IMG/VR virus record: IMGVR_UViG_3300025727_000028
Location: 1 to 36,751 of that record
Length of the DNA: 36,751 nt
Strand: one strand, 5' to 3'
Origin: a virus
Position 1 is the stretch's first letter; each line of letters starts with the position of its first letter. Under the pieces are notes generated by a model that made no database searches, had not been told where the DNA came from, and saw only the letters and a program-made list of their open reading frames with translations. This document shows, in pieces, positions 1-36,751 of the stretch. Made by a program: the position numbers and the translations under genes.

Positions 1-1
1 A

Positions 2-82
2 GCAATCATAAATAAATTTGGTGAATCCGGATTCGCCGGGTTAGTCGCTTTATTGGTGCTTGTAGGTCTATTTCGTAAATAG
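2..82 (+). CDS. 3' end of a plus-strand gene, C-terminal hydrophobic helix
   Basis: Only the last 26 codons are inside the window, read in frame from base 2 to the TAG at 80-82. The visible tail has a glycine- and leucine/valine-rich stretch (GLVALLVLVGLF) followed by Arg-Lys, which looks like a C-terminal membrane helix with a positive anchor. It is the only plus-strand gene seen and converges on the sigma-factor gene. A hairpin terminator follows directly. The product cannot be named from this fragment. Confidence 0.6.
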   Translation, partial: AIINKFGESGFAGLVALLVLVGLFRK

Positions 83-97
83 CTATTATCGGATAAT

Positions 98-127
98 AAA
101 AAAGGGGTCGAAAGACCCCTTTTTTTT
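98..127. terminator. Bidirectional rho-independent terminator
   Basis: A six-base-pair GC stem (GGGGTC 104-109 with GACCCC 114-119) encloses a GAAA tetraloop. It is flanked by an A-run (98-103) on the left and a T-run (120-127) on the right. This gives a U-tract after the hairpin in both directions. It sits between two convergent genes, so one hairpin can end both transcripts. Confidence 0.9.
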
Positions 128-154
128 GCGTTATATGTTAGTTATATTTTAGTT

Positions 155-889
155 TTATTCTAAAAATGACCCAGTATTTGTTGTATCTATTTGACCAAAA
201 GTCTGAAATTCTTCCATGAGGTGCGTATTGAATTTTTTCATTATATTCACTATTCGTGTAATGTGTTGAGTTTTAGATCCGGTCATTTCTCTTACGAGTA
301 GATAGAGTGCTTTCTTATTAAAATTCTCTATATTTTCTCTGCGACGAAAAATTTCCAATACAGAATCTGCTACGAGAATATCTTTTTGGCGTTTGAAAAT
401 ATTAGTAAGATTGTTTTCCCAATACACTAACATTTCTTCTACATATTCTTTATTAAAATCATTTATTTTTATCATTTGATTTTTATTTTTAATATTATCA
501 CCATAATCAATTACTTCCAGTTTGCTATGAATTTTGTAATTCTTATAATTTTTATTATTATGAAGAATAAGATAGTTTTTAGCTACAATACTAAAATATG
601 AAAATGCCTTTCCTTTACCCTCTTTAAACTTATGTATATTCATAACTAAAAATGATACCACTTCATGTTTTACTTGATCCGATGGGACATCAAAATAATA
701 AAACTTAAATGTGTGAATTATATTTTCTGCTAATTTATCAAATGGATATGCTATATGTTCACGGTATATCTTATTTTTTAATATAGCATCATCTGTTTTG
801 TTATATTTAATAATATTTAATTCAGTATTCTCATTGAAGTAATAATGTTTTGGTTGTTTCTTTTTTGGTTGCGTGGTTGGGTTACTCAC
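155..889 (-). CDS. gp55-like sigma factor for late transcription
   Basis: The protein resembles the divergent sigma factors of T4-like phages (gp55 family), which direct host RNA polymerase to late promoters. The segment around FKEGKGKAFSYFSIVAKNYL is a sigma region-2-like block of the kind seen in marine T4-like phages. A basic region-4-like C-terminal part follows. I prefer the GTG at 889: it is preceded by AGGAG at about 9 bases and overlaps the upstream stop as GTGAGTAA. The ATG at 916 has no ribosome site and would overlap the upstream gene by 35 bases. With GTG the protein is 244 residues. It is last in the minus-strand array, before the convergent terminator. Assignment is by motif recall, not a search. 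Confidence 0.72.
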   Translation of the reverse strand: MSNPTTQPKKKQPKHYYFNENTELNIIKYNKTDDAILKNKIYREHIAYPFDKLAENIIHTFKFYYFDVPSDQVKHEVVSFLVMNIHKFKEGKGKAFSYFSIVAKNYLILHNNKNYKNYKIHSKLEVIDYGDNIKNKNQMIKINDFNKEYVEEMLVYWENNLTNIFKRQKDILVADSVLEIFRRRENIENFNKKALYLLVREMTGSKTQHITRIVNIMKKFNTHLMEEFQTFGQIDTTNTGSFLE

Positions 890-1142
890 TCTCGGCTTCT
901 CCTGTGGTGAATGCATTAAGGTCTGTTATTATATCTTTTATTCCATCGAATATTGAACCGATTTCATCGTCAGATTCAAAATGACCAGTGGAATCAATTT
1001 GTTTTAATTCTAAATATATGGTGTCTACTCGGATGGTAAAATTTTCTATCCAGGTTTCAAGTATTTCAGATTTTTTTGTTAAATTCCAAATTACATATCC
1101 CTCTACGAAAACTAATAATCCAAGTATTATTTCTATAATCAT
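882..1142 (-). CDS. Small membrane-anchored conserved phage protein
   Basis: This 86-residue protein has one N-terminal hydrophobic helix (IIEIILGLLVFVEGYVIWNL) and an acidic cytoplasmic tail containing FESDDEIGSIFDGIKD. I recall similar tails in small proteins encoded next to the late sigma factor in marine T4-like phages. It overlaps the HD gene upstream by ATGA and the sigma gene downstream by GTGAGTAA, so the three are probably co-translated. The position beside the late sigma factor makes a transcription accessory role conceivable, but nothing in the sequence proves it. Confidence 0.65.
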   Translation of the reverse strand: MIIEIILGLLVFVEGYVIWNLTKKSEILETWIENFTIRVDTIYLELKQIDSTGHFESDDEIGSIFDGIKDIITDLNAFTTGEAESE

Positions 1143-1927
1143 GTTTTGTCTCCAAATAATTCGTCGAATAGATCGTTATGTTTATTTTCCATAACTGGAT
1201 CTTCGTGTTTTTGTTTTCCAACTGTAATATTTTTAATATTTTCTATCTTACTTTCCATCTCTTCTTTTTCATCTTTATCTCCACGTTTCCATTCATCATA
1301 TTCTACCGTTGTTGCCATGTGGTCTGCCCAATGGATAATATATGGTAAGTGGTTTTTAAGAGAACGACTTGCATCAAATACTTTCATATAGTATGTGTTG
1401 GCTTCATCATATAACCCATCTGCAAGTTTAATTGCAAGAGTTTCATTCAAACTAACTTTCACTCCAAAATGTTGTAAGAGAAAAAGTGCTCTATCTGGTA
1501 CTCTCATATTTGGTATATCTGTATTATGTGTATAGACTTCACCAAGAGTTTTACGCCTCCAATCATTATCTTGTGGAACATAATACTCATCATTTAAATC
1601 ACCAACTTTACCTAAGTCGTGGTGTAAGGCAGAAAAGACAAGTTCTTCGTCTGTCCAATTCTTATGTCCACCTGCGGCTTCATAAGTATCTGACATCTTT
1701 AATGCTGTATCTACAACATGAAGAACGTGTTCTACATAACCACCTACATGACAATAATGATATTCTTCTTTACCAGATGCTGGTGCTACTACCATTCTAT
1801 CTTCAAGGTCATGGTACATTTTTAGAAGTTTTTCACGGCGTTCGCTTCCATCTTCAAATGTATCCTTTATAACCTGTATTAATTTATCCCAATTTTCCTG
1901 TAATTGGGCCTCACTTAATTGTTTCAT
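1139..1927 (-). CDS. HD-domain phosphohydrolase
   Basis: A 262-residue protein with an HD superfamily signature. HVGGYVEHVLHV near residues 60-71 supplies the first histidine and HHDLGK at 102-107 is the His-Asp pair; IIHWADHMAT near residue 200 gives the last aspartate. HD enzymes are metal-dependent phosphohydrolases acting on nucleotides or nucleic acids; the substrate cannot be read from sequence. Related HD proteins are common in T4-like marine phages. AGAGG lies upstream of the ATG. The stop overlaps the next gene by ATGA, placing it in one operon with the membrane protein and the late sigma factor. Confidence 0.8.
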   Translation of the reverse strand: MKQLSEAQLQENWDKLIQVIKDTFEDGSERREKLLKMYHDLEDRMVVAPASGKEEYHYCHVGGYVEHVLHVVDTALKMSDTYEAAGGHKNWTDEELVFSALHHDLGKVGDLNDEYYVPQDNDWRRKTLGEVYTHNTDIPNMRVPDRALFLLQHFGVKVSLNETLAIKLADGLYDEANTYYMKVFDASRSLKNHLPYIIHWADHMATTVEYDEWKRGDKDEKEEMESKIENIKNITVGKQKHEDPVMENKHNDLFDELFGDKT

Positions 1928-1938
1928 TTATAACCTCT

Positions 1939-2133
1939 TTATAATTTTTTCAATTTTCCTTTTTTAACTGTTACTCTATGTTCGTAAGAACCTTCCGTCT
2001 GAACTACAGTGTAGTCATCTCCATCAATACTTTCTATTTGATAGGCTGGTTCGTTTTTATATTCTCCGGCCCTAAAACCAACTATTAACACATGAACCCA
2101 ATCCCCAATTTTTAATTTAGTATCTTTAGACAT
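1939..2133 (-). CDS. Small beta-barrel-like hypothetical protein
   Basis: A 64-residue protein with alternating hydrophobic and charged residues (KIGDWVHVLIVGFR, AYQIESIDGDDYTVV, HRVTVKKGKLKKL). The pattern suggests a compact SH3- or KOW-like barrel. AAGGAG precedes the ATG by 6 bases. It follows the 3D-domain gene and precedes the HD gene, in the unit read from the promoter at 2700-2728. No family recognised. Confidence 0.6.
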   Translation of the reverse strand: MSKDTKLKIGDWVHVLIVGFRAGEYKNEPAYQIESIDGDDYTVVQTEGSYEHRVTVKKGKLKKL

Positions 2134-2143
2134 TTATTCTCCT

Positions 2144-2671
2144 TTATTTATTACTCACTAATTGTATATTATCAGTCCAATTCATTTTGTAAAGTTGAAC
2201 ATTTTTATATTTATATGGTTTAACGTGTGTTGATTCTAAAATATCAACTATATTAACCCATTTAGGATTCATAGTATCCCTAACATTATACACTCCATCT
2301 TTATCCTTTGTTCCCTTAATTAGAATGAAATCTCCATAGTCAAATGGACCACCCCATCGTTTTAATAAATTACGAGAAAGAGCTACAAACTTATATTCAC
2401 TTGCTTTACTTATTTTGAATTTTGTTCCATCGGCTGTAATATTTGGACTTGAATCAGTTTGATATCGAGTTGGCTGATACATTGTTACATCAACCTCTAC
2501 TCCATATTTATAAAATTCCTTTAATTCATCTTGTAACTTAAAATTCATTTCTAATACTTTATCTACTTCATCAGAATAAAATTGTTTGTTTGATTGTAAA
2601 GCATTAATAGAAATGAATCCATTAACTAATACCACCAATATAACAAATGCTGTTGCAGTTGTTCTGTTCAT
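2144..2671 (-). CDS. Membrane-anchored 3D-domain protein
   Basis: A 175-residue protein with an N-terminal hydrophobic segment (TTATAFVILVVLVNGFISIN, about residues 4-23), likely a signal anchor, then a short helix. The C-terminal domain has aspartates in the 3D arrangement: YQTDSSPNITADGT, then WGGPFDYGDFI, then VRDTMNPKWVNIVDI. The 3D fold is a double-psi barrel related to MltA and is linked to peptidoglycan or cell-envelope functions. An envelope role during lysis or infection is inferred. The start is ATG 2671, with GGAG 8 bases upstream. The longer frame from 2728 would begin inside the promoter, upstream of the expected transcript start. Confidence 0.75.
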   Translation of the reverse strand: MNRTTATAFVILVVLVNGFISINALQSNKQFYSDEVDKVLEMNFKLQDELKEFYKYGVEVDVTMYQPTRYQTDSSPNITADGTKFKISKASEYKFVALSRNLLKRWGGPFDYGDFILIKGTKDKDGVYNVRDTMNPKWVNIVDILESTHVKPYKYKNVQLYKMNWTDNIQLVSNK

Positions 2672-2699
2672 ATTAAATACTCCTAATTTATTACCCTTG

Positions 2700-2728
2700 A
2701 TCTTACGGCATTTTTCGGTGAAAGTCAA
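2700..2728 (-). promoter_or_regulatory. Sigma70-type phage promoter P1
   Basis: Read on the minus strand: TTGACT (2728-2723), exactly 17 bases, then TAAGAT (2705-2700), with C before the -35 and TT after it. It is one of eight promoters in the window with this pattern. The expected start near 2693 leaves a short leader with an SD site before the 3D-domain gene. Confidence 0.85.
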
Positions 2729-2731
2729 GCT

Positions 2732-4228
2732 TTATTTTTTATGAAAAATGAATATAGGTTCATATTTTCGGTAACTACCATCTACCTTTACACAATTTTT
2801 AACATTCTCCGGATTTAATCCAGTCATTGTTGTCATTAACATTTTCAACTTACCCTTATATTCACCACCTAATGATTCTATAATAAATATACTATCTTCT
2901 TCTAATGGATGAAATTTATCTGCTCCGATTTTGATTGAAGCTATATTCCAGAGTAAATAACGATTTGGTTTAAGATATTCAAATGCAGTTGTTAAAGTTG
3001 GTTTCAGGAAGTTATTTCTCCAATCTTCGTAAGCTGGGTAAGCCTTGAATGATTGCTCACTATCATCACTATACTGCTCACGGTCAAAGTATGGTGGGCT
3101 TGTGAAAACTAAATCAAGTGTTCCCTTATACGTCTGAAAGTCTGGATTGTTCCCAATTAATTCTGAGCCGTCTTGGAAAACGTGATACGTGTTTTTGTGC
3201 TCTTCCCAAAATGAATTCGTTTCCAATACTTCACTATTAAAGAAATCTGCTACATATTCATATCTTGTTTTACCTAATTCGTCTATGTAATTATCCGTAT
3301 TAGGGTCTGTGCCAATATAATGAATTCGCTTGAGTGATGACATAGCTCCGAGAATACGACCACCCCAACCTGCGGATGGGTCATACACATTGAGCACGTC
3401 TTGTGATATATGTTCTGTATATTTCTCATATAAGTATCTTGCTGTTAATGGTGGGAAGTTTACGGCTGGTTGTCCAAGTCCTAATCTAAATGCTTGAATG
3501 CCGGCTGGGAATATCTTTTGTCCTAAATTAAATACTCTAATAAAATATGTGAATTTCTCATCAGTTAATGTATCTAATGATTTTAAATTTGTAATATGAG
3601 ATTCATCTATTAAATCTACATCAAATAACCCTCTAATTTCATCTGAACTTAAAACTAAATGAGTTGGATTTTTTTCTTTTGATTGTCGAACTATGAAAAA
3701 GTTTTTTGATTGATTTTTTTGTATCCATTCTATTCCACTACCATTACTTTCAACACACCTTGACCAAGAATACATACTATCTCGTTTAAATGTTCTTCGT
3801 ATTATTTTATGAAAACTATCTCTGTAATCAATTGTAAAATAATCGTAAATGGAAGTTGCGTTCTTTTTAGTTCCAATTTTGGTTTTCAACATGGTAGGAA
3901 AGAATTGATTTACACCACTTCCAAATTTATTGTAATTTTGTATTACGTCAAATTTGCCAGTATCTTCATCTTTGGTTAGAAATTGTTTTTTACCCTGATG
4001 TAGTGGGTAATCTCTCAATTTACGAAAGTTCTTTTTTATTTTATCAGTATTTTGGCCAATAGTTGGAGGCACACCCATAGTGTCCCATTCGTATATTACG
4101 AACTCTCGTAATTCATCTATCCATTGTGTAGTTTGTGTATCGTCTTTCCATAATAGTTCTTCAAAAGTTATATTAACTTCTGATTCTAATAGACGACTTC
4201 TTTCGTAGTAGTATTTTTTCATAACCAT
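2732..4228 (-). CDS. DNA methyltransferase (SPPY type)
   Basis: A 498-residue protein with a SAM-binding motif I (VYDPSAGWGGRILGAM, DPSAGWGG at about 283-290) followed by the catalytic motif IV TSPPYFDREQYS (376-387). The TSPPY form is common in N4-cytosine and some N6-adenine enzymes. The N-terminal half is unique and may hold target recognition. The start is ATG 4228, or MKK at 4222. The open frame runs on to 4294, but those 22 residues (containing TAVRFRPAP) are the tmRNA 3' end read as protein. No clear SD is seen, so the message is probably released from the tmRNA precursor by 3' processing. The stop lies at the -35 of the downstream promoter. Confidence 0.82.
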   Translation of the reverse strand: MVMKKYYYERSRLLESEVNITFEELLWKDDTQTTQWIDELREFVIYEWDTMGVPPTIGQNTDKIKKNFRKLRDYPLHQGKKQFLTKDEDTGKFDVIQNYNKFGSGVNQFFPTMLKTKIGTKKNATSIYDYFTIDYRDSFHKIIRRTFKRDSMYSWSRCVESNGSGIEWIQKNQSKNFFIVRQSKEKNPTHLVLSSDEIRGLFDVDLIDESHITNLKSLDTLTDEKFTYFIRVFNLGQKIFPAGIQAFRLGLGQPAVNFPPLTARYLYEKYTEHISQDVLNVYDPSAGWGGRILGAMSSLKRIHYIGTDPNTDNYIDELGKTRYEYVADFFNSEVLETNSFWEEHKNTYHVFQDGSELIGNNPDFQTYKGTLDLVFTSPPYFDREQYSDDSEQSFKAYPAYEDWRNNFLKPTLTTAFEYLKPNRYLLWNIASIKIGADKFHPLEEDSIFIIESLGGEYKGKLKMLMTTMTGLNPENVKNCVKVDGSYRKYEPIFIFHKK

Positions 4229-4237
4229 TTTTTGTAG

Positions 4238-4666
4238 TGGAGCCGGGCGGAATCGAACCGCCGTGTTCTCTGTTTTCTTCGTAAAGTCATTCACAACTTA
4301 GTTAATTTCTATTAGTAGCAATTAACAAACAACTATGTGGATTTCTTTTGCACAGAACATATCCAGTAACTGACATTTTATTTTTATTCTCTAAATATAA
4401 AAAGAGAGTGTGTTTAACTTCTTTTATACTCGGGTGTTAAACAACCCAAGAACTCATGCCGCTAAAGCGTAAGTTGATTGGTAATCTGAAGTAGGTTCAA
4501 CATAATTGTCAAATCCCATTTCTGAATTAGCTAAATGCCAATCCACTACCAAACCGTCTAGTGAATTATCACCATTTGAGTTTGTGAGTCTGTTGTAACA
4601 AGTCGTACTCAAACTTGTGTTGCACTCTATCGTCAAATAACATGAATCGAAACCAATTTCGGCCCC
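4238..4666 (-). ncRNA. ssrA: Phage tmRNA (transfer-messenger RNA)
   Basis: The minus strand begins GGGGCCG (4666-4660) followed by a TGGTTTCGA element. It ends with a T-arm GGCGG-TTCGATT-CCGCC, then CGGCTCC and discriminator A at 4238. The two ends form a 7-bp acceptor stem with one G-U pair. In the middle is a tag reading frame ending SDYQSTYALAA and TGA (stop 4456-4454). YALAA is the ClpXP degron of SsrA tags. A GGGT...ACCC hairpin follows the tag stop. CCA is not encoded (CTA follows A). The resume codon is uncertain. The RNA rescues stalled ribosomes together with SmpB, for which no gene is seen here. It sits 6 bases after the 52-residue gene and 9 bases before the methyltransferase, so it must be cut from an operon transcript. 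Confidence 0.93.
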
Positions 4667-4672
4667 ATGTGT

Positions 4673-4831
4673 TTACCATAAATTATCTTCATCTAAATCT
4701 TCATCGTTTCTATAAGCATCTAGTGGATCATCCAATTCATATAATAAATCTTCTATTAACTCCATAATAAGTTTCCAATCCTTGTCTTCTACAGCCTTTC
4801 GTAATAATAAAATTATCTTATCTATATTCAT
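4673..4831 (-). CDS. Small acidic helical protein, 52 aa
   Basis: Frame from ATG 4831 with AGGAG 7 bases upstream to TAA at 4675-4673. The product is helical in its first 35 residues (DKIILLLRKAVEDKDWKL) and acidic at the end (NDEDLDEDNLW). The strong SD, acidic composition and fit between the IMPDH-like gene and the tmRNA support a real gene. Function unknown. Confidence 0.7.
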   Translation of the reverse strand: MNIDKIILLLRKAVEDKDWKLIMELIEDLLYELDDPLDAYRNDEDLDEDNLW

Positions 4832-4881
4832 AAGTATCTCCTGATTTGAGATAAATATGGTTTTTTTATTTTTCTTGTTTT

Positions 4882-6090
4882 TTAATTCATTAAATGTGGT
4901 TTAGCTTCTATAATACCAGCATTTGTTACTTCTACAAATTCACATTTAGTTTGAAATTCTTCTATATTAGATGCACCTACATATGACATAGACGATCTTA
5001 ATCCATCAGAAATATCATTTAATATACGTTTTGTTTTACCCTTGTATTCAACACGAAACGAATAACCTTCTACATTCTTGCTTTCATTTCTTTTTAATTT
5101 GTTTTCAAGGGAGGCTGAACCGGAGTATTTTTTATATAATCTTTCGTTTGGCCAGAGACCGTCTTTGTGAATTTCTCCAGGAGTTTCTTTTGTACCTGAG
5201 AGCAACGATCCCAGCATAACACTGTCAGCCCCAATGCCAATAGATTTACAGATATCAGCAATGTACCCAATCCCACCATCAGTAATAACGGGAACGTTAT
5301 AAGTATCAGCAATGATGCAACAATCTTGAATGGAAGTGATATTAGGAACACCAACCCCGGTTTGTATGCGGGTAGAACACACTGAACCTCCTCCGATTCC
5401 CACTCGCAATCCATCAACTCCCCACTCACATAAGTCCTTTGCCGCGGTTCCGGTTGCAATCGAACCTCCGATGATTTCAACATCTCCTCTAAGTCCATTT
5501 TTTAACTCCCTAATTGTATCTTTTACTAATTTATGATGTCCGTGTGCTACATCTATAAGTAGTACATTACATCCGTTAGCTACTAATTCTTGTGCTCGTT
5601 CTAAGTAATCTCCGGTGACTCCTATGGCTGCACATAATGGTTTTCTTCTCCATCGTTTATTCATCGTTTCCATCTCATCTACAAATGACATATCTTCCTT
5701 TAAGTCATCCCAATCATCTTTATTCGGAGTGAGTTGACTGCTAAGTAAATTTCCGTTGAACTTACTATTCCACTTTTCCCACGTTTCTTCATATGAACTA
5801 AAATCTTTACCAATACCAAAAAACTTATCCCATTCAGTGTGAAGTTCGTTCATCATACGAGCTTGTTCTTCAATAGTATTGAATCTATGTAGAACACCAA
5901 CTCCACCCCAGTCCATCATTTCTAATGCCATTTCGTAACCAGTAACAGTATCCATTGGAGAAGAAACTACTGGAATAGTTATTTCAGTATTCTTTGTGAA
6001 ACGAGTTGTTAAGTTTATATCACTTCTGGATAGTATTTCACTATATTTTGGAACTATGCCAATATCGTCGTATGTTAATGCCTTTTTCAT
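4882..6090 (-). CDS. IMP dehydrogenase / GMP reductase family enzyme
   Basis: A 402-residue TIM-barrel enzyme. LTYDDIGIVPKYSEI at the N-terminus, PVVSSPMDTVTG (40-51), ITDGGI (269-274), LGSLLSGTKETPGE (293-306) and the late MSYVGA block are hallmarks of the IMPDH/GMPR family. The catalytic cysteine is Cys238 in GIGGGSVCSTR; the usual form is GPGSIC, so Pro is replaced by Gly. The Bateman (CBS) region is absent; residues about 84-148 hold an unrelated Asp/Trp-rich insert. It would act at the IMP/XMP/GMP step and alter guanine nucleotide supply during infection. Sequence alone does not settle dehydrogenase against reductase. The ATG directly follows the stop of the preceding small frame (TAAATG). 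Confidence 0.85.
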   Translation of the reverse strand: MKKALTYDDIGIVPKYSEILSRSDINLTTRFTKNTEITIPVVSSPMDTVTGYEMALEMMDWGGVGVLHRFNTIEEQARMMNELHTEWDKFFGIGKDFSSYEETWEKWNSKFNGNLLSSQLTPNKDDWDDLKEDMSFVDEMETMNKRWRRKPLCAAIGVTGDYLERAQELVANGCNVLLIDVAHGHHKLVKDTIRELKNGLRGDVEIIGGSIATGTAAKDLCEWGVDGLRVGIGGGSVCSTRIQTGVGVPNITSIQDCCIIADTYNVPVITDGGIGYIADICKSIGIGADSVMLGSLLSGTKETPGEIHKDGLWPNERLYKKYSGSASLENKLKRNESKNVEGYSFRVEYKGKTKRILNDISDGLRSSMSYVGASNIEEFQTKCEFVEVTNAGIIEAKPHLMN

Positions 6091-6267
6091 TTATTTTGTT
6101 TTCATTTTCATTTTCTTGTTTAAGAATCCAGTTCTCCCAAATGGCCATTTTGAATTATCCAATTTCATTATTTCGACATCACCTTGAATTTCATGATTAT
6201 AGCAACACGTTGGACATAATGGGTCAATGGGTTTTCTTCTTGTAGTACTTCTTTTTGCAATCCACAT
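6091..6267 (-). CDS. Possible zinc-ribbon small protein, frame uncertain
   Basis: This frame encodes 58 residues with a CPTCC pair and a basic tail, and its TAA directly abuts the IMPDH-like ATG. Another frame opens at ATG 6296, just after the preceding gene, with MPIYDYIYQSCG. That matches the start of FmdB-type zinc ribbons, whose second CxxC would be the CPTC in this frame. Joining them needs a one-base shift near the A5 run at about 6253-6257. The region may therefore be one small zinc-ribbon gene with a frameshift, or two tiny overlapping frames. Confidence 0.4.
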   Translation of the reverse strand: MWIAKRSTTRRKPIDPLCPTCCYNHEIQGDVEIMKLDNSKWPFGRTGFLNKKMKMKTK

Positions 6268-6297
6268 GACTGGTAAATGTAATCATATATTGGCATT

Positions 6298-6552
6298 TTA
6301 ATTAAACCGATTTATAAAACTTCTATTAAAGAAATAAAAACAAGTTGCAAAGAATACATCATCCACAGGAGTTGCTTCTGGCCAATTGAAATTCCATACT
6401 ACTGTGAATACCAACCATGGACTAAACAACATAGCGGCTTTTAAAATTCCACTCCATTGTCCTTTTCGTTCCGGTAGTAGATGTTCATTCTTTATACGTA
6501 TGAACGGTGTTCCATCATCATACCTTTTTATCACTCTACCCCAGTCACCCAT
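6298..6552 (-). CDS. Small membrane protein, two hydrophobic segments
   Basis: An 84-residue protein with a polar N-terminus (MGDWGRVIKRYDDGTPFIRI) and two hydrophobic stretches, AAMLFSPWLVFTVVWNF and VDDVFFATCFYFF, separated by a short WPEAT turn. It probably forms a helical hairpin in the inner membrane. Its ATG overlaps the AAA+ gene's stop (TAATG), so it is translated with that ATPase. Family not recognised. Confidence 0.65.
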   Translation of the reverse strand: MGDWGRVIKRYDDGTPFIRIKNEHLLPERKGQWSGILKAAMLFSPWLVFTVVWNFNWPEATPVDDVFFATCFYFFNRSFINRFN

Positions 6553-7550
6553 TATACAAACCCAGTACTTTTCTTCCCACGAAATTCTTTTTCGTAACTC
6601 TCAGAGTGCTCGTGTTTAGCTCGCATGAGATTAATCCGGTCAACTGTATCATCGCAGTCTAAATCGAAAACCTCAACTGCGATAATTAATTCTTTGAGAT
6701 GTGCGAGTGTCCACCCATCAGTTTCTTTAGCCCAACCTTTAATTTGTGGTTTAGATAAATTTTTAGATTTCTCTGTTAGATAAAGTATTCTATCTTTCAG
6801 GGAAGGAACGCCCACATAAGAAACTCTATCGAACCTTGATGGTCTGTTGATTATTCTATCAGGTAAATCTTCGGGGTAGTTCGTCGTAGCAATTACAATA
6901 GTATTTGAATGTTGAATCGAACCATCTAAGAATTCTAATACGGCCTGTTCTTCATGCCTATCTTTAATTAGCGAATCAATATCTTCCATTACGATAAGTA
7001 CTTTCCTATCTGGTTCTATATTTTTAAATGATCGGAGTGCACTCATTAAATTGTAATTAAATATAAATACTACATTTCCTTGTGATATAAAATCTTTGAT
7101 GATAAAGGAAACAGTACAAGTCTTACCACCACCTGGTGGGCCCCATAAAAGAAATCCACGTTTGTGTGGTTCTCCACGATCCAAATATCTATCCTTCATT
7201 GTCCAGAAAGTATCGAACTCATCTATAACGGTATCTGCCATTGAATCTGGAAATCTAATCAATTCACTAATATCCAAACTTTCCTTACTGAAAAAATTTC
7301 CGAATTGGTCATCTTGTGCCTTGTATAAGCCAGGTGGTAAAATATCAATTGTTTTAGAAGATGGTCTAAAGTTAGAACCTTGTTCTATATTGTATTGACA
7401 GAAATATTGTTCTCTAGTTTTCCCCGATATGTCATCAATTTCTTCGAATTCGCAACCATCCCACAAGTCTGGTGGTACATCTAGTTTAGGTATATTGGTT
7501 GTTCTCATAGATTCCAATACTTTTTCTAAACTTTTTTTTCTTTTTGCCAT
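6552..7550 (-). CDS. BCS1-like AAA+ ATPase
   Basis: A 332-residue AAA+ protein with Walker A GPPGGGKT (137-144), Walker B VLIVMEDID (184-192), sensor 1 ATTNYPE (221-227) and an arginine-finger block RPSRFDR (236-242). The order and spacing match the BCS1/FtsH-type clade. It has no transmembrane segment, unlike mitochondrial BCS1. The N-terminal 100 residues are specific and may bind a substrate. Related ATPases occur in large phages as putative remodelling factors; the client is unknown. It is followed without a gap by the two-helix membrane protein, which may be its partner (inference). About 100 bases separate it from the ligase gene. Confidence 0.82.
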   Translation of the reverse strand: MAKRKKSLEKVLESMRTTNIPKLDVPPDLWDGCEFEEIDDISGKTREQYFCQYNIEQGSNFRPSSKTIDILPPGLYKAQDDQFGNFFSKESLDISELIRFPDSMADTVIDEFDTFWTMKDRYLDRGEPHKRGFLLWGPPGGGKTCTVSFIIKDFISQGNVVFIFNYNLMSALRSFKNIEPDRKVLIVMEDIDSLIKDRHEEQAVLEFLDGSIQHSNTIVIATTNYPEDLPDRIINRPSRFDRVSYVGVPSLKDRILYLTEKSKNLSKPQIKGWAKETDGWTLAHLKELIIAVEVFDLDCDDTVDRINLMRAKHEHSESYEKEFRGKKSTGFV

Positions 7551-7654
7551 TTTTTACTTCCTTATTATTTTCAAATTAAATTCTTTAATAAATATATCAA
7601 TCCACACCGAAACACCAAGATAAATGTTGGTATTAAAAATTAATCAATTTACTT

Positions 7655-8962
7655 TTATACTTCCCGAATACCATCTTCAAATACATGCTTTACTGTTGGG
7701 AAACGTAGTGATATTTTCCCAGTTTTATCAGTTGATTCTTCAAAATACTGCACAGTTATTTCCTTTCCGAGAATTAAATTATTATCATTATAATATCTAT
7801 GTCGTTGGTCTAAACTAAATCCAGACCCAACAGATACTACTTCACCCTTATGCTCTATAATCACATTGGTTAATGTTTCTATCGTTTCTTCCAACCCAGT
7901 TTCTTTACTAATAATTCTGAACGGTCCTGTTTCTACTCGTATAACTTTGTATTCGGCATCAAACATCTTCTTTACTTTGAGTAAATTTCTTGTCCGTTTA
8001 CCTTCATACTCATAATCACGACGAACCATAATACCTTCCCAACCTTTATCATTCGCCATATCTAACAATTCAATAATTTCAGCTTCACCATTTTTAATGA
8101 GAGTCATTTCTAATCGCTCTATGTAAGTAGAAACACCTAAATCATTCCAGGGCATTCTTTCGGTCAATGTTACATCTGATTTTTTAGAATCAAATTCATC
8201 GAGTGTTAAGCAATCAAACACTATATATTTTGGATTTTCGATTGTGTAATCTTTTTTTCTAATTTGACTTACTACCGCCGTAAAATCTTCGTTTCCGTTA
8301 TCATCAACAATACACATTTCACCATCTAAAACAAAATTATTAAATCTCATATTTTCTAATGCTGTTTTGACTTTGGATAGTGTGTGGAATTCTTTTCCCT
8401 TTCGTGAATAAAAAGTTACCACCCCGTTTTCTTTACGTGTAATAACTCGCACACCATCTAACTTACGAGTCCAATACCAATCTTCTGTATCCCAATTTAT
8501 TTTGTGAGCGTGGTCTTCGTATTTGTGAGCTAATGCTACATCAAATGTTGGAATCAAACCCGGAAATACTTTATTGATTACCTTGGCATCTGTCCGAGTT
8601 TTTAAATTCTTCTCCAATATATTATAAATCAATTCTTTATATTCTGAATATGTTTTTATAAATCCATTTGTTACTGATATTGCTTTATGTCCAGTAATTT
8701 CTCTGTTAGATAACATATCCAATAATTCAAATAAATCCGTGATAGTGTTCTCAAATAAATGAGAATTCTTTTGTAAATTTTTAGGGGATACTCCAAACAT
8801 TCTATATGGGTCATATGTATATAATAACACATTTTTTAATGTGGGATATTTTGAGAGTATATCTATTTTATCATTTTTAGAATTTGTAGAATTTAACTCA
8901 ATTGTCATATCCTTTAATTCACTTAGTATATGTTCTGTATTCATTTTTCTTCTTTTAAACAT
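7655..8962 (-). CDS. ATP-dependent DNA ligase
   Basis: A 435-residue ligase. The adenylation motif TRKLDGVR has Lys167 as predicted nucleophile, with FYSRKGKEF following, VLDGEM as motif III, GWEGIMVRR as motif IV and LLKVKKM as motif V. The C-terminal part reads as an OB-fold domain. It seals nicks in phage DNA replication, repair and recombination. The ATG at 8962 has GTGGA just upstream and overlaps the preceding gene by 8 bases; ATG 8944 (MNTEH) is an alternative. It is co-transcribed with the 65-residue gene from the promoter at 9182-9210. Confidence 0.92.
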   Translation of the reverse strand: MFKRRKMNTEHILSELKDMTIELNSTNSKNDKIDILSKYPTLKNVLLYTYDPYRMFGVSPKNLQKNSHLFENTITDLFELLDMLSNREITGHKAISVTNGFIKTYSEYKELIYNILEKNLKTRTDAKVINKVFPGLIPTFDVALAHKYEDHAHKINWDTEDWYWTRKLDGVRVITRKENGVVTFYSRKGKEFHTLSKVKTALENMRFNNFVLDGEMCIVDDNGNEDFTAVVSQIRKKDYTIENPKYIVFDCLTLDEFDSKKSDVTLTERMPWNDLGVSTYIERLEMTLIKNGEAEIIELLDMANDKGWEGIMVRRDYEYEGKRTRNLLKVKKMFDAEYKVIRVETGPFRIISKETGLEETIETLTNVIIEHKGEVVSVGSGFSLDQRHRYYNDNNLILGKEITVQYFEESTDKTGKISLRFPTVKHVFEDGIREV

Positions 8963-9152
8963 TCCACTCTAAATTTTCATCTATAATCACCGGTTGAGCG
9001 ACAGGCGTCAAACAGTATATTTCTCCACGTGCAGTCAACCACTCATTCAGTATAAATGCTCTTACTTCATCGCGATCAAGTGCTGTAATAAAATAAATAC
9101 TTTCAGTATCCCCTCTATCTCGTCTAAATTGTATGTAATATGAATAATACAT
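8955..9152 (-). CDS. Hypothetical 65 aa protein
   Basis: A small mixed alpha/beta protein starting MYYSYYIQFRRDRGD and ending IIDENLEWNV. No known motif. It is the first gene after a strong promoter, with AAGGAAA upstream of the ATG, and its stop overlaps the ligase start. Such leading small genes are typical of early phage transcription units. Confidence 0.6.
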   Translation of the reverse strand: MYYSYYIQFRRDRGDTESIYFITALDRDEVRAFILNEWLTARGEIYCLTPVAQPVIIDENLEWNV

Positions 9153-9181
9153 TTGTTGTTTTTCCTTTTTTGTTACGACGT

Positions 9182-9210
9182 AATATACGACAAATATTTG
9201 GTAATGTCAA
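9182..9210 (-). promoter_or_regulatory. Sigma70-type phage promoter P2
   Basis: TTGACA (9210-9205, perfect consensus), 17 bases, TATATT (9187-9182). The expected start near 9175 gives a roughly 25-base leader. It drives the 65-residue gene, DNA ligase and probably the genes beyond. Confidence 0.88.
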
Positions 9211-9218
9211 TTACTTTA

Positions 9219-9512
9219 TTAATCTTCTTTTAGAAACAACATAAATAACAAAACCATTTCACCCTCGGTGTGCCAAGTTTTATAATCTTCAGTAAGGTTG
9301 AAAATATTGACACCTGAAAAATCTTCATTGGACATTAATACTGGGTCGTATGAATCACCAAACTCATATGTATAGTAATATGATGGTTCTACTTCCCCAC
9401 TTTCTTCTGTAGATACATCTGTTCGATCAAATCCATAATCTATAAATGTCCTTTCAGTTATTTTAGTTTCGTTCATAAACGGTACTAATTCTTCAATCGC
9501 TACTGTCTGCAT
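9219..9512 (-). CDS. Acidic hypothetical protein, 97 aa
   Basis: An acidic, tyrosine-rich protein (EVEPSYYYTYEFGDSYDPVL) with a hydrophobic C-terminal stretch (GEMVLLFMLFLKED). It overlaps the upstream zinc-ribbon gene by 20 bases. Function not recognised. Its net negative charge resembles small host-takeover or DNA-mimic phage proteins, but that is only a composition remark. Confidence 0.55.
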   Translation of the reverse strand: MQTVAIEELVPFMNETKITERTFIDYGFDRTDVSTEESGEVEPSYYYTYEFGDSYDPVLMSNEDFSGVNIFNLTEDYKTWHTEGEMVLLFMLFLKED

Positions 9513-9936
9513 AATACTCCTTTAATATTTCCTTCGCAGATTTGATTCCCAAGTCCATCTCACTTTGAGTATCTTGAATCCACTTGATTAATTCTAATAT
9601 GTCTTGTTTATAAAACAATGGGTCACTGTGCTGAGATTCTTCGAGATACATAATTTTACCCTTGCCATCCGTTAAATCTATTCCTTCACAATCTATACGT
9701 TTGTAGAAAATTAACTCTTCTTCTAATTTTTTAATTTGTCTTACGTGGGCTTCGTGTGATTCACCAAGTTCAGTGTAAGCATCAAGTCCTACTTTTGGTA
9801 TTGTATCATCTGGTTCTGTGTAAGATAGACACGCACAGAATTTACAAAAGTAATCCCCCATGAAATCATGTGCACCTAATTTTCCACAGTTATCACATTT
9901 TGCATCTTTATCATACAACATTTCTCTATTTTCCAT
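9493..9936 (-). CDS. Zinc-ribbon N-terminus plus helical tail, unknown
   Basis: A 147-residue protein with two cysteine pairs near the start, CDNCGKLGAHDFMGDYFCKFC, a four-Cys zinc-ribbon arrangement. A charged helix (residues about 60-80, HEAHVRQIKKLEEELIFYKR) and a second helical block follow. AAAGGAG precedes the ATG. The family is not recognised; zinc binding is likely and any nucleic-acid contact is inferred. Confidence 0.6.
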   Translation of the reverse strand: MENREMLYDKDAKCDNCGKLGAHDFMGDYFCKFCACLSYTEPDDTIPKVGLDAYTELGESHEAHVRQIKKLEEELIFYKRIDCEGIDLTDGKGKIMYLEESQHSDPLFYKQDILELIKWIQDTQSEMDLGIKSAKEILKEYYADSSD

Positions 9937-9959
9937 TTTGTTTCTCCTTTATTTCATCT

Positions 9960-10151
9960 CTAATAACCATCATAATCTCTCTCTTTTAATTCTGGAAACA
10001 ACCTTGTTAATTTTGAATTGTCAGGATATTTTATTTTCATTTCCAATTGTTTAACATAAACGGATACATCATAAGGTACTTCGTACATCTCACGCTTTTC
10101 TGTTTTTTGATTATAGCAATTTATATAATGTGTACCGTTACTTTTTTTCAT
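9960..10151 (-). CDS. Hypothetical 63 aa protein
   Basis: A small, charged, soluble protein (GTHYINCYNQKTEKREMYEV, then a helix). Its start overlaps the 3' end of the preceding gene by 14 bases. No motif recognised. Confidence 0.5.
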   Translation of the reverse strand: MKKSNGTHYINCYNQKTEKREMYEVPYDVSVYVKQLEMKIKYPDNSKLTRLFPELKERDYDGY

Positions 10152-10449
10152 TTAAATACCACTCCGGCTGTTTACTACACCAAGAATAATTCAAAAGAAA
10201 CATATCAACTGCTCTTTCACAATCAGCTTTTTTCATATAACTACTATCACATACTTCTCGTTGTGCTGGTTTTATTTTATGCAAGTAATTAACCATCCAA
10301 TGTTTGAATTCTTTTTCTGTTTCTTCAGACCAAGTATGTTTAAAGAACCAATTATCTTCTTGCATATCAATATCATTATAATTTACTCCTGCAAATAAAC
10401 ACATTGTGTTTAAAATAATATTGAGATGTGTACCATATTCTTTTTTCAT
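10138..10449 (-). CDS. Conserved phage hypothetical protein, 103 aa
   Basis: Starts MKKEYGTHLNIILNTMCLFAG; I recall proteins with a similar start (YGTHxNIxxNTMCLxAG) in other large phages, with no function. The start is ATG 10449, overlapping the upstream stop as TAATG with a GGGGG run as SD. The in-frame ATG at 10461 would lie further inside the upstream gene. C-terminal tryptophans and a Cys pair (REVCDSSYMKKADC) are present. Confidence 0.6.
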   Translation of the reverse strand: MKKEYGTHLNIILNTMCLFAGVNYNDIDMQEDNWFFKHTWSEETEKEFKHWMVNYLHKIKPAQREVCDSSYMKKADCERAVDMFLLNYSWCSKQPEWYLNEKK

Positions 10450-10775
10450 TACAGCCCCCATACTCTATTTTTATCATAGATGAATTCAACTCCATCATAA
10501 TCATATATATCCCAATCAACATCATCAGGTATTTCTAACACATCTAATGCTGAATAACGTCCGTTAGCATCTTCACCCAACTTTTCAACTACTTTTACTA
10601 AATTTTCATCATCACGGTTCAAATCCCACACAAAAAATGTATACTTACCAACACCAAACTTATCATCTTTAGCGGTCAACTCTAATTCTATACCAGACAA
10701 ATCAGCATATTTTTCAATAGCCAAATCCGACAATCCAAATCCACCAAAACATCTGTTTATTACTATTTTTTTCAT
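10449..10775 (-). CDS. Conserved hypothetical protein (INRCFGGFGLS family)
   Basis: A 108-residue protein starting MKKIVINRCFGGFGLSDLAI, with LVKVVEKLGEDANG and IPDDVDWDIYDYDGVEFI further on. This pattern belongs to a small family I have seen in phages and some bacteria, without known function. AGGAG precedes the ATG, which overlaps the upstream stop (TAATG). It is translationally coupled to neighbours on both sides. Confidence 0.65.
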   Translation of the reverse strand: MKKIVINRCFGGFGLSDLAIEKYADLSGIELELTAKDDKFGVGKYTFFVWDLNRDDENLVKVVEKLGEDANGRYSALDVLEIPDDVDWDIYDYDGVEFIYDKNRVWGL

Positions 10776-10945
10776 TATATCAAACTCCTAATTAATGTGA
10801 ATAATCCAACTAATCCAAGTCCAGAGAATATACCAAAGTAAAATCCTTTACGTTGGAATGTTTCTGCTACTGCTATCAAATCCCACTGTGATACTGATAC
10901 TTCTTTATCCATATCTTCTGTATTATTTATTTCCGGGAAATTCAT
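10775..10945 (-). CDS. Small tail-anchored membrane protein, 56 aa
   Basis: ATG 10945 to TAA 10777-10775. A polar N-terminal 30 residues is followed by a C-terminal hydrophobic helix (YFGIFSGLGLVGLFTLI) and RSLI. It overlaps the upstream gene by ATGA and the downstream gene by TAATG, with AGAGGTGG as SD inside the upstream gene. These overlaps support a real gene. Function unknown. Confidence 0.7.
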   Translation of the reverse strand: MNFPEINNTEDMDKEVSVSQWDLIAVAETFQRKGFYFGIFSGLGLVGLFTLIRSLI

Positions 10946-11304
10946 TTTACCACCTCTAATTTTGCTAATTCAGTTTTTCCAAATTGTGTAACGTGAGAAC
11001 TAACCACGTGTTCGTTTCTATCGAAATTCTCTAGCCATTGTTGATGACGCAACACTTGATGTAAATCATACGCTAATTCACTATCTTCAGTATGTCCAAA
11101 CATTTGATTGTAATCATAATCAGAATCTAACGTTTTTAATAATTCACGTTGTTTATCATTTAACTTTTCTAATGATTTATCATCCCATGTAATATCATCC
11201 AATGCATATTTTAACTGACCAACTAACTGTCTCATTAATGAGTGAGTTGCTCGATTTAAAATATCGAGTTGTTTTTCATTTATTGTTAATGTGTATTTTT
11301 TCAT
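10942..11304 (-). CDS. Conserved phage hypothetical protein, 120 aa
   Basis: An all-helical protein opening KKYTLTINEKQLDILNRATH, a pattern I recall in several large phages without known function. It contains acidic aromatic stretches (DSDYDYNQMFGH). First gene after promoter P3; a leader of about 20 bases is expected. Confidence 0.6.
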   Translation of the reverse strand: MKKYTLTINEKQLDILNRATHSLMRQLVGQLKYALDDITWDDKSLEKLNDKQRELLKTLDSDYDYNQMFGHTEDSELAYDLHQVLRHQQWLENFDRNEHVVSSHVTQFGKTELAKLEVVK

Positions 11305-11330
11305 TTGTAGCCTTTATTTAGTCACCCTAT

Positions 11331-11359
11331 AATATACAACATATTTTTGTTAAAATCAA
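11331..11359 (-). promoter_or_regulatory. Sigma70-type phage promoter P3
   Basis: TTGATT (11359-11354), 17 bases, TATATT (11336-11331). The -35 overlaps the last codons of the upstream gene. The -35 departs by one base (GATT for GACT) from the others, so it may be weaker. Confidence 0.78.
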
Positions 11360-11634
11360 GTAGTTTTTTTCATTTGTTTGTGAAATTTATTTAATTGTGC
11401 GGCTAATAATTTAGTTTGTTGCTTATTTAACAGAATACTATCTGCACTTAACTCACCGTGCCATAGTGCTCTCCAAATATAAGATACTCGTTGTCTCAAA
11501 GTTGAGCTTCCCCAATTACTATATCTCATCATTGAGATTTCTATATCGTCAGTCCAATCTTTCCAAAGGGTTATTCTTATAGTTGAACAGCCACATTCAC
11601 AATCAACATAGTATTTTTCTTTATCATTTTTCAT
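11356..11634 (-). CDS. Conserved phage hypothetical protein, 92 aa
   Basis: Contains CECGCSTIRITLWKDW followed by IEISM, then a tryptophan-containing helix (VSYIWRALWHGEL) and a basic tail. The CxCxC start suggests metal binding. Similar small proteins occur in other phages, with no role known to me. Its ATG overlaps the upstream stop (TAATG). Confidence 0.6.
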   Translation of the reverse strand: MKNDKEKYYVDCECGCSTIRITLWKDWTDDIEISMMRYSNWGSSTLRQRVSYIWRALWHGELSADSILLNKQQTKLLAAQLNKFHKQMKKTT

Positions 11635-11768
11635 TAGTCCACCAACGTTTTTTTAATATTAACTTCTGAGCCCATTCGAATTACAATCTTCTTAAACCAG
11701 ATAGAGTTCATAACTTTATCAAATTCAACTTTTGGATTATATCTTTTGTTTGTTTTTTTATCTCTCAT
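11634..11768 (-). CDS. Small basic protein, 44 aa, possibly longer
   Basis: ATG 11768 with TAGGTG upstream, to TAA overlapping the next ATG. The product is basic (MRDKKTNKRYNPKVEFDKV). The frame stays open upstream for about 25 codons with protein-like content (NNPLLCRLLCVDLGV) until a TAG near 11846, but has no ATG, GTG or TTG there. Either the start is at 11768 or the gene has lost its original start. Function unknown. Confidence 0.45.
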   Translation of the reverse strand: MRDKKTNKRYNPKVEFDKVMNSIWFKKIVIRMGSEVNIKKTLVD

Positions 11769-11808
11769 AACACCTAAATCTACACATAATAAACGACAAA
11801 GTAAAGGA

Positions 11809-12066
11809 TTATTTTGAATATTTTTTCCAAAGTCTATTACATTCTATCATATCTCTTTCTCTAATTTGTGTAGTTGGATAACATCCAATCATAGACTTAA
11901 CCCGAAGAATATCACTTCGTTCAACTAGTGTTTGAGACGAAGAAGTAGTGAATATAATTCTTCGTAATAACTTATCTAATTTCTCTGTTATAGTATTTTG
12001 TTTAAACATAGTATATACCCAATTATCATTAAATGATGGAGTTGATAATATAATTACCTTACTCAT
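11809..12066 (-). CDS. Hypothetical protein with C-terminal CNxLWKxY motif
   Basis: An 85-residue protein (MSKVIILSTPSFNDNWVYTM...). The start is ATG 12066, which overlaps the stop of the upstream gene (ATGAGTAA); the frame extends 8 residues further upstream without a ribosome site. The C-terminus RERDMIECNRLWKKYSK matches the end of the preceding gene product and of two proteins elsewhere in the window. Function unknown. Confidence 0.6.
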   Translation of the reverse strand: MSKVIILSTPSFNDNWVYTMFKQNTITEKLDKLLRRIIFTTSSSQTLVERSDILRVKSMIGCYPTTQIRERDMIECNRLWKKYSK

Positions 12067-12487
12067 CTTTGTATTTTTTCCATAATTCATTACACCGTAA
12101 CATTTCAGAGCGACTTATCTCTCCATCATTTATTAGTCTATTCATTATATTATAGATTTCAAGCGTATGGTCTTCACTCCAATATGCCGCTCCGCAATTA
12201 ATGATAGCATTACTTAACTTTTTCAATTTATTTTTTACTTTGTAGAAAAAACCTTTATGATTATCATCTTCATTCATGTTAAAATCTACAATTATTCGTG
12301 CGTATAATTCACTTGCACTTAATTTAGAAAGTTCATCGGCATTATAAATTTTATGTTTAATTCCTGGGATTTGTAAGTCTCCAAATACAGTATAGGAATC
12401 AGTGTTCGTATAATACTTAAACTTTTTAATTACACCTATACACTTTAGTAAATCTAATCCCTTATCTACGTGAGTGTATTTTGGCAT
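12059..12487 (-). CDS. Hypothetical protein with C-terminal CNxLWKxY motif
   Basis: A 142-residue mostly helical protein with a lysine-rich middle (FFYKVKNKLKKLSNAI) ending SRSEMLRCNELWKKYKDE. The C-terminal motif recurs in the next gene and in the products at 20704-21228 and 24282-24551. It directly follows the metallophosphoesterase stop. No function recognised. Confidence 0.6.
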   Translation of the reverse strand: MPKYTHVDKGLDLLKCIGVIKKFKYYTNTDSYTVFGDLQIPGIKHKIYNADELSKLSASELYARIIVDFNMNEDDNHKGFFYKVKNKLKKLSNAIINCGAAYWSEDHTLEIYNIMNRLINDGEISRSEMLRCNELWKKYKDE

Positions 12488-13162
12488 CTATATCTCTATA
12501 ATGGTTACTGGATTTGTTAGTTTATATTGCTCGTTCATCACAGAAACGTTAAAACATTCAGTCACACTATCATCATTCCATTTGATTGTTTCTTTCATTC
12601 CACCCGAACCGTGGATATGGCCGAACATTGCAACTTTAGGTTTAACTCGTTCTAAATAATTTTTAAAGTGAATACAACCTAATGGTCTTTCGTGTTTATA
12701 TTCTGGTGTAACTGAATCTAAAACTTTATATGGGGGGCCATGACAAACTACAACATCAGCTTCTGGTGCATTCTCCCAAAATATTTTTGATTGTCTTTCT
12801 GTAAGATTGAATGCCCAATTATTAAATTCGGGTGTGAAGTTACTACCGAAGAATTTAAGTCCTTCTATCTCTACTACTGTATCGTGTATGTACATAGAAT
12901 CACATTCATTATCTATGACTTCTGCGTTATACGGAAAATCTTCAATCCCTAAGGAGTGATTTCCAGCAATCCAAAGTTTATAGTCAAACTGTGTTTGGCC
13001 TTTCATCCAATATATGAAATCTTGAAGTTCAGTTGGTTTATCTGTGTATGTTGCATCACCTGCATGTACTAGCACCGAAGTAACATCATCTGAAATTTCA
13101 GGTACATCAAATGAATAATCACAATGATTATCCGATACTGCTATTATTTGTATTTTCTTCAT
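12488..13162 (-). CDS. Calcineurin-like metallophosphoesterase
   Basis: A 224-residue protein with the full two-metal motif set: SDNH (Asp11, His13), HAGD (Asp36), AGNHS (Asn68-His69), VCHGPP (His141) and FGHIHGS (His182, His184). The family hydrolyses phosphomonoesters or diesters, including nucleic acids and nucleotides; the phage substrate is unknown. The ATG lies only 8 bases after the -10 box of promoter P4, so the message should be almost leaderless; GG at -3/-4 is no useful SD. Confidence 0.88.
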   Translation of the reverse strand: MKKIQIIAVSDNHCDYSFDVPEISDDVTSVLVHAGDATYTDKPTELQDFIYWMKGQTQFDYKLWIAGNHSLGIEDFPYNAEVIDNECDSMYIHDTVVEIEGLKFFGSNFTPEFNNWAFNLTERQSKIFWENAPEADVVVCHGPPYKVLDSVTPEYKHERPLGCIHFKNYLERVKPKVAMFGHIHGSGGMKETIKWNDDSVTECFNVSVMNEQYKLTNPVTIIEI

Positions 13163-13170
13163 AACCTTTT

Positions 13171-13199
13171 AATATACGACTTTATTGTGTTAAAGTCAA
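13171..13199 (-). promoter_or_regulatory. Sigma70-type phage promoter P4
   Basis: TTGACT (13199-13194), 17 bases, TATATT (13176-13171). The -10 ends 8 bases before the phosphoesterase ATG. About 100 bases upstream of it hold no gene; they contain an AT-rich inverted repeat (GATAATA...TATTATC, 13231-13251). Confidence 0.87.
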
Positions 13200-13296
13200 G
13201 TCTTTTTAATGGAATAAATATACTCCACGTGATAATATTATAGTTATTATCGCGCTTGTTTTAATCCTTTCATTATATTATCAAGTTCACTTCTTT

Positions 13297-13485
13297 CTAT
13301 ATATATAACTTTTCATTTCTTTTAAAATTTCTTAAAAAGAATCCATCTTCACCTTTGATATACTGTTTTTCATCTGTGTCCGATACGCTATCTTCATCCG
13401 CTTCATTGAGTTCCTGCAGGATGTAGATTATTATTCCTATTTGCCACACCAGTAGTGAGCAGAATAAAAATTCCTTAATTGCCAC
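13297..13485 (-). CDS. Small membrane protein, GTG start
   Basis: A 62-residue protein with an N-terminal hydrophobic helix (FLFCSLLVWQIGIIIYIL) followed by an acidic stretch (NEADEDSVSDTDE). It starts with GTG inside the last codons of the upstream gene (11-base overlap). Single-pass membrane protein; function unknown. Confidence 0.6.
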   Translation of the reverse strand: MAIKEFLFCSLLVWQIGIIIYILQELNEADEDSVSDTDEKQYIKGEDGFFLRNFKRNEKLYI

Positions 13486-13771
13486 TCATATCCTTCTTGA
13501 GTCCCCCTAAATAATTTAATATTCTTGCTATTTTTCCACTCTCAACTCTATATGCAGTTTTATCAATTTGTTTTTTATCTTTCATCATTTCTACAGTTTT
13601 TGATTCTTTTTCCCAATGCTTGATGAGTTCATCAGTATTCATCTTAGAAAGTGCTTTAGCTTCATTTACAGATTCTTTAAATGATGTTTTAAATTCCTGA
13701 CTCATGGACTTACTCTGTGCTTGGATTTCCTCTCTAATCATTTCTCTTAATTGTGTTTTAGTTATTTTCAT
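13475..13771 (-). CDS. Protein with shared N-terminal leader MKITKTQLREMIREEI (copy B)
   Basis: A 98-residue helical, Lys/Glu-rich protein. Its first 16 residues and its upstream DNA are nearly identical to the gene at 13901-14278, while the rest differs. The shared N-terminus is a short amphipathic helix. Similar MKIT/MRIS-QLRxxIREE starts occur, as I recall, on unrelated marine phage proteins. In T4 an N-terminal peptide targets internal proteins into the capsid and is cut by the prohead protease. A capsid-targeting role is a hypothesis. No close fit to an LxE cleavage site follows the leader in this copy. Confidence 0.65.
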   Translation of the reverse strand: MKITKTQLREMIREEIQAQSKSMSQEFKTSFKESVNEAKALSKMNTDELIKHWEKESKTVEMMKDKKQIDKTAYRVESGKIARILNYLGGLKKDMSGN

Positions 13772-13845
13772 TTTATTTATATCCTATAGTTATATGATTA
13801 TAAATATACAAAACTTTTTTTTAATCCCATAAACTGAAAAAGTAT
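13725..13845 (-). repeat. Direct repeat, copy B: gene leader module
   Basis: About 121 bases nearly matching copy A at 14232-14353. It covers the first codons of the 13475-13771 gene, its leader and a remnant of the 3' end of the 14329-14904 gene (the bases for YFFSLWD and stop). Copy A still has that gene end in place, so copy B is the derived one. Differences are a few substitutions, a one-base change in the T/A run and a changed ribosome-site region. Confidence 0.85.
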
Positions 13846-13900
13846 AAGCTTTATCATAATATTTCTCCTAATAATAAAAAGCTATGTTTAGTTTCAGTTC

Positions 13901-14278
13901 TTACAATATGTACGTACTTTTGACTTTATAGTTAATTTTCTTTTTACCATCTTCATCTATATACTCTATGTCAAAATCAAAGCTAGGAACTGACCCAAAA
14001 TAATAAAATCTCACATCTACAATTTTACCCTTAGTAGCAGGAATTTTTTTCGTTTTCCCATGAGCAGTAACAACCTTATACCTATCATAGGTTACATTAC
14101 TTCCTTTGAGTTTATTAATCGCAGACTTTATTAACTTATCCTCAGTAGTATCTCTAGCCTTTTCAGCACCATCTGCTATACCATTTCCAAGAGCATTAAT
14201 TTGCTTTGAAGATACCGTGCCTTCATTCAATATTTCCTCTCTAATCATCTCTCTTAATTGTGTTTTAGTTATTTTCAT
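13901..14278 (-). CDS. Protein with shared N-terminal leader MKITKTQLREMIREEI (copy A)
   Basis: A 125-residue protein. The leader helix is followed by ILNEG; LNE|G fits the (L/I)xE cleavage rule of T4-type prohead proteases. The remainder has a helix and then a beta-rich domain (GKIVDVRFYYFGSVPSFDFD, KKINYKVKSTYIL). Upstream is TATAGGAG before the ATG. It may be a packaged internal or structural protein carrying a targeting peptide; this is inference. Confidence 0.65.
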   Translation of the reverse strand: MKITKTQLREMIREEILNEGTVSSKQINALGNGIADGAEKARDTTEDKLIKSAINKLKGSNVTYDRYKVVTAHGKTKKIPATKGKIVDVRFYYFGSVPSFDFDIEYIDEDGKKKINYKVKSTYIL

Positions 14279-14353
14279 TTTGATTGTCTCCTATAGTTAT
14301 ATGATTATAAATATACAAAACTTTTTTTTTAATCCCATAAACTGAAAAAGTAT
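14232..14353 (-). repeat. Direct repeat, copy A: gene leader module
   Basis: About 122 bases, the apparent parent copy. It starts inside codons 2-16 of the 13901-14278 gene and extends through its leader into the true 3' end of the 14329-14904 gene. See copy B at 13725-13845. The duplicated unit carries leader, ribosome site and N-terminal peptide as one movable piece. Confidence 0.85.
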
Positions 14354-14904
14354 TCTCCAATCAATTCAAAGGAACGTTTTACAGAACTATTCAATTTTTC
14401 ATACTCACCGTCTTTTTTGTAATCGTAGTCAGCATCATGGATTAGTTTGGCACACTTGAGCCCGTAAATGATTTCCCCATACACATTCTGCATACGTTGT
14501 TCTGCTTTCTCACTCGCTTCATCTGTTGGATTTCCATCTTCATCAACTCCATCTTTTTCATCGTAGAAAGCCATTGAAACACCTACGTGGTCTTTTTTCA
14601 AGCTCTCAAACATTGGAATTAGAATTGTGACTAAATGGTAATCAATCCCCCAAGTATCCTGGTAAGAGTAGCCTTGTTTTGCTCGTTGGTAGTAATGCTT
14701 CAAAGCCCCTGGTCGAATTTTATCCCACCAGTCGTTTAAAACTTTTTGGTGAAATGGAAAATAAATCCAGTCTTCCCATTTTGCTATAAACCAATTTCGT
14801 TGTGAGTCGCGATAATCCATCATTTCTCTTAAGTCTGTGAAACATACATCTCCACCATCAGTGGATATACATCCTTCGCAAGTTTCTTCATTGTGTTTTT
14901 TCAT
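14329..14904 (-). CDS. Conserved phage hypothetical protein, 191 aa
   Basis: An aromatic-rich protein with an N-terminal Cys pair (CEGC) and a central RAKQGYSYQDTWGIDYHLVTIL. I recall the GYSxxDxWxxDYHLA-type segment from other phage proteins of unknown role. A second helical half ends FELIGEYFFSLWD. Its end is partly duplicated downstream in repeat copy B. It overlaps the upstream gene by ATGA. Confidence 0.65.
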   Translation of the reverse strand: MKKHNEETCEGCISTDGGDVCFTDLREMMDYRDSQRNWFIAKWEDWIYFPFHQKVLNDWWDKIRPGALKHYYQRAKQGYSYQDTWGIDYHLVTILIPMFESLKKDHVGVSMAFYDEKDGVDEDGNPTDEASEKAEQRMQNVYGEIIYGLKCAKLIHDADYDYKKDGEYEKLNSSVKRSFELIGEYFFSLWD

Positions 14905-15143
14905 TTTACCTCTTCCATTTTTATTGATTTATTATTAACTTCTACATCGTAGTAAATAGTTTTCGGTTTTGGCTTATTCATATTGTTTACATCTAATCGT
15001 ATTCTATTTCTAGCATGCGACGGATCTCCAGATGCATGTCCTTCTAATGATGTGTATAATCCATACCATCTTTTTTTATATGGTTCATGAACTGTAATTC
15101 CCAAATCATTTTTCCACGATTTTATTTTATATTTGTATTTCAT
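14901..15143 (-). CDS. Hypothetical basic protein, 80 aa
   Basis: A lysine/arginine-rich soluble protein (MKYKYKIKSWKNDLGITVHE, RNRIRLDVNNMNKPKPK). It is coupled by ATGA overlaps to the small membrane protein before it and the 191-residue protein after it. No family recognised. Confidence 0.55.
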   Translation of the reverse strand: MKYKYKIKSWKNDLGITVHEPYKKRWYGLYTSLEGHASGDPSHARNRIRLDVNNMNKPKPKTIYYDVEVNNKSIKMEEVK

Positions 15144-15244
15144 TTGTTTCTAATATCCTCTAAAATTTCTATTATATTCTGTAGTCCTTCTTTTATCATG
15201 TTAAATAAAAATCCTACTACTACTAATATAGCAAGTTCTATCAT
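15140..15244 (-). CDS. Tiny membrane protein, 34 aa
   Basis: ATG 15244 to TGA 15142-15140: MIELAILVVVGFLFNMIKEG followed by a short amphipathic helix. One membrane-spanning segment. It overlaps both neighbours by ATGA, and CGGGGA upstream of the ATG may act as ribosome site. The double coupling makes a real gene likely despite its size. Confidence 0.65.
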   Translation of the reverse strand: MIELAILVVVGFLFNMIKEGLQNIIEILEDIRNK

Positions 15245-15687
15245 ATTAATCCCCGCCGTCTCATATCATCTTGAATCACATCGCAATACTCTTTACTCGT
15301 TTTGAGTGATGGAGCATCACCTGTTAGTTTTTCCATTTCACTACGATAATGTTTTATACCATCCAACTTTCTATCCTGTTTTATAAAATCTTCTATATCA
15401 AAATCTATAGTGAGTTTGTTGCTTGACCCTGCACCATTCTTGATTTTGTTTCGTATTCTCCATATTTTATTTGCCGCTTTCATTGTTTCAGCTAACGTTT
15501 CCCGTTCTGTATCAGCATCTGGCATTTTTTTACCTGTATGAAAATCTCTTACTACATTCATCATAACACTTGCAGATATTAAATGGTCGTCAAATAATTC
15601 ATTGTCAGTAACTTCATCTGATTCAGTTTCTTCTACTAATTCAATTAGCAACTGTAACTTATCTAAAGTTTTAGTGTATTTAGTCAT
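15241..15687 (-). CDS. Hypothetical helical protein, 148 aa
   Basis: A soluble, strongly helical, charged protein (TLDKLQLLIELVEETESDEV..., AANKIWRIRNKIKNGAG). No catalytic motif seen. It leads into the tiny membrane protein by a 4-base overlap. Confidence 0.55.
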   Translation of the reverse strand: MTKYTKTLDKLQLLIELVEETESDEVTDNELFDDHLISASVMMNVVRDFHTGKKMPDADTERETLAETMKAANKIWRIRNKIKNGAGSSNKLTIDFDIEDFIKQDRKLDGIKHYRSEMEKLTGDAPSLKTSKEYCDVIQDDMRRRGLI

Positions 15688-15693
15688 ATTGTG

Positions 15694-15978
15694 TTAGGCT
15701 ACCACCATGGGGAATAAAGTTACTTCTTTGCCGTTAGCAAGTTTCTTTGTTATATCTTTATTTTCAAACCAATGCATTACTAAATCTTTTAAGAGTTCTA
15801 AGTCAATTACTTTTGTAGGTTGAACTACAGTTGGTTCACTATTACCTATATCACAGTAAAGAAAATCTACAACATAGTATTCATCTGGACAATGTTTATT
15901 TAACTTATGTCGCATTTCTTTTATGCTATCTGGAATTGATAGTTCCAATGGTTCTAATTCGGGGCTAATTACTTTCAT
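15694..15978 (-). CDS. Hypothetical protein, 94 aa
   Basis: A mixed alpha/beta small protein (MKVISPELEPLELSIPDSI, YYVVDFLYCDIGNSEPTVVQ). Its start overlaps the preceding 56-residue frame by 14 bases. Function not recognised. Confidence 0.5.
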   Translation of the reverse strand: MKVISPELEPLELSIPDSIKEMRHKLNKHCPDEYYVVDFLYCDIGNSEPTVVQPTKVIDLELLKDLVMHWFENKDITKKLANGKEVTLFPMVVA

Positions 15979-16135
15979 CTATAATCACCGTATTTTCGCT
16001 AATATCAGTTTCAAATAGTATAGTATCATCGGGAATATCATTTTGAATATGCATCCAAACTTCATTCCCATTAATTAATAGTGGAAATTCAGCTGAATAT
16101 GTTTTTATAAATTTAATTAATTTGGCTTCAGACAT
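15965..16135 (-). CDS. Small acidic protein, 56 aa, possibly a broken longer gene
   Basis: ATG 16135 to TAG 15967-15965, product MSEAKLIKFIKTYSAEFPLL and an acidic tail. Two bases upstream ends an 18-codon frame (MKNYNKLVNLFPMVGMKI, ATG 16194) with an AGGATAAATAAA-ATG leader like other genes here. The downstream frame also stays open upstream (VSKFIPNGGYEDLS) past its own ATG. This suggests either coupled mini-genes or one gene split by a frameshift near 16180. Confidence 0.45.
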   Translation of the reverse strand: MSEAKLIKFIKTYSAEFPLLINGNEVWMHIQNDIPDDTILFETDISENTVIIDESN

Positions 16136-16210
16136 ACTTAAATCTTCATACCCACCATTGGGAATAAATTTACTAACTTATTATAATTTTTCATTTTATT
16201 TATCCTATAT

Positions 16211-16465
16211 TTATTCTGTATTATAGATATGTCCAGAAAAGCGTTCATCTTTTTCTTGCGTTAAGTTTCTTAATGTGAATCCAGTATCATCAAATACGTC
16301 ACCTAACATTTCTGTCTCGTCGAATTCGATAATGTCGCCAGGCAACCAATTTAACTTATCTGTAAGATCGTCTGGTAAAACTATGTATAGTTCACCGTCA
16401 GTATCTTTTTGTACTTTTGTGCTCCATGTTGTTGATGGTTCACCTCGTTTTGGACTGTTATTCAT
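16211..16465 (-). CDS. AbrB/SpoVT-like domain protein
   Basis: An 84-residue protein. STKVQKDTDGELYIVLPDDL, then LNWLPGDIIEFDE and a final FTLRNL, fits the swapped-hairpin AbrB/SpoVT fold (beta strand, LPxxL helix, W-x-x-GD-x-(I/L) strand). Similar small proteins in T4-like phages are usually listed as AbrB-like regulators. DNA binding is plausible but not shown. It overlaps the preceding gene by ATGA. Confidence 0.62.
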   Translation of the reverse strand: MNNSPKRGEPSTTWSTKVQKDTDGELYIVLPDDLTDKLNWLPGDIIEFDETEMLGDVFDDTGFTLRNLTQEKDERFSGHIYNTE

Positions 16466-16644
16466 TTTGTAACTCCGTTTTGTTTATAAAAATCATCTAA
16501 TTCATCTGCACCTAACATCTCAAATTCTATCACATCAAATGGGTGTCCCTCTAATGGTCTGTATAAGTGAGTTATTCCATCTTCATCCATCCCCAAGAAT
16601 AACCAGCCTTGTCCATTCCACCATACATAATCATTGTTTTTCAT
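16462..16644 (-). CDS. Hypothetical 60 aa protein
   Basis: A tryptophan- and acid-rich protein (YVWWNGQGWLFLGMDEDGIT). It lies between an 85-residue gene (1-base spacing) and the AbrB-like gene (ATGA overlap). No family recognised. Confidence 0.5.
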   Translation of the reverse strand: MKNNDYVWWNGQGWLFLGMDEDGITHLYRPLEGHPFDVIEFEMLGADELDDFYKQNGVTK

Positions 16645-16645
16645 T

Positions 16646-16903
16646 TTATTGATGCCATTGAACTGTAGCTTGGTTTAAATGTTTGCGCATTTGTTCTTCT
16701 ACGATATCCCAATCAAAACTACGTCTCCATTTAGAAATATTAGTATGTTCGATATAATCTTTGATAACATCTCCCAATTTTGCACTATGTAATTTTAATT
16801 TCATTGTGCTCATTTTTGATTTTTCATACTGACTATACATTTCTACTGGGACATCGTCTATTTTGTCTGTGCCGTACTTTTCGGTTAATTGTTCGTATTT
16901 CAT
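16646..16903 (-). CDS. Hypothetical 85 aa protein
   Basis: A helical, charged protein with a SKWRRSFDWDIVEEQMRKHL segment. The leader AAGGAGAAATAAA-ATG is the one used by the methyltransferase array upstream, so it was probably set next to the array by the same recombination unit. Function unknown. Confidence 0.55.
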   Translation of the reverse strand: MKYEQLTEKYGTDKIDDVPVEMYSQYEKSKMSTMKLKLHSAKLGDVIKDYIEHTNISKWRRSFDWDIVEEQMRKHLNQATVQWHQ

Positions 16904-16914
16904 TTTATTTCTCC

Positions 16915-17595
16915 TTAAAATAATCTTTCTTGTGTAGTATGTTTTTCGATTCTTTCTTCTGCAATGTTGAAATATGTTTCATCAATCTCAATACCTATAA
17001 AATCTCTATTAGTTTGTTTACAAGCAACTCCTGTTGAACCTGAACCCATAAAAGGGTCTAAAATAATTTGTGTTTCATCTGTATTATTTTTTACAAATAT
17101 TTCAAGCATATCCACATTTTTTTCAGTAGGGTGTAATAATTTACTACTTGAAATTTTAGGAAATTCCATAACATCGGACAATCTTTTTTCTCTAAACAAA
17201 CTTCTTCCTTTATGTGCATAAATTATAAATTCGTGTTTCGGTGCGTATGATGCCTTTAAATCTCCAGAGCCATGATTATTTTTAACCCAGACAATAATAT
17301 TTTTTATTTTGAAATATTTTTCAATAGATTGTTTAAATTTATCAACATTATGCCAACTACAAAAAATATATAAAGATGAATTATTATTAAGAATTTTATC
17401 TGATTTTATTAAAAAATCTTCAAGCCAAATTAAATTTGAATCATTTTTTATTTTATCAAATTTTTCTTTCACAACTCTTCTATTACTTTGAAAAGACATT
17501 CCATAAGGTGGGTCTGTAATTATAGCATCGACCTTAATCCCATCTTCAATCATTCTATCCATTGCTATTAAGCAATCTTCATTATAGAGTTTCGT
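16915..17595 (-). CDS. DNA methyltransferase with apparent ACG start
   Basis: A beta-class DNA methyltransferase: catalytic TDPPYG near residues 27-32, variable middle, then LDPFMGSGSTGVA (SAM site) and IGIEIDETYF. DPPY points to N6-adenine. It ends TTQERLF like its neighbours. Three sister genes begin ATG-AAA-CT(C) (MKLYN/K) after AAGGAGAAATAAA. Here the same ribosome site and spacing lead to ACG-AAA-CTC (17595-17593), giving KLYNEDCLIAMDRM in frame. The first in-frame ATG (17562) lacks an SD and drops conserved residues. Either ACG is the start, or a point change has weakened the gene. Confidence 0.78.
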   Translation of the reverse strand, partial: TKLYNEDCLIAMDRMIEDGIKVDAIITDPPYGMSFQSNRRVVKEKFDKIKNDSNLIWLEDFLIKSDKILNNNSSLYIFCSWHNVDKFKQSIEKYFKIKNIIVWVKNNHGSGDLKASYAPKHEFIIYAHKGRSLFREKRLSDVMEFPKISSSKLLHPTEKNVDMLEIFVKNNTDETQIILDPFMGSGSTGVACKQTNRDFIGIEIDETYFNIAEERIEKHTTQERLF

Positions 17596-17606
17596 TTTAT
17601 TTCTCC

Positions 17607-18371
17607 TTAAAATAATCTTTGTTGTGTTTCTTTTATTCTTTTCTCTGCTATATCACAATACTCACTACTCATCTCACTACCTATCCAATTTCTATTATTT
17701 AAAATAGCCATCTTTGCTGTTGTTCCACTTCCCATAAAAGGGTCGTAAACAATATCATTTTCATTACTCCAACTTATTATGTGGTCATTCGCTAATTGTT
17801 CTGGGAATTGAGCAACGTGATTAGCTGTATTATAACCGCCAGTGTTATACTTCCAAACATTACCTTTCTGTTTTTTATCTTTGGTTTTTAAAGATGTTTG
17901 TGTTTCTCTTAATCCTATACCAATTTCATTAGTTTTCCTGCTTCTTTTTATTGTTTTGCCAGCGTGAATACAATCAATCATTAAAGGATTAAAAGACTTT
18001 GGTTTTTCTTTACTGAAAACGAACATATATTCAAACTCTTGCTCATATCTTTTATGTGTTAGTGGTATAAAATTTGCTTTTTGGTAAATCATAGTGTCAT
18101 TCAGCCTAAATCCACATTCTTTTAAAAATAATGCTTGTTTAAAAGATGTTCCTGTCTCACTTCCTTTTATTGTTGCATCTCCAACAATCCAAACTACTAC
18201 ACCGCCTTCTTTAGTTACTCTATACAATTCTTTAGCTATGCTTTCAAAATCAAAACTATAACCATTGTACGTCCTTAAATTGTCATAAGGTGGAGATGTT
18301 ACTGTTAAGTCAATAAAGTTATCTTCCATTCTTGCCATTGTATCAAGGCAGTCTTCATTATAGAGTTTCAT
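17607..18371 (-). CDS. DNA methyltransferase, TSPPY type
   Basis: A 254-residue beta-class enzyme starting MKLYNEDCLDTMARM with catalytic TSPPYDNLRTY (25-35) and SAM motif YDPFMGSGTT (209-218). TSPPY suggests N4-cytosine, though N6-adenine is possible. The middle (about 100-190) is unlike the neighbouring enzymes and is the likely recognition region. A perfect AAGGAG ribosome site is fused to the preceding stop (TTTTAAGGAG). It ends KETQQRLF. Confidence 0.87.
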   Translation of the reverse strand: MKLYNEDCLDTMARMEDNFIDLTVTSPPYDNLRTYNGYSFDFESIAKELYRVTKEGGVVVWIVGDATIKGSETGTSFKQALFLKECGFRLNDTMIYQKANFIPLTHKRYEQEFEYMFVFSKEKPKSFNPLMIDCIHAGKTIKRSRKTNEIGIGLRETQTSLKTKDKKQKGNVWKYNTGGYNTANHVAQFPEQLANDHIISWSNENDIVYDPFMGSGTTAKMAILNNRNWIGSEMSSEYCDIAEKRIKETQQRLF

Positions 18372-18382
18372 TTTATTTCTCC

Positions 18383-19336
18383 TTAAAATAATCTTTGTTG
18401 TGTAGTATGTTTTTCAATTCGCTTTTTAGCTATCTCAAAATAATCTTTGTCTATTTCAATCCCTATAAAGTCTCTATTCAAGTTTTTACAAGCTACTCCT
18501 GTTGTTCCACTTCCCATTGTTAAATCAACTACTGAATCATTTTCATTGCTAAAAGTCTTCATCAAATCTTCAAGCAACAATACAGGCTTTTGCGTTGGAT
18601 GGTAACCGTCATAATCCTTTTTGTATTTTAAAATATTTGATTTGTATTTTTTACCTTCCCATAGGTTAAAGGTGCTTGCGAACCTTTTAAAACAATTAAA
18701 ATGTATTTCCTTTAACTCTTGGTATTCCCTATTAAAAAAACCAGTTACTTCTCTTAATTTTAAATAATGTTTTTCAGGTATCATTGATGGTTGCAATGAA
18801 CTACACCAATGGTAAGCGGCTCCACCGTGTCCTTTTGTATTTAATCCACAAACACCACACATTTCATCAAGTGTTAGTTTTGCTTTTTTACGTTCTATAT
18901 TTAAGTATTCTCTATAACTATCATCTTCACCATAAGTTCCGTGAGAGCCTTTGCTAAAAACTAAAACATCTTCATAATAATTTAAAGGTGCTTTTTTAGC
19001 TGTTAAAGCATTTGCAAAATGGTCTTTCTCCCATATCATACTATAATTAAATGGTAAGTTTGGCAGTGCTTTATTTATTAATTCATTTGTAAATGGTTGC
19101 TGTGCTGTTAATATCATTTTGCCGTTTTTTCTTAAAATACGATTTGCGATTTCCATTATTTTATTAATATCAATAACACTATCCCATTCAGTTTTCCCTT
19201 TCATTCCATGATTTATGCTTTCACTATTTCCTAACCCTTTAACAGTTCCATAAGGTAAATCAGTCAATATTAAATCAACACTTCCATCTTTTATATGCTT
19301 GTGTTGTTCTAAACAGTCACCTTTATAGAGTTTCAT
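18383..19336 (-). CDS. DNA N6-adenine methyltransferase, DLPY type
   Basis: A 317-residue enzyme with catalytic TDLPYGT (25-31) and SAM motif VDLTMGSGTTGVA near the C-terminus, so motif IV precedes motif I (beta order). It shares long near-identical blocks with the 19459-20391 enzyme at both ends (GDCLEQHKHIKDGSVDL, YHPTQKPVLLLEDL). The middle is different and contains MCGVCGLNTKG, probably the target recognition segment. DLPY is one of the (D/N/S)-P-P-Y variants with the first Pro replaced by Leu. Confidence 0.87.
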   Translation of the reverse strand: MKLYKGDCLEQHKHIKDGSVDLILTDLPYGTVKGLGNSESINHGMKGKTEWDSVIDINKIMEIANRILRKNGKMILTAQQPFTNELINKALPNLPFNYSMIWEKDHFANALTAKKAPLNYYEDVLVFSKGSHGTYGEDDSYREYLNIERKKAKLTLDEMCGVCGLNTKGHGGAAYHWCSSLQPSMIPEKHYLKLREVTGFFNREYQELKEIHFNCFKRFASTFNLWEGKKYKSNILKYKKDYDGYHPTQKPVLLLEDLMKTFSNENDSVVDLTMGSGTTGVACKNLNRDFIGIEIDKDYFEIAKKRIEKHTTQQRLF

Positions 19337-19351
19337 TTTATTTCTCCTTTG

Positions 19352-19447
19352 TTAAATTGTTCCGTAAACAATACTAACAACAATTATTACCGTGATTGCT
19401 ATTAATCCAAAAACAAATACTATATTATCATCAAGTTCAATCTTCAT
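19352..19447 (-). CDS. Tiny membrane protein, 31 aa
   Basis: ATG 19447 with TTAAGGAAAAATAAA upstream, to TAA 19354-19352. The product is one hydrophobic helix after MKIELDD (NIVFVFGLIAITVIIVVSIV). It sits between two paralogous methyltransferases and uses the same leader, so it is likely translated. Function unknown. Confidence 0.55.
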   Translation of the reverse strand: MKIELDDNIVFVFGLIAITVIIVVSIVYGTI

Positions 19448-19458
19448 TTTATTTTTCC

Positions 19459-20391
19459 TTAAAATAATCTTTCTTGTTTAGTATGTTTTTCAATTCTTTC
19501 TTCTGCAATTTTAAAATAGTTTTCATCTAATTCAATACCTATAAAATCACGATTTGTATTCATACAAGCAACTCCTGTACTTCCACTACCCATTGTTAAA
19601 TCAACTACTAAATCGTTTTCATTACTAAATGTCTTAATCAAATCTTCAAGCAACAATACAGGCTTTTGCGTTGGATGGTAACCGTCATAATCCTTTTTGT
19701 ATTTTAGTATATTGCTTTTGTATTTGTTGCCTTCCCATAAGTTAAATGTACTTGTATGTCTTTCATTTATCTTTTCAAGCTCACTGTAATTTAAAAATCC
19801 ATCCATATTATTAATTCGGTATTCTGTAATTAAAGCTAAGTATGTTTCTTTTTTGCAAAGTTCAAATTGTGAGCTTTTTATTCTAAAAACGTGGTCAGCT
19901 CTTTGTCCTATTGCCTCAATTACATTTTTCTTTTTAAGTCCAATAAAAGAAAGCACGTTACCAAAATACGTTCTAAGTGGGTGCAAGTTTTCAACATCAT
20001 ACTTTTTGCTAAAAACTAAAACATCTTCAATATAACTTACAGGTGCTTTATTTGACACTAAACAATTTGCAAAGTGCATTTTATCCCAGTACATATTATA
20101 GCTATGAGGTAAGTTAGGAATAGCTTTTGATATTAATTCAGTTGTAAAAGGTTGGTTAGCTGTTAAAATCATCTTGCCATTTTTTCTTAATATCCTATTG
20201 GCTATCTGCATGACTTGATCGGTATCAATAGTAATATCCCACTCAGAAACATTATATTTTTTTTCTTTTGCTACCCTGCTATTACCCAACCCTTTAACCG
20301 TTCCATAAGGCAAGTCCGTAAGCACCAAATCTACACTTCCATCTTTTATATGCTTGTGTTGTTCTAAACAGTCACCTTTATAGAGTTTCAT
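19459..20391 (-). CDS. DNA N6-adenine methyltransferase, DLPY type (paralogue)
   Basis: A 310-residue sister of the 18383-19336 enzyme, with TDLPYGT and VDLTMGSGSTGVA. Start and end are nearly the same; the central segment (about 140-225) differs. It therefore probably methylates another sequence. The start is ATG 20391 after AAGGAAAAATAAA; the 11 residues upstream in frame are leader sequence. It ends KQERLF. Confidence 0.87.
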   Translation of the reverse strand: MKLYKGDCLEQHKHIKDGSVDLVLTDLPYGTVKGLGNSRVAKEKKYNVSEWDITIDTDQVMQIANRILRKNGKMILTANQPFTTELISKAIPNLPHSYNMYWDKMHFANCLVSNKAPVSYIEDVLVFSKKYDVENLHPLRTYFGNVLSFIGLKKKNVIEAIGQRADHVFRIKSSQFELCKKETYLALITEYRINNMDGFLNYSELEKINERHTSTFNLWEGNKYKSNILKYKKDYDGYHPTQKPVLLLEDLIKTFSNENDLVVDLTMGSGSTGVACMNTNRDFIGIELDENYFKIAEERIEKHTKQERLF

Positions 20392-20392
20392 T

Positions 20393-20578
20393 TTATTTTT
20401 CCTTAAATGTTTTAAGTTTTCCATTTTGAGCTGAATACCATTTGTTCATATACCTAAATTCAAATCCTTTATCTCTCATACAAATAGCAATTTCTTCACC
20501 ATGTTTAGTTTTTAAAACAACTCCGTTATAAATCTCTTGCAGGATTATTGTGCCTTTTTTGTCTGTTGTTACTTTCAT
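20393..20578 (-). CDS. Hypothetical 61 aa protein
   Basis: The start is ATG 20578 (MKVTTDKKGTIILQEIYNGV), with GGAG 8 bases upstream. The frame continues 13 residues further upstream without a ribosome site. Beta-rich, ending RYMNKWYSAQNGKLKTFKEK. It overlaps the 42-residue gene by ATGA and runs into the leader of the first methyltransferase. Unknown function. Confidence 0.55.
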   Translation of the reverse strand: MKVTTDKKGTIILQEIYNGVVLKTKHGEEIAICMRDKGFEFRYMNKWYSAQNGKLKTFKEK

Positions 20579-20703
20579 TTTATTTCTCCAAACTTTTCTT
20601 CTAACCACATTGTACATTCTGGACAGTAGTATGAATCGTGTTTTTCATTATACCACGACACTTTGTGCTCTTTACATAAATTTATATTGTGTTTATGTTT
20701 CAT
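20575..20703 (-). CDS. Small Cys/His protein, 42 aa
   Basis: ATG 20703 directly after the stop of the upstream gene (TAAATG), to TGA overlapping the next ATG. LCKEHKVSWYNEKHDSYYCPEC carries C-x2-H and C-x2-C pairs about 18 residues apart, a likely zinc ribbon. Function unknown; the spacing and motif support a real gene. Confidence 0.65.
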   Translation of the reverse strand: MKHKHNINLCKEHKVSWYNEKHDSYYCPECTMWLEEKFGEIK

Positions 20704-21228
20704 TTACATAAACCTCTGCTGTGTTTCTCTTTTTCTATTATACTCTTTATACATTCCATTACAATCTTCTAAGTTGTTTTTTGTTGGTGGACAATTACGA
20801 ATTGAATCAGTATATTCTTGAGTTGTGTATTTTCTCGGGTATAATTGATGACGGATATGATGCCTCATATTATCCACGAACTCTTTTTGCCTATTCTTTC
20901 TCTCGGAATCTGTAACTGATGTTTCTTTGATTAGTTTCCATAACTTATTTAATTTTCTTCCTATTGGATGCCTCTCTAAATCTGGCATATCACCGTCCAT
21001 TAGATAAATCAATTCATTCTTTACATCAAGCTTAGTTTCAAGACTTTCTAATTTACTTAGTTCTATTAAACCAGATCGTGTACGTCTATCGTTAGTTTTC
21101 TGTCGCGTCAGGCGAACCATATTTGTATCATCAATATTAGTGTAGTGAGCATAGTTATCAAAAAAATTACTCTTTTCTAATTCTTCTAACGCGTCGTGGA
21201 CAAATGGTTGCATATAAACATCACTCAT
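20704..21228 (-). CDS. Hypothetical protein with CNxxYKxY motif, 174 aa
   Basis: A helical, charged protein, rich in Arg/Lys in the middle (RKNRQKEFVDNMRHHIRHQL). Near the end KNNLEDCNGMYKEYNRKRE matches the C-terminal CNxLWKxY motif of other proteins in the window. It also ends in QQRFM, close to the QQRLF tails of the methyltransferases downstream. Overlaps the upstream gene by 8 bases. Role unknown. Confidence 0.6.
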   Translation of the reverse strand: MSDVYMQPFVHDALEELEKSNFFDNYAHYTNIDDTNMVRLTRQKTNDRRTRSGLIELSKLESLETKLDVKNELIYLMDGDMPDLERHPIGRKLNKLWKLIKETSVTDSERKNRQKEFVDNMRHHIRHQLYPRKYTTQEYTDSIRNCPPTKNNLEDCNGMYKEYNRKRETQQRFM

Positions 21229-21643
21229 ATTTTTTACGATTTTCTATCCATTGTTCTAAATTCATAACCGGTTCGTCAGTATTCCATAAAGATTCTGATA
21301 TCAATTCTTTTACTGGTCTATTTTCGTTACCAAATCTTGCGGACATTTCATCATTTACATATAATGTAGTATCTAAACATTCTGCAATTTCCTTTAGAGT
21401 ATCACCATCAATAGTAATCGAAACGTCGCCATGCCACACTTTCCCATATTCTGGCATCACTACATTTGCATTAAACACAATTAAGTCTACTGGATGCTCT
21501 TGATGATAGTGTGATTTAGAACCTCCAATCATTCGACCATAGAAGAAGTTATGTGCTTCAAATATCTTTTGAATATCTTGAATAGTTGTAGGTGGTTTCC
21601 AATCACTTGGATAAAGTCCTGGGTCTTTTTTGATGTTAGTCAT
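21221..21643 (-). CDS. Conserved phage hypothetical protein, 140 aa
   Basis: Contains FFYGRMIGGSKSHYHQEHPVDLIVFNANVV and YGKVWHGDVSITID in sequence. I recall this block (IGGSKSxYxxxHPxDLVVFNAN) in other large-phage proteins without an assigned function. No metal or catalytic motif is certain. Its start overlaps the stop of the 54-residue gene. Confidence 0.62.
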   Translation of the reverse strand: MTNIKKDPGLYPSDWKPPTTIQDIQKIFEAHNFFYGRMIGGSKSHYHQEHPVDLIVFNANVVMPEYGKVWHGDVSITIDGDTLKEIAECLDTTLYVNDEMSARFGNENRPVKELISESLWNTDEPVMNLEQWIENRKKYE

Positions 21644-21800
21644 TACTTAGCACGTCACTATCAGGAACATTAAAAGTAACAAAACGATTTGAAATTCCAT
21701 CTTGTCTTGTCAGTGATACAGTATAACTATTTTTTACTAATGCTATAATCAAAGCATCCATAGTACTTTCATCTACTATTTGTATATTAATTGTTTTCAT
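21636..21800 (-). CDS. Small hypothetical protein, 54 aa
   Basis: ATG 21800 preceded by AGGGAG, to TAA 21638-21636. MKTINIQIVDESTMDALIIA, then a beta-rich tail. The first 24 bases around the start are a near copy of the 3' end of the gene upstream (see repeat 21780-21838). The stop overlaps the following ATG. Function unknown. Confidence 0.6.
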   Translation of the reverse strand: MKTINIQIVDESTMDALIIALVKNSYTVSLTRQDGISNRFVTFNVPDSDVLSND

Positions 21801-21838
21801 TTAAAACTCCCTTGTTGTATATTAACTGTTTTCATTTA
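21780..21838 (-). repeat. Short direct repeat at a gene junction
   Basis: Two 24-base copies, 21780-21803 and 21815-21838, differ at one base and are 35 bases apart. One contains the start of the 54-residue gene (MKTINIQ). The other spans the end of the 144-residue gene and can encode MKTVNIQ in another frame. It looks like a small tandem duplication that created or moved a gene start. Confidence 0.75.
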
Positions 21839-22256
21839 ATACTTCCTTGACTTCCATGAAGAAATCATTGTCATCGTTTTTAACTAACCACACATTCTCA
21901 AATAAATAGAGATAGTCCCCCCATGACTTATCAAAATAATCTAACATTGGTTCCAAGTTAGAAAATTCATTTATTTCTAAATCATCACCTCTGTCTCTAT
22001 GATATGCCATTGTAACATCTTTCAATTCAATTTCATTTCCTCTTATTGGGAATGTTTTAAAATTATTTTGTGTTTCAATGTCGTCTCGTAAGTATGATAA
22101 TGATCCGAGTTTAAGTAACTTATCTACTTTATTTTCATCAGTAAAACTATCTACTAATGTTTGTCCAACCCCTTCTGGATACCCGTCGAAATGACAATAT
22201 ACTGCCTTGAATGTTTCGTCTGGTTGTTTCTTTGCTATATATGACCGAGTGCTCAT
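21822..22256 (-). CDS. Conserved hypothetical protein (CHFDGYPEGVG family)
   Basis: A 144-residue protein: MSTRSYIAKKQPDETFKAVY, then CHFDGYPEGVGQTLVDSF and KLLKLGSLSYL. I know this start as a conserved block in many phage and bacterial proteins of unknown function. It is the first gene after promoter P5. It has an acidic C-terminal half. Confidence 0.68.
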   Translation of the reverse strand: MSTRSYIAKKQPDETFKAVYCHFDGYPEGVGQTLVDSFTDENKVDKLLKLGSLSYLRDDIETQNNFKTFPIRGNEIELKDVTMAYHRDRGDDLEINEFSNLEPMLDYFDKSWGDYLYLFENVWLVKNDDNDFFMEVKEVLNENS

Positions 22257-22280
22257 TTTTTATTCCTCATTTGTTGCCTT

Positions 22281-22309
22281 AATATACTACGAAAAATCGT
22301 AAAAGTCAA
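22281..22309 (-). promoter_or_regulatory. Sigma70-type promoter P5 with palindromic spacer
   Basis: TTGACT (22309-22304), 17 bases, TATATT (22286-22281). The spacer holds a perfect inverted repeat, TACGA-4-TCGTA (22288-22301), which could be an operator. It drives the CHFDGYPEGVG gene and genes beyond. Confidence 0.87.
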
Positions 22310-22322
22310 GCTTTATTTTTAA

Positions 22323-22583
22323 TTAAATTCTATTGTGATTATTACAACATTCAACATCACAATAATTATATAGTTGTATTTTACTTTTACCCTTTAAGTC
22401 CGACCTATCTATTTTAATATCAGACTTTCTATATATTGGCATTTCTTCAAATGATCCAAGAGGTGGAACTACGTGGTATACTAATGGATTAGTTGCCATC
22501 TTTCCACAATTATGACATTTTCGTTTTATTGGTGATTTTATTTTCTTCTTCAAGTGATTGGACCTCCAGTATAAATTTCCCAT
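22323..22583 (-). CDS. Zinc-binding hypothetical protein, 86 aa
   Basis: Two cysteine clusters, KCHNCGK near residue 23 and YCDVECCNNH near the end, separated by about 50 residues, suggest a zinc-bound fold. The N-terminus is basic (HLKKKIKSPIKRK). The start region overlaps, in another frame, the stranded deformylase C-terminus. Function unknown. Confidence 0.58.
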   Translation of the reverse strand: MGNLYWRSNHLKKKIKSPIKRKCHNCGKMATNPLVYHVVPPLGSFEEMPIYRKSDIKIDRSDLKGKSKIQLYNYCDVECCNNHNRI

Positions 22584-22612
22584 TTTCCACTATCTATAAG
22601 CGGTTTAGCTTT
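22550..22612 (-). pseudogene. Stranded C-terminus of the peptide deformylase
   Basis: Directly after the endonuclease stop there is an open frame without a start codon, KAKPLIDSGKWEIYTGGPIT and stop. It resembles the end of the deformylase upstream (KKVMNDLGNDKKWTILN): both have KK, a helix and KW-x-I. Its position and overlap with the next gene's start suggest it is the original 3' end of the deformylase gene, cut off when the endonuclease gene inserted. Confidence 0.55.
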
Positions 22613-22613
22613 T

Positions 22614-23549
22614 TTAATATTTTTCAAACGTCAAATCTCTTTCTCTAATTCTATAAAAATCACAATTTAATACTTCTTTTATTTCATTCATACGCTCAAT
22701 ATCTTTTTTCTTTAACTTGCCATTAAAATAATGGTTATCTTCATCCCATTCTATCACTATATTATATATCGATTCATAATAATCCACAAAATATCCAGCT
22801 ACCTTTTTCTCTCCGCCATTCATTGCATGTTGTCCATTCCATCCATTATATTTATTTAACCAATCAAAGTACTCGCAAGCAACTTTATTAAAACCAATAA
22901 TGCTTCCGGTTAATCCAATTCTTTCAATAACAGCTTCTCGTTTATTTAACCTATTTAATTTACCTTCGTCAGTTTGATAAAATTTAAGTAATGATTTTCT
23001 TATTTTATCTTTAACATCTTTTCTACAAGATGGATTTTTATATCCTGCAAATCTTCCTTTATTGGCATTGCTAATTTTTTCACAGGTTTCTTCTGTTACT
23101 TCTCTATTAGAATTTCCATCAGCAGTTAATTGTGAATATTCACTACAAACAACCGGCGCGTTTGGAAATTTATTTTTATATTCTTGAAATGTTATATTGT
23201 GAGTATCTAAATGTCTAAAATGTATTTGTCTTAGTTTTTTCCCACATATTTGACATTTCATATAATCAATATTTTCAATACCTGATAGAAGTTTCCATTT
23301 TCTTTTGTCTAAATTTCTATTATCTATACCACGACACTTAATAGAACAATAATATTTATATCCAGTTCCTATATTTTTAAATTGAGTTTTATTACTACAT
23401 TCGTCTCTACTACATAATATTTCATTATCATTTTCTGCCATGAAATTTTGATAATAAGTCTCGTGAGATATATTAGGGTGATTTTTTGATAGATGTCGTG
23501 ATAACCACATCATTGTTTTAAAACTTTTATTACAAATTTGACATTTCAT
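22614..23549 (-). CDS. Zinc-finger homing-type endonuclease
   Basis: A 311-residue modular protein. Residues 3-24 form a C2H2-like finger (C3, C6, H19, H24). Cys pairs follow near 46-51 and 68-72, and a second finger starts at C99-C102. A NUMOD3-like helix repeat lies near 155-190 (CEKISNANKGRFAGYKNPS). The C-terminus, AGYFVDYY, IVIEWDEDNHY and FYRIRERD, has the acidic/His/Arg layout of Vsr- or EDxHD-like nucleases. The start is ATG 23549 after AAGGAGAAATAAA; the frame upstream runs through a structured element and is unlikely to be translated. It sits inside the 3' end of the deformylase gene, as a mobile homing gene would. Confidence 0.75.
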   Translation of the reverse strand: MKCQICNKSFKTMMWLSRHLSKNHPNISHETYYQNFMAENDNEILCSRDECSNKTQFKNIGTGYKYYCSIKCRGIDNRNLDKRKWKLLSGIENIDYMKCQICGKKLRQIHFRHLDTHNITFQEYKNKFPNAPVVCSEYSQLTADGNSNREVTEETCEKISNANKGRFAGYKNPSCRKDVKDKIRKSLLKFYQTDEGKLNRLNKREAVIERIGLTGSIIGFNKVACEYFDWLNKYNGWNGQHAMNGGEKKVAGYFVDYYESIYNIVIEWDEDNHYFNGKLKKKDIERMNEIKEVLNCDFYRIRERDLTFEKY

Positions 23550-23578
23550 TTTATTTCTCCTTAGTAGATTATTAATGT

Positions 23579-23648
23579 TATAGAACAAGTAATCCTTACT
23601 TACTAAGGTTTCGGGAAACGGTAGCAACTCCGCTGTCCTTGTCCTATA
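23579..23648 (-). other. Structured RNA/DNA element between deformylase and endonuclease
   Basis: An 11-bp closing stem (TATAGGACAAG with CTTGTTCTATA, one G-U) surrounds three smaller hairpins: CGG...CCG, GTTT-CCCG-AAAC and CCTTA-GTAAG-TAAGG. The cloverleaf-like layout is GC-richer than its surroundings. It lacks a T-loop (TTCRA), a hammerhead CUGAUGA or a recognisable intron core, so I cannot assign a class. It could be an intron relic, a regulatory RNA or the endonuclease's insertion-linked element. Confidence 0.5.
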
Positions 23649-23659
23649 ATAAATATCAT

Positions 23660-24298
23660 TTAATTTAAAATTGTCCATTTTTTGTCATTACCTAAATCAT
23701 TCATAACCTTTTTATATTTTAAATTTTTAATTTCTCCTGTTATATTATTTTTTACTTTTACTTTATCATTTCTTTCGTACATTTTATCATTTTTAAACGG
23801 AACTATTTTTTTCTCATAATCAAATATTGTTTTTCCGTTAAGATGTGAAATTTCATGTTGTACAGCGATTGCTTCAAGTAACCGTAAATCTTTATCATCT
23901 GCATTTTCTTTTTCCCAAATTCCTTTACCACTGTTTGTTGAAACTCCACTAAAATACCAATTACTTTCTTCTTGTTCTGTATGTACTATAATATTCTTAT
24001 ATCGTTTGGTGTGTACACCTTTCTTTGGATATGAGAGACATCCCTCATAAAAATCTATTTCGTCCCATTTTTCAATTACTGTTGGGTTGATTAGTATAAG
24101 TGGTTCTCTAACATTTACTACTGCTACTTGAGCGTCTATATTGCACTGTGGGGCTGCCAATCCGATTCCCGATTTATTTTTACTTAAAATCTGGAATAAT
24201 TCTGTTGCTATTTTTAACCCATCTTCAACTGAAACTTTTTTGAGTTTCTTATTTATAACCGGATTATGTTCTTTGTTGCAATTAATTATTTTTCGCAT
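23660..24298 (-). CDS. def: Peptide deformylase, altered C-terminus
   Basis: A 212-residue enzyme that removes N-formyl groups from new proteins. All three motifs are seen: GIGLAAPQ (44-51), EGCLSYP (85-91, metal Cys87) and QHEISH (147-152, metal His148/His152, catalytic Glu149). The usual HExxH Asp is Ser here (HEISH). After the catalytic domain an extra KVKVKNNITGEIKNLKYKK segment precedes a divergent end. That end appears to be a substitute supplied by the endonuclease insertion. It overlaps the upstream gene by 17 bases. Confidence 0.88.
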   Translation of the reverse strand: MRKIINCNKEHNPVINKKLKKVSVEDGLKIATELFQILSKNKSGIGLAAPQCNIDAQVAVVNVREPLILINPTVIEKWDEIDFYEGCLSYPKKGVHTKRYKNIIVHTEQEESNWYFSGVSTNSGKGIWEKENADDKDLRLLEAIAVQHEISHLNGKTIFDYEKKIVPFKNDKMYERNDKVKVKNNITGEIKNLKYKKVMNDLGNDKKWTILN

Positions 24299-24551
24299 AA
24301 ACCATCCTGTATACCTTATATAATCTGTTACAGTATTTAAAATCTAACTCACTTATATAACCGTCATCCATATAACCATATTCAAGTTTAGTAACATATT
24401 TAAAATCACTACTCCAATCTCTATCTGTACAATTCAATTCCTTACCTGGTGGTATTTTATACTCACCACCATTAACACGTTTTTTATTGTAGTCCGCCCA
24501 TTGAATCATAGTTGACCGTAAATGTTTAAGTTTTTTTAATACAGTATTCAT
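24282..24551 (-). CDS. Hypothetical protein with CNRLYKxY motif, 89 aa
   Basis: The start is ATG 24551 (ATGA overlap with the upstream stop, GTGGGG as ribosome site); a GTG two codons earlier is possible. The C-terminus SELDFKYCNRLYKVYRMVY carries the motif shared with three other proteins of the window. Basic N-terminus (VLKKLKHLRS). Role unknown. Confidence 0.58.
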   Translation of the reverse strand: MNTVLKKLKHLRSTMIQWADYNKKRVNGGEYKIPPGKELNCTDRDWSSDFKYVTKLEYGYMDDGYISELDFKYCNRLYKVYRMVYAKNN

Positions 24552-24829
24552 CCCCACGTTTTCTTATTATACAACACTACTTGATATTCCAACAGTCTCC
24601 CACATTCATCACAGAAAATTGGAGTGATTGATTCAAAATTACTATATTGATTCAATACACGTTCACAATGATTTTCAACTTGTTCCCACTCTTCTGGTAC
24701 GTTCTTATTTAGAGTGTGTTGTTCAACACTTTCATCACAACATTTAGTTCGAAATGCATATAGTTCCGCATCGGGATTCTCTTTGGACTTAAAATAATTT
24801 CTATCCATTATTGTAAGTTCGGACATCAT
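24548..24829 (-). CDS. Cysteine-rich hypothetical protein, 93 aa
   Basis: Contains KCCDESVEQH, HCERVL and IFCDECGRLLEYQVVLY. The last is a C-x2-C knuckle that with the first Cys pair could bind zinc. ATGA overlaps link it to both neighbours. No family recognised. Confidence 0.58.
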   Translation of the reverse strand: MMSELTIMDRNYFKSKENPDAELYAFRTKCCDESVEQHTLNKNVPEEWEQVENHCERVLNQYSNFESITPIFCDECGRLLEYQVVLYNKKTWG

Positions 24830-25074
24830 TTGTCTAATGCCGTTGAATTACCATCTATCACCCAAACTCCACGGAGATATTCTTTAAGTAACCCACTTTC
24901 TGCATTACGACGTAAAACAAAATCTTCGTGGGTTTCGTTATCTAATCGCTTAGGACCTTTTAATCCTGCAGAGATTTGGTATCGTTCTTCCAGAAATACT
25001 TCCTGACTCATATACTTTTGACGTGGTGTTCCTTCTCCTGGTTTTGTTATTGGCTTCATTGGTTTTAATGTCAT
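24826..25074 (-). CDS. Hypothetical protein, 82 aa
   Basis: Proline/lysine-rich start (TLKPMKPITKPGEGTPRQKY), then a helical body (HEDFVLRRNAESGLLKEYL). Preceded by GGGAGAAATAAA-ATG. Overlaps the next gene by ATGA. Unknown function. Confidence 0.52.
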   Translation of the reverse strand: MTLKPMKPITKPGEGTPRQKYMSQEVFLEERYQISAGLKGPKRLDNETHEDFVLRRNAESGLLKEYLRGVWVIDGNSTALDK

Positions 25075-25214
25075 TTTATTTCTCCCATCTTTTTTCTGTA
25101 AAGTTCAGCGTCAGGATCATCTTTTGCCCAGAATTTAGTTCCATCCTTTAACTCATACTGTTTATAATTATGAGCTATATGAAACGGTGTATCTTTTTTC
25201 TTTTTTCTTGCCAT
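25071..25214 (-). CDS. Small basic protein, 47 aa
   Basis: ATG 25214 (TAATG overlap with upstream gene) to TGA 25073-25071 (ATGA overlap with next). MARKKKKDTPFHIAHNYKQY, then DGTKFWAKDDPDAELYRKKM. The lysine run suggests nucleic-acid contact. The tight coupling supports a real gene. Confidence 0.65.
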   Translation of the reverse strand: MARKKKKDTPFHIAHNYKQYELKDGTKFWAKDDPDAELYRKKMGEIK

Positions 25215-25438
25215 TATTTTATTGCCTCTGTTAATTTAATACCTGCATTAAAACCCATATTATAAGCATTATCTATTTTAGATTCTATACCAGTATCTAT
25301 TATATTCCACCATAACATTGCTGATACTATCCACATCCACGTTGATATTTTTAATCCAAACATAGTACTGGACATCTGTTCATTCATCCACATTGTAACA
25401 GTATTAAATGGTTTTATAACCCAATTCATTAATTCCAT
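25214..25438 (-). CDS. Small membrane protein, 74 aa
   Basis: One membrane helix in the middle (ISTWMWIVSAMLWWNII), an amphipathic N-terminal half rich in Met/Trp and a short tail with FNAGIK. Unknown function. It follows the 144-residue basic protein by 2 bases. Confidence 0.58.
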   Translation of the reverse strand: MELMNWVIKPFNTVTMWMNEQMSSTMFGLKISTWMWIVSAMLWWNIIDTGIESKIDNAYNMGFNAGIKLTEAIK

Positions 25439-25440
25439 AT

Positions 25441-25875
25441 TTATTCTTCTCCGAGTTTGTGATTTAAAAAATCTTTTTGTTTTTTGATTGCTTTCTTTAA
25501 CGCTACTTTCCGTTCCTTATCCATAGCAAGTAACATCTGTTGTTTAGTTCTACGTTTCGTTTTCTTCTTGGATGGTATAACTTTCGTAGGTTTTAATGTA
25601 CCTTTGAGTTTAGGTTGTTCTTTACCCTTATGAAAAACATTACCATCCACATCAACAAATTCTGACATCCAATGCCATCCAACTGGACGACCGGTTGGAC
25701 TATATGCTGATTTTGATTTTTCAACTGGGTAGTCTCGTGCCATAACCATATTAACACACATACTACACTTTACGGATACCGCTTCATCTCCTACACTTTT
25801 AACTTCACGTCCACATGAACATTCCATATAACGAATTCCATCTACTTCATATGAGTTACTTACTTTTTGTTTCAT
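25441..25875 (-). CDS. Conserved phage zinc-ribbon/basic-tail protein
   Basis: A 144-residue protein with cysteines CSCGR near residue 19 and KCSMC near 36, forming a zinc ribbon. A block RPVGWHWMSEFVDVDGNVFH with KGKEQPKLKGTLKPTK follows; I recall it from other phages. The long lysine-rich tail (KKKTKRRTKQQM) suggests nucleic-acid binding. Function not assigned. Confidence 0.62.
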   Translation of the reverse strand: MKQKVSNSYEVDGIRYMECSCGREVKSVGDEAVSVKCSMCVNMVMARDYPVEKSKSAYSPTGRPVGWHWMSEFVDVDGNVFHKGKEQPKLKGTLKPTKVIPSKKKTKRRTKQQMLLAMDKERKVALKKAIKKQKDFLNHKLGEE

Positions 25876-25890
25876 TTTGTTTTCCTTTGT

Positions 25891-26226
25891 TTATGCGACA
25901 CCAATGTCGCCTGTTTGTATTGCGTCATTAATTTTTTCTTCTAATACATCATCTAGTATGTCATCAAATGTTTTACCACTATTCCAATTATGTTTACTAT
26001 CCATAAATAATACTGGTTGTCCATGCTCTACTTTTAAATTTTCATATGTAGCGTCCTTATCAACTTCAATCAAATGTAAAATCATATGGTCATTCATATC
26101 TTGAAATAAATCCATCATTTCTACCATTTCATCTTCTGTCTTACCGTGGTATATTGTTTTAATGTCATTTGAGTTTATGCCTATGTCATCATCCGACATT
26201 ACAAGTAACCAACTTTTAGTATGCAT
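25891..26226 (-). CDS. Hypothetical acidic protein, 111 aa
   Basis: Starts MHTKSWLLVMSDDDIGINSN; rich in Asp/Glu/Met (MVEMMDLFQDMNDHMI). No motif recognised. Overlaps the preceding gene by 11 bases. Confidence 0.52.
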   Translation of the reverse strand: MHTKSWLLVMSDDDIGINSNDIKTIYHGKTEDEMVEMMDLFQDMNDHMILHLIEVDKDATYENLKVEHGQPVLFMDSKHNWNSGKTFDDILDDVLEEKINDAIQTGDIGVA

Positions 26227-26548
26227 CTTCAGATCCTTTATATTCTATAAATGGGATATTATTATCAAATTTAACATTACCTTCAACATCAGTATCTTCA
26301 AATAAAACATTCATTCTATTTCCAATGGATTTTTTCAATCTTTCCGCTTTATCCATTAATTGCCAACGACTATATTTTTCTGACCAAACTGGAAAATTCT
26401 TTGGGACCGTTTTAATAGTAACAGATATTGTATTTTTCCAATAAGTGTTGCTAGAAGTTATCGAAGCATTAAATCCCATTTTCTTTAACATCGGAATTAA
26501 CTCTTTACGATATTTACCTGCTAATTTTTTTACTTCATTATATACCAT
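26216..26548 (-). CDS. Hypothetical basic protein, 110 aa
   Basis: An alpha/beta protein (NEVKKLAGKYRKELIPMLKK, ISVTIKTVPKNFP). The helix-then-strand start resembles small phage proteins of unknown role. First gene after promoter P6, with AAGGACAAAATC upstream of the ATG. Confidence 0.52.
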   Translation of the reverse strand: MVYNEVKKLAGKYRKELIPMLKKMGFNASITSSNTYWKNTISVTIKTVPKNFPVWSEKYSRWQLMDKAERLKKSIGNRMNVLFEDTDVEGNVKFDNNIPFIEYKGSEDAY

Positions 26549-26575
26549 ATGATTTTGTCCTTTTAGTTTCCTTTG

Positions 26576-26604
26576 ATCTTACAACAAAAAAATGAGAAAG
26601 TCAA
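26576..26604 (-). promoter_or_regulatory. Sigma70-type phage promoter P6
   Basis: TTGACT (26604-26599), 17 bases, TAAGAT (26581-26576), followed by CAAAGG. It shares the TAAGATCAA form of the -10 region with the promoters at 2700 and 36499. Confidence 0.86.
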
Positions 26605-26614
26605 GTGTTATTTT

Positions 26615-26851
26615 TTATAATTCTGGGTGTGATTTGTCAAACCAAAAATCTTCATCATTAACATATTCCATATCTATATAGTCCATAATTTCGCCAGCAA
26701 GATTTTCATTAAATTTCCAAAAATCATCGCCAGACATTTCATTAATTTTTGTTATGTGAACTTCATCACTCGTTACATTCCACGATACATTATAATAAAT
26801 ATTAGTATCTTCATCAAAATACTCAAACTCTTCATCAAAAAACCAAGTCAT
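26615..26851 (-). CDS. Very acidic small protein, 78 aa
   Basis: An Asp/Glu- and aromatic-rich protein (MTWFFDEEFEYFDEDTNIYY, MDYIDMEYVNDEDFWFD). The composition resembles small phage proteins that mimic DNA or bind basic host proteins, but this is only suggestive. Directly follows another acidic gene from promoter P7. Confidence 0.55.
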   Translation of the reverse strand: MTWFFDEEFEYFDEDTNIYYNVSWNVTSDEVHITKINEMSGDDFWKFNENLAGEIMDYIDMEYVNDEDFWFDKSHPEL

Positions 26852-27052
26852 TTATCTATCTCCTAAATATTCTGGTTCTGATATCATATTTAATACTTCA
26901 TCATCATAAAGTTCTATTCCAACATTTTCTTCATATGCTCTCATAGGCATTTCTTCATTATATTCCAATTCAATATCATATAACTCACCAACATCAGGAC
27001 CGTCATATCTATCATCTATGAAATTTAATTCTGTATCATTTGTCGAGTTCAT
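26852..27052 (-). CDS. Very acidic small protein, 66 aa
   Basis: I choose ATG 27052 (MNSTNDTELNFIDDRYDGPD) because GGAG lies 7 bases upstream. The ATG at 27064 has no ribosome site and lies about 8 bases from the likely transcript start. The product is acidic throughout (VGELYDIELEYNEEMPM). Function unknown. Confidence 0.52.
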   Translation of the reverse strand: MNSTNDTELNFIDDRYDGPDVGELYDIELEYNEEMPMRAYEENVGIELYDDEVLNMISEPEYLGDR

Positions 27053-27078
27053 TAGTTTCTCCATTTAATTTCTATTAG

Positions 27079-27107
27079 AATATACGGAAAAGATCAATAC
27101 AAGTCAA
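27079..27107 (-). promoter_or_regulatory. Sigma70-type phage promoter P7
   Basis: TTGACT (27107-27102), 17 bases, TATATT (27084-27079). It drives the two acidic genes at 26852 and 26615. Confidence 0.86.
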
Positions 27108-27120
27108 GTGTTATTTTTGT

Positions 27121-28062
27121 TTATTTATTTTTATTTTCTACGACTGGATAGTGTATTCCACGATCTTGTGGGACTGTTGGAGTTTCCTTTATAACTTTTG
27201 TTTCTTCTATAACCTTATCTAACTTTTTTTCAGTAATATCCGGTTCTATTGTTTCTTTAACAAGTTTCTCAAATAATGGTTTATCTTCACCATATAGTTT
27301 CCACCACTTTTTTCGTTTCTTTGGTTCTGTATTTTCTGGTGGAGTGTGATGTTCTGCTCTATGAACCATTGCTATGTTATATGCAATAACTAATACGACA
27401 GCCATTGGGTCAAACACGAAAATGAGGATGAATATAAAAAACTTAACTACTGTATCTATATCGGTTTTGAATGTTCTGGCAAGATAGATAGCTGGACCTA
27501 CATCAACACCGGTTTCAATTAATACTGTTTTTAAATCTCCAATATCTTCTTTAATATCTAATATTTGTTCATTTAGGTTTAAAATTTTTGGGTTGTAATC
27601 TTCACGGAGTTTTCGTCTGGCTGTAATATAGTTGTCCGGTAATAATGCTACAGATTGTTCTAATTCACTTTTTAGATATACCTTATCTTCTTCTAACTGT
27701 TCTAATCTATCTTCTTTGTAAATCAGTTTTGTAGATTGTTTCTCAAACTCTACTGTGGCCCCTTGATAGGCATTGGATAAGAATCCGAATATACCTGCTG
27801 ATGTAATTCCAACTAAAGTTATTGTTCCAACCAATAGATAAGTTTTCATAAACCCATTTATTTTAGTCCAATACCGATATAAGAATGATGCTGTTACTAA
27901 CTTTGCAAACTCTAATGATCCTGCCATTATCACTACTGCTAATGCTGCTCCGGCGAATAATTTTGATAATCCATATACTGAATAGAATGCCGCACTACCC
28001 GCTACGAGTAGTGCTGCTAATCCTACTAAATATGGAAATGTTTTACTATTTTGCGTCTCCAC
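27121..28062 (-). CDS. Multi-helix membrane protein with coiled coil
   Basis: A 313-residue protein. Three hydrophobic helices lie in the first 110 residues (YLVGLAALLVAGSAAFYSVY; LFAGAALAVVIMAGSLEFAK; TYLLVGTITLVGITSAGIFG). A charged coiled coil spans about 110-180 (KEDRLEQLEEDKVYLKSELE). A fourth helix (FFIFILIFVFDPMAVVLVIA) and a basic/acidic cytoplasmic tail follow. The FDPMAV helix end is a mark of a family I recall in marine phages with no function known. It may organise something at the inner membrane. It begins just after a 61-residue helical protein. Confidence 0.65.
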   Translation of the reverse strand: METQNSKTFPYLVGLAALLVAGSAAFYSVYGLSKLFAGAALAVVIMAGSLEFAKLVTASFLYRYWTKINGFMKTYLLVGTITLVGITSAGIFGFLSNAYQGATVEFEKQSTKLIYKEDRLEQLEEDKVYLKSELEQSVALLPDNYITARRKLREDYNPKILNLNEQILDIKEDIGDLKTVLIETGVDVGPAIYLARTFKTDIDTVVKFFIFILIFVFDPMAVVLVIAYNIAMVHRAEHHTPPENTEPKKRKKWWKLYGEDKPLFEKLVKETIEPDITEKKLDKVIEETKVIKETPTVPQDRGIHYPVVENKNK

Positions 28063-28083
28063 ATGATCTCTCCAATTACTTTG

Positions 28084-28269
28084 TTATTCATCTTCTAACT
28101 CGATGAGATTTAAAATAATAGATATTTTATCTTCCATTATTTCTAATCTACCAGCGAGTTCTTTTACTGGAATAACCTTTCCTTCGGCGTCGAATAAGTT
28201 TGACCTTAATCTCTCCATCGAAAGTTGTAACTGTTCAATATGTTCTAATATTCTATTTTTTCTTAACAT
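28084..28269 (-). CDS. Small coiled-coil protein, 61 aa
   Basis: Almost wholly helical with heptad-like spacing (ILEHIEQLQLSMERLRSNLF, LAGRLEIMEDKISIILNLIE). It may partner the coiled coil of the next gene's membrane protein, 22 bases away. Function unknown. Confidence 0.55.
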   Translation of the reverse strand: MLRKNRILEHIEQLQLSMERLRSNLFDAEGKVIPVKELAGRLEIMEDKISIILNLIELEDE

Positions 28270-28309
28270 TTAATGTATCCTTAATAGTAATAAATATAAT
28301 ATATATTAA

Positions 28310-28495
28310 CTATTGTTTAGATTCTTCTACTGATGCTTTTCTATATCCGGTAACTAATTTCTTCAATTCACCGAGAGCTTTTCGTGCTCTACCACCTGCT
28401 GCTTTGTTACCCTTTTCAGAATATATTTCATGGTTTTCTGAAAATTCAGTGTATAGTTTAGTAATCTGTTCGTTTAGTTCATTTAATTTACTCAT
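28310..28495 (-). CDS. Hc1-like (histone H1-like) small protein
   Basis: A 61-residue helical protein with EKGNKAAGGRARKALGELKK. This resembles the KGNKAAGTRxRKxMQELK core of the Hc1 family of small DNA-binding proteins known from Bacteroidota and Chlamydiae. A nucleoid or DNA-binding role is inferred. Overlaps the J-domain gene's stop by 8 bases. Confidence 0.62.
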   Translation of the reverse strand: MSKLNELNEQITKLYTEFSENHEIYSEKGNKAAGGRARKALGELKKLVTGYRKASVEESKQ

Positions 28496-29072
28496 CGTTT
28501 TTCTCCTCGTTAATGTTTAGTCCGAGAGATTTTAACATTCCCTCTTTCACTATTTCTTTATTTTCTTCTGGGGTATCTTTCCATTGCCAAGCGTAAGTTC
28601 CTTTGAGTTCATGTATCTTCTCTGTAAGTTTCTTTACACTTTCTTCTAAATACTTACTATCATCTTTTTTAATTTTAGAAATGTCAATTCCTAATTCCAT
28701 TGCTATTTCCATCACTCTTGACCAATCTTTATTCTTTACTGATCCTAATGCTTCTTTGTATAAATCTACTAATTTATTATGCCTAACTTGAGAAATATTT
28801 TTGTTTTCAAGTTTATCAGGATGAGTTTTTTGAGCTATCTTTTTAAATACTATATTCACATCCTTTTCTGGAATATCATATTCAATAGGATCCGTAGCTA
28901 CTCTTTTAGCATCTTTAGAAGTTTTTTTCTTTCTAAAATACTCACCAAATTCCTTTTCAAACTCAACTAAACTATCATTAAAAATAAATGTAGTTTCTTC
29001 AAGTTCAGTTTTTAAATATAGGATTTGATGTTGTAACTTTTTTCTTTTTAATTCTAATAACTTATCATTCAC
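28488..29072 (-). CDS. J-domain (DnaJ-like) protein
   Basis: A 194-residue protein. A J-like core lies at about 66-110, with FKKIAQKTHPDK giving the HPD loop at 84-86 between two helices. The N-terminal half is a charged helix and the C-terminal half is helical with no Gly/Phe or zinc region, so it is a minimal J protein. It would stimulate an Hsp70 ATPase. No DnaK is seen in the window, so the partner is presumably the host's. It lies near the hsp20-groES-groEL unit, in line with a chaperone theme. Confidence 0.75.
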   Translation of the reverse strand: MNDKLLELKRKKLQHQILYLKTELEETTFIFNDSLVEFEKEFGEYFRKKKTSKDAKRVATDPIEYDIPEKDVNIVFKKIAQKTHPDKLENKNISQVRHNKLVDLYKEALGSVKNKDWSRVMEIAMELGIDISKIKKDDSKYLEESVKKLTEKIHELKGTYAWQWKDTPEENKEIVKEGMLKSLGLNINEEKNDE

Positions 29073-29299
29073 TACGACTGTGGCATATTATATCTATTCA
29101 ACCAAATGTATAAAGCTTCTTTTTCATCTTTACTCAACAACTCAAATATTTCTGGTTGGACTGGGAGTTCTATTAAATCTATTCTATCTTCACCGTCACC
29201 ATAAACTCTTTTACCATCACCTTCTCCTGGATCAATTCCAAGTTCTTTTAATCTACGTATTAAAATTTTAAAGTTGACCATTTCCTGTTTATTGGACAT
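29072..29299 (-). CDS. Hypothetical protein, 75 aa
   Basis: A soluble alpha/beta protein (VNFKILIRRLKELGIDPGEG, LPVQPEIFELLSKDEKEALY). Ends in the start of the J-domain gene (1-base overlap). Unknown function. Confidence 0.55.
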   Translation of the reverse strand: MSNKQEMVNFKILIRRLKELGIDPGEGDGKRVYGDGEDRIDLIELPVQPEIFELLSKDEKEALYIWLNRYNMPQS

Positions 29300-29337
29300 A
29301 ATATACTTCTCCTGTTGGTAATAAATATAGATTTTAC

Positions 29338-29520
29338 CTAAATATCATCAAATTCTGCGTCTATTATAGTCATACAGAAATAGAACTTATTACCATTGCG
29401 AAGTACTGCGTCTGCACCGTATTTATCTTTCCAGTAATCTGTTCCCTTTTCATTTGTTTTATCTACATCCATTTTACCTAATACTTGATATAAAGTATCT
29501 TTTACATTTATTATATCCAT
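29338..29520 (-). CDS. Hypothetical protein, 60 aa
   Basis: A small alpha/beta protein (MDIINVKDTLYQVLGKMDVD, DAVLRNGNKFYFCMTIIDAE). Probably read through from the groEL message, 55 bases after its stop, past a hairpin. Unknown function. Confidence 0.52.
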   Translation of the reverse strand: MDIINVKDTLYQVLGKMDVDKTNEKGTDYWKDKYGADAVLRNGNKFYFCMTIIDAEFDDI

Positions 29521-29535
29521 TTATAATATCCATAA

Positions 29536-29564
29536 TAGTGGGACCACTTATTGTGATCCCACTA
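29536..29564 (-). other. Hairpin after groEL
   Basis: An inverted repeat TAGTGGGA / TCCCACTA with a 13-base loop lies between groEL and the next gene. No T-run follows on the minus strand, so it may be an RNA-stabilising or processing hairpin rather than a full terminator. A related AGTGGG/CCCACT stem lies between hsp20 and groES. Confidence 0.5.
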
Positions 29565-29575
29565 CCAATGTGGAT

Positions 29576-31207
29576 TTACATCATGCCTGGCATTCCACCC
29601 ATTCCGCCTGGTGGCATCATAGGTGATGTGTCGTCACTTGGAATTTCCGTAATAACGGCCTCCGTTGTGAGTAACATACCAGCGATTGAACTTGCGTTCT
29701 CTACTGCTACACGTGTAACCTTAGCTGGATCAATAATGCCAGCCTTGAACATATCTACATATTCTCCACTACGAGCATCAAACCCAGTTCCATTTTTACT
29801 ATTAAGAACTTCACGTGCTACGACGGAAGATTCTTCACCAGCATTTTCACAGATTTGACGAAGTGGTGCTTGAAGTGCTTTTCTCATGATATTCACTCCA
29901 ACCATTTGTTCATCATCTACTGATACATCGTCAAGAACTGAAATAGCACGAAGTAGAGTAACACCACCACCAGCGACGATACCTTCTTCAACTGCTGCTC
30001 GGGTTGCGTGTAACGCATCTTCCACACGAGCTTTCTTCTCTTTCATTTCAACTTCAGTTGGTGCTCCAACATTTAGTACTGCAACTCCACCACTTAGTTT
30101 AGCAAGTCGCTCTTGTAACTTCTCAATATCATAATCGGAAGTGGATTTTTCAATCTGAACTTTGATTTCATTAATACGAGATTTAATTGTATCTACATCA
30201 CCACTACCACCAACGACGGTTGTATTGTCTTTGTCGGATACAACACGTGAACAGGTTCCCATAAAATCAAGAGTTGTGTTCTCTAATTTATGACCAGCTT
30301 CTTCAGAAATTACGGTTGCTCCGGTGAGTGCCGCAATATCTTCTAACATTGATTTACGTCTGTCTCCAAATCCTGGTGCCTTCACTGCAAGAACTTTGAA
30401 TGTTCCACGGAGTTTATTCACTACGAGTGCCGCGAGTGCTTCACCATCTACATCTTCAGCTACTATGACGATTGGTTTTCCTGTCTGAACTACTTTCTCC
30501 AAAATAGGTAGAACGTCTTTCACATTGGAAATCTTCTTGTCATGTAATAAGATATATGGATCTTCAAGAACTGCTTCCATATTATCAGAATCGGTTACGA
30601 AGTATGGTGAAAGATAACCACGATCAAATTGCATTCCTTCTACGAAATCCAAATATGTTTCAGCTGTCTTACTTTCTTCTACAGTAATAACACCGTCTTT
30701 ACCAACTTTTTCCATTGCCTCAGCAATCTTTCCACCAATCTCACTATCATCATTTGCTGAGATTGTAGCTACTTGAGCAATTTGATTTGAATCTGGAAGG
30801 TCTTTAGCTGCGTTACGGATGGACTCTACAACTTTACTTGATGCAAAATCAATCCCACGTTTAATGGACATTGGATTTGCACCCGCTGTAACATTCTTCA
30901 CTCCTTCGTTTATGATGGCCTGTGCGAGAACCGTGGCGGTAGTTGTACCATCACCAGCTATATCAGATGTTCTTGACGCAACTTCTTTCAATAACTCTGC
31001 CCCTACACTTTCAAACTTATCTTCAAGTTCAATTTCCTTTGCTACTGTAACCCCATCTTTGGTTATGAGCGGAGAACCGAACTTCTTTTCAATAACTACA
31101 TTCCTACCCTTTGGACCTAATGTAACCTTAACCGCGTTTGCAAGTTGGTCTACACCAGACATCAAAGCTGAGTGGGATTGAGCATTGTATTTTATTTCTT
31201 TAGCCAT
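29576..31207 (-). CDS. groL: Chaperonin GroEL, full length
   Basis: A 543-residue group I chaperonin with all expected blocks: [24 protein letters not shown], the ATP-site [14 protein letters not shown] (near 85), the apical LVVNKLRG...[11 protein letters not shown], and [15 protein letters not shown] (near 400). The tail [12 protein letters not shown] matches the flexible Gly/Met C-terminus. Full length and intact motifs indicate a working 14-mer with GroES. It folds phage or host proteins during infection. It follows groES by 9 bases with an AGGAG site. Somewhat less AT-rich than the surrounding small genes, which may indicate acquisition from a bacterium. Confidence 0.98.
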
Positions 31208-31216
31208 TTCATTCTC

Positions 31217-31507
31217 CTATAACTTAGCCATTATGTCATTCTCACGAACAATTAATAAATCACTTCCATCAATATTGATTTCAGTTCCACTATATTTTCC
31301 ATATAGGACTTCATCATTTACACTAACGGATGGACTTACTAATGTTCCACTATCAGTTGTCCTGCCTGGACCAACTGCTACTACTTTACCGCGTTGCGGT
31401 TTTTCTTGTGCCGTATCGGGAAGAATAATTCCACCGGTGGAAACTTCATCAGCTTCTGCGGCTTCTATAACTACTCTATCCGATAACGGATTGATACTAT
31501 AACTCAT
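31217..31507 (-). CDS. groS: Co-chaperonin GroES
   Basis: A 96-residue Gro[22 protein letters not shown], the mobile loop [29 protein letters not shown], the [13 protein letters not shown] dome strand and [11 protein letters not shown]. All core positions are kept. It caps GroEL. Lies between hsp20 and groEL, with AGGAG before the ATG. Confidence 0.98.
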
Positions 31508-31543
31508 TTTACTTTCTCCTGTATTTATTAGTTATATTATTTT

Positions 31544-31615
31544 GATATAATAAAAGTGGGCTCGGTTGTTTTTAAGTTTGTTTATAATGGAAACTAAAAA
31601 TTGGTTGAACCCACT
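31544..31615 (-). terminator. Possible partial terminator between hsp20 and groES
   Basis: On the minus strand AGTGGGTTC (31615-31607) can pair with GAGCCCACT (31563-31555), one mismatch, followed by TTTTATTATAT. The loop is about 43 bases, too long for a strong classic terminator. It may attenuate between hsp20 and groES/groEL or set RNA stability. Confidence 0.4.
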
Positions 31616-31643
31616 CTATTATATAATAGTAATAATTTCTATT

Positions 31644-32117
31644 TTATGAAATTTTTACTATATTAACCATCGGAATTTCTGGTTCTATTTTGGGAAGTTC
31701 TATAGATAATATACCATCTTCAAATTTAGCTGATATATTTTCTCCATCAAGTAATTCACCTAATTCAAATGAACGTTTGAATGAAGATTGCTTCAACTCT
31801 CTACGAAGTACTTTAGCACCGTCAACGTCAAATGTATTATGTTTATTACCTGAAATAGTTAAGATACCATCTTCAACTTGAATGTTCAAATCCTTCTTAC
31901 GAAGTCCTGGAATTTCTGCGATGATGCCAACTTTATCATCCCATTCATAAACATTTATTTTTGGATACGATGAACCTTTATACGGATTCACCCCAACCGT
32001 CTTTGCTATGTCTGGAAATTGTGTGTTTACCACTTGGTCAAATAATGCGTCAAATGGTGTTAAGAATGTATCTCTATCGAAAAAAGGGATACCTGTGTGA
32101 AGTGCAACTTTAGTCAT
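31644..32117 (-). CDS. Small heat-shock protein Hsp20
   Basis: A 157-residue alpha-crystallin-type protein: KINVYEWDDKVGIIAEIPGL, KKDLNIQVEDGILTISGNKH, SFKRSFELGELLDGENISAK and FEDGILSIELPK. The last is the conserved GxLxIxLPK end of the crystallin domain. It holds unfolded proteins. The start is ATG 32117 with AGGAG 8 bases upstream; the upstream in-frame residues (MTNVTNRRNN) come from leader sequence. First gene of the chaperone unit. About 130 untranslated bases precede it, with no promoter of the window's main type. Confidence 0.95.
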   Translation of the reverse strand: MTKVALHTGIPFFDRDTFLTPFDALFDQVVNTQFPDIAKTVGVNPYKGSSYPKINVYEWDDKVGIIAEIPGLRKKDLNIQVEDGILTISGNKHNTFDVDGAKVLRRELKQSSFKRSFELGELLDGENISAKFEDGILSIELPKIEPEIPMVNIVKIS

Positions 32118-32248
32118 GTTATTTCTCCTGTTAGTTACGTTAGTCAACTATGAACATCAATCTCTTTTGAGCCTTGACATTCGGTTATGTTATTGTCCTC
32201 TATTGAGCGACAAATTTTTATACTCATCTATATATATCACGTAATTTT

Positions 32249-32755
32249 TCAAAACGTCTTTTTATTTTTAAAATCAAAAAATTCACCGGACTTATTTTCA
32301 GCATAACTATTAGTTGGATGAGTGTCATCAAATCTATAATGATATGTTAATGCATCTGCACACACTATATTCTTGTCTAATATATCTAATATTTCTTGTG
32401 TAGGATTTGGACCTGCCAATCTTTCTTTACATAACTGAACATTATCTTCCATCAGTTCTACACCATAGGTAGTGGATAATGCCTGTTCTAATGTACAATT
32501 ACTTTGTTCCATCTTCCGTATAACCACTTCTGAAAGAATTTGACCATCACCACAAGAATTATCCATATAAGTTTTAGTCCAATCATAAAACATATCAGGT
32601 GATTTTTTTTCTTCATCATCTAATATTTCTTGTACATATTTGGTTGGTGTAAAAACTTCCGCTGTTGCTTTCTGTCTTTCCCTATCTCTATCTATACCAC
32701 TCATATAATCAAAATTACGAGAATGACTTATATAATCATTTAGTATCTTGTTCAT
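32249..32755 (-). CDS. HsdM-like N6-adenine methyltransferase fragment
   Basis: A 168-residue protein with the first half of a gamma-type adenine methyltransferase. AEVFTPTKYVQEILDD corresponds to motif X, YMDNSCGDGQIL to motif I (SAM loop), YGVELMEDNVQLCKERL to motif II and NIVCADAL to motif III. It then stops, with no catalytic NPPY. The start is ATG 32755 (AGGA upstream) inside the last codons of the large helicase-methyltransferase gene, so the two are translated together. It may complement the NPPY-bearing large protein or be a truncated remnant. Confidence 0.75.
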   Translation of the reverse strand: MNKILNDYISHSRNFDYMSGIDRDRERQKATAEVFTPTKYVQEILDDEEKKSPDMFYDWTKTYMDNSCGDGQILSEVVIRKMEQSNCTLEQALSTTYGVELMEDNVQLCKERLAGPNPTQEILDILDKNIVCADALTYHYRFDDTHPTNSYAENKSGEFFDFKNKKTF

Positions 32756-35700
32756 ACCAATCCTGAATATATTCATTAACAAAATCTATTTCTTCTTGTG
32801 TAAATCCAAAATAATTAAATAACTTTTCATCATCCCACTCTTGTGTAAAATCAAGATAAGGTACTGCCCTTAACTCACCTCGATGTAAGTTTTGATTCAA
32901 TTTAAGAGTAGAAACGGCGAATCTTGAAAACTTTGTAAGTAAGTAATCAAAACAATTAAGTGCTTCAATCTCAGAATCAAATGTAATTTCATTTGAAGTA
33001 TTTTCAGTAGTTTTTTCTGTATATAAAAGTTCGTCAAAAGAATTTTCATATTTTTTAGAAATTATTGATTGAAATTTACCACTCGGTTTTCCATTTTTCG
33101 GAACACCAGTTGATATAGCGTTTACCTTGAGTAAATATTTTTTATATTTTTTTGTTTTCCTAAATAAATTTTCTTCTATAGAATTAGTATTTTGTTTATC
33201 AATTTTTTCTTTTATTGAATTTACTAACAAATTACCATGTATAAAGATATCATCTAAATTAGTATATGTGATAGTTTTGTTTTGTTTTTTATAGTAGTTG
33301 TTAACAACTTTTATATTTTTGTTTTTTACCTTTTTGATTCTCGTAAGACTAAGTGGGGCTTCTTGATTGATATCAAAAAGTTCATTTCCATTTAATAAGG
33401 TGAGAATAGCTTCCCAATCGGAAACAATTTTTTTAATTGTTTTTGTACTTGGTTTTTCATTTACAATCTTCCTACTGAGAAAAGGGGTAGCTGGATGTAA
33501 ACAAATTAAAGTACCACCAAAATTAAGTTCATGAAAACATTTAATAAATATTTCTATATGTTTAAAATATGGTGGGTTAATAATAATAAAATCTTTCTTG
33601 TTTGTAGAAGATTTAATAAATCCCATTGTATTATTAAGTTTTTCAAAAAAAGAGTTTTCATCTTCATAACTTAGTAATTCTATAATTTCTTCATTTGTAA
33701 CACCTACTTTCCCAAAAATAATCATAGAGTATCTTTTCAGTAAATGGGCCATTGCAATAATCCCACTACCACTTTTAGCATGAGGAAAAACGAAATTTTT
33801 CTTATCCTTTAATTTAAGTTCCTTAACCCAAGGTTCTAAACATCCTATCCAATTCTCTACTGAAAGTTGAGTATCATCACCACCATAGGTGAACCACTTA
33901 TCAATTCCATTTTTTGTAGTTGAAATAAGAGTTTCTCTATCCATATCTAAATAGTTTCGAATCCCCTCGATTCTACTATTTTTTAGTTTACCATTAATCT
34001 TATCAGTTAAACCAAATTTTCTTATAGTTTCCACAAAAATTCTTGAAAGTCCTTCGTTTGGTAATTCTAACCCTACTGAGAACTCATCCTCACCTTGATA
34101 CTTAAAAAGTTCATCTATATGTTTATCAACCTTCCCCTCAGATTTATAAACCGCCCATACAATATCAAGTTTACTCAAAGTTTGTTCGAATGATTTCTTG
34201 ACCTGATCCCGTAAATCTAATATCTCATTTTTAACTCTTTCTGTATTGTCTTTTTGGGATTTAGAATAATCGGTTTTTTGTCTACCAAGATTCCGTTTCC
34301 ACAAATCTAATTTATATTTTTGTGCCTTATTATTAGATGACCATTTTTGTTTTATTGCCCATTCTATCCAAGTAGAATCTAACTCATCAACGCCAAAAGA
34401 TTTATCTAAACAAGTACCAACAGTAAGTCCTCTCCTAATTGTATTTTTATTTACAATTTTATTAATCTTAGACTCTATTTCTTCAAGTTTTTTAGGTTCT
34501 GACCAAGTTCTTCTTTCATCAACATACTTTGTAATATCAATAATTGAAAAGAAATATTTTAAAGCAGCTGTTTGGTCACCACCATTAATCTTAGCCATAG
34601 AATCAACAAACTCAGCTCCTACTTGATAAATTCTATCCGGCTTATAATCCCACATAATAACTTTCTCAACTTTAGTTGTTTTACCAATATGATTATCTAA
34701 ATCAATATCAAATCCAAAACCTCTACCGAATAGTTGGAAATAAATTTCATAAGTAGATTTAGAAGATAAGTTAATAATACTTTTCCAATGTCTTTCTGAA
34801 ACTCCTTGAATCATACTACCAGCACTCAAAACAATTGTTCGTTTACCTTCCGATTCTGCCTTTAAGATAAGATTATTAACTTCGTCCTCATTCCAAGCAT
34901 CTCTACCCGTTGAACCTGCTACAAGTATAGGGACAATATTGTTAGAATATTTATGTTTTAGTATAAGTTCTTTAAATTTCCTACATGCAGCTACAGTATC
35001 TAAAAGTGCAATATGATGTTTTCTTTCCCTTGAAAATATGGGAGAAAATTTAGAATCAGGATTTAACATTTTTCCAACTAATTCTTCAAAATGAAATAGA
35101 TTTGTCAATATACCATCATCAGTATTCTGTAAATTATGGAGATTAAAATCAGAACCATCTGAATTCGAAAGTTCAATTAATTTAACCTCAAGTTGTAAAT
35201 CAATATTAAGATCCCCTAAAAGTTTTTCCTGAAATTCCTTGATTCCGTGGAAAAATGTATTTGACTCATCAAACTTATCTTGGTGATTTAAAACTATATT
35301 ACAGGGAGTACCAGATGATAGCGTTATTACACCATTACAAATAGACTCATAATATTTTTCCCACTGTGGAGTGAAGTAATTATGTGCCTCGTCCACAAAT
35401 AATTCATCACACTTTATATCATATGACTTTTTAAGTGCACTTAACTTTTCTTCAAAGTTAGGAAAATCTTTCTTTTCTGTCGAAGCCGTTATAAGTTGTG
35501 GTGAAAGAACCACAAGTGTATTTCTTATTGGTGTCTTGTTAAAATCAAAATCTTTGTTGGATTTCAACTTCACAAAATCCATACAATCTTTATAAGAGTT
35601 TTTCCATTTATTTTTCCAACCATTAAATACTTTAGTGTCATGACAAAACACAACATGGATACCTACTTTATTTTTTTTGACATATTCTCTTTTAATTTTT

Positions 35701-36467
35701 TCGAAGAAACACCAAGACTTTCCAAACCTCGTTGTTGCAAATAAACCAAAATATTTAGTTTTGCTATTAATCATCTTTAATATAGCTTCTTCTGAATCTT
35801 TAGATGATGTATACGGAATAAGAAGTTCATCTTTATTTAACTCTATCATTACTTCTAACCTAATTTTATCAAGAGTAGTAAAAAATGTTTCTCTACCAGT
35901 ACCATCTACTTTTGGTGGTATATTTGAAATTCTTTTATTTACTTTTTGTTCTACATCGTACGCGGTTCGTTCTTTATCAGTACCTAATCTTCTATCATCA
36001 TCTGTAAATTTGTAAGCCCATAAAATTACAAAAGGCTCATTTATTTTCCATTCACTTGTTATAGTTTCATCTGGTGTCTTATTATTGTTCTTAGAACCAT
36101 ATTGACCGAATTTTATCCAATCCAAAATGGATGATAGAGTCAAACCTTTCTTAATCATATTATTATAAACTGTTTCAGTTACCCAAGCATATAATCCTTG
36201 GCCTTTTGACTTGAATATTTCTAACTCATCAGTAGATAAAATTGTTTTAACTAACCAACCACCTTGTGCGTTCGGTCTAACTCCCCTTAACTTAAACTTA
36301 TTATCCATCTTCTTCATAACCTTTTTAATATACTTTTCTCGGTATTTCTTTTCCTGTTTATTTTGAAACAACTGAGATTCAATAACCTTTCTTTTAGCAG
36401 TATCCATTTTATCATGGTTTTTAAAACTTTTGATTGTACGTTCTTTTAATAATTCATTCATATTCAT
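32736..36467 (-). CDS. Large restriction/modification-like protein: GIY-YIG-like, SF2 helicase, N6-adenine methyltransferase
   Basis: A 1243-residue multidomain protein. Residues 91-195 may be a GIY-YIG/T5orf172-like nuclease: GLY at 91-93, KFG at 119-121, EQKV near 173 and GRETFF with Glu193. Residues 236-600 are an SF2 helicase: ATTRFGKS (244-251, Walker A variant), FVDEAH (357-362), TLSSGTP (382-388), and QLFGRGFGFD (578-587, motif VI). The C-terminal half has a weak SAM loop (FPHAKSGSGIIAMAHL, about 894-909) and catalytic IINPPYF (962-968), with GGTLICLHPATPFL after it. DFTQEWDDEKLFNYFGFTQE near the end resembles type IIG/Eco57I-like tails. Together this suggests a one-chain restriction-modification or DNA-processing enzyme. 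No SD precedes ATG 36467; an 11-codon frame overlaps it. Confidence 0.8.
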   Translation of the reverse strand: MNMNELLKERTIKSFKNHDKMDTAKRKVIESQLFQNKQEKKYREKYIKKVMKKMDNKFKLRGVRPNAQGGWLVKTILSTDELEIFKSKGQGLYAWVTETVYNNMIKKGLTLSSILDWIKFGQYGSKNNNKTPDETITSEWKINEPFVILWAYKFTDDDRRLGTDKERTAYDVEQKVNKRISNIPPKVDGTGRETFFTTLDKIRLEVMIELNKDELLIPYTSSKDSEEAILKMINSKTKYFGLFATTRFGKSWCFFEKIKREYVKKNKVGIHVVFCHDTKVFNGWKNKWKNSYKDCMDFVKLKSNKDFDFNKTPIRNTLVVLSPQLITASTEKKDFPNFEEKLSALKKSYDIKCDELFVDEAHNYFTPQWEKYYESICNGVITLSSGTPCNIVLNHQDKFDESNTFFHGIKEFQEKLLGDLNIDLQLEVKLIELSNSDGSDFNLHNLQNTDDGILTNLFHFEELVGKMLNPDSKFSPIFSRERKHHIALLDTVAACRKFKELILKHKYSNNIVPILVAGSTGRDAWNEDEVNNLILKAESEGKRTIVLSAGSMIQGVSERHWKSIINLSSKSTYEIYFQLFGRGFGFDIDLDNHIGKTTKVEKVIMWDYKPDRIYQVGAEFVDSMAKINGGDQTAALKYFFSIIDITKYVDERRTWSEPKKLEEIESKINKIVNKNTIRRGLTVGTCLDKSFGVDELDSTWIEWAIKQKWSSNNKAQKYKLDLWKRNLGRQKTDYSKSQKDNTERVKNEILDLRDQVKKSFEQTLSKLDIVWAVYKSEGKVDKHIDELFKYQGEDEFSVGLELPNEGLSRIFVETIRKFGLTDKINGKLKNSRIEGIRNYLDMDRETLISTTKNGIDKWFTYGGDDTQLSVENWIGCLEPWVKELKLKDKKNFVFPHAKSGSGIIAMAHLLKRYSMIIFGKVGVTNEEIIELLSYEDENSFFEKLNNTMGFIKSSTNKKDFIIINPPYFKHIEIFIKCFHELNFGGTLICLHPATPFLSRKIVNEKPSTKTIKKIVSDWEAILTLLNGNELFDINQEAPLSLTRIKKVKNKNIKVVNNYYKKQNKTITYTNLDDIFIHGNLLVNSIKEKIDKQNTNSIEENLFRKTKKYKKYLLKVNAISTGVPKNGKPSGKFQSIISKKYENSFDELLYTEKTTENTSNEITFDSEIEALNCFDYLLTKFSRFAVSTLKLNQNLHRGELRAVPYLDFTQEWDDEKLFNYFGFTQEEIDFVNEYIQDWYEQDTK

Positions 36468-36498
36468 TAATTGTTAATTTATCACTCATTGTTACTTG

Positions 36499-36527
36499 AT
36501 CTTACGACAAAAAAACAAGAAAGTCAA
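36499..36527 (-). promoter_or_regulatory. Sigma70-type phage promoter P8
   Basis: TTGACT (36527-36522), 17 bases, TAAGAT (36504-36499) and CAA. The likely start (about 36492) is 3 bases before an 11-codon frame whose end overlaps the large gene's start. It drives the helicase-methyltransferase pair. Confidence 0.86.
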
Positions 36528-36530
36528 GTT

Positions 36531-36701
36531 TTATTTTATTTTATTTATTACTTCGTTAGGTACGAACCAGATGCGGCCCATATTATCTTTAACACGAATG
36601 TGTCCTTTTAATGTTGAATTACCAGCTTCTTTAACTAACTCATTCTTATATAGAATACCATTAGATGTTGGGTAATCTTTTATAACCTTATACTTATTCA
36701 T
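36531..36701 (-). CDS. Small basic hypothetical protein, 56 aa
   Basis: ATG 36701 with a perfect GGGAGGA site 9 bases upstream, to TAA 36533-36531. MNKYKVIKDYPTSNGILYKN, then GHIRVKDNMGRIWFVPNEV. It looks like a small beta-barrel. The stop abuts the -35 of the promoter driving the next unit. Function unknown. Confidence 0.7.
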   Translation of the reverse strand: MNKYKVIKDYPTSNGILYKNELVKEAGNSTLKGHIRVKDNMGRIWFVPNEVINKIK

Positions 36702-36719
36702 TTATATTATCCTCCCGAG

Positions 36720-36747
36720 ATTATAAAATACATATATAATCCGGCAA
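36720..36747 (-). promoter_or_regulatory. Candidate promoter for the 56-residue gene
   Basis: TTGCCG (36747-36742), 16 bases, TATAAT (36725-36720, perfect -10). The -35 matches only partly and lacks the CTTGACTTT context of the other eight, so it may be weak or fortuitous. The window ends just beyond. Confidence 0.4.
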
Positions 36748-36751
36748 CTAT

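Follow-up and report, generated by a model that had tools for sequence, protein, structure and literature searches.

A phage restriction–modification-like enzyme with its adenine methyltransferase apparently divided between two overlapping genes

Described relatives and layout of the locus

The closest described systems are the Type ISP enzymes LlaBIII and LlaGI, in which one chain carries the nuclease, SF2 motor, coupler, methyltransferase and target recognition (PMC4666363). Circularly permuted adenine methylases are known from jumbo phages, and the accessible part of the paper describing them makes no mention of split subunits (PMC7824862). The permuted enzymes of family phrog_11371, from the Aeromonas phages ZPAH1 and phiAS5, place the catalytic half before the SAM-binding half in single chains that have neither nuclease nor motor. 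In Bacillus subtilis, DnmA–YeeB–YeeC brings together an adenine methyltransferase and genes for an SF2 helicase and T5orf172, and homologues have been connected with resistance to phages in Vibrio crassostreae; this is a three-gene system, unlike the pair described here, and no separate SAM half is named for it in the part of the source available (PMC9973331). More generally, among the open-licence PMC papers listed in literature searches, none announces in its title or opening abstract lines a separate SAM-binding subunit for an adenine methyltransferase.

The window analysed here is the whole 36,751-nucleotide stretch of a viral record (IMGVR_UViG_3300025727_000028). P0001 is encoded on the minus strand by an ORF at 32736–36467 (1243 amino acids), and is followed by P0002, whose ORF (32249–32782) gives 177 residues when counted from a TTG and 168 when started at the ATG at 32755, which has an AGGA 5 nt upstream and places the start of P0002 in a 20-nt overlap with P0001. 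Re-reading of the sequence bore out the coordinates, lengths and motifs of both proteins given in an earlier note, including GLY (residues 91–93), KFG (119–121), GRE (191–193), DEAH (359–362), QLFGRGFGFD and NPPY (964–967) in P0001. The features are as follows:

32736–36467, minus strand: P0001, one chain with a GIY-YIG-like domain, an SF2 motor and a putative methyltransferase catalytic half, 1243 amino acids
35868–36197, minus strand: candidate GIY-YIG/T5orf172-like N-domain (residues 91–200; GLY 91–93, KFG 119–121, Glu193), from conservation in alignment A9, a weak T5orf172 profile match and the model
34545–35753, minus strand: SF2 helicase-like motor (residues 239–641), from a local iterative search and the model
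35715–35729, minus strand: Walker A RFGKS (247–251), Gly249 and Lys250 in 20/20 A9 rows
35382–35393, minus strand: DEAH box (359–362), Glu360 in 20/20 A9 rows
34722–34736, minus strand: motor motif VI QxxGR (578–582), Q578 and R582 in 20/20 A9 rows
33768–33788, minus strand: degenerate cis SAM loop FPHAKSG (894–900), K[ST]G as in bacterial catalytic subunits
32739–33605, minus strand: putative catalytic/specificity half of the methyltransferase (955–1243), matching the first part of phrog_11371 and 39% identical to the L038 catalytic-only protein
33567–33578, minus strand: motif IV NPPY (964–967)
32761–32764, minus strand: AGGA within the P0001 coding sequence, a possible ribosome-binding site for P0002, read from the sequence
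32249–32755, minus strand: P0002, putative SAM-binding half as a separate 168-residue protein (motifs X, I, II and III), stopping before motif IV
32645–32653, minus strand: motif X FTP of P0002, invariant in alignment A1
32543–32563, minus strand: motif I DNSCGDG of P0002, with D, G and G the same in all A1 rows
32441–32467, minus strand: motif II YGVELMEDN of P0002, with Y, V, D and N the same in all A1 rows

Successive parts of the 383-position phrog_11371 profile matched the two proteins beyond chance (P0001 residues 958–1238 at positions 4–262, E 1.9e-29; P0002 residues 32–145 at positions 281–382, E 2.2e-20), and we take both to be homologous to it. In the window these halves lie on two overlapping ORFs in different frames, unlike the single-chain phage enzymes. 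P0001 itself resembles the Type ISP enzymes in running from an SF2 motor into a methyltransferase in one chain, and LlaBIII was recovered both as a sequence-profile match (E 2.4e-6) and as the top Foldseek match of the predicted model (E 1.2e-15); it seems to have a GIY-YIG-like N-domain where the Type ISP nuclease is of the Mrr family, and differs in having its SAM half in a second protein. P0001 also has no complete SAM half of the Type ISP kind, with motif X unrecognisable and motif I degenerate. Pfam and NCBIfam profile searches with P0001 and P0002 gave no useful match, and PADLOC gave a weak MTase_II match for P0002 only; its model PDLC03626 ('Type IIG') covers helicase and methyltransferase, and a two-subunit entry was absent among the PADLOC matches listed. 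Among annotated phages P0001 matched 27 records, all from Aeromonas and all at the C-terminal end (20–24% of the query).

Pairing of SAM-binding and catalytic halves

P0002 has the motifs X, I, II and III, without NPPY, that had been noted previously, and across the eleven rows of alignment A1 the FTP, D..[CA]G.G and motif II Y.V residues are common to all. The earlier description of the partner as HsdM-like needs correcting, as the closest solved relatives by sequence are the adenine methyltransferase CamA and M.BseCI, with the StySJI M protein a weaker match. When P0002 was compared with eight relatives the differences were greatest at third codon positions, and dN of 0.19–0.24 and dS of 1.1–1.9 (in the seven relatives where these could be computed) indicate that it is under purifying selection. 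The SAM half within the predicted model matched CamA 2–158 with Z 12.9, and the catalytic half matched CamA at Z 7.5–8.2 and rmsd 5.4–7.1 (middling by the tool's grading) in models of moderate confidence (pLDDT 64–65, pTM 0.46–0.54). The SAM loop of P0001, FPHAKSGSG, lacks the usual acidic or Asp-Pro start, as had been pointed out before, and aligns with DPVGGRG in locus L013 and DPSAGRG in L033. The catalytic module occurs as a free-standing protein starting at MKFDVVVGNPPY in L038; in L013 (60% identity to L038) it follows an intact cis half, and in P0001 (39% identity) the decayed one.

SAM-half queries recovered 53 locus clusters with a SAM-half ORF, and a methyltransferase ORF was adjacent in 43 of these; in the other ten the partner was elsewhere in the locus (three), the contig end cut the locus (five), or no partner was found (two, one of which, L028, has an adjacent 353-residue NPPY protein missed by the profile; in L020/L084 the SAM half is present and the partner was not detected). 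A query with the catalytic module only, which shares some contigs with the SAM-half queries, returned 57 clusters with the SAM half adjacent in 36, in the same locus in 10, absent in 9 and cut off in 2, and a catalytic-only protein query found the SAM half next door in 8/8 loci, five of which lie on contigs that the SAM-half queries had already recovered. For the catalytic-only L179 no SAM half was found in its 31.7-kb record, nor in the records of L157, L172, L192 and L153.

We then have 96 non-redundant adjacent pairs (94 distinct SAM halves), a set that excludes L001–L010 (copies of the window, and annotated phages, among them P-SSM2, S-CAM7 and Ah1) as well as ORFs truncated at a contig end, and in which the window is represented by L023 with an identical P0001. 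Motif rules were regular expressions, and by these the SAM half keeps motif I in strict form in 93 pairs and in loose form in all 96. Fifteen partners begin at motif IV and thus lack a SAM half, with no room for one in cis; a strict cis motif I is kept in 20 of the 80 partners with a cis half, whether a short or wider stretch is searched. The controls were Eco57I methyltransferases for which no SAM half was detected, 23 remaining from 30 loci after removal of four without a readable motif IV and three with an ORF resembling a SAM half (L218 and L219, whose genomes have the operon, and L220, a short piece). Strict motif I was kept in 21/23 of these in the wider stretch (16/23 in the short stretch, and 10/23 there with another pattern), and as the control loci span only about 2.3–3.8 kb a SAM half lying further away would escape detection. 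Single ORFs of Aeromonas phages join an NPPY half to a following SAM half, with no second SAM half in the chain.

Tandem catalytic genes also occur beside a single SAM half, with five in L038 (two reading NIPF rather than NPPY), five in L194, and three each in L166 and L184. All five L194 genes keep DPAIGGG and 20 partner loops look intact, so that a strict requirement for the SAM half does not hold in every case.

Bacterial operons are split likewise, and differ from the window in having the SAM half first and an extra tail. A Sphingopyxis plasmid has a 208-residue SAM half, an Eco57I methylase and a helicase with T5orf172, and a Lactococcus lactis conjugative plasmid has a 230-residue SAM half and one 1452-residue chain with ResIII and Eco57I matches and no T5orf172 match. 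K[ST]G is found in the loop of all 20 bacterial catalytic subunits, six of which passed the loose motif rule despite this; K[ST]G was searched for anywhere in the protein, and the viral L063 match (IPPNKTG) may be chance. Few bacteria have the small subunit: at E 1e-30 it was found in 2/291 genomes from a single class, counting the seed.

On this basis P0001 and P0002 are probably two subunits of one phage restriction–modification-like enzyme. That P0002 supplies SAM in trans, as had been suggested earlier, is well supported at the sequence level by the conserved pairing, the complementary motif losses, the intact loop mainly in the short protein, the single-chain fusions, the partners starting at motif IV, and the several catalytic genes found per SAM half. 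P0001 would provide a GIY-YIG/T5orf172-type domain and an SF2 DNA translocase, together with the half of an adenine methyltransferase responsible for catalysis and target recognition, and its own cofactor half would have decayed. P0002, as the cofactor half, would form a physical complex by docking beside the NPPY strand, and we propose that the active site then spans the interface between subunits. The phage would shield its own DNA by methylation, and unmodified target DNA may be cut after translocation by analogy with the Type ISP enzymes.

The N-terminal domain, the motor and alternative explanations

For the motor of P0001, a local iterative search matched 74 ORFs, and the predicted model aligned with SF2 helicases at Z of about 20–22; in this PDB comparison of the large model the matches were helicases throughout, and the N-domain fold is not represented among them. 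The earlier note had described the N-terminus as probably GIY-YIG-like, with the nuclease assignment drawn from this; its interpretation as a whole is supported in part. In alignment A9 (20 rows) the Gly of the YIG-type motif (Gly121) is kept in 20, the catalytic-type Glu193 in 18 and Tyr93 in 15, so that the glutamate is largely retained amongst homologues, and the modelled domain has strands and helices. Against this, a Pfam search found no match for the domain, PF10544 included (seven of ten relatives' N-domains in alignment A6 do match PF10544), and comparison with the T5orf172 profile set was weak (E 0.0054, probability 6.7). The Arg on the helix after YIG, nearly invariant in A6, is absent at that place in P0001, L015 and L026, as is the His of the T5orf172 relatives. 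Comparison with another N-domain group, A7, gave no match, and a check for the Mrr family gave no Pfam match, with the conserved residues aligning with GIY-YIG/T5orf172 relatives and the N-domain seen only within whole P0001. A divergent GIY-YIG/T5orf172-like domain is therefore a plausible but weak assignment; nuclease activity is uncertain, and P0001 may perhaps cut host or rival DNA.

The missing Arg and His would also fit a pair that acts as a self-protecting methyltransferase only, its nuclease domain and motor being non-cutting relics, and the B. subtilis dnmA–yeeB–yeeC genes are described as a non-functional restriction–modification relic in the part of PMC9973331 available. This explanation is compatible with SAM supply in trans, and we consider it rather unlikely given that Walker A, the DEAH Glu and QxxGR are kept in all 20 A9 rows alongside Gly121 and Glu193; an uninterrupted long gene in the window and in two further, near-identical records adds little, as all three may be one phage.

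Two further explanations concern P0002. SAM acts allosterically in Type I enzymes, and P0002 might similarly be a SAM-sensing regulatory subunit that merely switches an enzyme whose methyltransferase core is still formed by the partner's cis half. The 20/80 partners whose cis loop looks intact although a SAM half is adjacent would agree with this, as would the K[ST]G change, whose conservation in 20/20 bacterial partners suggests a retained function for the cis half. The 15 partners without a cis half, and single-chain fusions bearing this SAM half only, make a purely regulatory subunit improbable. Still harder to sustain is P0002 as the decaying remnant of a second methyltransferase, with P0001 inactive in methylation or self-sufficient: the lack of NPPY in P0002 and the poor motifs X and I of P0001 might be read in this way, but purifying selection, an end point conserved ahead of motif IV, and a pairing conserved with very different partners leave this with very little likelihood. 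Nor are the P0002 homologues mere truncations, since they are conserved as genes in their own right and their partner is conserved too.

Proposed exchange of catalytic halves and possible internal starts

The split m5C methyltransferases M.AquI and M.EcoHK31I reportedly form one methyltransferase from two polypeptides; these are cytosine enzymes, and we know of no cofactor subunit there that serves several catalytic ones. A broader reading of the adenine enzymes, for which we would put the chances at about even, is of a widespread modular methyltransferase with a small, slow-evolving SAM subunit and one or several fast-changing catalytic/specificity subunits. The latter would take three forms: separate genes starting at motif IV, products of an internal start in long genes that often have a K[ST]G pseudo-loop of their own, and, as in the window, the terminal part of a one-chain nuclease–translocase. 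A split at motif IV would let phages swap the catalytic half alone and so change methylation specificity.

If this is correct, the catalytic and cofactor halves of adenine methyltransferases are often separate and exchangeable in phages and in one bacterial restriction–modification type, and short genes listed as 'N-6 DNA methylase' or 'hypothetical protein' would be halves of working enzymes, for example PSSM2_036/037 of cyanophage P-SSM2 (the accessible part of PMC3037559 has nothing on this pair) and the Lactococcus and Sphingopyxis plasmid genes. It would offer a simple route to novel methylation specificities and a ready-made split methyltransferase usable as a tool, and the window phage would have a self-contained enzyme directed against unmodified DNA.

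A Met directly precedes motif IV in 71 of the 80 partners with a cis half. It was also present in six of nine viral clusters that have no SAM half next to them (in L179 it is the protein's own start codon) and so is a mark of the clade, not of the neighbour. One control of the 23, L221, has both the Met and K[ST]G (this EINSKTG member is cut upstream by the contig end). The better evidence for internal starts is therefore that ribosome-binding-like sites at this Met exceed the synonymous expectation, which suggests that free catalytic halves may be made from such partners, though not from the window gene.

The two halves in phages and in the window

Profile alignment indicates that the genes for P0001, the 1243-aa chain carrying a GIY-YIG-like domain, an SF2 motor and an NPPY methyltransferase, and for P0002, its overlapping neighbour, are two halves of one METHYLTRANSFERASE, with P0001 958–1238 matching positions 4–262 and P0002 32–145 matching positions 281–382 of the phage family phrog_11371 (383 positions). 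The layout of this family is that of a permuted methyltransferase, with motif IV onward (the catalytic half) followed by motifs X, I, II and III (the SAM half). Both halves lie within a single ORF of 386 to 417 aa in Aeromonas phages, while cyanophage P-SSM2 has two genes (PSSM2_036, 193 aa with NPPY at residue 9, and PSSM2_037, 132 aa with X-I-II-III), and in Klebsiella phage KpV477 a 381-aa NPPY ORF is followed by a 110-aa ORF and a 153-aa SAM half (L213 1493–3426, annotated as hypothetical proteins). By eye, the KpV477 381-aa ORF has a GIY-YIG-like start fused to the catalytic half. Permuted phage methylases are already described in PMC7824862, and searches of an open-licence library listed no account of a separate cofactor subunit of this kind.

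Every motif listed in the earlier note for the 1243-aa ORF is present, and the 168 aa which it gave for the second gene, overlapping the P0001 ORF in a different frame, is obtained with an ATG start at 32755. This is the best-placed candidate start because the ORF at L013, a locus with a single-chain relative of about P0001's length, starts at the aligned position and an AGGA lies just upstream. Near-identical copies of the window, a 36,751-base virus record, occur on two more IMG/VR contigs, one of them cut.

32736–36467, minus strand: P0001, ORF of 1243 aa
5 nt upstream of ATG 32755, minus strand: AGGA, inside the P0001 coding region

Pairing of the halves and the state of motif I

A scan with P0002 relatives (the best 80 of 337 viral relatives which, with one further set, gave 89 locus entries) found a SAM-half ORF in 86 entries, forming 53 clusters at 90% identity. 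Within this sample a methyltransferase ORF was adjacent in 43 clusters and elsewhere in the locus in 3; 5 were cut at the contig end and 2 had no methyltransferase ORF. One of these two, L028, has an NPPY protein adjoining the SAM half that the profile did not detect, and L020/L084, with a SAM half and no detected methyltransferase partner, is a true exception. The converse scan with the catalytic module as sole query gave 65 loci in 57 clusters, with the SAM half adjacent in 36, in the same locus in 10, absent in 9, and 2 cut. Among the nine, L152, L181 and L205 have a SAM half within a frame as long as the methyltransferase itself and L207 has two ORFs with weak SAM-half matches; no SAM half was found in the 4–32 kb records of L179, L157, L192, L172 and L153. 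Catalytic-only proteins used as queries in a third scan returned eight loci (5 on contigs already known, 3 new and alike), all 8 with a SAM half next door.

Across 96 non-redundant adjacent pairs, the strict motif I [DE]...G.G is found in 93 SAM halves and a looser form in all 96. Fifteen partners have no room for a SAM half of their own (a cis half), motif IV falling within the first 50 residues, and one has no recognisable NPPY; the strict motif was passed by 20 of the remaining 80, whether a 150- or 350-residue stretch was used. Control Eco57I methyltransferases with no detected SAM half passed in 21/23 cases over the wider stretch and 16/23 over the narrower, and one of the two that failed is the cut member of the split family itself. 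The catalytic-subunit loop reads DP..K[ST]G in 20/20 bacterial operons, and K[ST]G occurs in 8/12 viral pairs that likewise have the SAM half first and in 3/64 of the opposite order (window included); it is absent from every SAM half in the 96 pairs.

The cis SAM half of P0001 appears to have decayed, with motif I reading FPHAKSG and motif X unrecognisable. The single-chain relatives of about its length at L013 and L033 have YYPTP...DPVGGRG and FYGTP...DPSAGRG before NPPY, and the C-terminal region of L013 shares 43% identity with that of P0001. The L038 catalytic module has no N-terminal half, beginning directly at MKFDVVVGNPPY, and shares 60% identity with L013 and 39% with P0001. The same module thus exists on its own (L038), after an intact half (L013) and after a decayed one (P0001). 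A P0002 relative is in the operon in all three cases, after four more catalytic genes in L038.

Possible internal starts and exchange of the catalytic half

In 71 of the 80 partners that carry a cis half, an in-frame Met lies just ahead of the motif IV strand, at the codon where catalytic-only genes begin. A four-base Shine-Dalgarno-like site lies upstream of 38/71 of these codons compared with 68/789 other internal Met codons. Against a synonymous-codon null drawn from each gene's own usage, such sites numbered 17/20 in bacteria (4.5 expected) and 21/51 in viruses (9.4 expected), values reached in 0/2000 simulations each, though the bacterial genes are related and their 20 cases are not independent events. 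The Met is present in 1/23 other Eco57I genes, this being the cut member of the split family, and in 6/9 viral relatives with no neighbouring SAM half. P0001 lacks it, the sequence reading NKKDFIIINPPY, and by eye its nearest ATG (residue 948) has no Shine-Dalgarno-like site; on the internal-start reading, it is the full-length window enzyme that would have to use the trans SAM half.

Several catalytic genes may share one SAM half. L038 has five tandem catalytic-only genes (four detected by the profile; genes four and five with NIPF in place of NPPY) and one SAM half, and at L166 a single SAM half accompanies two short catalytic genes and a 1186-aa one-chain enzyme whose loop reads DPAVKSG. 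At L194 (3311–9817) five tandem methyltransferases precede one SAM half, are 93–96% identical across their N-terminal halves and 21–46% across their C-terminal halves, and all have an intact-looking cis loop; this set is apparently an array for changing specificity. For 26 pairs with a SAM half at least 55% identical to P0002, median pairwise identity is 64% for SAM halves and 25% for catalytic regions (shuffled 8%), suggesting that the SAM half stays constant and the catalytic/recognition half gets swapped.

Structure, putative nuclease and bacterial relatives

P0003, the joined P0001/P0002 reading, was modelled with pLDDT 65 and pTM 0.54, the SAM half (residues 401–490) having block means of 89–96. 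Structural alignment pairs residues 361–501 with CamA 2–158 (Z 12.9, 130 aligned, rmsd 3.0) and the other half with CamA up to its residue 577 (Z 7.5–8.2, rmsd 5.4–7.1). The model is consistent with the two halves being parts of a single CamA-like enzyme, the docking itself not being visible in it; P0002 would bind P0001 and supply SAM in trans.

In the A9 alignment (20 rows), P0001's KFG Gly121, Walker A Gly249 and Lys250, DEAH Glu360, Q578 and R582 are each found in 20/20, Glu193 in 18/20 and Tyr93 in 15/20. The N-domains of 7/10 relatives match T5orf172 at the same place; that of P0001 gives no such hit of its own, has a weak match in a profile comparison, and lacks the helix Arg and the His, and its predicted strands and helices are compatible with GIY-YIG. 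The top Foldseek match for modelled residues 44–1243 is the Type ISP enzyme LlaBIII, with low TM-scores (0.25, 0.21) and rmsd 20. Cutting by the putative nuclease, and the DNA on which it would act, are inferred.

Gut Clostridia, Bifidobacterium subtile, Acidaminococcus and plasmids carry bacterial operons in which a SAM half of about 190–240 aa is paired with an Eco57I-type catalytic subunit, and a helicase gene adjoins many of these operons. Four separately encoded helicase proteins were scanned: three (L111, L112, L210) match T5orf172 and the one from the differently arranged Rickettsiales locus L110 does not. The arrangement closest to that of the window is on a Lactococcus lactis conjugative plasmid, where a SAM half accompanies a single 1452-aa chain (cis loop EINSKTG) with ResIII and Eco57I matches and none to T5orf172. 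PADLOC treats motor plus methyltransferase as a Type IIG fusion. The small SAM subunit is rare in bacteria (2/291 genomes of one class).

The 37-kb record holds several DNA modification genes, namely three more methyltransferase genes, all matching phrog_67 (16915–17562, 18383–19336 and 19459–20424, minus strand), and a phrog_498-like C-terminal region (2732–4294); a peptide deformylase gene (phrog_2890; 23660–24298, minus strand) is also present. Immediately downstream of P0002 (29576–32147, minus strand) are genes that, judged by eye, look like GroEL, GroES and Hsp20, and at L018 the SAM half is likewise followed, with one other gene between, by an Hsp20-like gene. At L083 (4168–7002; also L082) a SAM half (residues 612–741) lies inside a 944-aa ORF without NPPY, which by eye may be a virion protein, the SAM half perhaps being a packaged cofactor subunit.
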